A stretch of DNA of 50,905 bases, taken from the NCBI GenBank assembly GCA_017471245.1, contig JAFUVB010000026.1, forward strand, positions 1 through 50,905, given 5' to 3'. The stretch is from Prevotella sp. GTDB lineage: Bacteria > Bacteroidota > Bacteroidia > Bacteroidales > Bacteroidaceae. A program made the translations under genes and the position numbers. This document shows, one piece after another, positions 1 through 50,905 of the stretch (the stretch's first letter is position 1; each line of letters opens with the position of its first letter). The notes beneath the pieces are model-generated. The model was not told the DNA's origin, ran no database searches, and saw only the letters and a program-made list of their open reading frames with translations.

Positions 1-363
1 GCGTTGATTGAAAGACTGGGGGGAGGTCAAGGGCAAAAACCTCCCCCAAAACGAGATTATTAACGCCATGTAGTGAGGCTTAGGTGAAAATCGTAGTTTT
101 TACAAATGGCTGAATATAAACGAATTGGAATTTTGTGAGGCTTAGAGCAAATGAGTGGTCTATTCCCTCCAGCTCCACAAGCCTACTCTGTTTAAAGGAG
201 TTTTTAGAAGCAAGAGGCAAGAAGCAAGAAGCAAGAGAATAGTATTTAGAAGCAAGAGGCAAGAAGCAAGAGATATGTACTGAGATACAGAGTTATATAT
301 GTCAGTCATGGTTCTATTCTCTTGCTTCTTGCCTCTTGCCTCTTGCTTCTAAGAAAGCATCCA
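1..363. repeat. Left-end non-coding stretch with GCAAGAR heptamer repeats
   Basis: No convincing gene lies here. Positions 19-27 and 39-47 form a 9-bp G/C hairpin (GGGGGAGGT and its complement) without a T-run. From about 200 to 272 the sequence is built of head-to-tail heptamers of the type GCAAGAA/GCAAGAG, in two blocks separated by a short AT spacer. At about 316-352 the same heptamers recur in inverted orientation (TTCTTGC, CTCTTGC), with one heptamer more than the matching left block. The whole can fold into a long hairpin just downstream of the amidase stop at 364. The same heptamer recurs at about 38180-38256. Confidence 0.75.
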
Positions 364-1248
364 TCAGTCGTCGAATCGCTTGAGAATGCTGCCGTATTGG
401 TCGATGCGGCGGTCGCGCAGGAACGGCCACCATCGGCGCACCAGCTCGTTGTGCTCCATGTCGATGTTCACGATGATGCTCTCTTCTTCGTTGTCGGAGG
501 CGCGATAGAACAGTTCTCCTTGCGGACCTGCAACGAAACTGCTGCCCCAGAACTGTATTCCTTCGGTTTGTCCTGACGGATCTTCCTCAAAGCCAACGCG
601 GTTAACTGCCACCACGGGGAGCCCGTTGGCCACGGCATGACCACGCATCACCGTTGTCCAAGCCTCGCGCTGCCGCTGCTGTTCCTGCTCATCGTCGTTT
701 GCGGCATAGCCAATGGCGGTGGGGTAGATGAGGATTTCGGCTCCGCGCAGGGCCATGAGGCGCGCTGCCTCGGGATACCACTGATCCCAACAAACGAGCA
801 CGCCCAGTCTTCCCACGCTGGTGTCGATGGGCTGGAACCCCATATCGCCGGGTGTGAAGTAGAATTTCTCATAGTAGGCAGGGTCGTCGGGGATGTGCAT
901 CTTGCGATATTTTCCGGCGATGGTTCCATCTTTCTCTATCACCACGGCGGTGTTGTGGTAGAGTCCTGGCGCACGCCGCTCGAAGAGCGAGGTTACGATC
1001 ACCACGCCCAATTGCTTGGCAAGTTTGCCGTAGAATGCCGTCGACGGACCGGGAATGGGTTCAGCCTGATCGAAGTTGTCCACATCCTCCACCTGACAGA
1101 AGTAGAGTCCGTTGTGCAGCTCCTGCAATACGATGAGCTCTGCGCCGCGCTTGGCAAGGTCGGTTATGCCTTCTGCCAGCCGCTTGATGTTGGTTTTCCT
1201 GTCGGCAACGTTGTGCTGTTGCAGGAATCCTATTTTTAGTTCTCGCAT
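364..1248 (-). CDS. aguB: N-carbamoylputrescine amidase (nitrilase superfamily)
   Basis: 294-aa cytoplasmic carbon-nitrogen hydrolase of full family length. The Glu-Lys-Cys triad is visible: E43 in LQELHNG, K116 in KYRKMHIP and C153 in VLVCWDQWYPEAAR. The DDPAYYEKFYF stretch after the lysine and the QWYPEAAR context are typical of AguB, which hydrolyses N-carbamoylputrescine to putrescine, CO2 and ammonia. Agmatine deiminase, the usual partner, is not in the window and could lie beyond the left edge. A minus-strand -7 element TACATTTG sits at 1272-1279, about 23 bases before the ATG. Another nitrilase-branch amidase is possible but less likely. Confidence 0.9.
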   Translation of the reverse strand: MRELKIGFLQQHNVADRKTNIKRLAEGITDLAKRGAELIVLQELHNGLYFCQVEDVDNFDQAEPIPGPSTAFYGKLAKQLGVVIVTSLFERRAPGLYHNTAVVIEKDGTIAGKYRKMHIPDDPAYYEKFYFTPGDMGFQPIDTSVGRLGVLVCWDQWYPEAARLMALRGAEILIYPTAIGYAANDDEQEQQRQREAWTTVMRGHAVANGLPVVAVNRVGFEEDPSGQTEGIQFWGSSFVAGPQGELFYRASDNEEESIIVNIDMEHNELVRRWWPFLRDRRIDQYGSILKRFDD

Positions 1249-1271
1249 GTCGTGTTATTTATTCTTTCCTG

Positions 1272-1279
1272 CAAATGTA
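1272..1279 (-). promoter_or_regulatory. -7 promoter element of aguB (TACATTTG)
   Basis: Reads TACATTTG on the minus strand, matching the Bacteroidetes TAnnTTTG signature, and is correctly placed for a short leader before the ATG at 1248. Confidence 0.6.
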
Positions 1280-1429
1280 AGGATAATCTGCGAGATATGC
1301 AAATAAAAGCGTCAATAAGTTGTTTTTATCATGCCATTTCCCGGCTGCCTGAAATCCTTTTCCCTATGCTAAAAATCAAGATAATCTGTCGCTGTGCGCA
1401 TTTCGCTGATATTCAGCTGTTTATTAAAG

Positions 1430-1574
1430 ATTCTGCGTTACCCGCTGCGTTACCTGCTGCGTTACCAAACGCGTATTTCATTGACCTTTGACCATTGAGC
1501 ATTGACCATTATTCATTGAGCATTGAAATACGCATGTGGTAACGCAGCAGGTAACGCAGCGGGTAACGCAGAAT
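1430..1574. repeat. Inverted-repeat element, copy 1 (GCTGCGTTACCY units)
   Basis: Two 49-bp arms, 1430-1478 and 1526-1574, are reverse complements with two mismatches. Each arm holds three 12-bp units of the type GCTGCGTTACCY. The 47-bp spacer consists of heptamers of the CATTGAC/CATTGAG type. Outside the arms a weaker inverted similarity continues for about 40 bp and includes TGAATATCA. Copies 2 and 3 lie near 19.9 and 38.2 kb. Confidence 0.85.
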
Positions 1575-1659
1575 TTCGTTTAAGTGGTTGAATATCAGTG
1601 AAATGCGCGTAGTGACACAACAACCCTTTTTTTCTTCGTAGGGAGGGTGTATGCATCTA

Positions 1660-1768
1660 TCTGTAAAACCTCATGTTTTGCCCACCGAAACATAAGGTCT
1701 TGAGAGGAAAAACCTCATGTTTTGGATGGCAAAAGCATAGGTTTTAAGCGTAAGAGCTATGCTTTTCA
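1660..1768. repeat. 22-bp phased array, locus 1 (5 units)
   Basis: Pseudo-palindromic cores of the type AAAACC-N3-TGTTTT or AAAAGC-ATA-GGTTTT have centres at 1672, 1694, 1716 and 1738, exactly 22 bp apart; a fifth is at 1759/1760. The array lies between the stop of the pectate lyase gene (1786) and inverted-repeat copy 1, 90 bp from the arm that ends at 1574. Confidence 0.85.
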
Positions 1769-1785
1769 ACGTTTGTTGCCAGTGT

Positions 1786-4425
1786 TTATGGCTTCTCGTT
1801 GCTGAACTGGAAGATGGTGGTGGAATGGAATTTCTCGCCAGGACGCAGTGTGGTTGAGGGGAATTGCGGCTGGTTGGGGCTGTCGGCAAAGTGGCATGTC
1901 TCGAAGCAAATAGCCGACCGCTTGGGGTAACCGATGCCCCCTTTGCCCTGCACGTTGCCTTTCAGCCCGTTGGCAGTGTAGATGTGCACGGCGGGTTCGG
2001 TGGTGTAAACGGTCAGTTGAATGCCGCTCGTGGAGTCGAACAGCTTGGCGGCAGGCAGGGCGATGTTGCCTCGCGTGTTCAGTTTCCATGCATGGTCGTA
2101 TCCGCCGGTTACGTTCAGCTGCTGGTTGTCCTCGTCGATGCGGTCGCCGATAGGGTGCATCGTCTTGAAGTGGAAGGGCGTTCCGGCTGTGGGAATCAGC
2201 CTGCCCGTCACTTGCTTTTTAGGCGAATACTCGGCAATGCTGTCGCTGTTCACCCACAATTGCTCATTCGTGACAGTCTTCCACGGCTCGCCGCTGATGT
2301 TGAAAAACGAGTGGTTGCTGGGATTAATCACCGTAGGCTTGTCGGTGGTTGCCTCATAGTCGAGTCGAAGAGCGTTGTCGTCGGTGAGCGTGAGGGTGAG
2401 TGTCAGGGTGAGATTTCCCGGAAATCCGTTTTCGCCGTCGGGCGAGAGATATTGCAATGTCAGGCTTTGCGGCTGCTGGCCGGTCACTTTCCACACGCGG
2501 TCGGCAAATCCCGGATAGCCGCCGTGGGATATATCCTTCACGCCAAAGCCCTGCAGCCGCACCTCTTCGCCATCGAGCACGTAGCGCGCACCGGTGATCC
2601 TGCCGATGTATCTGCCCACCGTTGCCCCGAAATTCTGCCGCAGGCTATGATAGGAATCCACGTTGTCGAAGCCGAGCACTACATCGGTCATGCCACCGTC
2701 TTTGTCGGGAACCAGCAGCGAGGCAATGCGCGCGCCGTAGTTGGTGATGCACACTTCGGCACCCTGACGGTTTTTCAGCACGTAGAGAGCCGTTGGCTGT
2801 CCGTCGATGGTGCTTTCAAAGTCGGCAAGTCTCAGCCCTGATGAAGTGATCTCTTGGTTGTTGCGCAGCTCGCGCATCAGTGTACACATGTTATGAATGT
2901 AGGTCTGTGTGGAGATGCCTTTGGTCTGGCGGTCGGAGTAGGGCGAAGTGTCATATTCATCGCCCACCATCGTGCTGGTGTATTCCCTCGATTCGCTCGT
3001 CGAGGGCATGCTTTCGGGGATGGGCTTGTAGGGGTTCGACATGGCACCGAGCGTACTCAGCCAGTAGCCTTGCGGCGTCAGGCTGTTGATGATGCTATAT
3101 GCCGACATGCCGCGACCTCTCCTTCGGGGTGCGTACACGTTGTAGTGATAGGCAGCCATCTGCTGCGGGCTCTTCCATGAAACCACTTTCATGCGGCTCA
3201 CGGTGTCGCAGAACTCCTTCAGCTGCTTGGTATTGATGAATGCGGCAGAGCTGTAGTGGGCGATGGTTCCGCGGATGTCCTGGTCGGTATAGTAGGTTCC
3301 GTTTTTCACATTGCCGCCTTTGCGGTGGACATATTGCGGCAGTTGCGTGTCGGGATCGATGAACCGGGGCACCAATATCTCGTCGCAGCTGCGCGGCGTG
3401 CCTCTCCACAGGCTCACAACGCTGTCGGGCAGCTGCTGGCTAACGATGAAACGGTAGGCCTTGTCGAAGCCTTGCAGGAACGATTTGTCGCCGGTCATGC
3501 TGTAGAAGCGTGCCAGACGGTGGATCATCTGCACGGTGGTGGCGGGGTTGATCGCCCTCGGCTCGTAGCTGCGGGCATGTGCGGGCTGCAGGTCGCGCTG
3601 TGTATACTGGTCACTCCATCCTGCCAGCGGTTCCTGATACTGCAAGTCGCGCAGCAGATACATGGCGTTCATGATGGGCTTTTCCAGGTCGGTGCGTCCA
3701 AGGTAGTGGTAGCAGTGGATCAGGAATTCAATGTTTCCCATCATCACGTCGTCGTTGAGCGTCACGAAAGGGGTGTAGTCGGGCTTGCCGTTGAAGGGAT
3801 GGTCGGTCTTGATGGGGTATCTTTGCGGCCATCCGCCGTTCTTGTATTGGCTTTTCAGCATGAAACGTATCACCTTGTCAACACTTTTGCCGAACTCTCT
3901 ATTGTTTTTCTCCTTGAAGATACGTAGCATGAACTCGGCGCTGCTGGCAGTAGCCTCGTCGTCGAAGGTGGCATTGCCGTAGTAATGCTGGAATTCCTCC
4001 AAGCGCCAAGCCTGCCGTCCGATGGTGTTATACCATTGTTTTGCCGACTTCTCACCGGCAAAGTCGTGCATGTAGTTCCATCCGCCGCAGCTCTTCTGCG
4101 CACCAATGAGCGCCCTTGCCACGCGGCATGCCTGTTCGTAATAGTATTCATCGCCGGTGGCATGATAGGCATCTAAGAGCAAATGCCCCACGTCGGGGGT
4201 TGAAGGCGACTGCATCCAGATCATGGTGGGGTAGGCTTCCATCTCGCCCCACTGCCGCGAATGGTCGGGCAGATAGTTCCATACGAATCCGCCGCGATAG
4301 CTCAGCGAGTCCATCATGTATTGAGTGGCGCGCTTCATCGTATTCAAGATGGCATCCTTGTCGGTCTGTGCGTGGAGCATCAGCGGCACCACGGTCATGG
4401 TTAATATTAGCTTTAATGTCTTCAT
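1786..4425 (-). CDS. Secreted PL10 pectate lyase fused to an aldose 1-epimerase domain
   Basis: 879 aa with an N-terminal signal peptide ending near HAQ. Residues about 25-510 resemble the PelA/Pel-15E (PL10, alpha/alpha toroid) pectate lyases: a DDEATASSAEFMLRIF helix near 155-170, NGGWPQRYP near 197-204 and a Phe/Thr-Leu-Asn-Asp-Asp stretch near 220. Residues about 545-879 are a galactose-mutarotase domain with H634 in ISHGG, H705 in NPSNHSFFN and E842 in CFETCHFADSPN, matching its two histidines and catalytic glutamate. A Thr-Leu run at about 672-681 is low complexity. The lyase would cleave polygalacturonan and the second domain would equilibrate sugar anomers. The stop of the GH43 gene lies 29 bp upstream, so the two form an operon. 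I cannot judge how widespread this fusion is. Confidence 0.85.
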   Translation of the reverse strand: MKTLKLILTMTVVPLMLHAQTDKDAILNTMKRATQYMMDSLSYRGGFVWNYLPDHSRQWGEMEAYPTMIWMQSPSTPDVGHLLLDAYHATGDEYYYEQACRVARALIGAQKSCGGWNYMHDFAGEKSAKQWYNTIGRQAWRLEEFQHYYGNATFDDEATASSAEFMLRIFKEKNNREFGKSVDKVIRFMLKSQYKNGGWPQRYPIKTDHPFNGKPDYTPFVTLNDDVMMGNIEFLIHCYHYLGRTDLEKPIMNAMYLLRDLQYQEPLAGWSDQYTQRDLQPAHARSYEPRAINPATTVQMIHRLARFYSMTGDKSFLQGFDKAYRFIVSQQLPDSVVSLWRGTPRSCDEILVPRFIDPDTQLPQYVHRKGGNVKNGTYYTDQDIRGTIAHYSSAAFINTKQLKEFCDTVSRMKVVSWKSPQQMAAYHYNVYAPRRRGRGMSAYSIINSLTPQGYWLSTLGAMSNPYKPIPESMPSTSESREYTSTMVGDEYDTSPYSDRQTKGISTQTYIHNMCTLMRELRNNQEITSSGLRLADFESTIDGQPTALYVLKNRQGAEVCITNYGARIASLLVPDKDGGMTDVVLGFDNVDSYHSLRQNFGATVGRYIGRITGARYVLDGEEVRLQGFGVKDISHGGYPGFADRVWKVTGQQPQSLTLQYLSPDGENGFPGNLTLTLTLTLTDDNALRLDYEATTDKPTVINPSNHSFFNISGEPWKTVTNEQLWVNSDSIAEYSPKKQVTGRLIPTAGTPFHFKTMHPIGDRIDEDNQQLNVTGGYDHAWKLNTRGNIALPAAKLFDSTSGIQLTVYTTEPAVHIYTANGLKGNVQGKGGIGYPKRSAICFETCHFADSPNQPQFPSTTLRPGEKFHSTTIFQFSNEKP

Positions 4426-4454
4426 GCTTGTTTTTCTTTTCGTTCAGGGCTTGC

Positions 4455-5981
4455 CTATTCCAACTCGCGATACCTGAAATTGCTGAACACCGCATGGCCT
4501 GAGCCGCAGGCAAACACACCAGGCAGCACGCTCTGGAATTCATAAAGCGTGTTGTGGTTGTAGCCGGAGCAGTCCATGCCCCATGTTTCGCGATTCCAAT
4601 TGATGCCGTCGTAGCTGTACCAACCGGTCACGATGCAGTCGCGATTCACCAAACGGAGCCACAGCCGGGTGGTTTCGCCGTTGCCGTGGGTGCCTGCGCG
4701 CGATTTGCCACCCTTGCGATAGCGGTAGCGGTTCTGCTTGTCGAAGCCCGTTCCTTGATAGAACTGGCTGTTGTAGTACATCACCAGTCCTGCGGTAACG
4801 TCGCCTTGCAGTTCGATTTCTGCCTCAATCTCATAGCGATGTGCGCCAGAGATGAACATCAGCGGTGCCGACGAGCCGGGATCATTGCCTTTTGCCTGCA
4901 GGGTGAGCACTCCGTTGGCTGTCTTCACGCGCTCCGGGTTGAAGGCCTTATAGAATTTCCAGTCTAAACCCAGCCTGAATTCAGAGAGATTGCCGTGGCG
5001 GTCGGCATTGAATGCTTTGTTGAAGGGGAGCGCAATGGGCTGAGCCACGTCCACATAGTCATAGCGGTGGAACCATCCGTCGCTGCCAAGATACACGGGT
5101 TCTAACAAAGTCTGCCGTCCGAGGCAGGTGAAATCTTTCTCATAGCTGTGATACACCACATACCAACGGCCGTCGGGAGTGTCGATCAGCGAGCCGTGAC
5201 CCTTGCTCCACCACCGTTCATCCTTGCTCCAGGTGTGCACGAGCGGGTTATTGGGGGCATTCACCCACGGACCGTTGATGCTTTCCGAGCGTGCCTGGGT
5301 GATCATGTGGCTCGTGGGAGGGCCGGCCGTGCCGCCTTCGGCATTCAGATAATAATAGTATTTGCCAATCTTTCGCAGCTTCGGACCTTCTAAGCACATG
5401 CCTTCCGTCTCCCATTCCTCGGGATATATCCATCCGTGATACACGGTCTCTTCTGTGCCGGGAACGACGGAAAGCCCGTCGGATGCGAGTTTCGCACGCC
5501 GTCCGCCACTCATGAAAAGCCATCGCGTGCCGTCGTCGCCCACCACATGACAGGGGTCGATGTTGCCAATGTGCAGGTCAATGGGGTCGCTCCACGGTCC
5601 GTAAGGGCTGTCTGCCCACACCACGAAATTGCTCCTGCTCTGCGTGGCAACGGTGAAATAGATGTAATACTTGTCTTTATACTTGCAGATGTCGGGCGCC
5701 CACACGCTGCCCAGATAGGTTTTCAGGGCATAGCTGATGGGTTCCCAGTGAACGAGATCCTTGCTGTGGAACACCACTAAGCCCGGTTGGTAGTCGAAAG
5801 CAGAGTGGGTCATGTAGTAGTCTTCGCCCTCGCGCATGATTGTCGGGTCGGGATAGTCGCCGCCTAAGATGGGGTTTGTAAACGTCTGGGCATGCACATT
5901 CACGGGGCAGATACCGAAAAGCAAAACGGCCAGCATGCTTTTCCATGCGGCAGCCATTCTCAACGAAAAACTCTTTTTCAT
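4455..5981 (-). CDS. Secreted glycoside hydrolase family 43 (arabinofuranosidase/xylosidase type)
   Basis: Five-bladed propeller GH43 enzyme of about 508 aa with a signal peptide. Counting from the upstream in-frame ATG at 5990, the catalytic residues are D48 in DYPDPT (base), D145 in GNIDPCHV (pKa modulator) and E201 in CLEGPK (acid). Residues from about 330 to the end form the C-terminal beta-sandwich that accompanies many GH43 enzymes (LGLDWKFYK onward). I prefer the ATG at 5981 (MKKSFSL) because it gives a standard signal peptide; the one at 5990 adds only Met-Asn-Cys. First gene of a pectin/arabinan operon with the PL10 gene. Exact substrate cannot be read from sequence. Confidence 0.88.
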   Translation of the reverse strand: MKKSFSLRMAAAWKSMLAVLLFGICPVNVHAQTFTNPILGGDYPDPTIMREGEDYYMTHSAFDYQPGLVVFHSKDLVHWEPISYALKTYLGSVWAPDICKYKDKYYIYFTVATQSRSNFVVWADSPYGPWSDPIDLHIGNIDPCHVVGDDGTRWLFMSGGRRAKLASDGLSVVPGTEETVYHGWIYPEEWETEGMCLEGPKLRKIGKYYYYLNAEGGTAGPPTSHMITQARSESINGPWVNAPNNPLVHTWSKDERWWSKGHGSLIDTPDGRWYVVYHSYEKDFTCLGRQTLLEPVYLGSDGWFHRYDYVDVAQPIALPFNKAFNADRHGNLSEFRLGLDWKFYKAFNPERVKTANGVLTLQAKGNDPGSSAPLMFISGAHRYEIEAEIELQGDVTAGLVMYYNSQFYQGTGFDKQNRYRYRKGGKSRAGTHGNGETTRLWLRLVNRDCIVTGWYSYDGINWNRETWGMDCSGYNHNTLYEFQSVLPGVFACGSGHAVFSNFRYRELE

Positions 5982-6026
5982 ACAATTCATGAATCAATAA
6001 ATAATGGTTCGCAGATAAAAAAACTT

Positions 6027-6084
6027 CCTTTGCATCGACAGAATATGAATAGTTTTTCCTACCTTTGCATCAAAATGACGGAAT
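6027..6084 (+). promoter_or_regulatory. Promoter of the 6085 lipoprotein, partly duplicated
   Basis: TACCTTTG at about 6060-6067 is a -7 element ending some 17 bases before the ATG at 6085. A stretch beginning CCTTTGCATC and ending GAATATGA occurs twice (from about 6027 and from about 6062), so part of the promoter region is a short direct repeat. Confidence 0.55.
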
Positions 6085-6477
6085 ATGAGAAGATTTGTAA
6101 TCATAATGGCGGCAGCGTTGTGCCTGGTTTCGTGCCAGTCAAAGCATGAAAAGCTGCAAAGGGAAATCCAGCAGCGGCGTTCAGCCTTGGAGCATCATCA
6201 GGATTCAGCCTTGGAAGCATCGCAGAAAGAGGTGGAAAGGCTCGACAAGGAACTGCAGAAAGTGAATGCTGAATACAACAAGATGAAGACTGCCGCCGAG
6301 GCAGCGCATGCCGCAGGCACGGCAACTGCCGAACAGCTCACGCGAACCACGCAGATGCACATGCACCGCGACTCTCTGCAGGTGCAGTTTGATGTGATGT
6401 GCGCCAAGATTAAGTATATCAACAAGCGCAAGCAGCAGCATCAGGAAGGCCTCGTTCCCCGGAATATGCACAAGTAG
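6085..6477 (+). CDS. Small coiled-coil lipoprotein of unknown function
   Basis: 130 aa. The N-terminus is a lipoprotein signal with lipobox LVSC, the cysteine being residue 17. Residues about 22-75 are highly charged and heptad-like (LQREIQQ, LDKELQKVN), suggesting a coiled coil; the C-terminus is basic. It is probably an inner- or outer-membrane lipoprotein exposed to the periplasm. I do not recognise the family. It is divergent from the GH43 gene and has its own promoter just upstream. No catalytic motif is visible. Confidence 0.7.
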   Translation: MRRFVIIMAAALCLVSCQSKHEKLQREIQQRRSALEHHQDSALEASQKEVERLDKELQKVNAEYNKMKTAAEAAHAAGTATAEQLTRTTQMHMHRDSLQVQFDVMCAKIKYINKRKQQHQEGLVPRNMHK

Positions 6478-6568
6478 ACCGGCTGGCACAACCGCCGGAT
6501 TGGCAGCAAATAGCATCTCAAAGGGCGTTATTCTTACGAAATCATTTGTTTATCTCGCAGAATCTTCG

Positions 6569-6576
6569 TAACTTTG
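6569..6576 (+). promoter_or_regulatory. -7 promoter element TAACTTTG for the DUF1599 gene
   Basis: TAACTTTG at 6569-6576 with a -33 type TTTG at 6545-6548, 20 bases apart, the standard Bacteroidetes spacing. It rules out the upstream in-frame ATG at 6546 and favours the start at 6597. Confidence 0.75.
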
Positions 6577-6596
6577 CATCGATTTTGAGAAAGAAC

Positions 6597-7148
6597 ATGG
6601 CAAAAGACTTGCAACATACAGAGGAACAATTCAAGGGTGTGATGGCTGAATGCCGTGCGCTCTTCGAAAAGAAACTCCACGACTACGGGGCTTCATGGCG
6701 CATATTGCGCCCGTCGTCGCTTACCGACCAGCTGTTCATCAAGGCGAAACGCATCCGCTCGTTGGAAATTAAAAAGGTGTCGCGAGTGGGTGAAGGCATC
6801 CGTCCGGAGTTCATTGCGCTCATCAACTACGGCATTGTGGGGCTGATACAGCTTGCCCGCGACTATGTGGATGAGGTGGATATGGAGCCCGAAGAGGCGA
6901 TGTCGCTCTACGATCACTATGCCGGCGATGCGCTTGAGCTGATGTTGCGGAAGAATCACGACTATGACGAGGCATGGCGAAGCATGCGCGTGAGTTCTTA
7001 TACCGACTTTATTCTCACCAAGATTCAGCGAATCAAGGAGATTGAAGATATACAAGGTGCCACGCTGGTGAGCGAAGGCATCGATGCCAACTATATGGAC
7101 ATCATCAACTATGCGGTGTTCGGGGCAATCAAACTGAGTGAGCAATGA
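6597..7148 (+). CDS. DUF1599 domain protein (two internal repeats)
   Basis: 183 aa from the ATG at 6597 (MAKDLQHTEEQ). The protein holds two copies of the same unit: KKLHDYGASWRILRPSSLTDQLFIKAKRI and, about 100 residues on, RKNHDYDEAWRSMRVSSYTDFILTKIQRI. That is the DUF1599 layout; biochemical function is not known to me. The in-frame ATG at 6546 lies upstream of the promoter and is not the start. The stop overlaps the next start by four bases (ATGA), so it is translationally coupled to the DoxX-like gene. First gene of the tpiA-folE operon. Confidence 0.85.
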   Translation: MAKDLQHTEEQFKGVMAECRALFEKKLHDYGASWRILRPSSLTDQLFIKAKRIRSLEIKKVSRVGEGIRPEFIALINYGIVGLIQLARDYVDEVDMEPEEAMSLYDHYAGDALELMLRKNHDYDEAWRSMRVSSYTDFILTKIQRIKEIEDIQGATLVSEGIDANYMDIINYAVFGAIKLSEQ

Positions 7149-8410
7149 GCGTGATAGTGAACATCTGCCGTTTCGTTGTCGCGCTAACGTTCATCTTTTC
7201 GGGCTTCGTGAAGGCGATAGACCCGCTCGGCACCCAATACAAAATTGAGGATTACATCAAGGCAGCGGGCTTAGGCGATGTCATCTACAGCCAATGGCTC
7301 ACGCTGGGAGCATCGGTATTCCTGTCGGCCGTGGAGTTTTGCACGGGTGTGCTGCTGCTTTTTGCCATCCATCGCCGCATTGTCAGCAAGGTGGCAGTGG
7401 TGTTCATGGCGGTGATGACGGCCGTAACGCTGTGGCTGTGGATAGCTAATCCCATTTCCGACTGCGGATGTTTCGGCGATGCCATACACCTGAGCAACGG
7501 GCAGACACTGCTTAAAAACATCGTGCTGCTGGCATGCGCCGCAGTGATTGCATGGAAACCGCTGCGCATGATGAGGTTCATCAGCAAGAGCAACCAGTGG
7601 ATTGTGATGAACTACACGGTGCTCTTCATCCTGGCATCCAGCATTTGGAGCCTCTACGACCTGCCTCTTTTCGACTTCCGCCCCTATCACGTAGGAGCCA
7701 ACATCCCACAAGGAATGGAGATTCCAGAGGGAGAAAAGCAACCGGAATTTGAGACAACGTTCATCATGGAGAAAGACGGAGAGCAAAAAGAATTCACTCT
7801 CGACGAGTATCCGGATTCCACTTGGACGTTTATAGACAGCAAAACCAGGCAGGTGAGCGAAGGATATGTGTCGCCGATTCATGACTTCTCAATCGTAAGA
7901 ACCACCGACGGCGAAGACATTACCGAAGATGTGCTCTCGCGCGAGGGCTATACCTTCCTGCTCATATCTCCTCATTTAGAGCAGGCGAGCGACAGCAACT
8001 TCGGCGAAATCGACCAGATTGCCGAATATGCACAGGAACATGGCTATCCGTTTTATTGCCTCACGGCAAGCAATGAGGATGCTATCGAGCGGTGGAGAGA
8101 GATAACCGGGGCGGAATATGAGTTCTGCACCACCGACGAAACAACGCTGAAGACCATCATCAGAAGCAATCCCGGGCTGCTGCTGCTCAGAAGCGGTACG
8201 GTGATCAGGAAGTGGAGCCACAACCATTTGCCCGCCATGGATGCCGAAACAGCAGCAATGCCGATGGAAAAACTGCCGATAGGGAAGATGCCCGAAGACT
8301 CGGTGCCGCGGAAAATAGCACTTATCCTGATGTGGTTTGCACTTCCGCTCTTCCTGCTCACGCTCGCCGACCGCCTGTGGGCATGGACAAAATGGCTGAA
8401 AAAGAAATAA
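7145..8410 (+). CDS. DoxX/MauE-like membrane protein with thioredoxin-like C-terminal part
   Basis: 421 aa. Residues 1-170 carry about five hydrophobic helices with the motif SDCGCFGD (C107, C109), as in MauE/DoxX-type membrane proteins linked to disulphide chemistry. Residues about 180-385 form a soluble domain suggestive of a thioredoxin-like fold (YTFLLISPHLEQAS), and a last helix near 395-412 precedes a basic tail. Bacteroidetes proteins of this kind are usually found beside DUF1599 and tpiA, as here. A role in extracytoplasmic redox folding is inference; the substrate is unknown. Coupled to the preceding gene by a 4-nt overlap. Confidence 0.75.
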   Translation: MSVIVNICRFVVALTFIFSGFVKAIDPLGTQYKIEDYIKAAGLGDVIYSQWLTLGASVFLSAVEFCTGVLLLFAIHRRIVSKVAVVFMAVMTAVTLWLWIANPISDCGCFGDAIHLSNGQTLLKNIVLLACAAVIAWKPLRMMRFISKSNQWIVMNYTVLFILASSIWSLYDLPLFDFRPYHVGANIPQGMEIPEGEKQPEFETTFIMEKDGEQKEFTLDEYPDSTWTFIDSKTRQVSEGYVSPIHDFSIVRTTDGEDITEDVLSREGYTFLLISPHLEQASDSNFGEIDQIAEYAQEHGYPFYCLTASNEDAIERWREITGAEYEFCTTDETTLKTIIRSNPGLLLLRSGTVIRKWSHNHLPAMDAETAAMPMEKLPIGKMPEDSVPRKIALILMWFALPLFLLTLADRLWAWTKWLKKK

Positions 8411-8450
8411 TACAAGCAACAATATATACTACAAATTAAGGTAAAAGAAT

Positions 8451-9209
8451 ATGAGAAAGAAAATCGTAGCAGGCAACTGGAAAATGAACATGAACCTGCA
8501 AGAAGGTATCAACCTTGCAAAAGAACTGAACGAATCACTCACGGCAGAGAAGCCAAACTGCGGTGTGGTTATCTGTACTCCGTTCATTCATCTGGCTTCA
8601 ATTGCCCAGTTCCTCAATCAGGATGTAGTTTGCCTTGGCGCAGAGAATTGCGCTGACAAGGAGAAAGGTGCCTTCACGGGCGAAGTGTCGGCAGAAATGG
8701 TGAAGAGCACTGGTGCACAATATGTGATCATCGGCCATTCGGAGCGCCGCGAATACTACAACGAGACTCCGGAAATACTCAAGGAGAAAGTGCTGCTTGC
8801 ACTGAAAAACGACCTGAAAGTGATCTTCTGCATCGGCGAAACACTGGAAGAGCGTGAGGCAAACAAGCAGAACGAAGTGGTGAGGGCTGAGCTGGAAGGC
8901 AGCGTGTTCAACCTTTCTGAGGAAGATTTCCGCAAGATTGTCATCGCATACGAACCCATCTGGGCCATCGGTACAGGCAAAACCGCAACGAGCGACCAGG
9001 CTGAAGAAATACATGCATATATAAGAAGCATCATTGCAGAGAAATACGGAAACAGCGTTGCCGATGATACTACAATCCTTTATGGCGGTAGTTGTAAGCC
9101 AAGCAATGCCCCCGAGCTCTTCGCAAAACCAGATATCGACGGTGGTCTCATTGGCGGCGCTTCACTGAAAGCTGCCGACTTTATGGGCATTATCGACGCT
9201 TGGAAATAA
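8451..9209 (+). CDS. tpiA: Triosephosphate isomerase
   Basis: 252 aa, complete TIM barrel. Catalytic and binding residues are N9 and K11 in AGNWKMN, H96 in IIGHSERR and E168 in [11 protein letters not shown], followed by the phosphate-binding LYGGSCKP. It interconverts dihydroxyacetone phosphate and glyceraldehyde 3-phosphate in glycolysis in the cytosol. It begins 40 bases after the DoxX-like gene and is 6 bases ahead of the SPOR gene, so it lies inside one operon. Confidence 0.97.
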
Positions 9210-9215
9210 TAAAAG

Positions 9216-9803
9216 ATGAAACAATTCATTATAACAACACTCATTTTTCTGTGCGCTGCCAATAGTGCCAGCGCACAGAAATTCCTTGATACTTTGAAAC
9301 AAAAGACTCAAGGGCAAGGCACCGTGACGGTTACGCAAAGCAAAGAGATAGACGAACTGGTGAATGGCAGGCAAAACGCCGCACCGGTAACGCCAGCTGC
9401 GCAACCGACAACTGCCAACAAGGAGACTGCGGAGACGGCAGCTCCTAAAGAAAAACCGACAGAAAGCATCACAAAAAGAGAGGAAACAAGCACGGAAACC
9501 ACGGTGATAGACACGCGCAAGAAGGTGATGCGCAACAGCTACAAAGTGAACGGCTACCGGGTGCAGGTGTTTGCAGGAGGAAATACGCGCAACGACCGCA
9601 TCAAAGCGGAGCAGATTCGCGACAAAATGAAAGCAGCATTCCCCGATCAGCCCATTTACACTCATTTCTATTCGCCGCGATGGATCTGCAGAATGGGGAA
9701 TTTCCGTTCATACGACGAAGCTAACAAAATACTAAAGAAGGTTAAGGCGCTCGGATATGGACAGGCTTGCATCGTGAAAGGCAAGATAAGCGTGCAGTAT
9801 TAA
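9216..9803 (+). CDS. Exported SPOR-domain protein
   Basis: 195 aa. A signal peptide ends near SASAQ; residues about 30-110 are a low-complexity Thr/Glu/Ala-rich linker; residues about 112-195 are a SPOR domain (YRVQVFAGGNTRNDRIKAEQIRDKM, then RMGNFRSYDEANKILKKVKALGY). SPOR domains bind denuded septal peptidoglycan, so a cell-envelope or division-site role is likely. No other domain is present. It sits between tpiA (6-base gap) and folE (66-base gap). Confidence 0.88.
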   Translation: MKQFIITTLIFLCAANSASAQKFLDTLKQKTQGQGTVTVTQSKEIDELVNGRQNAAPVTPAAQPTTANKETAETAAPKEKPTESITKREETSTETTVIDTRKKVMRNSYKVNGYRVQVFAGGNTRNDRIKAEQIRDKMKAAFPDQPIYTHFYSPRWICRMGNFRSYDEANKILKKVKALGYGQACIVKGKISVQY

Positions 9804-9869
9804 GCAGGAAAAACATCGGGGGAACGTATTCCCACCTTATTATATATATAAAGCATTACGAAAAATAAT

Positions 9870-10463
9870 ATGAATCCAGAGACAGAATTCCGCGAGGGAC
9901 TTGATGAACTTGCCAGCCATTATAAAGAGATATTGCAACTGTTGGGCGAGGATACACAGCGCGAGGGATTGTTGAAAACACCCATGCGGGTGGCAAAAGC
10001 CATGCAGATACTCACAAGGGGATATCAGCAGGATGCCCACAAGGTGCTCACCGATGCCCTCTTTGAGGAGAAATACGACCAGATGGTGATAGTGAAGGAC
10101 ATTGATTTCTTCTCAATGTGCGAGCATCACATGCTGCCTTTCTACGGAAAAGTGCATGTGGCGTATATCCCAAACGGCTATATCACCGGACTAAGCAAGA
10201 TTGCGAGGGTGGTAGATATATTCAGTCACCGACTCCAAGTTCAGGAAAGACTCACACAGCAGATAAAAGACTGTATCCAAGAAACCCTTCATCCGTTAGG
10301 CACGATGGTGGTGATTGAGGCCAAACACATGTGCATGCAGATGCGCGGAGTGGAAAAGCAGAATGCCATAACCACAACCAGCGACTTCAGCGGAGCATTC
10401 AATCAGGCCAAGACACGCGAGGAATTCATGAACCTTCTGCGCGGTGAGAGCAAGCGCATCTGA
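9870..10463 (+). CDS. folE: GTP cyclohydrolase I
   Basis: 197 aa, of the usual size for type I. Zinc ligands are C84 and H87 in [10 protein letters not shown] and C155 in [37 protein letters not shown] is the conserved core helix region. It converts GTP to dihydroneopterin triphosphate, the entry to folate synthesis. Last gene of the DUF1599-DoxX-tpiA-SPOR operon. A short hairpin (GGGAACGTATTCCC) lies in the gap before it. The 22-bp repeat array begins about 45 bases after the stop. Confidence 0.97.
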
Positions 10464-10504
10464 CCATTTGCGGATGTTTGTTTAGATGCCGTGGAGCAGT
10501 TATA

Positions 10505-10715
10505 TATAGGTCGTAACGCAGATTTATATATAGGTAGTTTCGCAGTATTTTATTGGTAGTTTCGCAGATTTTTATTGGCCGTTTCGCAAAAGCTACGGTT
10601 TTGCACCTCAAAAGCATAGCTTTTAAGGCTCAAAACCATAGGTTTTGGAGGGTGAAACCATAGGTTTCAGGGCATGAAAGCATAGGTTTTGAAGGGTGAA
10701 AGCATAGGTTCTTGA
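10505..10715. repeat. 22-bp phased array, locus 2 (6 canonical units plus about 4 of a second type)
   Basis: Canonical cores (AAAAGCATAGCTTTT, AAAACCATAGGTTTT and similar) have centres at 10595, 10617, 10639, 10661, 10683 and 10705, exactly 22 bp apart. Upstream, units of a different sequence (GGTAGTTTCGCAGATTTT) begin at about 10509, 10533, 10555 and 10577; the last intervals are again 22 bp and run straight into the canonical units. GTAACGCAG in the first unit resembles the arm of the large inverted-repeat elements. Confidence 0.88.
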
Positions 10716-10845
10716 AAATGGTTATTATTTTTTTGAGCATTTAATGATGAGAAATAATAATGTTAAAAAACCAAAATGAGCGTGCAAGATTGCAGCAAAT
10801 GCTCGTTTATGAGATAAACAATATTTTTAGGAAAAGAATAAGAAC

Positions 10846-11469
10846 ATGAAACATTTGACAAGATTGGCAGCCGCAGTGCTGCTGGGAATGGTGGCCGTTA
10901 CGATGGCATCGTGTCTCGGAGATGACAATGAGGAGTATGACAGCTATTTTGTGAAGGCCGAGGAATACGGTCAGCTGCTCTCGCAGATGGAAGGAAACTA
11001 TCAGAGCAAGCTTTATTTCTACAACGAAGGCATCACTTCGGGCAACAAAGTAGACTCTGCCGTGGTTGCCACACGCTTTGTTGGCGAAGGCGATTCCACC
11101 GTTACGGTGAGCGGAATCCCTGCTTCATGCCTGGCGCGACTGATGAAAAACGAGGCTGCTAAAGCCGCTGTTGAGCAGGCAGGAGATCAGACGATCACGG
11201 GCAAATTCTATCTTTATCAGCATTATGAAGGGCGCATCGTTTATGTGGTAATACCGCAGCCGCTCAGCATCAACGTGAATTACGGAGGGGCAGACCACCA
11301 AGTGGTGTTTGCCATGGCGCAGGCAAATACCATCTACGGCGAGTTTGTCAGCAACAGAACCCTGTTTGATTTCCGCGTTTACAATATCTACGTGGATGAG
11401 CAGTTAGACACTTCGTTCTATTATCCCACCGATGTCATGAGCATACTCCGTATCCGCGCGTGGAAGTAA
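10846..11469 (+). CDS. Lipoprotein of unknown function
   Basis: 207 aa with a lipoprotein signal, lipobox MASC, cysteine at residue 23, followed by Leu-Gly-Asp-Asp, so probably periplasmic or surface exposed. The mature part is beta-rich and reminiscent of the Bacteroidetes DUF4840-type lipoproteins, but I am not certain of that assignment. No catalytic motif is visible. It is preceded by about 130 bases of AT-rich sequence after the 22-bp array, and appears monocistronic. The following intergenic stretch carries a candidate small RNA. Confidence 0.7.
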   Translation: MKHLTRLAAAVLLGMVAVTMASCLGDDNEEYDSYFVKAEEYGQLLSQMEGNYQSKLYFYNEGITSGNKVDSAVVATRFVGEGDSTVTVSGIPASCLARLMKNEAAKAAVEQAGDQTITGKFYLYQHYEGRIVYVVIPQPLSINVNYGGADHQVVFAMAQANTIYGEFVSNRTLFDFRVYNIYVDEQLDTSFYYPTDVMSILRIRAWK

Positions 11470-11575
11470 GGTGAAGTATGATTGCGCTTTTAATTTGTAA
11501 CTTTTTGCCGTTTTCAATTGATTAATATCAATAAAACTGCCGTTTTTGTTAAAAAATCGGTGCAAAAAAGTATCG

Positions 11576-11601
11576 GATATGGAAATAAATCCATATCTTT
11601 G
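11576..11601 (+). promoter_or_regulatory. Promoter with overlapping 8+8 bp palindrome
   Basis: GATATGGA (11576-11583) and TCCATATC (11590-11597) are perfect inverted repeats with a 6-bp spacer. The right half overlaps the -7 element TATCTTTG at 11594-11601. A dimeric repressor bound there would block this promoter. No clear -33 TTTG is seen at the expected distance. Confidence 0.55.
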
Positions 11602-11607
11602 TAAAAA

Positions 11608-11737
11608 ATATGTTCAAGCATTTATATCGAATATAGGTGTTAGAAGGTAAAAAGGTTGCTTTTTGTTATACCGAAAGCGTTAGTTTAAGAGAGAGTGAAG
11701 GTGTTGCGACGGAATAAAATTTCGTCGCAATTTTTTT
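11608..11737 (+). ncRNA. Candidate ~130-nt small RNA with its own promoter and terminator
   Basis: Between the lipoprotein gene and the nuclease gene, a TATCTTTG -7 element at 11594-11601 predicts a start near 11608. A strong intrinsic terminator follows: TTGCGACGGAA (11704-11714), a 5-base loop, TTTCGTCGCAA (11720-11730) and a T-run to 11737. No plausible protein is encoded in between; the only ATG opens an 8-codon frame at about 11610. It could instead be a leader of the nuclease gene, but that gene has its own promoter starting within the T-run. Confidence 0.5.
11704..11737 (+). terminator. Intrinsic terminator
   Basis: An 11-bp stem with one G-U pair, loop TAAAA, followed by seven T residues. 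It ends the candidate small RNA. Confidence 0.8.
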
Positions 11738-11773
11738 GTTATGTCGGAGGAATGTTGTAACTTCGCAGTCGTT

Positions 11774-12640
11774 ATGAGGAACATGATTCAACAGCTAATC
11801 TGCGCGTGCATGGTGCTGATGCTCCTTGCATGCAATGGAAATGGTCTCAAGCAAGACCGTGTGACTGAGTCTGGCGGGCAGCGGCAGGAGGGATTTTACA
11901 GGGTTGAAGCGGGCAAGGATGCCGGCGCAAAGGCACCTCGCAGCCAGTCTCCGAGCGCAAATCCGATGGAGCAGCCTGCCAAAATGAAGAATGTTCAGGA
12001 AATAATCCTGAAGCGGAAAGGGTATATCACAAGCTACAATCCCAAGACAAAGATTCCCAACTGGGTGGCTTGGCATCTCACGAAAGAGCATTGCGACGGA
12101 AAAATTCAGCGCCATACGAATGTCTTTCACGAAGATGAGGATGTGGCATATCCGCGTGTTACCGACGATGATTATTTCAATTCAGGTTTCGATCGCGGGC
12201 ACATGTGTCCCGCAGGCGACAACAAATGGGATGTTAAAGCCATGAACGAAACGTTCTTGTTCACCAATGTGTGTCCCCAGGTTCATGGTTTCAACTCTGG
12301 TGCATGGAACGATTTGGAGATGGCATGCAGAAGTTGGGCAAGGAAATACGGTGATATATACATCGTTTGCGGGCCTTTGCTCAACAGTGGAGCACAGCAT
12401 CGCACCATCGGCCGCAACAAGGTGGTGGTGCCGGAGCGGTTCTTCAAGGTGATATTATGCACAAGCGGCACTCCCAAGGCGATAGGTTTTCTCTACGACA
12501 ACAGCAACCGCAACAGCCGCAGCCTGTTCAAAAACGCCACCAATGTGGATGAGATTGAGAAGCTGACAGGCATTGATTTCTTCCCGAATCTGAGGGATGA
12601 CATCGAGCGGGATGTAGAGGCCGTGAGGGGATATTTCTGA
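11774..12640 (+). CDS. DNA/RNA non-specific endonuclease, lipoprotein (DRGH family)
   Basis: 288 aa from the ATG at 11774. The N-terminus is a lipoprotein signal with LLAC (cysteine about residue 20). The nuclease core contains FDRGHMCPAGD, whose His (about residue 143) is the general base of the NucA/EndoG beta-beta-alpha-metal fold, and NETFLFTNVCPQ, whose Asn helps hold the metal. It probably degrades extracellular or periplasmic nucleic acids. The start is chosen because TTTG (11735-11738) and TAACTTCG (11758-11765), 19 bases apart, form a promoter that excludes the upstream in-frame ATG at 11741. The untranslated leader would then be only a few bases. A terminator follows. Confidence 0.88.
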   Translation: MRNMIQQLICACMVLMLLACNGNGLKQDRVTESGGQRQEGFYRVEAGKDAGAKAPRSQSPSANPMEQPAKMKNVQEIILKRKGYITSYNPKTKIPNWVAWHLTKEHCDGKIQRHTNVFHEDEDVAYPRVTDDDYFNSGFDRGHMCPAGDNKWDVKAMNETFLFTNVCPQVHGFNSGAWNDLEMACRSWARKYGDIYIVCGPLLNSGAQHRTIGRNKVVVPERFFKVILCTSGTPKAIGFLYDNSNRNSRSLFKNATNVDEIEKLTGIDFFPNLRDDIERDVEAVRGYF

Positions 12641-12662
12641 TTTCAGCAGCTTTTCTTTTTAC

Positions 12663-12694
12663 TCCGGCTGGCGGTTTATATCGTTCCAGCCGGA
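12663..12694 (+). terminator. Terminator after the nuclease gene
   Basis: TCCGGCTGG (12663-12671) and CCAGCCGGA (12686-12694) form a perfect 9-bp stem followed by TATTTTTTG. Confidence 0.85.
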
Positions 12695-12792
12695 TATTTT
12701 TTGCCTTGTTGAGTCAAACTCATAATTCCGAATGCTCAATCTCATGGCTCTAACTGGGCGGTTTTCATCATTGGGCAGGGCGATTTCATGGC

Positions 12793-13254
12793 TCACGGCT
12801 GCGGTTCCAGGTCGATATAGTCGGGAATATCCTTCAAAAATGAATACCTCTGATTGGCATAATCCATGCGGCAGCAGATGTGCTGAATACCGTTTGATAC
12901 GATGAGATAGTCCACTTTCAGCAGAAAATTGTATACGGTAATCTGATCGAACACCTTTTGGGATAATGCCACGGAAGGCGCTTTATACTCAATGATCATC
13001 CGTGGTTGCAACACCTTATTATATAATAGGGTGTCGCAGCGCAGATGCTTGTCACCTATCTGAAGCTGGATTTCATTCGCAAGCAGCCCCTGAGGGTAGC
13101 CTTTCTGCTCTATCAGGTAGTGGATGAAGTGCTGGCGCACCCATTCTTCGGGCGTGAGAGCCACGTATTTGCGCCGCAGCTGATCAAAAATCACGTTCTT
13201 TCCGTTCTTTTTTGAGATTCTGATCTCATATTCTGGAAGATTCAGAGGTGTCAT
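12793..13254 (-). CDS. Solo HsdR N-terminal-type (PD-(D/E)XK) protein
   Basis: 153 aa. It matches the N-terminal domain of type I restriction HsdR subunits: D74 in LRCDTLLYN, then E89 and K91 in MIIEYKAP form a PD-(D/E)XK nuclease-like motif. There is no helicase part and no HsdM or HsdS nearby, so this is a stand-alone domain rather than a restriction system. It is divergent from holA with about 60 bases between starts. From memory, this pairing with holA recurs in Bacteroidetes, which would suggest a housekeeping DNA role; that is inference. Confidence 0.8.
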   Translation of the reverse strand: MTPLNLPEYEIRISKKNGKNVIFDQLRRKYVALTPEEWVRQHFIHYLIEQKGYPQGLLANEIQLQIGDKHLRCDTLLYNKVLQPRMIIEYKAPSVALSQKVFDQITVYNFLLKVDYLIVSNGIQHICCRMDYANQRYSFLKDIPDYIDLEPQP

Positions 13255-13269
13255 ACTGAATTTTTTTTG

Positions 13270-13277
13270 TATCTTTG
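13270..13277 (+). promoter_or_regulatory. -7 promoter element of holA (TATCTTTG)
   Basis: Exact TAnnTTTG match 38 bases before the holA ATG, in the divergent intergenic region. Confidence 0.65.
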
Positions 13278-13315
13278 TGGCAAAATTACAAAAAATAATC
13301 TGATTAGAGAAAACA

Positions 13316-14347
13316 ATGGCTGAAAAGAAGCAAAACGGAGCACAGTTTGAGCAGATTATGCAGGATTTGGCTGCAGGAGTGTTCGCGCCAGTGTATATCC
13401 TGATGGGAGATGAGTCGTATTACATCGATGTCATTGTCGATTATATTGCTCAGAACGCCCTCCGTGAGGATGAACGCGACTTCAATCAGACCGTTGTTTT
13501 CGGGGCAGATGTTACTGCGGGGCAGGTGGCAGACATGGCAAAGCGCTTCCCGATGATGGCAGAAAGGCAGGTAATCATTGTGAAAGAAGCCCAGAATATC
13601 AAGAACTGGGAGCGCTTGGAGGCTTATTTTGACAACCCGCAGCCAAGCACCGTGCTGGTGTTGGCATACAAAAACGGCACCATCGACGGTCGGAAGAAGA
13701 TCGTTTTAAAGGCTCAGAAGGTCGGAATTGTGTTTGAAAGCAAGAAGAAACGCGACTATGAGCTGCCCGGATTCATTGATTCGTATGTTAAAAGAAAAGG
13801 GTGTTCGATTGACAATAAATCAGCTCAGATGGTGGCAGACCATATCGGAGCCGACCTGAGCAGGCTCACTTCAGAGCTCGACAAGGTGATCTTGTCGTTG
13901 CCCGAAGCCGATATGCGGATCACTCCAGATGTGGTTGAACAGCAAATAGGGGTGAGCAAGGATTACAACGGATACGAACTGAGAAGTGCAATAGCAAATC
14001 ATGACATTTTGAAAGCTAATCGGATTGTGAAATATTTTGACAATAATCCGAAGGCGGGAAGTGCCTTCATGCTCATCCCGATGCTCTTTTCTTACTTCCA
14101 AAATCTGATGCTTGCCTATTATGCACCTAACAGAACCAACGAGAATGACGTGGCAAAATGGCTCGATTTGAAAAACGGATGGGCTGCGCGCGAATATATC
14201 ACAGGTATGAGAAACTACTCTGGCGTGAAGGTGATGCAGATTATTGAGAAGATCCGTGAGACTGATGCCAAGAGTAAAGGGCTTGATAATCCCAATACGG
14301 GCGTAGGGGAGTTGCTGAAAGAGCTCGTTTTTTTCATTCTTCATTAG
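13316..14347 (+). CDS. holA: DNA polymerase III subunit delta
   Basis: 343 aa, the usual length of the clamp-loader delta subunit. The N-terminal part has the VYILMGDESYYIDVIVDYI stretch and VKEAQNIKNWERLEAY typical of the family; the middle has LPGFIDSYVKRKGCSID and ADHIGADLSRLTSELDKV; the C-terminal collar domain follows. It loads the beta clamp at the replication fork. Divergent from the HsdR-N protein, with a terminator 80 bases downstream. Confidence 0.93.
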   Translation: MAEKKQNGAQFEQIMQDLAAGVFAPVYILMGDESYYIDVIVDYIAQNALREDERDFNQTVVFGADVTAGQVADMAKRFPMMAERQVIIVKEAQNIKNWERLEAYFDNPQPSTVLVLAYKNGTIDGRKKIVLKAQKVGIVFESKKKRDYELPGFIDSYVKRKGCSIDNKSAQMVADHIGADLSRLTSELDKVILSLPEADMRITPDVVEQQIGVSKDYNGYELRSAIANHDILKANRIVKYFDNNPKAGSAFMLIPMLFSYFQNLMLAYYAPNRTNENDVAKWLDLKNGWAAREYITGMRNYSGVKVMQIIEKIRETDAKSKGLDNPNTGVGELLKELVFFILH

Positions 14348-14427
14348 ATTTTTTCTCTTCTTTTTCTTCATTTTCGGGCTTGTTTTTTGCTAAAACAAGC
14401 ATCTTTTCTGACATGTTTTTTTGCCCG

Positions 14428-14452
14428 AAAAGCCCGTTTTTAATGGGCTTTT
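14428..14452 (+). terminator. Terminator after holA
   Basis: AAAAGCCC (14428-14435) and GGGCTTTT (14445-14452) form a perfect 8-bp stem with a 9-base loop rich in T. Confidence 0.75.
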
Positions 14453-14459
14453 GGCAGTT

Positions 14460-15077
14460 TGAACCCCTCTGAAACTCGCGTATTTTTCGATTAAAAACCC
14501 CTCGCTCGAAATCTTAAAAAAATCGCCTTTTTTTCTGAATTTGTAGCTTTCCGGATTTAGCTTTAAGGAATTTTTGGATTTAGAATTGTGTATTTTAAGA
14601 ATCGAAAGTACTTGATTTGTAAATCGGAATTCGAATTTTTAAATTCATAAATCTAACTTATTGCGATTTGATAACCATGAAAATTCTGGTTTAAAAAGTA
14701 AAAATTTCAACTCAAAAACTACGAACTAATAAATATGCATACCTGTATTTGTGTTTATAATACACTGAAAACCAATAGATTATGGTGGAATTGTGAGGCG
14801 CGTTTCATATTTTTAACTCAGATTTATATTATAAAACTGCATATTCAGTCTGTATTATCTCGGATTCGCGCAAGTAACAAATTCTTAGTCAGATAATTAA
14901 GAAAAATAGCTAAAAAATAGCTTTGTAACGAATAAATCATGAGAATTTAGGTTTGTAATTGTAAATATCGGCAATGTGGAATTTAAATATTAAAACCTAA
15001 ATATTTCGGTATTTTGTTTCAAATTTTAATATTTCAAAATTCTTTCTCTATTATTTGTTTTTCTGAATTTTTTGTTT
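14460..15077. other. AT-rich gap without genes
   Basis: About 620 bases that are clearly richer in A/T than the neighbours. I find no open frame with a believable start, no RNA gene and no DnaA-box cluster. Several A/T direct and inverted stretches occur, such as AATATTAAAACCTAAATATT near 14990, but none is convincing. It ends at the promoter of the HTH gene, so it may hold that gene's control region. Confidence 0.6.
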
Positions 15078-15085
15078 TACCTTTG
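15078..15085 (+). promoter_or_regulatory. -7 promoter element of the HTH gene (TACCTTTG)
   Basis: Consensus -7 element 52 bases before the ATG at 15137; supports that start over the in-frame TTG at 15101. Confidence 0.6.
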
Positions 15086-15136
15086 TAAAATCAAAGAATT
15101 TTGGGTAAATCACCCCATTTTTTAGTCAGTAACAGT

Positions 15137-15613
15137 ATGAAGGACAGGATCAGACAGTTGATGGAAAGCATGCACATGACGCAACAGACCTTTGCAAATT
15201 TCACAGGTCTGTCGGCGGCATCGCTCAGTAGTGTTTTTAATGATCGTACAAAACCCACCCTCAATACCGTTGAGGCAATCAAGCGCAGCGTGCCAAATCT
15301 GAACACCGACTGGCTGATGTTCGGCAAGGGATCTATGTTTGTTGATGATGCAAGCGGCGATGCTGCTACTGATAATCTCAAACCTAAACCGCAACAAAAG
15401 TATCCGCGCGATCAAGAACTGGCTTTTTCCGGAACCGATACCCCCCTATCGGATGATGGTCACGCTGCAACCGGCAAGCAAAGTGTATCAAATACACCCA
15501 ATAATTCGTCTCAATTTTTTATGAAAAATATTGACAAACCGAGACGAAATATAACCGAGATCCGGGTGTTTTATGATGACCAGACTTGGGAGTCGTTTGT
15601 TCCTAAAAAGTAA
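15137..15613 (+). CDS. XRE-type helix-turn-helix transcriptional regulator
   Basis: 158 aa from the ATG at 15137 (MKDRIRQLMESM). Residues 1-65 form an XRE/Cro-like HTH: MTQQTFANFTGLSAASLSSVFNDRTKPTLNTVEAIKRSVPNLNTDWLMFGKG, of the kind common in Bacteroidetes. The rest is polar and probably disordered, with a short conserved-looking tail ending in FYDDQTWESFVPKK. It should bind DNA as a dimer; targets are unknown. It stands alone between the AT-rich gap and pyrK. Confidence 0.82.
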   Translation: MKDRIRQLMESMHMTQQTFANFTGLSAASLSSVFNDRTKPTLNTVEAIKRSVPNLNTDWLMFGKGSMFVDDASGDAATDNLKPKPQQKYPRDQELAFSGTDTPLSDDGHAATGKQSVSNTPNNSSQFFMKNIDKPRRNITEIRVFYDDQTWESFVPKK

Positions 15614-15653
15614 TAAATTCTTGATGGTGTTTCCGTGAACCGTTTTTTTTCAT

Positions 15654-15661
15654 TATCTTTG
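15654..15661 (+). promoter_or_regulatory. -7 promoter element of pyrK-pyrD (TATCTTTG)
   Basis: Exact TAnnTTTG match 20 bases before the first pyrK ATG. Confidence 0.65.
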
Positions 15662-15681
15662 CAATCAAACAACATGAATAT

Positions 15682-16488
15682 ATGATAATGAAAAAGACGA
15701 TACTTGACATGCGAGTGGTTTCCGCCGCACATATTCATGAGAAATATGTGCTTCTGAAGCTTACTCATGATGATGAACTGCCAGCCATTTTGCCCGGACA
15801 GTTTGTCGAAGTTCGGGTTGACGGTGCGCCGAACACGTTCCTCCGACGACCTATTTCCATCAATTGCATTGACAGGAGCCGCAATGAAATGTGGCTGTTG
15901 GTGGCTGCCGTAGGCGAAGGAACCAGGCAACTGTGCAAGCTGCAGGCAGGTGACACGCTGAATTGCCTGTTCCCGTTGGGCAATTCTTTCACTTTTTTGG
16001 GCAAGCCGATAGCCGATAGCACGCAGGTGATTCCTACCGGTTTGAAGATTCTGCTTGTAGGTGGCGGCGTGGGAGTTGCCCCATTGCTTTGCTTCGGACA
16101 ATATCTTCGGTCAGTCGGCATAGCGCCCACTTTCCTGTTGGGTGCACGTTCTGCGCGCGATTTATTGCTGTTGGACGAGTTCGAGCAGTGTGGCAGCGTG
16201 TTCATAACCACCGAAGACGGCAGCGCCGGAGAACGTGGCTTTGTGACAGACCATAGCATTCTATGGCAAAAGCGTTTCAATCAGATCTCCACATGTGGTC
16301 CCAAGCCGATGATGAAAGCAGTGGCAAAGTATGCGCGAAGCCTGGAAATCTACTGTGAAGCATCCTTGGAGAACATGATGGCATGCGGTTTGGGGGCTTG
16401 CCTTTGCTGTGTTGAGAAAACCACATCGGGCAATCTGTGTGTTTGTAAGGACGGTCCGGTGTTCGATGTTCGCCGTTTGATGTGGTGA
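15682..16488 (+). CDS. pyrK: Dihydroorotate dehydrogenase electron-transfer subunit
   Basis: 268 aa of the ferredoxin-reductase-like family. RRPISI at 55-60 is the FAD-binding motif, LLVGGGVGVAPL at about 125-136 the NAD-binding glycine loop, and C235, C240, C243 and C255 in the ACGLGACLCC...CVC stretch ligate the [2Fe-2S] cluster. It passes electrons from PyrD to NAD+. The second ATG at 15688 is an alternative start. pyrD follows after 82 bases. Confidence 0.94.
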   Translation: MIMKKTILDMRVVSAAHIHEKYVLLKLTHDDELPAILPGQFVEVRVDGAPNTFLRRPISINCIDRSRNEMWLLVAAVGEGTRQLCKLQAGDTLNCLFPLGNSFTFLGKPIADSTQVIPTGLKILLVGGGVGVAPLLCFGQYLRSVGIAPTFLLGARSARDLLLLDEFEQCGSVFITTEDGSAGERGFVTDHSILWQKRFNQISTCGPKPMMKAVAKYARSLEIYCEASLENMMACGLGACLCCVEKTTSGNLCVCKDGPVFDVRRLMW

Positions 16489-16570
16489 AAAGTGCTCTCC
16501 CTGCGGTGAAGAACATTTTTTCGTTTGGTATTATTATAAATAATGTGGAAATCAAAAAATAGACATAGCT

Positions 16571-17482
16571 ATGGCAGATTTAAGCGTTAAGATACATGAT
16601 ATGCAGTTGAAGAACCCCGTGATGACAGCTTCCGGAACCTTCGGCTACGGTTTGGAGTTTGCCGACCTCGTTCCCTTGGACGGCTTGGGAGGTATCATCG
16701 TCAAGGGAACCACCCTTCATCCGCGCGAAGGCAATGACTATCCGCGCATGGCGGAGACTGCTTCGGGGATGCTGAATTGCGTGGGACTTCAGAATAAGGG
16801 CGTTTATCATTTCTGCAGGAGCATCTATCCTGAAATCAAGGATATTGATACGAATTTCATTGTCAATGTGAGCGGCTCTTCACCTGACGACTATGCCGAG
16901 TGTGCATCACGCCTCAGGGCACTGGAAAAGATACCAGCCATCGAGCTGAACATCTCTTGTCCCAACGTAAAGCAGGGGGGGATGGCCTTCGGTGTCACGT
17001 GCGAAGGGGCTGCCAGCGTGGTTCGGGCGGTGAGGAAACGCTGGCCTAAGACCATGATAGTGAAGCTCTCGCCGAATGTTACCAATATTGCCGACATCGC
17101 CCGCGCCGTTGAAAGCGAGGGTGCCGACAGCGTTTCGCTGATCAACACCTTGATGGGCATGGCGATTGATGCCGAGAAACGTAAGCCTGTGCTGAGCATC
17201 GGCACCGGCGGATTAAGCGGACCGGCCGTGAAACCTGTGGCATTGCGCATGGTTTGGCAGGTTGCCAAGGCCGTGAAGATACCCGTCGTTGGCCTTGGCG
17301 GTATCATGAATGCCCTCGATGCGATAGAGTTCATGTTGGCAGGTGCCACGGCAATAGAGGTGGGCACCGCCAATTTCATTGATCCTACTGCAACCATCAA
17401 GATTCGTGATGGTATCAACAAGTGGTTGGATGACCATGGATGTAAGAGCGTTCAGGAAATAATCGGTGCATTGGATGCATAA
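16571..17482 (+). CDS. pyrD: Dihydroorotate dehydrogenase, NAD-dependent (class 1B) catalytic subunit
   Basis: 303 aa TIM-barrel flavoenzyme. K45 in IIVKGTT contacts FMN; C130 in [11 protein letters not shown] is the catalytic cysteine that marks class 1 enzymes; [10 protein letters not shown] and [14 protein letters not shown] are the FMN phosphate regions. With pyrK next to it, the NAD+-linked 1B type is clear. It oxidises dihydroorotate to orotate in pyrimidine synthesis. Convergent with aroC; a hairpin starts 6 bases after the stop. Confidence 0.95.
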
Positions 17483-17487
17483 AAAAC

Positions 17488-17511
17488 GAGAGCGGCCAAA
17501 CAGCCGCTCTC
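17488..17511. terminator. Hairpin between convergent pyrD and aroC
   Basis: GAGAGCGGC (17488-17496) and GCCGCTCTC (17503-17511) form a perfect 9-bp stem with a 6-base loop. The T-run lies on the minus-strand side (the A-run at 17481-17486), so it best terminates transcription coming from aroC, though the stem could also stop pyrD reading. Confidence 0.75.
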
Positions 17512-17653
17512 AACCAACACAAAAACTAAACTAGACTTATTCATATGAAGGAATTTCACAATCCCTGCCATATTCAATTGCAAAAATACAATTTTTATTG
17601 CAAACTTCCGATAAGTTTTCGGCGATTTTTTTTCAAAATGGCCGTATTTCACA

Positions 17654-18727
17654 CTATTTAACCAATATGGATTGTAAAAAGGCATCATATATCACCATAG
17701 CAGCCATGCTTTCCACGATGGGTACTGCCCTGGGCAGCACGCACGGATCATGCCTTCCCCGAGCCTTCAGCACGGCGGAATTCCCATCAATATCCACGGT
17801 GGGTTGTTCTTTCAGGATGGTTGCCACCGGCTTGAATGCCACCCTGAAATAGATGTCCTCGCCGTTGCTGATGCCTCCCTGTATGCCTCCGCTGTGGTTG
17901 GTGACCGTTGAAATGTGATTTCCGTCGCTCGTGAACCTGTCGTTCTGCTGGCTCCCTCGGGTGAGCATGCAGTCGAATCCGTCGCCATATTCAAAGCCTT
18001 TGGCGGCATTGATGCTCATCATGGCTGCTGCCAGCTGAGCCTGAAGCTTATCTGCCTCCGGCTCTCCGAGCCCCACCGGGCATCCTTTCACTACGCACGT
18101 GATGGCTCCTCCAATGGTATCGCCCTCGGCTTTCACCTCGGCAATCAGCTTCTCCATCAGTTCAGCCTTCTCCGAATCAGGGCATCTCACGATGTTGCAT
18201 TCCGTTTGTGCAAGGTCATATTTCCTGTAGTCCTTGTCAAGGGCAATGTTTCCCACCTGCGAAGTGTAGGCCTGAACGGTGATGCCGTGTTTTTGCAGTG
18301 CCAGTTTGGCAAAAGCGCCCGCCACGCAGCGGCTTATTGTGATGCGTGCTGACGATCTGCCGCCTCCGCGATGGTCTCTGATGCCGTATTTATAATAATA
18401 GGTGTAGTCTGCATGCGAGGGTCGAAGCAGCGTGCGCATGTTCTCATAGTCTTGCGAATGCTGGTTTTCGTTGTGCACGATGAACCCGATGGGGCAGCCC
18501 GTAGACTTCCCTTCGAACACGCCACTTAGTATTTCCACCCTGTCGGTCTCTTTCCTGTCGGTTGTAATCTTGCTTTGTCCGGGGCGGCGACGGTTCAGTT
18601 CGTGCTGAATAAAGCCGGTATCGATATCAATACCCGCCGGGAAGCCGTCGATAACACCCCCAACTGCCTGTCCGTGACTCTCTCCGAATGTGGTCAGCCT
18701 GAATATTTTGCCAAAAGTATTGCCCAC
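17654..18727 (-). CDS. aroC: Chorismate synthase
   Basis: 357 aa. Starts [24 protein letters not shown], with the family signature [22 protein letters not shown] and [11 protein letters not shown] follow; [22 protein letters not shown] and [19 protein letters not shown] are further conserved blocks. It makes chorismate from EPSP with reduced FMN. It is not part of the aromatic operon at 41.5-46.6 kb but supplies its substrate. The next gene upstream on the strand, the FKBP, starts its stop 40 bases away and may be cotranscribed. Confidence 0.96.
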
Positions 18728-18766
18728 GTGATTGATCTTATAGTTTATTAAATAGGATGATGGGGC

Positions 18767-19360
18767 TTAGTGGTGGCAGTGTGCGCAGCCACATCCGCTG
18801 TCGTGCTGATGCCCGTCGTCGCATCCGCCGCCGCAGTCATCGCATCCGCATCCGCAACCTTCGCCGCTCATCTGATTGAGCATTTGCTGAATCTCTTCTT
18901 TGGTAGCCTCCCTGTTTTCAATCACTTCTCCGTTGAAGTTCAGCTCTTTTCCGGCAAGCGGATGGTTCAGGTCGATCTTCACATGCGTATCAGTGATTTC
19001 CAGCACCTTGCCAAAGAACCGGTGCCCATCCTCGTTTTGCAGGGGCAGGATGGCATCCACAAAGACGTTTTCATGGTCGAAGTGGCCGTTGATGCTAAAC
19101 ACTTCGCGCTCCAGTTCCACCACGCGCTCCTCGTCGTAGTCGCCGTATGCCTGGTCTTTAGTCAGTGTGAAGTTGAACTTTTCGCCATTCTCAAGGCTCA
19201 CAACGTTCTTTTCGAACTCATCCAGCGTGATTCCGAACCCGCTGATAAAGAAGAACGGCTTCTCTGTGGTTGCCTCTTCGATGAACTCCAGGGTATGTTC
19301 GCCAGAAGCATAAAGCTTGTATGCCACGGCCATGTACTTGTTAATCGTTTTATTCTCCAT
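18767..19360 (-). CDS. SlyD-like FKBP-type peptidyl-prolyl isomerase with metal-binding tail
   Basis: 197 aa. Residues 1-150 are the SlyD arrangement of FKBP plus inserted chaperone flap (GFGITLDEFEKNVVSLENGEKFNFTLTKDQAYGDYDEERV; DLNHPLAGKELNF). The last 34 residues are a Cys/His-rich tail with 8 cysteines and 5 histidines (GCGCGCDDC ... CGCAHCHH), as in nickel-binding SlyD tails. It folds proline-containing proteins and may buffer metal. Minus-strand -7 element TATATTTG at 19384-19391, about 24 bases before the ATG. Confidence 0.93.
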   Translation of the reverse strand: MENKTINKYMAVAYKLYASGEHTLEFIEEATTEKPFFFISGFGITLDEFEKNVVSLENGEKFNFTLTKDQAYGDYDEERVVELEREVFSINGHFDHENVFVDAILPLQNEDGHRFFGKVLEITDTHVKIDLNHPLAGKELNFNGEVIENREATKEEIQQMLNQMSGEGCGCGCDDCGGGCDDGHQHDSGCGCAHCHH

Positions 19361-19383
19361 TTCTTTTGAATTGTTTTCCGCTG

Positions 19384-19391
19384 CAAATATA
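19384..19391 (-). promoter_or_regulatory. -7 promoter element of the SlyD-like gene (TATATTTG)
   Basis: Consensus on the minus strand, placed for a leader of about 18 bases. Confidence 0.6.
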
Positions 19392-19544
19392 GCGAAAAAA
19401 TCGGAAATATCAGTAAGAGTAGGGTAGAATTATTGTTTTTTATTCATCTTTCGCCGGGTCATGGAGCGAAGGGGATGTTTAGCTTGTTATGTTAGTAGTA
19501 GTGGTTTAAGGACTTGAAGAAATGATGGAATTATGGCTATGTGC

Positions 19545-19697
19545 TTCAAAAACTGTGCTTTTACTATCAAAAACATAAGGTTTTGGTGCGCAAGAGCATA
19601 GGTTTTGAAGTTCGAAAGCGTATGTTTTGAGGGTTAAAAGCGTATGTTTTGAGGGATAAAAGCGTATGTCTTGAAGTTCGAAAGCGTATGTCTTGTT
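19545..19697. repeat. 22-bp phased array, locus 3 (7 units)
   Basis: Cores of the AAAAGCGTATGTTTTG / AGCATAGGTTTTG type have centres at 19555, 19577, 19599, 19621, 19643, 19665 and 19687, exactly 22 bp each time. It lies in the 1.1-kb gap between the divergent FKBP and LTXXQ-protein genes, 112 bp from the left arm of inverted-repeat copy 2. Confidence 0.9.
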
Positions 19698-19807
19698 GGT
19701 GGAGCATCCGATTTTGGAACATGCCGCGGCGCATCTCCCTATATATAAATCAGAGTTTATGTGTATTTTTGTGCAATTATTTGATATTCAGGTGCTTGAC
19801 TAAATCT

Positions 19808-20101
19808 CTGCGTTACCCGCTGCGTTACCTGCTGCGTTACCAACGGCGTATCCCATTGACCATTAAACATTGACCATTGAGCATTGAACATTGTGCACAT
19901 TACATAGACGGTTGACTGCGAAGCTTAAATCATATTAAGTTGAAACCATTGTCTTGTTGACAAGAAAAACAATCAATGACCAATGAATAACGGTCAACGG
20001 TCAAGGCACAGTGGTCAATGTTCAATGCTCAATGGTCAATGTTTAATGGTCAATGGGATGCGCCGTTGGTAACGCAGCAGGTAACGCAGCGGGTAACGCA
20101 G
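19808..20101. repeat. Inverted-repeat element, copy 2 (85-bp arms, one mismatch)
   Basis: Left arm 19808-19892 and right arm 20017-20101 are reverse complements over 85 bp with a single mismatch. From the outside each arm holds three GCTGCGTTACCY-type units, a short AACGGCG link, and heptamers (ATTGACC, ATTAAAC, ATTGAGC, ATTGAAC). The 124-bp centre has further degenerate heptamers and no open frame. Such arms could form a cruciform or a very strong RNA hairpin. Confidence 0.92.
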
Positions 20102-20325
20102 CGATTTGCGCAAGCTGTTGAATGTCAGTGGATTATGCGAAGTAGCACATAAACACTCTTTTTTTCATAGGGAGCGGATTCCCTGACTCTGTTCTGACTG
20201 ACTGCGGGAGCCGCGTTTCGCGCGCCTCCAAGTCATTTTTTCAGCGAAAACTGGCATCACCGAAACCTCTGATTCTTTATTTTTCAAAAAGTGCAGAATT
20301 CTTTGATTTACGTCAAAAAACATGA

Positions 20326-20341
20326 CTGTTTGCGCAAACAG
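20326..20341. promoter_or_regulatory. Perfect 16-bp palindrome, candidate operator
   Basis: CTGTTTGCGCAAACAG is a perfect palindrome 37 bases upstream of the -7 element of the next gene, just outside its expected -33 region. This is a typical place for an activator or repressor site. Confidence 0.5.
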
Positions 20342-20377
20342 TGCGTTTTTTATGATGCTGCATCCGCAAAAACCATC

Positions 20378-20385
20378 TATCTTTG
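20378..20385 (+). promoter_or_regulatory. -7 promoter element TATCTTTG with an ~87-nt leader
   Basis: Consensus -7 element; transcription from about 20391 gives a leader of about 87 nt that contains a small hairpin (GGAGAA, loop, TTTCTCC at about 20406-20422) and a purine-rich ribosome site (AGAAGAAAGGAAAAG). Confidence 0.6.
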
Positions 20386-20477
20386 CACCGTCGGAAAGGA
20401 ACAGGAGAACGCGTTTCTCCCACCTGAGACACAGGATAACAAATTTTTAGGATAACAAAAGAAGAAAGGAAAAGATT

Positions 20478-20852
20478 ATGAAAAGAATGTTTGTAGCAGT
20501 TATTGCAGTATTGAGCATGACCATGGCATTTGCCGAGGATGAGCATCTTGAGAATGTGAACAATGTGAATGCATTTAAGATGGAAGTAAACTACAACAAG
20601 TTAGGTGAGGCACTGTCGCTCACACGCGACCAGATGGAGGCCGTGAAGGATATTCATCAGGCTTTCTGTGCCGACATGATGAGCGTGGCAGCTGCCAGCA
20701 AGGACTCGCAGAAGGCGATGATGAAGAATGCCATCAGCAAGGATCTGGGCTTCATGCGCATCGTGCTCAACGAGAAACAGTATAAACTGTATCTGCGCCT
20801 GTTGAACACGACCATCAACAACCGCGGTCTGAACGTTCAATACGCCAATTAA
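20478..20852 (+). CDS. Small exported helical protein with an LTXXQ motif
   Basis: 124 aa. A signal peptide ends near AFAED; the mature part is about 105 residues, helical, with LTRDQMEAVKDIHQ, which resembles the LTXXQ motif of Spy/CpxP-type periplasmic chaperones. That link is suggestive only. The end has MRIVLNEKQYKLYLRLLNTTINN. Its control region is elaborate: a palindrome, a consensus promoter and a structured leader, suggesting regulated, possibly strong expression. It appears monocistronic and ends at the terminator at 20932. Confidence 0.72.
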   Translation: MKRMFVAVIAVLSMTMAFAEDEHLENVNNVNAFKMEVNYNKLGEALSLTRDQMEAVKDIHQAFCADMMSVAAASKDSQKAMMKNAISKDLGFMRIVLNEKQYKLYLRLLNTTINNRGLNVQYAN

Positions 20853-20931
20853 AGATTTGAGAGAATGTGTTTTTGCCATGACTGAGCGCGGATGTAGCGT
20901 TCCATGGTGATGTCTAAACAACAAAAAAGGA

Positions 20932-20977
20932 ATGATCCGTGCCATGCAAGCGTGTAGAGCCTGCCGGCACGGATCAT
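20932..20977. terminator. Terminator shared by convergent genes
   Basis: ATGATCCGTGCC (20932-20943) and GGCACGGATCAT (20966-20977) form a perfect 12-bp stem around a 22-base loop, followed by CGTTTTCGG. On the opposite strand it follows the antiterminator gene and is followed by TTCCTTTTTTG. Confidence 0.75.
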
Positions 20978-21014
20978 CGTTTTCGGTGCAGAGGGCTGAG
21001 TAACCGCCTGCTGC

Positions 21015-21599
21015 TTATTCCGTTTTTTCGCAGCACCACCGCGTCACCTTGATCATCACTGCCATGCCCGGAATCTCCTTGAGCAGGTAGTATTTGCCGC
21101 TGGCTCTCACCAAACGGCCTTCGAGACCTTTCAGCGGGCCGTGCGTAACCTTCACCCGGTCGCCCTTTTTCAGCTTTGCCTCTTTCTCGCTGAGGTATTT
21201 CTTCATCATCAAGTTGGGGTCGCACATGATCATGAACTCCTTCATTTGCCGAGCCGGAATCTTGTAGTACTCCCGCGAGCCGCGCACTTTCCTTATTATA
21301 TAATAATGTCCTTTATAGTATTCGTCTATCGTGGCGGTGAGCACTTTGTCGTCTTCAAGTTTCTTAATGAATATCAGGTTTGAGATGACAGGGCGCAGTT
21401 CGTGCTTGCGCTTGCCTTTCGAGTCGATGGCCACCACCTCATGCATCGGCACAAACGACTCTATTGCCTTCTCGGTGAGATAGGCTGACAGCTCTTTGGA
21501 TTTCAATCCGTAGAGCTGAACGCCATACCACGGCGTGTTGTCGTTGTCGTTGAGTGCCGATTCTTCGTATATCGGTTTTTCTTCTTGTTGCTCTTTCAT
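21015..21599 (-). CDS. UpxY/NusG-like transcription antiterminator
   Basis: 194 aa. After a charged N-terminus, residues about 24-115 form a NusG N-terminal-like domain (PWYGVQLYGLKSKELSAYLTEKAIESFVP); residues about 148-185 are a KOW motif (KKGDRVKVTHGPLKGLEGRLVR). Specialised NusG paralogs of this UpxY type normally sit at the head of capsule loci in Bacteroidetes. Here it is instead the last gene of an operon behind prfC (82-base gap), with no polysaccharide cluster besides rfbD. The target is therefore unknown. Confidence 0.82.
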   Translation of the reverse strand: MKEQQEEKPIYEESALNDNDNTPWYGVQLYGLKSKELSAYLTEKAIESFVPMHEVVAIDSKGKRKHELRPVISNLIFIKKLEDDKVLTATIDEYYKGHYYIIRKVRGSREYYKIPARQMKEFMIMCDPNLMMKKYLSEKEAKLKKGDRVKVTHGPLKGLEGRLVRASGKYYLLKEIPGMAVMIKVTRWCCEKTE

Positions 21600-21681
21600 G
21601 ATTCAGTGCCTGTTGTTTCGCGATTCCAGATGCTGCTTTTCCTTGCATCGTGCCTGTCGTCTCCCGATGCTTTTTGGCAGG

Positions 21682-23268
21682 TCAGAACTCGCTTGTGAAG
21701 TGGAACTTGATGTGCTCGAAGTCTTGTTGAGCCATCTGAAGCACGTAGCTGCTGTCGGCGAGGAACACGTCGCGCCCTTCTTTGTCTTTTGCCATATACT
21801 GGTATTTGCGCTTTTTGAAGGCTTCCAGTTCCTTTTCGCTGTCGGCTTCTATCCAGCAAGCCTTGTAGAGGTGCACCGGCTCCCAGCGGCATTTCGCATT
21901 ATACTCGTTTTCAAGGCGGTATTGAATCACCTCAAACTGGAGCTGCCCCACAGTACCTATGATTTTCCGGTTGTTGAACTGGTTGATGAACATCTGTGCC
22001 ACGCCTTCATCCATCAGTTGGTCTACGCCTTTGTTCAGTTGTTTGGCTTTCATCGGATCGTCGTTCTCGATATACTTGAACATTTCGGGCGAGAACGAGG
22101 GCAATCCTCTGAAGTGCAGCTGCTCGCCTTCGGTGAGCGTGTCGCCGATTTTGAAGATTCCGTTGTCGGGCAAGCCCACGATGTCGCCCGGATATGCCTC
22201 TTCGATGGTGCTTTTGCGCTGTGCCATGAATTGGGTAGGCGAGGAAAAGCGGATGGTTTTGCCCTGTCTTACCAGCAGATAGGGCTGGTTGCGCACGAAT
22301 TTTCCGCTGCACACCTTGCAGAAAGCGATGCACGAGCGGTGGTTCGGGTCGATATTGGCAGTGATTTTGAATATGAATCCGGTGAATTTCGGTTCTTCCG
22401 GGTCGATGGTTCGTTCCACTGCCATTGTCGGTCGCGGGCTTGGTGCTATCTCAACGAAGCAGTTCAGCAGTTCCTGAACGCCGAAATTGTTGAGCGCGGA
22501 GCCGAAAAACACCGGTGCAACCTCAGCTGAGCGGTAGGTGTTTACGTCGAATTCCGGGTATACACCGTCGATCAGCTCCAGGTCGTCGCGCAGTTTTGCG
22601 GCATCCTGGCTGCCCACGCGGCTGTCCAGTTCACTGCTGTCGATGTCAACTTCCACCTTTTCCGTCACCCGTTGCTTGTCGGGAGTGAACAGGTCGAGCT
22701 TGTTTTCGTAGATGTTATACACGCCTTTGAACTTTGCTCCCTGGTTAATCGGCCACGACAACGGGCGCACCTTGATTTCAAGTTCCTGCTCCAGTTCGTC
22801 GAGAAGGTCAAAAGGGTCGCGCCCTTCACGGTCCATCTTGTTGATGAAAATGATGACGGGCGTGCTGCGCATGCGGCATACGTTCATCAGTTTTCGCGTC
22901 TGTGCCTCCACGCCTTTTGCCCCGTCAACCACGATGATGGCAGAGTCTACGGCGGTCAGTGTGCGGTAAGTGTCTTCGGCAAAGTCCTGGTGACCGGGCG
23001 TATCCAGTATGTTCACCTTGTATTCTATGTCCGATCCTTCGGGCGTATAGTCGAATTCCATCACAGAAGTAGACACCGAGATGCCGCGTTGCTTCTCAAT
23101 GTCCATCCAGTCGGATGTTGCAGTCTTCTTGATTTTGTTGTTTTTCACTGCGCCCGCCACCTGAATCTGTCCGCCAAACAGGAGGAATTTCTCCGTGAGC
23201 GTGGTCTTTCCGGCATCCGGGTGTGATATGATGGCAAACGTTCTTCGTCTTTCTATTTCTTGGCTCAT
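21682..23268 (-). CDS. prfC: Peptide chain release factor 3
   Basis: 528 aa translational GTPase. G1 is [14 protein letters not shown] near 16-29, [14 protein letters not shown] near 85-98 gives G3 and [15 protein letters not shown] near 141-155 gives G4. The C-terminal half has the RF3-type [17 protein letters not shown] and the closing block [21 protein letters not shown]. It recycles RF1/RF2 from the ribosome. Cotranscribed after rfbD (6-base gap). Confidence 0.97.
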
Positions 23269-23274
23269 ACTCTT

Positions 23275-24135
23275 TTAGTCCTTTTTGTTCATCGTCTTAA
23301 TGCACTCCTCCAACGATTCCTCCCAATAAGGAATCTCCATGCCGAAGGTTTCTTTTATCTTTGTCTTGTCGAGCACGGAGTAGTGGGGTCGGCATGCCGG
23401 TGTCGGGTATTCCTCGGTGTGCAGTGGTGACACGTGGCAAGTGGTGATTCCGGCAATGCGGTGGATGGCTTTGGCAAAGTCGAACCAGCTGGTTACGCCT
23501 TCATTAGAGAAGTGGAACACTCCGGGAACGATGCCTTTGTCGATGATGGTCATGATGGCTTGGGCGAGGTCGCGGGCGTAAGTGGGTGTTCCAATCTGGT
23601 CGAATACCACGCCAATCCGCTCTCTCTCCCTGCCTAATCGCATCATGGTCTTCACAAAATTGCTGCCGAAGCTGCTGTAGAGCCATGCCGTGCGGATGAT
23701 GACTGCATGCTTGCAGAACTTCTGCACGCCCATTTCGCCTGCCAGTTTGGTGCTTCCGTAAACGCTTTCCGGGCATGGCGTGTCTGTTTCTTTGTAGGGA
23801 ATGTGTTTTGTTCCGTTGAACACGTAGTCGGTGGAAATATGTATCATCCATCCGTTGCGCTTGTTCACGGCTGCTGCAAGGTATGCGGGGGCGATGGTAT
23901 TCAGCGTGGTGCACTTCTCCTTCTCATCCTCTGCCTTGTCAACTGCTGTGAAGGCGGCACAGTTCACGATGCCGTCAATCTTGTTTTCAGCCACGTATTG
24001 CTCCACGGCCAGCTGGTTTGTGATGTCCAATTCTTCCACATCGGTGTTCAGCCAGCTGTGCTGTGGGTAGTTTTTTTCAAGCAACTGCAATTCGTTTCCG
24101 AGCTGTCCGTTGCAACCGGTTATCATTATGTTCAT
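23275..24135 (-). CDS. rfbD: dTDP-4-dehydrorhamnose reductase
   Basis: 286 aa extended SDR. The nucleotide motif is TGCNGQLGNE at 6-15; Y126 and K130 in VYGSTK form the catalytic pair; STDYVFNGTKHIPYKETD is a family hallmark. It makes dTDP-L-rhamnose for surface polysaccharide. The other rhamnose genes (rfbA, rfbB, rfbC) are not in the window. Gaps to neighbours are 16 and 6 bases. Confidence 0.93.
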   Translation of the reverse strand: MNIMITGCNGQLGNELQLLEKNYPQHSWLNTDVEELDITNQLAVEQYVAENKIDGIVNCAAFTAVDKAEDEKEKCTTLNTIAPAYLAAAVNKRNGWMIHISTDYVFNGTKHIPYKETDTPCPESVYGSTKLAGEMGVQKFCKHAVIIRTAWLYSSFGSNFVKTMMRLGRERERIGVVFDQIGTPTYARDLAQAIMTIIDKGIVPGVFHFSNEGVTSWFDFAKAIHRIAGITTCHVSPLHTEEYPTPACRPHYSVLDKTKIKETFGMEIPYWEESLEECIKTMNKKD

Positions 24136-24151
24136 GCTTCCTATTTCTTTT

Positions 24152-24697
24152 TTACAGTTCCAGTTCGCCCGCCTTGTCCTTGAAATAATAGTCGTTCAGC
24201 ATGCCGATGTATGTGGTGATTTCCTTGATGGCATGCTGCGTGTCGGGACTGATGTCTTTTTTCTGCAGCTTGAGCATCATCACACCGTAGAGGGCGTTGA
24301 AACAGGTTTCTATTTCAGGCTCTTCTTCGTTGCCGGCTCTTTTCTTCCGGAGTTCAACAATGTAGGGCAGCACCTTGTAATATTCGCTCGTGTAGAACGG
24401 AAACTTGGTGCTGTCGAGCAATCGCGCGTTCAGCTCCGTCAGCTGCTGCATCACGATGCGGTTGATCTGCAGGTGTCCCTGCTCGCGGCATCCTTCCTGG
24501 TTCATCATGCGCACCAGATCGCCATACCAGTCGGTCATCTCTTCCTTCTGTTCGTCGGTGTAGTCGAAACGGTCGATATATTCTTTGCGTATCCTTGTCA
24601 GCGAGCATCCGTATGCCCTGACTATGTCTTCCACCTGCCACATATATAGCAGGTATTCCGCAATGTTCTCTTTTCTTAGTTGCTGGGCGATATACAT
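24152..24697 (-). CDS. DUF4924 family protein
   Basis: 181 aa, cytoplasmic, all-helical in appearance, starting MYIAQQLRKENIAEYLLYMWQVEDIVRAYG. It matches the Bacteroidetes DUF4924 family as I remember it; its function is unknown. Only 2 bases separate it from the LysE gene, and 16 from rfbD, so it is inside the operon. No catalytic or binding motif is visible. Confidence 0.75.
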   Translation of the reverse strand: MYIAQQLRKENIAEYLLYMWQVEDIVRAYGCSLTRIRKEYIDRFDYTDEQKEEMTDWYGDLVRMMNQEGCREQGHLQINRIVMQQLTELNARLLDSTKFPFYTSEYYKVLPYIVELRKKRAGNEEEPEIETCFNALYGVMMLKLQKKDISPDTQHAIKEITTYIGMLNDYYFKDKAGELEL

Positions 24698-24699
24698 CT

Positions 24700-25371
24700 T
24701 TAGTAATGCGGTAGTTTATATAAGTTGAAAATAGTTCCGAACAATACGATTACGGAGAAAAGAATGACCACGGAACCGATGATCTTGTTGATAAGCAGAA
24801 TGCCGTTGTTGTCGAAGATGCCTCTTATCTTGTCAACCAGCCACGTCAGCCCGTACCACCACACCAATGCCCCGAAGGGAATGCTGAGGAAACCCACGCA
24901 CATTTCGAGCGGATGGTTGGGAACCACAAACGAGAACTGGGCAAAAAGCGCCATAAACAGGAAGATGATCAGCGGATTTGAGAACGTTACGAAGAAAGCC
25001 GTCACGCCGTTATGTACCAATGTGCCTTTCTGGTTGCCGCTGATGTGCATGTTCTTCGTAGGGTTGCTGCGGTAGGAATATATACCGAAGGCAAGCAGCA
25101 GTATGCTTCCCGTGATCTGAAGCAGGAACTGGTAGCGGCTGTCGTTAATCATGTCCATCACGAAACTCATTCCCATACCAGTGATCAGGGCATAGATAAA
25201 GTCGCTCACGGCAGCTCCGATGCCCGTAACAAACCCATACCAGCGGCCTTTGTTCAGGGTTCGCTGGATGCAAAGTATGCCCACCGGCCCCATCGGGGCA
25301 CTGGCAATGATTCCAATCAGTATTCCTTTGAATACAAGATCTATGATGTCTATGTGAAAAGCAAATGGCAT
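24700..25371 (-). CDS. LysE family transporter
   Basis: 223 aa, with about six hydrophobic helices. GILIGIIASAPMGPVGILCIQRTLNKGRWYGFVTGIGAAVSD is the conserved first block of LysE/RhtB exporters, and TFSNPLIIFLFMALFAQ a second. It probably exports an amino acid or related solute; the substrate cannot be predicted. First gene of the operon. Its promoter -7 element lies only 8 bases before the ATG. Confidence 0.88.
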   Translation of the reverse strand: MPFAFHIDIIDLVFKGILIGIIASAPMGPVGILCIQRTLNKGRWYGFVTGIGAAVSDFIYALITGMGMSFVMDMINDSRYQFLLQITGSILLLAFGIYSYRSNPTKNMHISGNQKGTLVHNGVTAFFVTFSNPLIIFLFMALFAQFSFVVPNHPLEMCVGFLSIPFGALVWWYGLTWLVDKIRGIFDNNGILLINKIIGSVVILFSVIVLFGTIFNLYKLPHY

Positions 25372-25379
25372 AGCGGATG

Positions 25380-25387
25380 CAAAATTA
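25380..25387 (-). promoter_or_regulatory. -7 element TAATTTTG directly before the LysE start
   Basis: On the minus strand TAATTTTG ends 8 bases ahead of the ATG at 25371, so the mRNA would have almost no leader. Confidence 0.6.
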
Positions 25388-25449
25388 CTAATTTTTCACG
25401 AATTATGTAAATTTAGAGCTTAAAACTTTGTGATATACGATTATTTTAA

Positions 25450-25457
25450 TAACTTTG
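25450..25457 (+). promoter_or_regulatory. -7 promoter element of the glucokinase gene (TAACTTTG)
   Basis: Consensus -7 element 44 bases before the ATG. Confidence 0.65.
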
Positions 25458-25501
25458 TGCCTTGAATCATCGATTTTCTAACAACTAAAAACATATTTAT
25501 C

Positions 25502-26482
25502 ATGAACGAGCAAAAAGCTATGAAGCCGTATGTCATCGGCTTGGATTTGGGTGGAACTAACTCTGTTTTCGGCATTGTCGACTCCCGGGGAGAGATCAAG
25601 GCAACCACTGCCATCAAGACTCAGGGTTACGACCGCGTGGAAGACTATGTGGATGCCTGCGTTGAAGCGCTTCAGGTGATCATCGAGCAGGTTGGAGGCA
25701 TTGACCAGATTAAGGCAATGGGTATCGGAGCACCCAACGGAAACTTCTATAACGGCACTATCGAGTTCGCTCCCAATCTGGCTTGGGCTCACCATGGGGT
25801 GGTTCCACTTGCCAAATTGTTCAGCGAGCGTCTCAATAACATTCCTGTTGGACTTACTAACGATGCCAACGCCGCCGCCATTGGTGAGATGACATACGGC
25901 GTGGCACGCGGAATGAAGAACTTCATTGTCATTACTTTGGGTACGGGAGTGGGTTCAGGAATCGTGATCAACGGACAGTTGGTATACGGATGCGACGGTT
26001 TTGCCGGTGAGCTGGGTCATGTTATCATGCGCCGCGAGAACGGTCGCTCCTGCGGTTGCGGGCGCAACGGCTGTCTCGAAGCCTATTGCTCTGCCACCGG
26101 AGTGGCACGTACCGCGCGCGAACTGCTCTCCACCACCAATGAGCCTTCGCTGCTTCGCGAGCTTGATCCCGAGAAAATCACTTCGTTGGATGTGTCGATT
26201 GCTGCCGGCAAGGGCGATGAATTGGCAAAGCGCATTTATGAGTTCACGGGCCGCATGCTGGGTGAGGCATGTGCCGATTTTGCCGCTTTCTCTTCACCCG
26301 AGGCATTTATCTTCTTCGGCGGAATGACAAAGGCGGGCGACCTGATTATGGATCCCATCAAGCGCAGCTATGATGAGCATGTGCTGAAGATATTCAAGGG
26401 CAAGGCAAAGTTCCTTGTTAGCGGTCTTGATGGTTCTTCTGCCGCCGTGCTCGGAGCATCAGCCATCGGCTGGGAACTGTGA
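25502..26482 (+). CDS. ROK family glucokinase
   Basis: 326 aa. The phosphate-1 ATP motif LDLGGTN is at 14-20; D121 in TNDANAAAIGE is the catalytic base; H173, C184, C186 and C191 (GHVIMRRENGRSCGCGRNGCLEAY region) are the ROK zinc ligands. It phosphorylates glucose or a close sugar with ATP in the cytosol. No sugar regulator domain is present, so it is a kinase rather than a ROK repressor. A second ATG at 25520 is possible. A strong terminator follows. Confidence 0.92.
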   Translation: MNEQKAMKPYVIGLDLGGTNSVFGIVDSRGEIKATTAIKTQGYDRVEDYVDACVEALQVIIEQVGGIDQIKAMGIGAPNGNFYNGTIEFAPNLAWAHHGVVPLAKLFSERLNNIPVGLTNDANAAAIGEMTYGVARGMKNFIVITLGTGVGSGIVINGQLVYGCDGFAGELGHVIMRRENGRSCGCGRNGCLEAYCSATGVARTARELLSTTNEPSLLRELDPEKITSLDVSIAAGKGDELAKRIYEFTGRMLGEACADFAAFSSPEAFIFFGGMTKAGDLIMDPIKRSYDEHVLKIFKGKAKFLVSGLDGSSAAVLGASAIGWEL

Positions 26483-26550
26483 TCATGGGCAGTATAGTCT
26501 TGGCAGTCGGGTGCCGTCGTGATGGTTTTCGGCGTGCGTCGGCTGCTGTT

Positions 26551-26590
26551 TTCTGGGCGGTTTCATCCATTCGGGTGAAGCCGCCCAGAA
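26551..26590 (+). terminator. Terminator after the glucokinase gene
   Basis: Arms 26551-26568 and 26573-26590 pair over 18 bp (16 Watson-Crick, two G-U) with a 4-base loop, then GTTTTG. Confidence 0.85.
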
Positions 26591-26643
26591 GTTTTGTATT
26601 GAAAAAATATCAGGTTTTATTTGGCATTCCCGCAAATTTCATT

Positions 26644-26651
26644 TATCTTTG
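26644..26651 (+). promoter_or_regulatory. -7 element TATCTTTG directly before the tsaC start
   Basis: TATCTTTG ends 6 bases before the ATG at 26658. The in-frame TTG at 26649 is part of this element and cannot be the start. The transcript should be almost leaderless. Confidence 0.65.
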
Positions 26652-26657
26652 CGCTCT

Positions 26658-27227
26658 ATGAACCAGAAAGAAGATATTCAGAACGCCATAAAAGTGCTGA
26701 AAGAGGGTGGCGTAATCCTATATCCCACCGACACGGTGTGGGGTATCGGCTGCGATGCCACCAATGAACAGGCGGTGAAACGGGTCTACGACATCAAGCA
26801 CCGCGACGATTCTAAAGCGATGATATGCCTTGTTGACAGCGATTCGCGCCTGCAGCGGTATGTGCGCAACGTGCCTAATGTGGCATGGGACATCATGGAT
26901 CTTGCCACCAAACCCACGACGGTGATCTTAGACGGAGCCGTGAACCTTGCCAAGAATCTTGTTGCCGAAGACGGAAGCATTGCCATGCGCATCACCCACG
27001 AGGCATTTTCCAAGGAGTTGTGCTACAGGTTTCAGAAACCGTTGGTTTCCACCAGCGCAAACATTAGCGGCGAACCGCCGGCACAAAACTATGGCGACAT
27101 TAGTCAGGAAATACTCGAAGCGGTGGACTATGTGTGCTTTTCGCGAAGGCAAGAGCATCGCCCTCATACCCCCTCAAGCATCATCAAGCTAAGCGAAGGC
27201 GGAGTTGTTGAGATTATCCGCAAGTGA
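26658..27227 (+). CDS. L-threonylcarbamoyladenylate synthase (Sua5/YrdC family)
   Basis: 189 aa from the ATG at 26658. YrdC fold: GGVILYPTDTVWGIGCDATNEQAVKRVYDIKHRD carries the conserved Pro-Thr-Asp-Thr-Val-Trp-Gly loop and the Lys-Xaa-Arg element; PLVSTSANISGEPP is the second signature. It makes threonylcarbamoyl-AMP for the t6A modification of tRNA. It lacks the C-terminal Sua5 domain, so it is the short TsaC type. The CLC gene follows after 15 bases. Confidence 0.93.
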   Translation: MNQKEDIQNAIKVLKEGGVILYPTDTVWGIGCDATNEQAVKRVYDIKHRDDSKAMICLVDSDSRLQRYVRNVPNVAWDIMDLATKPTTVILDGAVNLAKNLVAEDGSIAMRITHEAFSKELCYRFQKPLVSTSANISGEPPAQNYGDISQEILEAVDYVCFSRRQEHRPHTPSSIIKLSEGGVVEIIRK

Positions 27228-27242
27228 AAAAAACAGTGAACA

Positions 27243-29054
27243 GTGGCGAATACGGTCAACGATATTGAAAATCCACAGACGTGGCTGCAGAGGTTTCTGC
27301 AGTGGCGAGGCAGGCATGTCACCGACAAACAGTTCACCCTGTTGCTGAGTTTCTTCGTTGGCTTCTTCGCAGCAGTGGCTGCCTACGTGCTTCATTGGAT
27401 CATCAAGGAGATCGAAATACTGCTGACGGCAGGCTTCGACATCACTTCCTTCAACTGGCTATATCTGGTTTATCCCGTCATCGGCATCTATCTCACATCG
27501 CTGTTCGTGCATTATATCGTGAGAGACAATATCTCTCACGGCATCACACGTATCCTTTATGCCATATCATCTAAGCGCAGCAGGCTGCCGGGGCATCATT
27601 GCTGGAGCTCGGTGATAGCTTCTGCCATCACCATCGGCTTCGGAGGCTCCGTAGGAGCTGAGGCTCCCATCGTGCTTACAGGCTCTGCCATCGGCAGCAA
27701 CCTGGGGCAAATGTTCAAGTTAGATAGCCATACGCTGATGCTGCTCATGGGTTGCGGTGCATCGGCAGCCATCGCCGGCATCTTCAAAGCGCCGATAGCG
27801 GGGTTGGTGTTCACCTTGGAAGTGCTGATGATCGACCTCACCATGGCATCGTTGCTGCCCATTCTGATAGCCAGTGTCACAGCTGTTTGTTTCAGTTATC
27901 TGTTCAACGGCAGTGCATCGCTATTCTCTTATACGCCCAGTGAGATATGGATGATGCAGCGTTTGCCAGCTTACATCCTGTTAGGAGTGTTCGGCGGCTT
28001 GCTCAGTCTATATTTCATCAGGATGATGAACGTATGCGAGGGCTGGTTTTCCAAGCTTGGCGACAACCGCTATGCCAAGCTTTTGTTGGGCGGAGTGATA
28101 CTGAGCACGTTGATTTTCCTGTTCCCTTCGTTGTACGGCGAGGGCTACCGAAGCATCAATATCCTATTGAACGGGAAGACGGAGGCCGACTGGAACACCA
28201 TCCTGAATACCTCATTGTTCTACGGTAACGGCAAACTGCTCGTGCTTTATCTTGGCATGGTGCTGCTGACAAAGGTGTTTGCAACGTCGGCAACCAACGG
28301 AGGCGGAGGCTGCGGCGGTACTTTCGCACCCTCGCTCTTTATCGGAGCCTTCGGCGGATTTCTCTTTGCCCGTTTGTGGAACATAGAACAGATAGGCGTG
28401 TATATACCCGAAAACAACTTCACCATGCTGGGAATGGCAGCCGTGATGGCTGGTGTGATGCACGCTCCGCTCACCGGAATCTTCCTCATAGCCGAGCTCA
28501 CGGGCGGCTATGCCATGTTTATTCCGCTGATGATTGTAAGCATCTGCTCCTATCTCACTATCATTATCTTCGAACCCCACAGTATTTATGGCATGCGACT
28601 TGCACGCGAAGGCAAGCTGATAACCCATCATACCGACCGCGCCGCCCTCACTCTGATGAGCCTCGACAGTATCATCGACCGCCATTTCACTGCCGTTGAT
28701 GCCGACATGCCGCTACATTCGCTGGTGCATTCACTCAGTCACAGCAAGACAGACATACTTCCCGTGCTCGATGCAGCCGGCAATTTGCTGGGCGAAATCA
28801 ACATTACGAAGATCCGACACATAGTGTTTCGCACCGAATTATATCATCATTTCAAGGTTTCTCAGCTGATGGCGCAGCCGCCAGCCGTGCTTAGTGTGAA
28901 CGATTCGATGGAAGAGGTGATGAAAAAGTTCGATGAAACAGATGCTGTGATGCTTCCCGTGCTCGATATAGAGAGCCATCTCCGCGGTTATATCTCACGT
29001 GCACATCTTTATAATGCCTATAGGCAGATGGTTTCTGATTTGTCGGCAGAGTAG
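27243..29054 (+). CDS. CLC-type chloride transport protein with CBS pair
   Basis: 603 aa, GTG start. The membrane part spans about 30-450, with GFGGSVGAEAPIV near 132-143 (E140 matches the gating glutamate), FKAPIAGLVFTLEVL near 181-195 and GGGCGGTFAPSLFIGAFGG near 353-371. Residues about 475-600 hold two CBS domains. At the position of the proton glutamate of bacterial exchangers the residue is V194 (E193 precedes it), which is the residue found in CLC channels. Whether it is a channel or an exchanger needs experiment. No other in-frame start lies near, so GTG is used. Likely cotranscribed with tsaC. Confidence 0.93.
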   Translation: MANTVNDIENPQTWLQRFLQWRGRHVTDKQFTLLLSFFVGFFAAVAAYVLHWIIKEIEILLTAGFDITSFNWLYLVYPVIGIYLTSLFVHYIVRDNISHGITRILYAISSKRSRLPGHHCWSSVIASAITIGFGGSVGAEAPIVLTGSAIGSNLGQMFKLDSHTLMLLMGCGASAAIAGIFKAPIAGLVFTLEVLMIDLTMASLLPILIASVTAVCFSYLFNGSASLFSYTPSEIWMMQRLPAYILLGVFGGLLSLYFIRMMNVCEGWFSKLGDNRYAKLLLGGVILSTLIFLFPSLYGEGYRSINILLNGKTEADWNTILNTSLFYGNGKLLVLYLGMVLLTKVFATSATNGGGGCGGTFAPSLFIGAFGGFLFARLWNIEQIGVYIPENNFTMLGMAAVMAGVMHAPLTGIFLIAELTGGYAMFIPLMIVSICSYLTIIIFEPHSIYGMRLAREGKLITHHTDRAALTLMSLDSIIDRHFTAVDADMPLHSLVHSLSHSKTDILPVLDAAGNLLGEINITKIRHIVFRTELYHHFKVSQLMAQPPAVLSVNDSMEEVMKKFDETDAVMLPVLDIESHLRGYISRAHLYNAYRQMVSDLSAE

Positions 29055-29139
29055 TCTTTGGGTGTTGCCGACATTCGTTTTCTTCGGTTTTTGTAAACTA
29101 TTGATTATCAATAATTTGTGAAAAGCGGTCGTTTCCCTT

Positions 29140-29355
29140 TTCAAAACCTATGTTTTTGGGCTTCAAAAACATAGGTTTTGGCGTTCAAAAACATAGATTT
29201 TGAGCCTCAAAAACATAGGTTTTGAAAAACGGGAGCTAAGCATGCCGAAAAAGGCACCTCGCTTTGGAGCCTGAACAGATGTGTTTTTGCACCTGAAGAG
29301 ATGCGTTTTGGAGCCTGAGCAGATTTATTTTGGCACCTGAACAGATGTGTTGAGG
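29140..29355. repeat. 22-bp phased array, locus 4 (4 canonical units plus about 6 of a second type)
   Basis: Canonical cores (AAAACATAGGTTTTG type) have centres at 29150, 29172, 29194 and 29216. The following stretch is made of different units (GAACAGATGTGTTTT, then GCACCT) beginning at 29273, 29295, 29317 and 29339, again 22 bp apart and in the same register as the canonical part; two weak units bridge them at about 29238 and 29260. The array lies between the convergent CLC and fmt genes. Confidence 0.87.
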
Positions 29356-29369
29356 GGCGGTGAAAGGGG

Positions 29370-30356
29370 CTATGCGAGCCTGCATTTATCGATGTTTCGG
29401 AATCCGTTGAGGAAATCTCGCGCGCTCATACGTTTCTTTCCGGTGAGCTGAATCTCGACCAGCTCCAGCAATTCGTCGGCTGCCGCAACATAGAGTCGGC
29501 CGTTCTCTGCGACGATAGTTCCGGCATCGGCCTGCGTTTTCTTCCCCGTCTTGGCGGTTTTATATACTTTCAAAACCGTTTTCTTTCCGTTTTCGTCTTC
29601 CAAGGTGGTCCATGAACCGGGGTAGGGACTCAGCCCGCGCACGAAGTCGTATACTCTTTTCGCCTCCTGGTTCCAGCAAATCTCGCAGGTTTCCTTGAAT
29701 ATTTTCGGTGCATTGTGCAGCTCGGTGCCAGCCTGGATCATCGCTTCTTGCGGCAGCGATTCCACATGTCCGTCGCCCTTCAGGATCATTTCGATGGTCT
29801 CGATGGCAGCTTCGGCTCCGGCTTCCATCAGTCCGTTGTATACATCTTCCACGTTATAGTCGTCGTGAATGTCGAAAGGCCGCTGCAAGATGATCCTTCC
29901 CGTGTCGATGTCGTGGTCGAGGAAGAACGTGGTGACGCCGGTTTTCGTCTCGCCGTTGATTACTGCCCAGTTGATGGGAGCTGCGCCGCGGTATTGCGGA
30001 AGCAGGGCTGCATGCACGTTGAAGGTGCCGAACCGGGGCATCGCCCATACCACTTCGGGCAGCATCCTGAATGCCACCACCACCTGAAGGTGTGCTTCAT
30101 AGCTGCGGAGCCTCTGCACAAACGCCTCGTCTTTCATCTTTTCGGGCTGCAGTATGTCGGCTTCGCTGATGCCGCGTTCCAGTGCGAACCGCTTCACATC
30201 GGGCATTTGCAGCGTGTCGTGATGCCTTCCCACCGGCTTGTCGGGCTGAGTAACCACGGCAACAACGTTGTATCCGCCGTCCAAAAGTGCCTTCAGCGTG
30301 CCTACGGCAAACTCTGGCGTTCCCATGAAAACGATTCTCAAATCTTCTTTCTTCAT
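29370..30356 (-). CDS. fmt: Methionyl-tRNA formyltransferase
   Basis: 328 aa. FMGTPEFAVGTLKALL opens the Rossmann part; VHAALLPQYRGAAPINWAVINGETKTGVTTFF contains the catalytic Asn-His-Asp region with the SLLP-like loop; the C-terminal OB-like domain binds tRNA. It formylates initiator Met-tRNA. From memory fmt often clusters with a CLC gene and a YrdC gene in Bacteroides; here it is on the opposite strand. Its promoter is TAACTTTG on the minus strand (30382-30389), part of a duplicated segment. Confidence 0.95.
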   Translation of the reverse strand: MKKEDLRIVFMGTPEFAVGTLKALLDGGYNVVAVVTQPDKPVGRHHDTLQMPDVKRFALERGISEADILQPEKMKDEAFVQRLRSYEAHLQVVVAFRMLPEVVWAMPRFGTFNVHAALLPQYRGAAPINWAVINGETKTGVTTFFLDHDIDTGRIILQRPFDIHDDYNVEDVYNGLMEAGAEAAIETIEMILKGDGHVESLPQEAMIQAGTELHNAPKIFKETCEICWNQEAKRVYDFVRGLSPYPGSWTTLEDENGKKTVLKVYKTAKTGKKTQADAGTIVAENGRLYVAAADELLELVEIQLTGKKRMSARDFLNGFRNIDKCRLA

Positions 30357-30381
30357 ATCTTGTGATTCCTTTTTTCCGGTG

Positions 30382-30514
30382 CAAAGTTACGAATAAACGA
30401 GTGAAATGGCAAAGAAAAATGTTGTTTTTCTCTTTACATTTCCGAGTGCGAGTAACTTCGGCGTAGCCAAAGTTACGAATAAACGAGTGAAATGGCAAAG
30501 AAAAATGTTGTTTT
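30382..30514. repeat. 46-bp direct repeat containing the fmt promoter, with a hairpin between copies
   Basis: Positions 30383-30428 and 30469-30514 are identical over 46 bp. Each copy has CAAAGTTA at its left end, which reads TAACTTTG on the minus strand, so the fmt -7 element exists twice (30382-30389 and 30468-30475). Between them GTAACTTCGGC and GCCAAAGTTAC (about 30451-30475) form an 11-bp hairpin with one G-U pair. Confidence 0.85.
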
Positions 30515-30571
30515 GGGCTTGATTTTTGTATTTTCTATGGGCAGGCAGCACGTTTTTCCGTTTTTTTTATC

Positions 30572-30579
30572 TAATTTTG
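30572..30579 (+). promoter_or_regulatory. -7 promoter element of the subtilase gene (TAATTTTG)
   Basis: Consensus -7 element 23 bases before the ATG at 30603; it excludes the upstream in-frame ATG at 30492. Confidence 0.65.
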
Positions 30580-30602
30580 CATGCTATAGAACAGTTGCCC
30601 AG

Positions 30603-32828
30603 ATGAAGAAGATTGCTGTGGTTTTGCTGACATTATTGTCGGTTTATGTGCTTCCCACAGAAGCTCAGCGGGCCGACTATGCCAAGATGTCATCGCTTGT
30701 AAGGCAGATTGCGGTGAGGGAAAGCGCCGGAGCAAGGAATATGCGACCGACAAATCCGCAGCCGCAACCGATGCAACCGCAGCCGCAACCGTCGGTATGC
30801 GCCTTTGTGCGGATAGAAGGCGATGGCGGGCAGGTGCTCAGCGAGAACGGATGCCGGCAGCTGGCGCGCTTCGGCGACATCTATATTGCCGATATTCCTG
30901 TAAACAGGCTGCGCTCACTTTCGCTTTACGGCAACGTGAAACGTATTGAGGCAGGCAGGCAGATGAGCGTGATGGTAGACACAACGGCACAAATCACCAA
31001 TGTGATCCCACTGCGCGAGGGAACCAGTCTGCCGCAGGCCTACACTGGAAAGGGCGTTATCATGGGCTTGGAAGACATCGGATTCGACCTTACCCATCCC
31101 AATTTCTTCGACAACAACATGCAGGAGTGCCGCATCAAGCGCTTCTGGGACCAGCTCTCACCTGACACCATTGGCAGCCAACTCTATGTGGGGCAGGAGT
31201 ATACCACAGCTGCCGACATTCAAAACTACAGGCATTCGCGCGACGCATTGCTCTCCGGCCATGGCAATCATACGCTCGGAATCGCCGCAGGCACAGGTTG
31301 CGGCACTCCCTATCGCGGTATCGCCTATGAAAGCGACATCTGTTTAGTGAGCAATGCTGTGACATCCGACACCGTTTTGATTGATGAAACGCAGCGATGG
31401 AAGTACACCACGGCAACCGATGCACTGGGATTCAAGTATATTTTCGACTATGCCGAGCGCCAAGGCATGCCTTGCGTGATCTCATTCAGTGAGGGTTCAT
31501 ACGAGGATTTGCATGGCGACAACCAGCTGTTCAGCACTGTTCTCAGCAGTTTAACGGGTCCCGGGCGCATCTTCGTGGCATCTGCCGGCAACGAAGGACA
31601 CCATAACACGTTCTTCAGAAAGCCGCGGGGAGTGGAGCATATCGGCGCTTTCTTCCGCCGTTGGGGCAATGACAATGCGTTTTTACTTAAATCCGACGGT
31701 GCGTTTTCGTTGCGGATGCTGGTGTATGAGTCGGAAACGCGCGCCGACACCTTGGTCATCCCCTCGTCGAAGATACTCTCCATGCCCGATTCTTTGCTCA
31801 CCGACACCGTGAATCTCTTAGGTATCGCGTTCCCGATAGAGATTCAAGCCTATCCGTCGGGGTTCAATCCCATTGAGACAGCCTACGATTTCTATATCCA
31901 GTCGCCCGATCTCTTCGGCTATAACCCGCCTATTTCATTCGAAATCATGGGTGCCGATGCCGATGTTTGCCTATATCGCATCTATGGAGAAATAGAGCAA
32001 AACGCCATGAATCCGCTGCTCACGGCGGGCGAATGCACCCACAGCGTGTTCTCGCCGGGCAGTTCGCCGGCCGCCATCTGTGTGGGTGCCACTACCCATC
32101 GCCATGGTTTCTTCAATCACGAAGGCGATTGGGTGGAAAGCGAATGGGGTGACGACGGCACGAGAGCCACCTTCTCGAGCGTGGGACCTACCATCGACGA
32201 AAGAATCAAGCCCGATGTGATGGCTCCCGGCAATGCCATTGTCTCGTCGTTCAGCAGTTTCTATCGTGAGGCAAATCCCGAATCGGGGCTGGGAAACGAT
32301 GTTTCTTACACCGTTCACGACGGTCGCCGCTATCCGTGGTATGTCGAAACGGGCACCTCCATGTCAACTCCCGTGGTGGCGGGAATCATCGCCCTCTGGC
32401 TCGAAGCCAATCCAAACCTCACTCCCGAGGATGTTAAGGAGATATTCCGAAAGACTTGTAGGCGCTGCGACGAGACGCTCTCATATCCCAACAACTACTA
32501 TGGCTATGGCGAAATCGATGCCTATCGTGGGTTGTTAGAGGTGTTGCAGCTGAGCGGAATACCCGAAATCTCGCACCATAACCCCCAGCAACTCAAGGCT
32601 TTGAGCATGGGCGACGGCATGTGGCTGTTACATACGGGCGAAGTTTATCATAGCAGCTTGCGCATAACAGTTTACGACATGCAGGGCGTGAGCCAACGGG
32701 CGGAAGTGACAGACCGTGGCAATGGCGAGTTGATACTCAACATCCGGCACCTGCCCCGCGGTGTTTACGCAGTTCAGCTGAATGCCTCTTCCCGCCGATT
32801 GTCGGGCTCTTTCCTCGTCAGGCGATAG
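30603..32828 (+). CDS. Secreted S8 (subtilisin-like) serine protease with probable T9SS sorting tail
   Basis: 741 aa from the ATG at 30603 (MKKIAVVLLTLLS), with a signal peptide ending near TEAQ. A Pro-Gln repeat lies near residues 51-62. Catalytic residues (start at 30603): D158 in GLEDIGFD, H220 in SGHGNHTLGIAAG and S586 in GTSMSTPVVAG; the oxyanion Asn is in SAGNEG near 330. A large insertion separates His and Ser. The last 80 residues (LRITVYDMQGVS ... LPRGVYAVQLN ... SGSFLVRR) resemble a type IX secretion C-terminal sorting domain. It is likely exported across the outer membrane and degrades proteins. No gene partner is evident. Confidence 0.9.
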   Translation: MKKIAVVLLTLLSVYVLPTEAQRADYAKMSSLVRQIAVRESAGARNMRPTNPQPQPMQPQPQPSVCAFVRIEGDGGQVLSENGCRQLARFGDIYIADIPVNRLRSLSLYGNVKRIEAGRQMSVMVDTTAQITNVIPLREGTSLPQAYTGKGVIMGLEDIGFDLTHPNFFDNNMQECRIKRFWDQLSPDTIGSQLYVGQEYTTAADIQNYRHSRDALLSGHGNHTLGIAAGTGCGTPYRGIAYESDICLVSNAVTSDTVLIDETQRWKYTTATDALGFKYIFDYAERQGMPCVISFSEGSYEDLHGDNQLFSTVLSSLTGPGRIFVASAGNEGHHNTFFRKPRGVEHIGAFFRRWGNDNAFLLKSDGAFSLRMLVYESETRADTLVIPSSKILSMPDSLLTDTVNLLGIAFPIEIQAYPSGFNPIETAYDFYIQSPDLFGYNPPISFEIMGADADVCLYRIYGEIEQNAMNPLLTAGECTHSVFSPGSSPAAICVGATTHRHGFFNHEGDWVESEWGDDGTRATFSSVGPTIDERIKPDVMAPGNAIVSSFSSFYREANPESGLGNDVSYTVHDGRRYPWYVETGTSMSTPVVAGIIALWLEANPNLTPEDVKEIFRKTCRRCDETLSYPNNYYGYGEIDAYRGLLEVLQLSGIPEISHHNPQQLKALSMGDGMWLLHTGEVYHSSLRITVYDMQGVSQRAEVTDRGNGELILNIRHLPRGVYAVQLNASSRRLSGSFLVRR

Positions 32829-32849
32829 TCTGATGCCTCCGCATCATTA

Positions 32850-32916
32850 TAATTAGGTATTCGTGAAATACCCTACTTTTAGGTATTGCAGCAACTGTTT
32901 TTTCATATTATCTTTG
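32850..32916 (+). promoter_or_regulatory. Promoter with TAGGTATT repeats
   Basis: TATCTTTG at 32909-32916 is a -7 element. Just upstream, TAGGTATT, its inverted form AATACCCTA and a second TAGGTATT occur within about 35 bases (32854-32888), which could be a regulator site. Confidence 0.45.
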
Positions 32917-32921
32917 CAGCC

Positions 32922-33033
32922 GAATAATGAATAATTGTGATAAACGATCTTTAATCTTGTTCGCTAAATAAAATTCATAATGTTTTTGTATAAATGTACG
33001 GGGATGGCTGTGAAGTCATCCCTTTGCTTTTCA
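32922..33033 (+). ncRNA. Candidate ~110-nt small RNA or leader
   Basis: Transcription from the promoter at 32909-32916 would run to a hairpin GGGATGGCT (33001-33009), 4-base loop, AGTCATCCC (33014-33022), one G-U pair, then TTTGCTTTT. In between only a 14-codon frame exists (32927-32971). The MBL gene has its own promoter at 33102, so this unit is separate. Weaker case than the one at 11.6 kb because the T-run is interrupted. Confidence 0.4.
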
Positions 33034-33101
33034 TGTGCAGGAAGATGGTTTTATTTCTTCGAAAAGTTGTTAAAAAAGTGGTATTTATGGAATGAATTCA
33101 T

Positions 33102-33109
33102 TATATTTG
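33102..33109 (+). promoter_or_regulatory. -7 promoter element TATATTTG of the MBL-fold lipoprotein gene
   Basis: Consensus -7 element ending 10 bases before the ATG at 33120 and 31 before the one at 33141. Confidence 0.6.
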
Positions 33110-33119
33110 CACCATCATT

Positions 33120-33881
33120 ATGATAAAACTATTTAACCTTATGAGGAAAATTCATTTATTTGTATTGTTGCTGATGACAAGTTTAGTGGCGTGCGGGCAG
33201 CAGAAAGAGGCCGAAGGAACGGATTCCTTCGTTACGCCTTCGGGCAAAAAGGTGGTGTTTACATGCATCAAGCATGCGAGTATCAGGATCAACTACGACG
33301 GAAAGGAGATACAGATAGACCCTGTGACCAACCTTCCGCCGATGACCGACTATACGAAGATGCCGAAGGCTGATTACATCTTCGTGACCCATGAGCACGG
33401 TGACCATTTCGACAAGCAGGCTATTGCCGCACTCACCAAGGCGGAAACCAAGCTCATCACCAATGCACGCTGCGCCGAAATGCTGGGCTACGGCACCGTG
33501 ATGGCTAACGGCGACAACCTTTCTTTGGCAGATGACATAAGGGTGGAAGCCGTTCCTGCCTACAACAATACCCCTGGACGCGAGAAATTTCATCCCAAAG
33601 GGCGCGACAACGGCTTCGTCATCACGCTCGACGGCTTTAGGATCTACGTGGCGGGTGATACCGAGGACGTGCCTGAAATGGCCGACATCAAAGACATTGA
33701 TGTGGCATTCCTGCCCTGCAACCAGCCCTATACCATGTTGCCCGAACAACTTGTCAGGGCGGCGCGCATGGTGAATCCCAAGGTGTTGTTCCCCTATCAT
33801 TATTCTCAGACCGACATGAACACGGTGGTTGAGATGATGAAACAGTCGCCCATAGATGTGCGAATCCGCAACTATCAGTGA
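33120..33881 (+). CDS. MBL-fold metallohydrolase, lipoprotein
   Basis: 253 aa. The lipoprotein signal ends at LVAC (C25). The metal motif THEHGDHFD gives H91, H93, D95 and H96; further ligands are probably in AGDTEDVPEM and FPYHYSQ. The layout is that of UlaG-like beta-lactamase-fold hydrolases. It is likely attached to a membrane on the periplasmic side; the substrate is unknown. The start could instead be the ATG at 33141 (MRKIHLF), which gives a more usual leader length and signal peptide. Confidence 0.85.
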   Translation: MIKLFNLMRKIHLFVLLLMTSLVACGQQKEAEGTDSFVTPSGKKVVFTCIKHASIRINYDGKEIQIDPVTNLPPMTDYTKMPKADYIFVTHEHGDHFDKQAIAALTKAETKLITNARCAEMLGYGTVMANGDNLSLADDIRVEAVPAYNNTPGREKFHPKGRDNGFVITLDGFRIYVAGDTEDVPEMADIKDIDVAFLPCNQPYTMLPEQLVRAARMVNPKVLFPYHYSQTDMNTVVEMMKQSPIDVRIRNYQ

Positions 33882-33945
33882 TTGTTGCGTGCCAATAGCG
33901 GCTTGTTGCGTGCCAATAGCTGCCGTTTGCATGCCTTGAATGGCA
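33882..33945. repeat. 21-bp tandem repeat, about 2.5 copies
   Basis: TTGTTGCGTGCCAATAGC occurs at 33882 and again at 33903, 21 bases apart, followed by a diverged third copy (GTTTGCATGCC). It begins directly after the stop codon of the MBL gene. Different in sequence from the 22-bp arrays. Confidence 0.6.
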
Positions 33946-34008
33946 AAAAGTTTGGTGCCCCGATGCATTTATCTCCGCCAGAACGCTTGCGGTTTCAGAA
34001 TAATTGTG

Positions 34009-34016
34009 TACCTTTG
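34009..34016 (+). promoter_or_regulatory. -7 promoter element of the M48 gene (TACCTTTG)
   Basis: Consensus -7 element giving a leader of about 95 nt before the ATG at 34116. Confidence 0.55.
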
Positions 34017-34115
34017 CAATCAGAGTGTGCCATGCCTTCGCAGGGCTTTGCCGCCGCAGGAGCACGGCGGAAGCATATACAAACAGAACGTAACAGATAT
34101 TAATTGCATAGCATT

Positions 34116-34940
34116 ATGAGAAAGATTCAAGTGATTCTTTTGACACTGGTAACATCAATCCTGGTGTCGTGCGGTACGACAAGCACAGTTCCCGTGACTG
34201 GCAGAAAGCACCGCCTGAGTGTGAGTGATGAGTATGTGCTGAGTCTCAGCTCGCAGCAGTATGCTCAATACATGAAGTCGGCTAAGGCTTCCACCAATGC
34301 CACGAACACGGCAATGGTGAAAAGGGTGGGGCAGAAGCTCGCTACGGCCGTGGAAAGTTATCTGAAAAGCAACGGTTTTGCTGACGAAGTGAAGAACTTT
34401 GCATGGGAGTTCAACCTCGTGCAAGACAATCAGGTGAATGCATTCTGTATGCCTGGAGGAAAGATTGTGGTATACGAAGGCATCCTTCCGGTGACTCAAA
34501 ACGAGGCATCGCTTGCCATCGTGCTCGGTCATGAGATAGCTCACGCCGTGGCAAAGCACTCGGCAGAGCAGATGACCAAGGCGAGCAATTCCAGCACGTT
34601 GGTACAAATAGGCGGTGCCATTGCATCGGCTGTGGGCGTGAGCGATGCCGCCACGCAGTTGGGAACGGCAGCTCTGTCGCAGGGACTCTCACTTCTGAAC
34701 CTGAAATACTCACGCGATAATGAGAGCGAAGCCGACTATATGGGACTTATATTCGCAGCCATCGCAGGCTACGACCCCAATGTGGCAGTCACATTCTGGC
34801 AGCGCATGGCATCCCAGTCGTCGAGCAATGTAGCCACGTGGATGAGCTCTCACCCGTCGGATGCGCAGCGCATTGCCGATATCAAGAAACATCTGCCCGA
34901 GGCTCTCACCTATTACAAGGCAGCCACAGGCAAGAAATAA
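34116..34940 (+). CDS. M48 family metalloprotease, lipoprotein (LoiP/BepA type)
   Basis: 274 aa from the ATG at 34116 (MRKIQVILL). Lipobox LVSC, cysteine about residue 19. Zinc motif HEIAH near 139-143 in VLGHEIAHAVAKHSAEQ; third ligand in the ESEADYMG helix. The M48 context NQVNAFCMPGGKIVVYEGIL precedes it. Such lipoproteins degrade or refold outer-membrane proteins in the periplasm. The in-frame TTG at 34104 is not a better start. A small HExxH membrane protein follows after 36 bases. Confidence 0.92.
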   Translation: MRKIQVILLTLVTSILVSCGTTSTVPVTGRKHRLSVSDEYVLSLSSQQYAQYMKSAKASTNATNTAMVKRVGQKLATAVESYLKSNGFADEVKNFAWEFNLVQDNQVNAFCMPGGKIVVYEGILPVTQNEASLAIVLGHEIAHAVAKHSAEQMTKASNSSTLVQIGGAIASAVGVSDAATQLGTAALSQGLSLLNLKYSRDNESEADYMGLIFAAIAGYDPNVAVTFWQRMASQSSSNVATWMSSHPSDAQRIADIKKHLPEALTYYKAATGKK

Positions 34941-34976
34941 CGAAACGGGAAATAGCATTTCAAGCAGGGGCCGTAT

Positions 34977-35441
34977 ATGAATTTCCTGATGTCCATATTC
35001 TTTTCACCCAGGCCAAGGGCTGTTATCGACATGCCCGCCACAGTGAACAGATGGCTTTGCAGGAAAAGATATACGGCCATTACTTTGTTCGGACATATCT
35101 ATACCCGCGAGCAGAAGGCAGCCGACAAGATGAACGGCAAGTGGAACGCGCTGAAAAACCATGAGATGATCCATCTCAGGCAGGCGCAGAACACATGCAA
35201 CTCCTGGCTGCTGTTCTATATCCTGTATGGCTGGTATTCATTGATGGCATTGCGATATTTCCGCAAAACCGCCAATGCAGCCTACTATCTCAACCCTTTC
35301 GAGATAGAGGCTTACGCCCACATGTTTGATCAGCACTATTTAGATTCACATGACAGGCACGGCGTTGACGGCTGGCGCGCCTTCGCAAAGATGTCGCTTG
35401 CGGCGCGGCTGCGCTACATCCGCCGCAACAACATCGGTTAG
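34977..35441 (+). CDS. Small membrane protein with HExxH motif
   Basis: 154 aa, family not recognised. H62-E63-M64-I65-H66 in LKNHEMIHLRQ is an HExxH zincin motif; a hydrophobic helix follows (SWLLFYILYGWYSLM, about 76-90), then NPFEIEAYAH with E109 and E111 as possible third ligands. The order HExxH, helix, Asn-Pro-Xaa-Glu is reminiscent of M56/BlaR1-type membrane peptidases in miniature. Cotranscribed with the M48 gene. Activity is inference. Confidence 0.65.
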   Translation: MNFLMSIFFSPRPRAVIDMPATVNRWLCRKRYTAITLFGHIYTREQKAADKMNGKWNALKNHEMIHLRQAQNTCNSWLLFYILYGWYSLMALRYFRKTANAAYYLNPFEIEAYAHMFDQHYLDSHDRHGVDGWRAFAKMSLAARLRYIRRNNIG

Positions 35442-35484
35442 AAACCCGCTCCGATTGTATCATTTTCATTTCGAAATCAGCCTA

Positions 35485-35515
35485 TTTGCAAACTTTTGCA
35501 AACTGGTTTTGCAAA
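35485..35515. promoter_or_regulatory. Three TTTGCAAA palindromes, candidate regulator sites
   Basis: TTTGCAAA at 35485-35492, 35495-35502 and 35508-35515, about 50-80 bases upstream of the -7 element of the next gene. Confidence 0.45.
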
Positions 35516-35563
35516 TGCGAACTATTGAGAACCGCTTTTCTTGGCAGCATCATTTATTTCTTT

Positions 35564-35571
35564 TATCTTTG
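35564..35571 (+). promoter_or_regulatory. -7 promoter element TATCTTTG of the coiled-coil HTH gene
   Basis: Consensus -7 element 19 bases before the ATG at 35591; it rules out the in-frame ATG at 35486. Confidence 0.65.
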
Positions 35572-35590
35572 CAACAGTAAAACAATTGGT

Positions 35591-36277
35591 ATGATGATTC
35601 AGCAGTGTATGACGATATTGACCCAACGGGAGACCTTCCTACTGATTCTCTGCACAGTTACCTACGTGACACTCTTCGTTGTTGCCGTGCAGAACAGCAA
35701 GCGGAAGATACTGTTGTTGGAGGAAAGGCTCAGGAAAGTGCGCGCACTGCAAGAAGAGCAACAGGCAAACAGCCGCCAGAACATTGCGCTCAACGAGCAG
35801 AAAATCAAAGAAATGGAAACGCTCCTGCAGCAGATGGGCAACGAGAATTCCATGCTGCGATTGGAGTTAGAGGAGAAAAAGGCGCGCCTCGCCTATAATA
35901 ATAAGGTGGCAATGATTGAGAACGAGAAGCGCGAACAGGCCGAAACCGTTATCTTCAGCTCCGACATCTATAAGCGGATGCAGCAGTATCTCGAAAAAGG
36001 AAAGAGCATGTCGAAGCAAGACTGGACCGATCTGGTGCAGTTGGTCGACGGAATCTTCACGGGGTTCACTGAGAAACTCTTCGGCCTTTACAAACTCTCG
36101 GCACAGGATTACCACGTGAGCCTGCTCATCAAAGTGCACATGCAGCCCAAGGATATTGCCACGCTCACGGCTCACAGCAAGGAAAGCGTGGCATCCACGC
36201 GCAGCCGGCTCTATCAGAAAGTGTTCGGAAAGAAGGGATCTTCGAAAGATTGGGACGACTTTGTGCTGACCATCTGA
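35591..36277 (+). CDS. Membrane-anchored coiled-coil protein with C-terminal HTH
   Basis: 228 aa from the ATG at 35591 (the ATG at 35594 is equivalent). One membrane helix near residues 13-32 (TFLLILCTVTYVTLFVVAV), a long coiled coil from about 33 to 118 (LLLEERLRKVRALQEEQQ onward), then a C-terminal region with MQPKDIATLTAHSKESVASTRSRLYQKVFG, which reads like the LuxR-type recognition helices found at the ends of Bacteroidetes sensor-regulators. The HTH would face the cytoplasm. No sensor or kinase domain is present. Monocistronic in appearance. Confidence 0.7.
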   Translation: MMIQQCMTILTQRETFLLILCTVTYVTLFVVAVQNSKRKILLLEERLRKVRALQEEQQANSRQNIALNEQKIKEMETLLQQMGNENSMLRLELEEKKARLAYNNKVAMIENEKREQAETVIFSSDIYKRMQQYLEKGKSMSKQDWTDLVQLVDGIFTGFTEKLFGLYKLSAQDYHVSLLIKVHMQPKDIATLTAHSKESVASTRSRLYQKVFGKKGSSKDWDDFVLTI

Positions 36278-36391
36278 TGCTTCAGCGCATATCTCTCGCC
36301 ACCCATCACTCATCTCTCACCTTCCATCTCTGAAACTTCGAGGACGTGAAACATGCGAAACTTGGATTAATAACAATAAACAAAAAAGGAT

Positions 36392-36844
36392 ATGATTGAC
36401 TATTTATCACAACATTTATGGCAGATGTGGGCAGTGGTAGCCGTGGTCTGCCTGATTCTGGAGCTCACAGCCGGTGACTTCTTCATCATGTGTTTCTCCA
36501 TCGGAGCTGTGTTTGCCACCATCTGTGCAGCAGTGGGAGGCAACTTCTATTGGCAGCTCGCCGTGTTCGCTTTGTTCACTATCATCAGCCTGTTCCTGGT
36601 GCGACCGTTTGCCTTGCGCTATCTTCATAAGAACGAAGAGCACCGCGTGAGCAATGCCGACGCGCTGTTAGGGCGCCGGGGCAGGGTGGTGGAAACCATC
36701 GAGGCAGGCGGTTACGGGCGCGTAGCTATCGACGGCGACGTGTGGAAGGCAGTATCGGTGGGCAAAGACGAGATTCCCGCCGGTACTTACGTGCGAGTGA
36801 CCAACCGCGAGAGCATCATCATCACGGTGAAAAGCGAAGAGTGA
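36392..36844 (+). CDS. NfeD-like membrane protein
   Basis: 150 aa. Two to three hydrophobic helices in residues 10-75 (MWAVVAVVCLILELTAGDFFIMCFSIGAV is typical), then an OB-fold domain from about 88 (ALLGRRGRVVETIEAGGYGRVAIDGDVWKAVS). NfeD proteins pair with SPFH proteins in membrane microdomains, and a stomatin-type gene follows after 48 bases, as expected. Confidence 0.9.
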   Translation: MIDYLSQHLWQMWAVVAVVCLILELTAGDFFIMCFSIGAVFATICAAVGGNFYWQLAVFALFTIISLFLVRPFALRYLHKNEEHRVSNADALLGRRGRVVETIEAGGYGRVAIDGDVWKAVSVGKDEIPAGTYVRVTNRESIIITVKSEE

Positions 36845-36892
36845 AATCGCGGGTTTTATGAAAGCATTTTCTAATTTAAATCATTTTTAAGT

Positions 36893-37846
36893 ATGGACTT
36901 TATGACTTATGTACTGATCGCCATCGTTGTATGTGTGATTCTGTTTGCCAAAATGGCACTGGTTATTATCCCTCAGTCGGAAACTAAGATTATTGAGCGC
37001 TTGGGACGCTATTATGCCACCCTCAAGCCAGGTATCAATGTGATCATCCCCTTTATCGACCGTGCAAAGGAAATCGTGGTTCTCAACCGCGGACGCTATG
37101 CCTACAGCAACAGTATTGACCTGCGCGAGCAAGTGTATGATTTCCCAAAACAGAACGTGATTACAAAGGATAATGTGCAGACCGAGATCAATGCGCTGCT
37201 CTATTTCCAGATCGTGGATCCGTTCAAGGCTGTTTATGAGATTCAGAATCTGCCCAATGCCATTGAGAAACTCACGCAGACCACGCTGCGTAACATCATC
37301 GGTGAGCTGGAACTGGATGAAACGCTCACCTCGCGCGATACCATCAACACCAAACTGCGCTCTGTGCTTGACGATGCAACCGACAAGTGGGGCGTGAAAG
37401 TGAACCGCGTGGAGCTGCAAGACATCACGCCTCCTTCAAGTGTACTTAATGCCATGGAGAAGCAGATGCAGGCAGAGCGTAACAAGCGCGCACAAATCCT
37501 TACGTCGGAAGGTGAGAAGGCAGCCGAAATCCTTGCTTCTGAGGGTGAAAAGACGGCTATGATCAACCGTGCCGAGGCTGCTAAGCAGCAGGCAATCCTC
37601 ACTGCCGAGGGTGAGGCACAGGCGCGCATCCGCAAGGCAGAGGCAGAAGCCATTGCCATTGAGAAGATTACGCAAGCCGTTGGGCAGTCAACCAACCCCG
37701 CCAACTATCTGCTTGCCCAGAAGTATATCCAGATGATGGAAGAACTGGCTACCGGTAATCAGACCAAGACCGTATACCTGCCTTACGAAGCCACAAATGT
37801 GATGGGGTCTATCGGAGGCATCAAGGAGCTGTTCAAGGGCGAATAG
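36893..37846 (+). CDS. SPFH/band-7 (stomatin/QmcA-like) protein
   Basis: 317 aa. An N-terminal membrane helix, then the SPFH domain (VIIPQSETKIIERLGRYYATLKPGINVIIPFIDRAK), then a coiled coil with repeating EGEKAAEI / EGEKTAMI / EGEAQARI units near 200-250. Forms oligomeric scaffolds in the membrane; partner of NfeD directly upstream. The transcript would run into the repeat block that starts about 150 bases further on. Confidence 0.93.
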   Translation: MDFMTYVLIAIVVCVILFAKMALVIIPQSETKIIERLGRYYATLKPGINVIIPFIDRAKEIVVLNRGRYAYSNSIDLREQVYDFPKQNVITKDNVQTEINALLYFQIVDPFKAVYEIQNLPNAIEKLTQTTLRNIIGELELDETLTSRDTINTKLRSVLDDATDKWGVKVNRVELQDITPPSSVLNAMEKQMQAERNKRAQILTSEGEKAAEILASEGEKTAMINRAEAAKQQAILTAEGEAQARIRKAEAEAIAIEKITQAVGQSTNPANYLLAQKYIQMMEELATGNQTKTVYLPYEATNVMGSIGGIKELFKGE

Positions 37847-38007
37847 ACCAACGGCATAGCTGGCAGGGGCAACGAAAATGACGGTCAGAATGATGTCAAA
37901 ACGTCAAATCATTGCCCCGATGCATAGCTCTCTCCTATGCTAAAACAAGAAACAAACTGTTACTTGTGCGTAAAATGCTGAGTATCAGTTTGTTTCTTGT
38001 TTTTATC

Positions 38008-38477
38008 CGTTACCCGCTGCGTTACCTGCTGCGTAATTTCATTGACCATTGAGGATTGACCGTTGACCATTGAGCATTGACCATTGGGCATTGGGTATTG
38101 AGCATTGACCTTTAACCATTGACCTTTAACCATTGACCATTGACCAATGATTATAGACCGTTGACCTGTTTCTTAGATCTAATCTCTTGCTTCCTGCTTC
38201 TTGCTTCTTGCTTCTATAGACTTGCCTCTTGCTTCTATAGACTTGCCTCTTGCTTCTTTCTATTCACCCTGCGTAAGCCGAAAAAGAATCAAGCCGCCCC
38301 TTTGACGGGGCGAGCTTACCTTAATGAAAGAGCGACGGGTAGGAGCGGTTAAGTCTCCCCATATAGGGGGAGATTTAGAGAGGGTGGATGTTTCTTTTTC
38401 CTCTTTTCTTTGCGCCAAAGAAAAAGAGGTCTGCAACTGCGCAGTTGATTACGCAGCAGGTAACGCAGCGGGTAACG
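38008..38477. repeat. Inverted-repeat element, copy 3 (30-bp arms, 410-bp interior)
   Basis: Arms 38008-38037 and 38448-38477 are perfect 30-bp reverse complements made of GCTGCGTTACCY units. The interior begins with about 15 heptamers (ATTGACC, ATTGAGC, ATTGGGC and so on, 38041-38160), continues with TTCTTGC-type heptamers (about 38180-38256), and then has several hairpins: GCCCCTTTGACGGGGC near 38297, TCTCCCCATATAGGGGGAGA near 38353, a CCTCTTTTCTTTG stem near 38399-38429, and the perfect palindrome CAACTGCGCAGTTG near 38434. No gene is seen inside. Confidence 0.88.
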
Positions 38478-38569
38478 CAGTGCTTGTTGTAATTTATTGT
38501 AAATGAGAGATTTGTGTGCATCTACACAATAGTTGCTTTTTTGGTGTAAGAGTATAAGCAACGCTACAA

Positions 38570-38695
38570 AATCAAAACCTACGTTTTCATCTTTCGAAAG
38601 CTAAGGTTTTGTACCCCCAAACCATATCTTTTGCTCATCAGAACCATAGCTTTTGCTCATCAGAACCATAGCTTTTGCTCATCAGAAGCATCGCA
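38570..38695. repeat. 22-bp phased array, locus 5 (6 units)
   Basis: Cores (AAAACCTACGTTTT, GAACCATAGCTTTTG and similar) have centres at 38581, 38603, 38625, 38647, 38669 and 38691, all 22 bp apart; two units are identical. Lies 96 bp from the right arm of inverted-repeat copy 3 and about 80 bp before the promoter of the HAD gene. Confidence 0.9.
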
Positions 38696-38776
38696 TTTGT
38701 TTTTGCTGCCAAGGTTTCTCATTGTTTTTTTGCGGAATTTTATGTGTCAGACGTAATCAATCTCGTTTTTTTTATG

Positions 38777-38784
38777 TAATTTTG
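38777..38784 (+). promoter_or_regulatory. -7 promoter element of the HAD-WecB-SDR operon (TAATTTTG)
   Basis: Consensus -7 element ending 12 bases before the ATG at 38797, which excludes the in-frame start at 38653. Confidence 0.65.
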
Positions 38785-38796
38785 CGTCGGAAAATC

Positions 38797-39579
38797 ATGA
38801 TAGAGACAAGTTTTCATATAAAGCACGACGGGGCAGAGAAGTCTTTCGAGGAACGGCAAAGCGAAGAAAGGCTCATAGAAAGGCTGAAAAAGCAGGTGAA
38901 AGTGATTGCTTTTGATGCCGACGACACCCTGTGGGACTGCCAGTCACACTTTGAGGCAGTGGAAAATGCCTATTGCCGCATGCTCTCGCCATGGGGCAGC
39001 GAGCAGTATATCTCAGGTGAACTGTTCAAGATAGAAACAGCCAACATGCCCGAACTGGGTTATGGCTGCAAGGCTTTTACGCTTTCGCTGGTGGAAAATG
39101 CGGTGAAGGTGAGCCGGGGTGAGATTTCTGCCGAGTTGCTCCTGAAGATTCAGGAGGCAGGGCGCAGTTTGCTGCGCATTCCTGCCACACCTTTGCCTGG
39201 CGTGGAGTCCACGTTGCGCATGCTCCGTGCGACGGGAAGATATAGGATGGTGGTGTTCACGAAGGGCGAAATCCAAGATCAGGAGAACAAGCTGCGCCGT
39301 TCCGGACTGTGGGATCTGTTCGACCGTGTGGATGTGGTTGCCGACAAGACCGCGCGCCATTATCGAGAGCTGTGTGAGGATCTGCACATCGGCATTGCAG
39401 AACTGCTGATGGTGGGCAATAGTTTCAAGTCTGACATAGAGCCGGTGCTTGCCATCGGCGGCTATGCTGTGCACGTGCCGTTTGAAGTGGTGTGGGCTCA
39501 TGAGCACATGGAGGCATACGCTCACAACCGTCTTCTCACTTTCAGCCATTTCGACGAGCTGAAGTGCCTTGCCGGTTAG
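38797..39579 (+). CDS. HAD family hydrolase
   Basis: 260 aa from the ATG at 38797 (MIETSFHIKHDG). HAD motif I is IAFDADDTLWD with D40 as nucleophile and D42 as acid; motif II lies in MVVFTKGE (Thr), the Lys is in VVADKTARHY, and motif IV is MVGNSFKSDIEPVLA. The cap is helical (type C1). Substrate unknown; a sugar or nucleotide phosphate would fit its operon partner. First gene of a three-gene operon; the WecB-like gene starts 62 bases after it. Confidence 0.85.
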   Translation: MIETSFHIKHDGAEKSFEERQSEERLIERLKKQVKVIAFDADDTLWDCQSHFEAVENAYCRMLSPWGSEQYISGELFKIETANMPELGYGCKAFTLSLVENAVKVSRGEISAELLLKIQEAGRSLLRIPATPLPGVESTLRMLRATGRYRMVVFTKGEIQDQENKLRRSGLWDLFDRVDVVADKTARHYRELCEDLHIGIAELLMVGNSFKSDIEPVLAIGGYAVHVPFEVVWAHEHMEAYAHNRLLTFSHFDELKCLAG

Positions 39580-39641
39580 CCGGATGAAAAAGTGTGGATA
39601 GTGCCGTTTGGCAATTAGGTTTAAGTATAAAAGCATTGAAG

Positions 39642-40733
39642 ATGATAAAGGTTTGTATTGTTGCGGGTGCACGCCCGAATTTTATCAAGGTGGCACCGCT
39701 GATTCGTGCCATCAGGAATGCTGAAGGCATAGCCTATCGGCTGGTGTACGCCGGCAGGGAAGATGATTCCACATTGGAAGGTTCCCTGTTCGATGACCTG
39801 CAGATACCGCGCCCCGATGCCTATCTGGGCGTTGACAGCCAGAGCCTGAATGAAATCACGGGGCGCGTGATGGGCGAGTTCGATCACTATTTGGAGGTTC
39901 ACCCGGCTGATGTGGTGGTGGTGGTCGACGACCTTGCGTCCACGATGGCAGCAGCCATCGTCACCAAGAAACGTGGAATCCGGCTGGCGCATTTAGTGGC
40001 AGGCACGCGCAGTTTCGATATCAAGATGCCTAAAGAGGTGAACCGTCTGGTCATCGATGGCTTGTCTGATCTGCTCTTCACTGCAGGAGTGAGCAACAAC
40101 AGCATCACCAATCGTGAAGGTGCAGAGCAGAGTCGTGTCTATATGGTGGGCAACATCCTGATTGACAACCTCCGTTTCAATCATTCACGCTGGCAGAAGC
40201 CCGACGTGATGAGTGAACTTGGGTTGCGCGAAGGCGAATATGTGGTGCTCACGGTGAACCGTAAGGCACTGATGGAAGATGAAGCGAAGCTGAAGGCCTT
40301 ACTGGAATGCATGGTGAAAGCGCAGGAAGAGAATGGCGCAACGGTGGTTCCCATTGTTGCTCCACTGCGCGGACTTGCACGCGAGGTAATTTCCCGCATA
40401 CTGCCTGAATCGCCTCATTTCCATATTGTTACATCACTGCCGTATCTACAGTTCGGTTATCTCACGGCTCATGCCAAGGGAGTGGTCACCGACAGTGGAA
40501 ACGTGGCGGAGGAAGCCACATTCAACGGTGTGCCGTGCATCACGCTGAACAGTTACACCGAGCATATTGAGACCGTGAAGACAGGAAGCAATGTTCTGGT
40601 GGGCGAAGATGCAATGAAACTGGAGCAGGCCATGCGCGACATGATTGCCGGAAACTGGAAGAAATCGGCACTGCCCGACCGCTGGGATGGCCGTACTGCA
40701 GAGCGCATCGTCAGGATATTGATGGGCGAATAG
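39642..40733 (+). CDS. Divergent UDP-GlcNAc 2-epimerase (WecB)-like protein
   Basis: 363 aa from the ATG at 39642 (MIKVCIVAGARPNFIKVAP). The GT-B-like fold and length are those of non-hydrolysing UDP-GlcNAc 2-epimerases, with DSGNVAEEATFNGVPCI near the nucleotide site. Several conserved stretches differ from the E. coli protein as I recall it: GTRPEAIK is GARPNFIK, GDTTTT is DDLAST (the Asp kept), HVEAGLR is HLVAGTR (Glu lost) and GHRRE is VNRKA (His lost); the Glu of PEEANR is kept (PKEVNR). It may have a different substrate or be non-catalytic. Between a HAD hydrolase and an SDR. Confidence 0.78.
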   Translation: MIKVCIVAGARPNFIKVAPLIRAIRNAEGIAYRLVYAGREDDSTLEGSLFDDLQIPRPDAYLGVDSQSLNEITGRVMGEFDHYLEVHPADVVVVVDDLASTMAAAIVTKKRGIRLAHLVAGTRSFDIKMPKEVNRLVIDGLSDLLFTAGVSNNSITNREGAEQSRVYMVGNILIDNLRFNHSRWQKPDVMSELGLREGEYVVLTVNRKALMEDEAKLKALLECMVKAQEENGATVVPIVAPLRGLAREVISRILPESPHFHIVTSLPYLQFGYLTAHAKGVVTDSGNVAEEATFNGVPCITLNSYTEHIETVKTGSNVLVGEDAMKLEQAMRDMIAGNWKKSALPDRWDGRTAERIVRILMGE

Positions 40734-40756
40734 AAGAACAATCCAAAACAAAAGAT

Positions 40757-41536
40757 ATGAAAAAGATAGCATTGATAACAGGAGCTACGAGCGGAATAGG
40801 CGAAGCCTGTGCACGTAGGTTTGCCCAAGGCGGGTATGATTTGATCTTAACGGGCAGGAACAGCGAGAAGTTGCAGCAGGTGAAGGCTGCCGTGGAGAAG
40901 GAGGGAGCCGAGGTGCTGCTTCTTCAGTATGATGTTCGCGACCGCAGTGCATGTGCCGATGCCGTGGCATCGCTGAGCGACCGTTGGCAGCAAGTGGATG
41001 TGCTGATCAATAATGCCGGGCTTGCGCTTGGCTTGGAGAAAGAATACGAGGGCGATGCCGATGACTGGGAAACCATGATAGATACCAATATCAAAGGTTT
41101 GCTCACCATGACTCGCCTGATTGTTCCCGGTATGGTTGAGCGGAATCATGGCCATGTGATCAACATCGGTAGTGTGGCAGGCGATGCTGCCTATGCCGGC
41201 GGCGGTGTCTATTGTGCAACAAAGGCTGCCGTGAAGACCATTACCGACGGTTTGCGGATAGATGTGGCTGAGACGGCGGTGCGTGTCACCAATGTAAAAC
41301 CTGGTTTGGTGGAGACGAATTTCAGCGTCACGCGCTTCCATGGCGACACGAAACGGGCTGAAGGAGTGTATCAGGGCATTCAGCCACTGACAGGCGACGA
41401 TATTGCCGATGTTGCCTTCTATGCCGCATCAGCACCTGAACATGTGCAGATAGCCGAAGTGTTGGTGCTGGCTACTCATCAGGCAAGCGGCTCGGTGATT
41501 CATCGCGATCCGAACCGGAAGGAGAATCTGTCTTAG
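40757..41536 (+). CDS. Short-chain dehydrogenase/reductase (YdfG-like)
   Basis: 259 aa classical SDR: TGATSGIGEA at 8-17 binds the cofactor, NNAG near 87-90, S143-type serine in INIGSVAGDAAYAGGGVYCATKAA, and the YCATK pair gives Tyr and Lys. GRNSEKL after the second strand suggests NADP preference. The best general match is the serine/3-hydroxy acid dehydrogenase (YdfG) group. Third gene of the operon (23-base gap). Its last 65 bases overlap the 3' end of the opposite-strand EEP gene. Confidence 0.88.
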   Translation: MKKIALITGATSGIGEACARRFAQGGYDLILTGRNSEKLQQVKAAVEKEGAEVLLLQYDVRDRSACADAVASLSDRWQQVDVLINNAGLALGLEKEYEGDADDWETMIDTNIKGLLTMTRLIVPGMVERNHGHVINIGSVAGDAAYAGGGVYCATKAAVKTITDGLRIDVAETAVRVTNVKPGLVETNFSVTRFHGDTKRAEGVYQGIQPLTGDDIADVAFYAASAPEHVQIAEVLVLATHQASGSVIHRDPNRKENLS

Positions 41537-42482
41537 GTTTCCATTCAAAACGGGCAACCAAAGGCAGGTGGTCGCTGTAGCCATGGTGGTATTGATAGCC
41601 TTGATAGTTGCGTCGAGGCTGCACACCACCATACTGGCGGTCTTCCTCCAAGAGGAACGGCGCATCATGGATATGGCACGAGCGCAGCATCGGAGCCATC
41701 CTTTGGCTGATCAGGATATGGTCGATGGATTCCCATCGGCCTTTATATTTATAGGTGCCTTGTGCGCCGTGGCTTCCCTTTGCAGCTGATGAGACGTTGA
41801 GCATCGCATGCGTGAGAAGGGAATCCATGACGGGAGAGTCGTCACCATCGTTGAAATCTCCAGCTATGATGACGGAAGGATTCGGGCAAATGCGACTGAT
41901 GGAGTCGATCGACTGGCTGAGCCGTCTGATCACTTGCATGCGGTGGGGGCGCGTTGCCATGTTCCCGCCGAACTTGCTGGGCGCATGAACCACGAATACA
42001 TGCAAGGTGTCGCCGCTGATGACCTGTCCGCAGGCATAGAGAATGTCGCGTGTGGGGCGCATCCCTTTCAGGGGAGTGACCCTCAAGGGGTAGCTGTCGA
42101 TGAGGCGGAAGGAGTAGGGGCTGTAAAGAAGAGCCACGTCGATACCCCGCAGATCGGGGCTTTCGGTCAACACATACTCATATCCTGCCTGTCTTAACAG
42201 TGAACGCCGTGTCAGGTCATGCATCACGCTGTCGTTCTCAACCTCACACAGTGCCACCATGTCAGGCAGTTTCCATGATCGATTCTCTTCGCCGCACGAG
42301 ATGATTTCTTGTGCCACGTTGTTCAGCTTGTCCCAATAGCGTGTGCGAGTCCATCTTCGAACACTCTCGGCAGTGTATTCCTGGTCTTCCTTTACGCTGT
42401 CCTTCTTCGTGTCGAAGAGGTTTTCACAATTCAGTTCCACGAAAGTGAAGGTGATTCCAAGTATCAGACTGGATATGCTCAT
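41472..42482 (-). CDS. Endonuclease/exonuclease/phosphatase (EEP) family protein
   Basis: 336 aa. FTFVELNCENLFD at the N-terminus, DMVALCEVEND (metal-binding Glu), VVHAPSKFGG, IIAGDFNDGDDSPVMDS and GYSDHLPLVARFEW (Asp-His) are the EEP motifs. The N-terminus is hydrophobic and could be a signal or anchor. It is the last gene of the aromatic operon by spacing (7 bases after tyrA), but I see no functional link to aromatic synthesis. Overlaps the SDR gene tail to tail by 65 bases. Confidence 0.87.
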   Translation of the reverse strand: MSISSLILGITFTFVELNCENLFDTKKDSVKEDQEYTAESVRRWTRTRYWDKLNNVAQEIISCGEENRSWKLPDMVALCEVENDSVMHDLTRRSLLRQAGYEYVLTESPDLRGIDVALLYSPYSFRLIDSYPLRVTPLKGMRPTRDILYACGQVISGDTLHVFVVHAPSKFGGNMATRPHRMQVIRRLSQSIDSISRICPNPSVIIAGDFNDGDDSPVMDSLLTHAMLNVSSAAKGSHGAQGTYKYKGRWESIDHILISQRMAPMLRSCHIHDAPFLLEEDRQYGGVQPRRNYQGYQYHHGYSDHLPLVARFEWKPKTDSPSGSDRDESPSRLPDE

Positions 42483-42489
42483 GTCATTG

Positions 42490-43281
42490 TCATGCTTTTT
42501 CTATATCTCTTCTTACGTTTCCTCTGATTTTTGTCAGATAAGCTTTCATCCCATCCGCATCTTTGTTGTCGATAATTTCAAGCAGTTCTTTCAGTTCTGT
42601 GCGAATCTGAGCCACCCGATCGTGCGTATAAGGATTGAAAAGAATCTCCTGTAACAGATAGTCGTCTTCGCTGAGTACACCTTTGGCAATGCGCATGTGG
42701 CGCTTGAAGGTAGTGCCGGGGGCATCCTGATGCTTCATGACAGCAGCAAACACGAATGTGGAAACGAAAGGAATGCTCAGCGAATAGGCTACGGTCTTGT
42801 CGTGTTCCTCAAAAGTGTATTCATAGATGTTCAGCCCCAGCTTGCTGTAGAGGTCTTTGAAGAAGATGCGCCCGATGAAATCGCCTTCGCTGATGATGAT
42901 GGCATTCTCTTCGGAAAGCTGGTTCAGGTTGGCGAAGGTGGGTCCGAACATGGGGTGGGAACTCACATAATGCATGCCTGTTTGCTCATAAAACGCTTTG
43001 AGTCCGGTCTTCACCGAAGCAATATCGCTGATGATACAGTCTTTGGGCAGATAGGGAATCACCTCGTTGAACGCCGCTATTGTATACTTCATGGTCACTG
43101 CATTGATGACCAGTTCGGGCTTGAATTCTTTGATTTCCTCTAAGGATGTGAAACGCAGTGTGTTGTATGTGAACCTCAATCTTTTCGGATCCTTCTCAAA
43201 TACCGCAGTTTCATGTTCAAAACTGAGCAGGTCGAGGAAAAAACTCCCCATCTTACCTGCTCCCAGAACTAATATTCTCAT
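42490..43281 (-). CDS. tyrA: Prephenate dehydrogenase
   Basis: 263 aa. VLGAGKMGSFFLDLL at 5-19 binds NAD(P); SDIASVKTGLKAFYE and SSHPMFGPTFANL carry the conserved substrate-site Ser-Xaa-Lys and His-Pro-Met-Phe-Gly-Pro of TyrA. The helical dimer domain follows (KTVAYSLSIPFVSTFVFAAV). It makes 4-hydroxyphenylpyruvate on the way to tyrosine. No fused chorismate mutase, which is instead on the gene upstream (9-base gap). Confidence 0.92.
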   Translation of the reverse strand: MRILVLGAGKMGSFFLDLLSFEHETAVFEKDPKRLRFTYNTLRFTSLEEIKEFKPELVINAVTMKYTIAAFNEVIPYLPKDCIISDIASVKTGLKAFYEQTGMHYVSSHPMFGPTFANLNQLSEENAIIISEGDFIGRIFFKDLYSKLGLNIYEYTFEEHDKTVAYSLSIPFVSTFVFAAVMKHQDAPGTTFKRHMRIAKGVLSEDDYLLQEILFNPYTHDRVAQIRTELKELLEIIDNKDADGMKAYLTKIRGNVRRDIEKA

Positions 43282-43290
43282 AGTTGACTA

Positions 43291-44355
43291 TTATTTGTTG
43301 ATGATTTCAATCTGCTGTCGGACACTCTCTTCGTGTACTGCTTCGAAAACGCGTTTCACGAAATCGCTGTCCATGCCGCATAGTGTTCCCTGGGCGCCGC
43401 GCTTGTCGAGAATCTCATTATAGCGCTGTGCCTGCAGAACAGTCATGTTATGCTCTTTCTTATACTGGCCAATCTCCCTGCACACACGCATTCGTTTAGA
43501 CAAGAGTTCCATCATGTCGTTGTCGATTTCATCGATCTGCTTTCTCAGTTGTGTGATACCTTCAGTGGAAACCTTTTCGTCACGAATGATCAACAGGCTG
43601 AGAATGTAGTCGAGAACGTCGGGTGTCACCTGCTGTTTTGCATCACTCCAAGCATTATCAGGGTCGCAGTGGCTCTCCACGATCAGACCGTCGAAACCCA
43701 GATCCATGGCCTGTTGGCATAGCGGAGCAATCAGTTCGCGGCGCCCGCCGATATGGCTCGGGTCGCAGATGATGGGCAGGTTGGGAATGCGTCGGCGCAG
43801 TTCAATAGGAATTTGCCACATGGGCATGTTGCGGTATATCTTTTTGTCTACGCTGGAGAATCCTCTGTGAATGGCACCTAACCGCTTGATTCCCGCCTGG
43901 TTGATACGTTCAAGAGCACCAATCCACAGCTCAAGGTCGGGATTGACTGGATTCTTTACGAAAACAGGTATGTCAACGCCTTTCAGCGAATCGGCTATGG
44001 CTTGCATGGCAAAGGGGTTTGCGCTGGTTCTGGCACCAATCCATAGAATGTCGATGCCATATTCTAAGCACAGTTCCACATGCTCAGGCGTTGCCACTTC
44101 TGTCGTGATCAGCATGCCTGTCTCGTCTTTCACTCTTTTCAACCATGGCAATGCCTTCTCTCCGTTTCCCTCGAATCCTCCTGGTTTGGTACGTGGCTTC
44201 CATGCTCCGGCACGGAAATTGTGGCAGCCTTTTGCCGCTAACTGTCTGGCAGTGGTCATTACTTGCTCCTCTGTCTCTGCAGAGCATGGTCCGGCAATCA
44301 CAAACGGGCGCTCGTTATCGCTGGGCAGTTTCAGTTTTTCTAATTCAAGTTCCAT
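43291..44355 (-). CDS. Bifunctional DAHP synthase / chorismate mutase (type II)
   Basis: 354 aa. Residues about 1-255 are a DAHP synthase of the KDPS-like type (FVIAGPCSAETEEQV, RAGAWKPRTKPGGFEGNGEKALPWL, ICDPSHIGGRREL, VESHCDPDNAWSDAKQQ). Residues about 265-354 are an AroQ chorismate mutase (LRKQIDEIDNDMMELLSKRMRVCREIGQYKKEHNM). The enzyme both opens the shikimate pathway and converts chorismate to prephenate. Such fusions are common in Bacteroidetes, and the mutase part can act as a feedback sensor. Third gene of the attenuated operon. Confidence 0.94.
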   Translation of the reverse strand: MELELEKLKLPSDNERPFVIAGPCSAETEEQVMTTARQLAAKGCHNFRAGAWKPRTKPGGFEGNGEKALPWLKRVKDETGMLITTEVATPEHVELCLEYGIDILWIGARTSANPFAMQAIADSLKGVDIPVFVKNPVNPDLELWIGALERINQAGIKRLGAIHRGFSSVDKKIYRNMPMWQIPIELRRRIPNLPIICDPSHIGGRRELIAPLCQQAMDLGFDGLIVESHCDPDNAWSDAKQQVTPDVLDYILSLLIIRDEKVSTEGITQLRKQIDEIDNDMMELLSKRMRVCREIGQYKKEHNMTVLQAQRYNEILDKRGAQGTLCGMDSDFVKRVFEAVHEESVRQQIEIINK

Positions 44356-44404
44356 AAGTATATCTATTTGTTTTGTTGTTTCTCTATGTTGTCACCGCTG
44401 CGCA

Positions 44405-45574
44405 TCACCACGATAAAGCCTGGATACGCCTCAGGGCTTCTTTCATTTTGTCGTCTTTGGCGCACAGGCTGATGCGCACATAGCGTGCACCATTGCTGCC
44501 GAAGATGAAGCCGGGAGTGATAAACACGCGGGCATCGTGCAGCACGCGCTCTGTCAGCATTTCGGCATCGGAATACTTCTCCGGTATTTTTCCCCAAAGG
44601 AACATGCCTCTCTGTTTCTCGTCGAATGAACATCCGAGCGTGGTCATGATGCTTTCTGCCAGCACGCGCCTTTTCTGATAGGTCTCGATGTTGGCTTCCT
44701 GATGCCATGATGCCTCGTTGTGCATTGCCTCAGCTGCTGCGAGCTGGATGCCTCTGAAGGTTCCGCTGTCGATGTTGCTCTTTATTTTCAGGATCCATTG
44801 GATGAACTGGGCATTGGAGGCACACATTCCCACGCGCCATCCTGGCATGTTGTGGCTCTTGCTCATAGAATTGAATTCTATGCAGCAGTCTTTTGCTCCT
44901 TCAACTTGCAGTAGCGACAGCGGTTTGTCGTTTAAAATGAAAGAGTAGGGGTTGTCGTTTACCACCACTATGCCGTGTCTTTGGGCGAAATCCACCAGTT
45001 TCCTGTATGTTTCCATTTTGGCGTTGCCGCCGGTTGGCATGTTCGGATAGTTCGTCCACATCAGTTTCACGCCGTCCAAGTTCATCTTTTCCAAGGCATC
45101 GAAGTCGGGCTGCCACTCGTTGTCTTCGCGCAGGTCATAGTTGATGATCTCAGCACCGAGTATTTTGCTCAGCGATGTGTAGGTGGGATATCCGGGATTA
45201 GGCACCAATACCTTGTCGCCGCTATTGACAAACGCCAGTGTCACATGCAGAATACCTTCCTTGCTGCCGATGAGAGGCAGTATCTCCGTTTGCGGATTCA
45301 GGTCTACGCCATACCATCTGTTATAGAAGAACGCCATGGCATTGCGCAGTTCAGGTGTTCCCATTGTGGGTTGATAGCCGTGAGCGTCAGGATTCTTCGC
45401 CACTTCACACAGTTTGTCGATTGTCTGTTGCGATGGTGGCATGTCGGGACTGCCAATAGCCAGGCTGATAATGTCCTTTCCTTCTGCATTGAGTTGGGCT
45501 ATTTCTTTCAGTTTCCTGCTGAAATAGTATTCGCTCACTTGTGATAGTCTGTCGGCGGGTTGTATCTGATTCAT
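44405..45574 (-). CDS. PLP-dependent aminotransferase, class I/II
   Basis: 389 aa fold-type I aminotransferase. K239 in NSMSKSHNMPGWRVG is the PLP lysine; NDNPYSF and NYPNMPTGG are the cofactor-binding Asp-Xaa-Xaa-Tyr and Asn-Pro-like segments; the C-terminal Arg is in YVRISLCA. Position in the operon between pheA and the DAHP synthase gene suggests it transaminates phenylpyruvate or 4-hydroxyphenylpyruvate (or prephenate). 6 bases after pheA. Confidence 0.87.
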   Translation of the reverse strand: MNQIQPADRLSQVSEYYFSRKLKEIAQLNAEGKDIISLAIGSPDMPPSQQTIDKLCEVAKNPDAHGYQPTMGTPELRNAMAFFYNRWYGVDLNPQTEILPLIGSKEGILHVTLAFVNSGDKVLVPNPGYPTYTSLSKILGAEIINYDLREDNEWQPDFDALEKMNLDGVKLMWTNYPNMPTGGNAKMETYRKLVDFAQRHGIVVVNDNPYSFILNDKPLSLLQVEGAKDCCIEFNSMSKSHNMPGWRVGMCASNAQFIQWILKIKSNIDSGTFRGIQLAAAEAMHNEASWHQEANIETYQKRRVLAESIMTTLGCSFDEKQRGMFLWGKIPEKYSDAEMLTERVLHDARVFITPGFIFGSNGARYVRISLCAKDDKMKEALRRIQALSW

Positions 45575-45580
45575 ATTCTT

Positions 45581-46426
45581 TCATGATTTGGATGATTCAA
45601 AACTGATGTACTCTCCCAGGATTTTCATCTCCTTGGTGAGCGGGGCGATGGCATCGATGCTCTGCCTGTAGCGTGTGAGGTTGTCGTAAGCGACATCCAC
45701 GTAGAACATATACTCCCATTCGTGTCCGATGATGGGCAGCGACTGAATCTTGGTCAGGTTGATACGATAGAACGAAAGGATGCTCAGCACTTGCGACAGC
45801 GACCCTTCTTCGTGGGGCAATGAGAACACGAGGCTTGCCTTATCCACCTTTTCCAATGGTCGCAAGAAGTCGGCTTTCATGGGGTTGCATACCACGAGAA
45901 ACCTTGTGAAGTTATGTTTGTTGTCTTCAATACTGTCTTCCAAGATGCGCATGCCATACATTTCGGCTGCTTCCCTGCTGCAAATAGCCGCCCATCCTCT
46001 GCACTGGTGCTTTGAAATATAGATGGCAGAGCCTGCGGTGTCTTCTGCTTCCACTGCTTTCAGCTCAGGATGGTTGGAAAGGAAGCCCCTGCATTGCATC
46101 AGCGCTACGGGGTGGGAGTGCACTTCCACAATAGTCGTCCAGTCGTCTTCAGGCAGACAGCAGATGCAATGGCTGATGTGCAGCTTGTGTTCACCTACAA
46201 CGGCATATCCGGAATCGCGCAACAGTTCGTAGTTGTGCAGCAGTGAGCCGGCAATAGTATTCTCAATCGCCATCATGCCGATGGCTGTAGGGTCGCGCTT
46301 GATATTCTCAAACACCTGCTCGAATGTGGAGCAGCAGATGAGCTGCACTTGTTCGTCTTTGAAAAACTGCCTGGCAGCCATGTCATGAAACGATCCGATC
46401 AATCCTTGTATAGCAATTCTTTTCAC
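45581..46426 (-). CDS. pheA: Prephenate dehydratase
   Basis: 281 aa. Residues 1-180 are the dehydratase domain with MAIENTIAGSLLHNYELL, and NFTRFLVV (Thr-Arg-Phe at 174-176) is the catalytic motif. Residues about 195-275 are an ACT domain (SLVFSLPHEEGSLSQVLSIL). The Phe-sensing ESRP motif of E. coli PheA reads QSLP here (228-231), so allosteric control may differ. No fused mutase. First gene of the operon, 27 bases after the attenuator hairpin. Confidence 0.94.
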   Translation of the reverse strand: MKRIAIQGLIGSFHDMAARQFFKDEQVQLICCSTFEQVFENIKRDPTAIGMMAIENTIAGSLLHNYELLRDSGYAVVGEHKLHISHCICCLPEDDWTTIVEVHSHPVALMQCRGFLSNHPELKAVEAEDTAGSAIYISKHQCRGWAAICSREAAEMYGMRILEDSIEDNKHNFTRFLVVCNPMKADFLRPLEKVDKASLVFSLPHEEGSLSQVLSILSFYRINLTKIQSLPIIGHEWEYMFYVDVAYDNLTRYRQSIDAIAPLTKEMKILGEYISFESSKS

Positions 46427-46453
46427 GTTCTTTGTTTTAAAAGCATTAAAAAA

Positions 46454-46480
46454 GCCCCGTCTTAATTATTAAGGCGGGAC
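46454..46480 (-). terminator. Attenuator terminator before pheA
   Basis: On the minus strand GTCCCGCCTTAA (46480-46469), loop TAA, TTAAGACGGGGC (46465-46454), then TTTTTT (46453-46448). The stem has 10 Watson-Crick pairs, one G-U and one mismatch. It sits between the leader peptide and pheA, so it must be read through for the operon to be expressed. Its 5' arm (TCCCGC) can instead pair with GCGGGA at 46537-46532 in the leader peptide gene, which would be the antiterminator. Confidence 0.85.
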
Positions 46481-46519
46481 TCTGATGTATTCTGATTGAT
46501 TAATTTCTTACGTTGAGAT

Positions 46520-46597
46520 TTACATGCAACTTCCCGCTTCACAGTTACCTGCAAAGTAAAAATAAAAGTAATAGAAAGATGCATTCTGATGATTCAT
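46520..46597 (-). CDS. Phe/Tyr-rich leader peptide of the aromatic operon
   Basis: 25-codon open frame on the minus strand. Codons 8-15 (46576-46553) read FYYFYFYF, four Phe and four Tyr in a row; the stop is TAA at 46520. It begins 27 bases after a consensus promoter and ends 39 bases before the attenuator hairpin. Ribosome stalling on the run when charged tRNA-Phe or tRNA-Tyr is scarce should free the 3' part of the frame (GCGGGA) to pair with the terminator arm. The frame is too short for standard gene calling. Similarity to known phe leaders is in logic, not in sequence. Confidence 0.88.
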   Translation of the reverse strand: MNHQNASFYYFYFYFAGNCEAGSCM

Positions 46598-46623
46598 ACT
46601 CTTCGTTTTTTTATTTTCGGATG

Positions 46624-46655
46624 CAAAATTAAACTATTTCTTTGAATTGAACAAA
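46624..46655 (-). promoter_or_regulatory. Promoter of the attenuated aromatic operon
   Basis: On the minus strand TTTG (46655-46652) and TAATTTTG (46631-46624) are separated by 20 bases, the standard Bacteroidetes arrangement. Transcription should start near 46618, about 20 bases before the leader peptide ATG. Confidence 0.75.
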
Positions 46656-46703
46656 CATTTTTCAACATTTTTGATGAGAAAACTGCAAATTGTTTGTTTT
46701 TGT

Positions 46704-46795
46704 CAGTTTACGCTGACTATCGAACTGGCGGTCTCATTTGTCATGTTTTCAGTATGCACTGACTATTGAGCCGGCGGCATCATTTGTCATATTTT
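46704..46795. repeat. 46-bp tandem duplication at the 3' end of the PL10 gene
   Basis: 46750-46795 and 46704-46749 match at 37 of 46 positions. The first copy contains the last codons and stop of the pectate lyase gene, the second lies just beyond it, so this is an old tandem duplication of the gene end. Confidence 0.7.
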
Positions 46796-47907
46796 GCTTT
46801 CCATTTGTCGTACTTAGCATACAGACTGGCAGGTGCGTCGCTGTACCATCCGTACCCGTTGCGCCGCTCATGACCGATTTCGCTCAAGTTCTTCCTGGGT
46901 ATGCCGTCGCGGTCGCAGAAGAAAGGCTGTTCGTTTTTCAGGTCATAATAGCGCGCCCAGATGGGTGGGGCTTGCGGATCGCTGACCACTCGCCGGTCAA
47001 GTTGTCCGTTTTCATTCCTATATGTCTCCACTCTGATACCCGTCAGCTTATGTGCCTCAAACCACTGCATTGCACCGTTGACGGCAGCTTTTATGCGATT
47101 GTCGGGATTAGGTATCTCCATGAGGAGCCTTACCAGTGCTGCACTCTCAGAGGAACAGTAAGAAGCGAGTTCAAAAGCCCGTGCCGGTGCCGGTTTCAGA
47201 GTCTCTTTGTCGTGCTGCTGGCACCAAACGGTAGGCTTTCCATTCACCACAATCTGCGTGTTCAGGATGCATTCCACTCCCTTGTCGAAAGCAGTGGTCA
47301 GCCTTTTTTTCATTTTTTCATCAACCAAGTTGCCGAATGGCGCTTTTCCGTCGCGAAGATTGCGGATCACTTGCAGGGTCTGCACCATGGCATTGTCGTT
47401 ATAGGTGATGTGAACCTGATATCCGCGGTTCTCAGGCCAGAACTGTGGCCAGCCGCCATTCTCGTATTGTCCGCTGAGCATGAACTCCAGACCTTTCAGG
47501 AACGCATCTTTATATCGTTTCAGGTCTTCTTCGTCGTTGGGGTTCTTCTGTTCCGACAATACATTGTATAGCCTTGCCAGATAGGTCATCTCGGTAATGG
47601 TGGCATCATTGTCGGTTGTAGAGTCGTTGCGTTTGCTCTTGTCGGCAAGCACGATGTCTCTTTCCAGTCCTAATTCGCGGTGAATGGGAAGGTTTTTCGG
47701 CCATCCTCCGGTGATGCGCTGATAGTCGAGCACGTTTTGAGCTATGCGCCGTGCCTCGGGAGTCATGAAGAATTCGTCGGGATAGGAGCGGGCAATCTGC
47801 TTCCATTCGTGCGAAGTGTAGCTGTAGTCACGGTGTCCTTGCAGGTGTTGAGCATGGACGGCGGTTGCGATAACAGCGATGATGATGCTTGATATGATTC
47901 TTTTCAT
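46780..47907 (-). CDS. Secreted PL10 pectate lyase
   Basis: 375 aa with a signal peptide ending near VHAQ. PelA/Pel-15E (PL10) features: YQRITGGWPKNLP, DNDATITEMTYLARLY, YENGGWPQFWP, HITYNDNAMVQTLQVI, WCQQHDKETLKPAPARAFELAS (the Arg of PARAFE being the likely base) and GWYSDAPASLYAKYDKWKAKY at the C-terminus. Cleaves polygalacturonate with calcium. It is a single-domain relative of the N-terminal half of the fusion protein at 1786-4425 but not a recent copy of it. Monocistronic. Confidence 0.92.
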   Translation of the reverse strand: MKRIISSIIIAVIATAVHAQHLQGHRDYSYTSHEWKQIARSYPDEFFMTPEARRIAQNVLDYQRITGGWPKNLPIHRELGLERDIVLADKSKRNDSTTDNDATITEMTYLARLYNVLSEQKNPNDEEDLKRYKDAFLKGLEFMLSGQYENGGWPQFWPENRGYQVHITYNDNAMVQTLQVIRNLRDGKAPFGNLVDEKMKKRLTTAFDKGVECILNTQIVVNGKPTVWCQQHDKETLKPAPARAFELASYCSSESAALVRLLMEIPNPDNRIKAAVNGAMQWFEAHKLTGIRVETYRNENGQLDRRVVSDPQAPPIWARYYDLKNEQPFFCDRDGIPRKNLSEIGHERRNGYGWYSDAPASLYAKYDKWKAKYDK

Positions 47908-48055
47908 TCTGCCAATATTAGTGAGTCTTCGTTAAAAAAACGGATTTGCGCATGCTTAGTAACCATGAAAAATCGTAATTTATGCGAAATAATCTTTACG
48001 GAGCATGAAGAATTGGCGGAAAATGCGTAATTTCGCACCGTAAAAAAACAATTTC

Positions 48056-48745
48056 ATGAAAAGGCTTGTATTCATATTCGTGGCACTGTTGCCTGTCTTT
48101 TTTGCGAAAGGACAGGAGTTGCCCGATACGTTTGCCTACAAGTCGCCATCCGTTCCTGATGCTCAGGCACACTTTCTGGGCGATATTCTTTTCAGCGATT
48201 CGCTCCATTTGCCGCCATTCACCCAATATGGCAGACTATATAATATAGGTATGTACCCCTACGGATGGGGCGGATTGTATCAGTGGAACCTGCATCAGGG
48301 ACTCAACGTGAGCCTGGGCGCGAGCGTCTTTGCGCAGTTCGGCAAGCATGCCCACCAAGGAGCGGGCTTCTCTCAGAACGTCTCCATGATGTATGCAGAC
48401 ACCATTACGAATAAGCTGTCTTTTGCAATAGGAGGCTATCTCAGCAATCTTTCGTGGGCTCACGACACCTACCGCGATGCAGGATTGAATGCCGTGCTCA
48501 GTTATAAGTTCAATGATCGTTGGGAGGCTTATCTCTATGGTCAGAAGTCTTTGGTGAAAACAAGGATGCCGCTGCCGCTCTACGACGTGAGCGACATAGG
48601 CGACCGCATCGGGGCTGCGGTGAAATACAACGTGTCGCCCAATTTCAGCATTCAGTTGAATGTAGAGAAGCGCGACTACGACGTGCCGGTTCCCGATTTC
48701 ATACCCGACATGCCGAATGCTCCTGCAAGGCGTTTCGGGCGGTGA
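48056..48745 (+). CDS. Exported beta-rich protein of unknown function
   Basis: 229 aa. A signal peptide ends near AKGQ. The mature part has alternating hydrophobic/polar strands (LNVSLGASVFAQFGKHAHQGAGFSQNVSMMYADTITNKLSFAIGGYLSNL; RIGAAVKYNVSPNFSIQLNVEKRDY) that suggest an outer-membrane beta barrel or a lipid-facing beta structure. The C-terminus is unusual for a barrel because it ends in a Pro-rich basic tail (NAPARRFGR). I do not recognise the family. A possible -7 TAATTTCG lies about 20 bases upstream. Confidence 0.65.
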   Translation: MKRLVFIFVALLPVFFAKGQELPDTFAYKSPSVPDAQAHFLGDILFSDSLHLPPFTQYGRLYNIGMYPYGWGGLYQWNLHQGLNVSLGASVFAQFGKHAHQGAGFSQNVSMMYADTITNKLSFAIGGYLSNLSWAHDTYRDAGLNAVLSYKFNDRWEAYLYGQKSLVKTRMPLPLYDVSDIGDRIGAAVKYNVSPNFSIQLNVEKRDYDVPVPDFIPDMPNAPARRFGR

Positions 48746-48800
48746 TTCTCTTGCCTCTTCGCTACTTCTGCATAGCGAAAGCGGGGCTTCCCATGACTTT

Positions 48801-50540
48801 CTATTTCTCAAGTTTCAGTCGCAGGCTGTTCAATACTACGCTCACGCTGGAGAATGCCATCAGTGCGCTCGCCCACATCGGCGTTATCTGCCATGAGGCA
48901 CCAAAGAGACAGGGCACTCCGGCGGCAACGGGAATGCAGATGACGTTGTAGATGAATGCCCAGAACAGGTTCTGATGAATCATGTTCACTGTCTTTTTCG
49001 ACAAAGAGATGGCCTCGCCTATCTTGCGCAGGTCGGTGCTCATCAGCGTAACCTGTGCTACGTCCATGGCGATATCCGTTCCTTTTCCCATGGCAATGCT
49101 CACGTCAGCTGCCGCCAATGCCTGTGTGTCGTTGATACCGTCGCCAACCATCGCCACATGCTTGCCTTCTGCCTGCAGCTTCCTCACCATGTCTTCCTTG
49201 TCTTGAGGCATCACTTTGCTGCGGAAGTGACAAATACCAGCTTTCTCTGCCCAATAGGCTGCCGCTTCTTCGTTGTCGCCGCTCATCATATAGATGTCTA
49301 TGCCTTGTTGTCTGAGTGCTTTCATCGCCTCGCGGGCATGTGGTTTCAGCTGTTCGCGTTGCTCCAGCTCAATCGTTTGTGCGCTCGTGCTTGTCAGGTC
49401 CATATTCGGAATGGTGAGTGTGCCGGTCTTGTCGATGACCAGTGCGTTGATATTGCGGATGTTCTCCAATGCCGTGGCATCCTTGATCAGGATGTTTCGC
49501 TGGGCAGCCTTGCCGATACCTACCATCAGGGCGGTGGGCGTGGCTAATCCCAAGGCACAAGGACAGGCTATCACCAATACGCTGACGGCAGACAAAACCG
49601 CGCGAGGCAGCGCCGATTCCCCTCCTGCTAACCACCATATCGCAAAGGTGGCGATGGCGATGCACAATACGGACGGCACGAAAACCATCGCAATCTTGTC
49701 GACAACCCGCTGAACGGGTGCCTTGCTTCCCTGTGCTTCCTGCACCATTCGGATGATATTGGCAAGCATGGTGTCCTTTCCCACCTGTTGAGCCTTGAAA
49801 ACCAGTAACCCTTGCTTTACGATGGTTCCGGCATACACGCTGTCGCCATTGCCTTTCAGGGCAGGAATGGGTTCGCCTGTTATCATGCTTTCGTCAATGG
49901 CAGGTGAGTTTCCGCCTGTCACCATTCCGTCTACGGGAACCTTCTCGCCCGTTCTCACCTCAATGATGTCGCCTTTTTGCAGGGTGGAGATAGGAACTTC
50001 CTCGCCAGTAGCCAGTCTTGCAGTCTTCGGAGCAAGCCCCATCAGCGAGCGGATGGCAGATGCCGTGCTGGTCTTGGCACGTTCTTCCATCAGCTTTCCT
50101 GTCAATACGAAGGTGATGATCATCACCGAGGCATCGTAATAAGTGTTCCATTCTATGACGCGGCTGCCCCACGTCTGCTCTCCGAAGAATGTGTTGAATG
50201 CAGAAAAGAGGAACGAAATGCCAGTAGACATAGCTACCAGCGTGTCCATATTTGTCATGCCATGGCGCAATTGCTTCCAGGCATTGCTGAAAAACGGCTT
50301 TCCGCAATACACCAGATTGGCTAACGCAAGCAGGAACATCACCTGATTGGCATAGTCCACACGAATCCACTTCATGGATATCGCCATCACCAAAATGGCA
50401 AATACCCACGAGACAGTCACTCGCTTGCATAATTGCCGGTAGCTGCGTCGTTCTATCTCTGAAACATTCTGCTCCTCATCGACCACCAGGTCGAATCCAA
50501 TTTTCTGGACATTGTCTTTCATTTGCTGGGGAGTAACCAC
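48801..50540 (-). CDS. Copper-type P1B-ATPase, 5'-truncated and with a minimal nucleotide-binding domain
   Basis: 579 codons open to a GTG at 50540. Residues 1-20 match only the last strand of an HMA metal-binding domain; a stop codon lies four codons further upstream, so the domain's CxxC half is missing. The eight membrane helices, TGE (221-223), CPC (326-328), D370KTGT, GDGIND (466-471), FIYN and the MAFSSVSVVLNSL helix of Cu+ pumps are present. Only about 100 residues separate D370 from GDGIND, against roughly 190 in well-known P1B pumps, so the N domain is almost absent. Probably a Cu+ exporter in origin; activity of this copy is doubtful. Confidence 0.8.
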   Translation of the reverse strand: MVTPQQMKDNVQKIGFDLVVDEEQNVSEIERRSYRQLCKRVTVSWVFAILVMAISMKWIRVDYANQVMFLLALANLVYCGKPFFSNAWKQLRHGMTNMDTLVAMSTGISFLFSAFNTFFGEQTWGSRVIEWNTYYDASVMIITFVLTGKLMEERAKTSTASAIRSLMGLAPKTARLATGEEVPISTLQKGDIIEVRTGEKVPVDGMVTGGNSPAIDESMITGEPIPALKGNGDSVYAGTIVKQGLLVFKAQQVGKDTMLANIIRMVQEAQGSKAPVQRVVDKIAMVFVPSVLCIAIATFAIWWLAGGESALPRAVLSAVSVLVIACPCALGLATPTALMVGIGKAAQRNILIKDATALENIRNINALVIDKTGTLTIPNMDLTSTSAQTIELEQREQLKPHAREAMKALRQQGIDIYMMSGDNEEAAAYWAEKAGICHFRSKVMPQDKEDMVRKLQAEGKHVAMVGDGINDTQALAAADVSIAMGKGTDIAMDVAQVTLMSTDLRKIGEAISLSKKTVNMIHQNLFWAFIYNVICIPVAAGVPCLFGASWQITPMWASALMAFSSVSVVLNSLRLKLEK

Positions 50541-50698
50541 TTCGAGACCGTTCTATTTTCACGAATATCAAGGTTGTTGGGAATGATGAGGTTATTACGG
50601 ACGATATAGCGTAAATCGTTGATACTGCGTTGGTTTGCGGTTATTTGCGCTTTTGAGATTCTTTCGGATTGGAAAGAATGTTGAGCCTGTTCCGTTAC
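50519..50698 (-). other. Unassigned open fragment upstream of the ATPase
   Basis: A stop-to-stop frame of 59 codons without an ATG (between a TAG at 50699-50701 and a TGA at 50519), reading ISKAQITANQRSINDLRY and onward. It runs into the ATPase gene in another frame. It looks protein-like but I cannot name it; it may be a gene remnant left at the junction. Confidence 0.25.
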
Positions 50699-50740
50699 CT
50701 AAATGTTACCTCGGTTACTGCGTTTGGTAACTGGTAACAC
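50693..50740. repeat. GTTACC inverted repeats before the integrase start
   Basis: CCGTTACC at about 50693, then TGTTACC (50704-50710) with GGTAACA (50733-50739), and GTTAC (50714-50718) with GTAAC (50727-50731) nested inside. Such repeats close to an integrase gene can be arm-type binding sites. The GTTACC core also occurs in the large inverted-repeat elements, which may be chance. Confidence 0.5.
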
Positions 50741-50838
50741 TTGTGAAAACATGGAAGTCTGTACGAAATTTCCAACGACTCGGAAAAACATACATATTCT
50801 GGCATATTTTGCACGGCTGGGGACGTTCTGAGAATGTA

Positions 50839-50846
50839 TAACTTTG
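50839..50846 (+). promoter_or_regulatory. -7 promoter element before the partial integrase gene (TAACTTTG)
   Basis: Consensus -7 element 21 bases before the ATG at 50868. Confidence 0.6.
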
Positions 50847-50867
50847 CACTCAAAAACTCAGAAGCGT

Positions 50868-50905
50868 ATGAAAGTAAGCAAATTCAAGGTGTTGCTCTAC
50901 CTTAA
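50868..50905 (+). CDS. Start of a probable tyrosine integrase (cut by the window end)
   Basis: Only MKVSKFKVLLYL is visible before the window ends. This resembles the first residues of Bacteroidetes phage-type integrases, whose Arm DNA-binding domain usually opens with Lys-Xaa-Xaa-Phe-Lys-Val-Leu-Phe/Leu-Tyr-Leu-Lys. The consensus promoter and the truncated ATPase upstream fit the end of an integrated element. The call rests on 12 residues and context. Confidence 0.5.
   Translation, partial: MKVSKFKVLLYL

Follow-up and report, generated by a model that had tools for sequence, protein, structure and literature searches.

A putative class-I attenuator with a mixed Phe/Tyr leader ahead of the pheA operon of a Prevotella sp., and its counterparts across the class

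The question raised by this locus is what a short reading frame with an unbroken run of Phe and Tyr codons might be doing between the promoter and the first gene of a Prevotella operon for aromatic amino acids. In the 50,905-nt stretch of DNA that was analysed as a whole (the window), this operon lies on the minus strand, as do all parts of its leader. It begins with pheA, coding for a prephenate dehydratase from a GTG start (45581..46426; Pfam PF00800; best NCBIfam match prephenate dehydratase, under the curated cut-off), and continues with the genes for a class I/II aminotransferase (short name aspC; 44405..45574; PF00155), a DAHP synthase fused to chorismate mutase (short name aroF/CM; 43291..44355; PF00793 and PF01817) and the prephenate dehydrogenase tyrA (42490..43281; PF02153), in that order and with intergenic gaps of 6, 49 and 9 nt. 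A base-by-base check of the region upstream bore out the leader observation of the initial annotation as a whole. The promoter that it had noted is present and is of the Bacteroidetes type, TTTG-N20-TAATTTTG (46624..46655), with TTTG at 46652-46655 and TAATTTTG at 46624-46631. It is followed by a leader ORF of 25 codons, MNHQNASFYYFYFYFAGNCEAGSCM (46520..46597), in which codons 8-15 form the previously described run of eight consecutive Phe/Tyr codons, FYYFYFYF (46553..46576), a candidate regulatory run by virtue of its sequence and of the aromatic runs in relatives. As also reported earlier, 39 nt separate the leader stop codon from the start of a terminator hairpin, GTCCCGCCTTAATAATTAAGACGGGGC (46454..46480, regions 3:4), which runs into a T6 tract (46448..46453) where an attenuated transcript would be expected to end, hairpin and tract together spanning 46448-46480. 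The GTG of pheA (46426) starts 21 nt past this T run, a distance that had been given as 27 bases. The proposed complementarity likewise exists in the sequence: GCGGGA within the leader (region 2; 46532..46537), the predicted 5' arm of an antiterminator, can pair with TCCCGC (region 3; 46474..46479), which is the 5' arm of the terminator and would double as the 3' arm of the antiterminator. Region 2 starts 15 nt past the last aromatic codon and ends 9 nt ahead of the stop codon.

The eight-codon TTY/TAY run is unique in the 50.9-kb window when all frames are scanned, and none was found in 40 mononucleotide-shuffled windows. For the terminator segment (46445-46520) the folding energy is -15.9 kcal/mol, with a z of -3.3 versus dinucleotide shuffles, of which 1/200 was as good. 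Neither a sigma-70 promoter scan nor a simple terminator scan of the window listed the promoter ahead of the leader or the leader hairpin, respectively; an internal C/A mismatch is probably behind the absence of the latter. The window has a single leader unit, and its leader holds no Trp codons. The nearest named match is Prevotella sp. UBA4268, with a PheA that is 95% identical, where the same leader peptide is preceded, as called, by two extra N-terminal residues (locus L362). Further upstream, between the pheA promoter and a pectate lyase gene (46780-47907), two adjacent copies of a 46-nt direct repeat, 78% identical, occupy 46700-46791, at the 3' end of that gene and just after it.

Based on this arrangement we propose that the element is a class-I ribosome-mediated transcription attenuator acting as a mixed Phe/Tyr sensor for the joint pheA-aminotransferase-DAHP synthase/chorismate mutase-tyrA operon, a reading to which we assign a probability of roughly nine in ten. 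In such a system, a shortage of charged tRNA-Phe or tRNA-Tyr would stall the ribosome in the aromatic run of the leader, leaving GCGGGA free to pair with TCCCGC while the remainder of the terminator has yet to be transcribed; with the antiterminator formed, RNA polymerase would read on into pheA. When both charged tRNAs are plentiful, the ribosome would run on to the stop codon, which lies 9 nt beyond GCGGGA, and would cover that arm, so that the terminator hairpin would form and transcription would end at T6. We infer that stalling, termination and read-through of this kind take place in vivo and that a shortage of one of the two amino acids would be signal enough.

We then examined the upstream regions of pheA in relatives. 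Searches for PheA matched 126 of 295 order-level, 47 of 60 genus, 99 of 121 family and 258 of 296 phylum genomes. From among these matches we read the upstream DNA of 234 loci (L001-L234): 110 of the 126 order-level loci, the best-scoring 30 of 47 from the genus and 32 of 99 from the family (counting overlaps and the locus of the window itself), as well as 67 of the 258 from the phylum, picked from the better matches and spread over families. Two loci with less than 200 nt upstream (L084 and L124) were dropped, leaving 165 order-level loci (genus, family and window included), 41 from other orders of the class and 26 from other classes. A stretch with at least five Phe/Tyr in eight residues occurs in 160/165, 39/41 and 5/26 of these upstream regions, respectively, as against 21, 3 and 2 on the opposite strand and 46/825, 19/205 and 1/130 shuffles; raising the cut-off to six of eight retains 158, 30 and 5 loci, as against 2, 0 and 0 on the opposite strand and 9/825, 4/205 and 1/130 shuffles. 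The complete unit of leader and terminator, as called by a second detector, was found in 158/165 order-level, 38/41 class-level and 6/26 other-class loci, one of the six (L104) looking spurious. Nine further order-level loci, kept outside the main counts, added the unit in five (G024, G055, G093, G004 and G294), and it was not found in the other four (G176, G268, G072 and G163). In named genomes, of which 590 matched, the 80 best loci were kept, mostly from Prevotella and its relatives; 79 of them have the unit, including that of Phocaeicola vulgatus ATCC 8482. Within the class, then, most of the pheA loci sampled have the predicted leader-terminator element, whereas most of those sampled from other classes lack it. 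The Bacteroidetes promoter motif lies 5' of the first leader in 103/196 loci versus 11/1960 mononucleotide shuffles.

The exceptions are of several kinds. Ten order- and class-level loci were missed by the second detector; in L133, L154, L166 and L211 the leaders were paired with a hairpin by the first detector only. The idea that misses of the first detector reflect loss of the terminator was rejected, as on reading most such loci have bulged hairpins that the second detector catches. No leader was found upstream in three loci where pheA stands alone (L025, L121 and L178). In L205 and L208 (G581 and G546) the leader is found ahead of a DAHP synthase gene that shares the strand of pheA and lies about 2.5 kb upstream of it. 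In L028 and L298, both from a 1.2-Mb genome (G091), the order pheA-aminotransferase-DAHP synthase-tyrA is kept and no aromatic leader was found. The first unit of L401, as detected, looks spurious. In three loci from other classes of the phylum (L096, L102 and L104) PheA sits in open frames of about 700 aa, suggestive of a fusion with another enzyme, and the first two of these retain a Phe/Tyr leader despite such frames.

Furthermore, the leader and the terminator change in concert. Taking one unit from each of 58 families, the leader:terminator pairing score is 12.55, versus 9.38 (sd 0.23) with permuted terminators, with 0/1000 permutations as high; own pairing exceeds the mean for other terminators in 56 of the 58 families. 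Arms that change together across families include TCCTGCC with GGCAGGA, AGCCTCG with CGAGGCT and TCCCGAG with CTCGGGA. The region-2 arm starts 7-15 nt past the run (5th-95th percentile of 226 units, within a search range of 4-45 nt), and an uninterrupted antiterminator of at least 6 bp is available in 215/226 units, with a median of 8 bp and with 6 bp in the window. Some far-off pairing matches (L009, L168, L190, L192 and L206) look spurious, the terminator of the wrong unit having been paired. Pairing of region 2 with sequence on its 5' side, as in a 1:2 protector hairpin, shows a modest excess in 58 leaders (0.72 versus 0.60 in mononucleotide-shuffled sequences), a sample with up to five leaders from the window's family and with arms below 6 bp omitted. 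Comparison of orthologous leaders, which the initial annotation had suggested as a check, has in this way found the aromatic codon run, the terminator and a co-varying antiterminator arm to be kept, and supports the class-I reading.

Taken by itself, the window is less telling as to the pairing. Its own pairing does not stand out, the window leader scoring as high with 17 of 40 foreign terminators, and its antiterminator segment has a z of -1.7, with 15/200 shuffles as good; the case for a mutually exclusive switch is one that relatives, rather than the window alone, would carry. The energies of the antiterminator and terminator segments are close (-16.2 versus -15.9 kcal/mol), and when all RNA beyond a stalled ribosome is folded at equilibrium, the terminator is still the preferred structure. 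Such folding was accordingly dropped as proof of a switch, the terminator being favoured in either state. Since the complete RNA prefers the terminator, the proposed switch would have to be kinetic, decided by which structure forms first. The assignment to class I draws on a leader ORF with codons for the products, an intrinsic terminator before the first gene, exclusive pairing as seen across families, and the spacing of these parts.

The presence of both Phe and Tyr codons in the run had been put down to the joint control of pheA and tyrA, and we therefore compared codon content with operon content in 81 stretches (61 with the window, and 20 more). In 13 genomes pheA stands alone within its stretch of about 5 kb, one further stretch (G163) being too short to judge. 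No leader was found in six of the 13 (G108, G256, G142, G176, G268 and G072, the last with a weak aminotransferase match). The other seven leaders, from four families (G018, G028, G237, G244, G038, G099 and G284), are Phe-dominated, with Y/(F+Y) of 0-0.20. By comparison, in 59 joint operons with DAHP synthase downstream of pheA, the window included, Y/(F+Y) ranges over 0.18-0.78 (median 0.41), and no operon has fewer than two Tyr codons when its unit or units are taken together. Five joint loci that had no earlier unit all have mixed leaders and were kept outside the test. DAHP synthase and prephenate dehydrogenase were then searched for in 14 genomes, ten of them with pheA alone. In nine of these ten the detached genes (aminotransferase, DAHP synthase and/or tyrA) come with a leader and terminator of their own, the leader of G038 lying ahead of a prephenate dehydrogenase identified by Pfam only; in the tenth, G244, the gene is at the contig start and the unit was not seen. 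These detached-gene leaders (n=11) have a median Y/(F+Y) of 0.57; G581 and G546 were excluded from the group, as their leader precedes a gene close to pheA. Counter to the pattern, no leader was found upstream of the lone tyrA of G041 or, in G099 and G284, of a second DAHP synthase gene. One-sided Mann-Whitney tests give 1e-5 for alone versus joint, 2.5e-4 for alone versus detached and 1.6e-5 for detached versus joint, values that overstate independence because related genomes are not independent and the seven pheA-alone leaders come from four families. What can be said firmly is that four families have Phe-dominated leaders where pheA stands alone, which supports the earlier explanation of the mixed run.

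In some lineages Trp may be sensed as well. Within the runs of 180 order-level units, Trp makes up 22/147 of the non-Phe/Tyr residues versus 22/2784 elsewhere in the same peptides, and within those of 40 class-level units 12/64 versus 7/503, an excess somewhat favoured by the counting of Trp as aromatic in unit detection and by the extension of runs over adjacent Trp. Since DAHP synthase also feeds Trp, a sensor of three products (Phe, Tyr and Trp) is plausible in these lineages. As for other amino acids in the window's genome, a scan directly upstream of genes that need not head their operons found no ORF reaching 4/10 His or Trp ahead of hisG (L358) and trpE (L359), and only ordinary ORFs with 4/10 of common residues ahead of ilvD (L360) and the homoserine dehydrogenase gene (L361).

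In 24 of the 202 unit-bearing loci, drawn from 14 of 58 families, we observed two units in series (among them L005, L009, L014, L021, L022, L163, L184, L190 and L195); further doubles are the loci of G024 and G093 and the detached operons of G099 and G284. As called, the second ORF of the 24 loci starts 3-53 nt past the first terminator. The promoter core TAnnTTTG, found 5' of the first unit in 162/196 loci versus 157/1960 shuffles, is absent between the first terminator and the second run in 24/24. The second units have an antiterminator pairing of their own (12.29 versus 8.93 when permuted; 0/1000 as high; 23/24 above the mean of others). A division of labour between the members of a tandem, one for Phe and one for Tyr, was rejected, as both residues are present in every first and every second unit of the 24 tandems. 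We posit that the doubling is likely to be a two-step checkpoint instead.

Attenuation by a stalled leader ribosome must be weighed against other uses of the same parts. Were the product of the ORF a small peptide, hydrophobic and aromatic, that is functional in its own right, with the hairpin merely ending the peptide gene, the strong hydrophobicity of the leader peptide and the conservation of its C-terminal part CEAGSC in many loci of the genus would be accounted for; yet families differ widely in the order of Phe and Tyr, in length and in the C-terminus but keep the aromatic content, the C-terminal part encodes the antiterminator arm and changes along with the terminator across families, and Tyr is nearly lost where pheA stands alone, so that we hold this account to be very improbable. 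We give even less credence to a leader sensed by other means, such as a riboswitch, a T-box or a protein-binding attenuator, with the ORF being incidental. While T-boxes or RNA-binding proteins are well established as serving amino-acid operons in other phyla, 4227 Rfam families, T-box included, gave 0 matches to the window at gathering score, and the aromatic codons are themselves the conserved element.

A little less improbable, though still quite unlikely, is that stalling in the leader controls the translation of pheA or the access of Rho rather than intrinsic termination. The weak T tracts past the hairpins of L034, L049, L063 and L065 would fit this, but the window hairpin has its T6, and hairpins with T-rich tails and matching leader arms recur across families. 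Intrinsic termination governed by the leader ribosome remains the reading that we prefer, and the leader is probably a starvation switch of the aromatic amino-acid operon.

Class-I attenuation of pheA is established in enterobacteria, the leader of E. coli sensing Phe. The locus resembles pheL-pheA of E. coli and Salmonella in that a Phe-rich leader ORF and alternative antiterminator and terminator structures precede pheA; it differs in that the run mixes Phe and Tyr, with Trp too in some relatives, in that the operon also holds DAHP synthase and tyrA, and in its Bacteroidetes promoter and the doubling in series in some relatives. Bacteroidetes attenuators may be mentioned in the review that Vitreschak and colleagues published in 2004 and in the 2010 survey of Lopatovskaya and colleagues. 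The Bacteroid-trp RNA motif (Rfam RF01692), which we take to be a trp attenuator, had no covariance-model match in the window or in the window's genome. That motif was listed in 2010 as a cis-regulatory motif of Bacteroidetes (PMC2864571), pheA is listed among attenuated operons (PMC1183508), leader genes are described as close to their structural genes, Bacteroidetes included (PMC4833913), the transcriptome of B. thetaiotaomicron has sORFs reminiscent of leader peptides (PMC7366714), and a 2010 survey knew of no leader-peptide system outside Proteobacteria and Actinobacteria, ermC apart (PMC2965389). The remark in the initial annotation that such control is little described for Bacteroidetes is right in part: clues to leader-peptide attenuation upstream of amino-acid operons, and a pheA 5' element conserved in other genera of Flavobacteriaceae, were reported for Flavobacterium psychrophilum in 2021, in a section that mentions no codon run and no antiterminator, nor compares operons or describes a tandem arrangement (PMC9723704). 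The closest likeness to the doubled leaders among the matches listed is the tandem attenuation of Salmonella mgtCBR, where two leader ORFs act in one leader RNA and answer different signals, ATP and proline (PMC3641672); in the doubled units of the relatives studied here, by contrast, both have Phe/Tyr runs and terminators of their own. A match of codons to operon or a doubled amino-acid leader was reported in none of the matches listed, which is weak evidence, most subscription journals lying outside their coverage.

The kind of attenuator is thus a known one, and what the comparison adds is most likely a widespread mixed-aromatic attenuator of the class, with a codon mix that follows the operon and a unit that is sometimes doubled. 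In its fullest form, which we regard as fairly probable, this would mean that across the class the codon mix is set by the output of the operon, being Phe-dominated with pheA alone, Phe plus Tyr with DAHP synthase and tyrA, richer in Tyr where those genes are detached, and with Trp added in some lineages, and that in 14 of 58 families the unit is doubled behind one promoter, giving two Phe/Tyr checkpoints and a steeper response. Translation would then have to keep close pace with transcription in these bacteria, and the leader would offer a ready test of that coupling. The doubled loci would provide natural examples of two similar attenuators in a row, in which the contribution of the second could be studied. 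More generally, there may be a readable rule here, in which the codon run of a leader reports the end products charged to its operon and changes when the operon is split.
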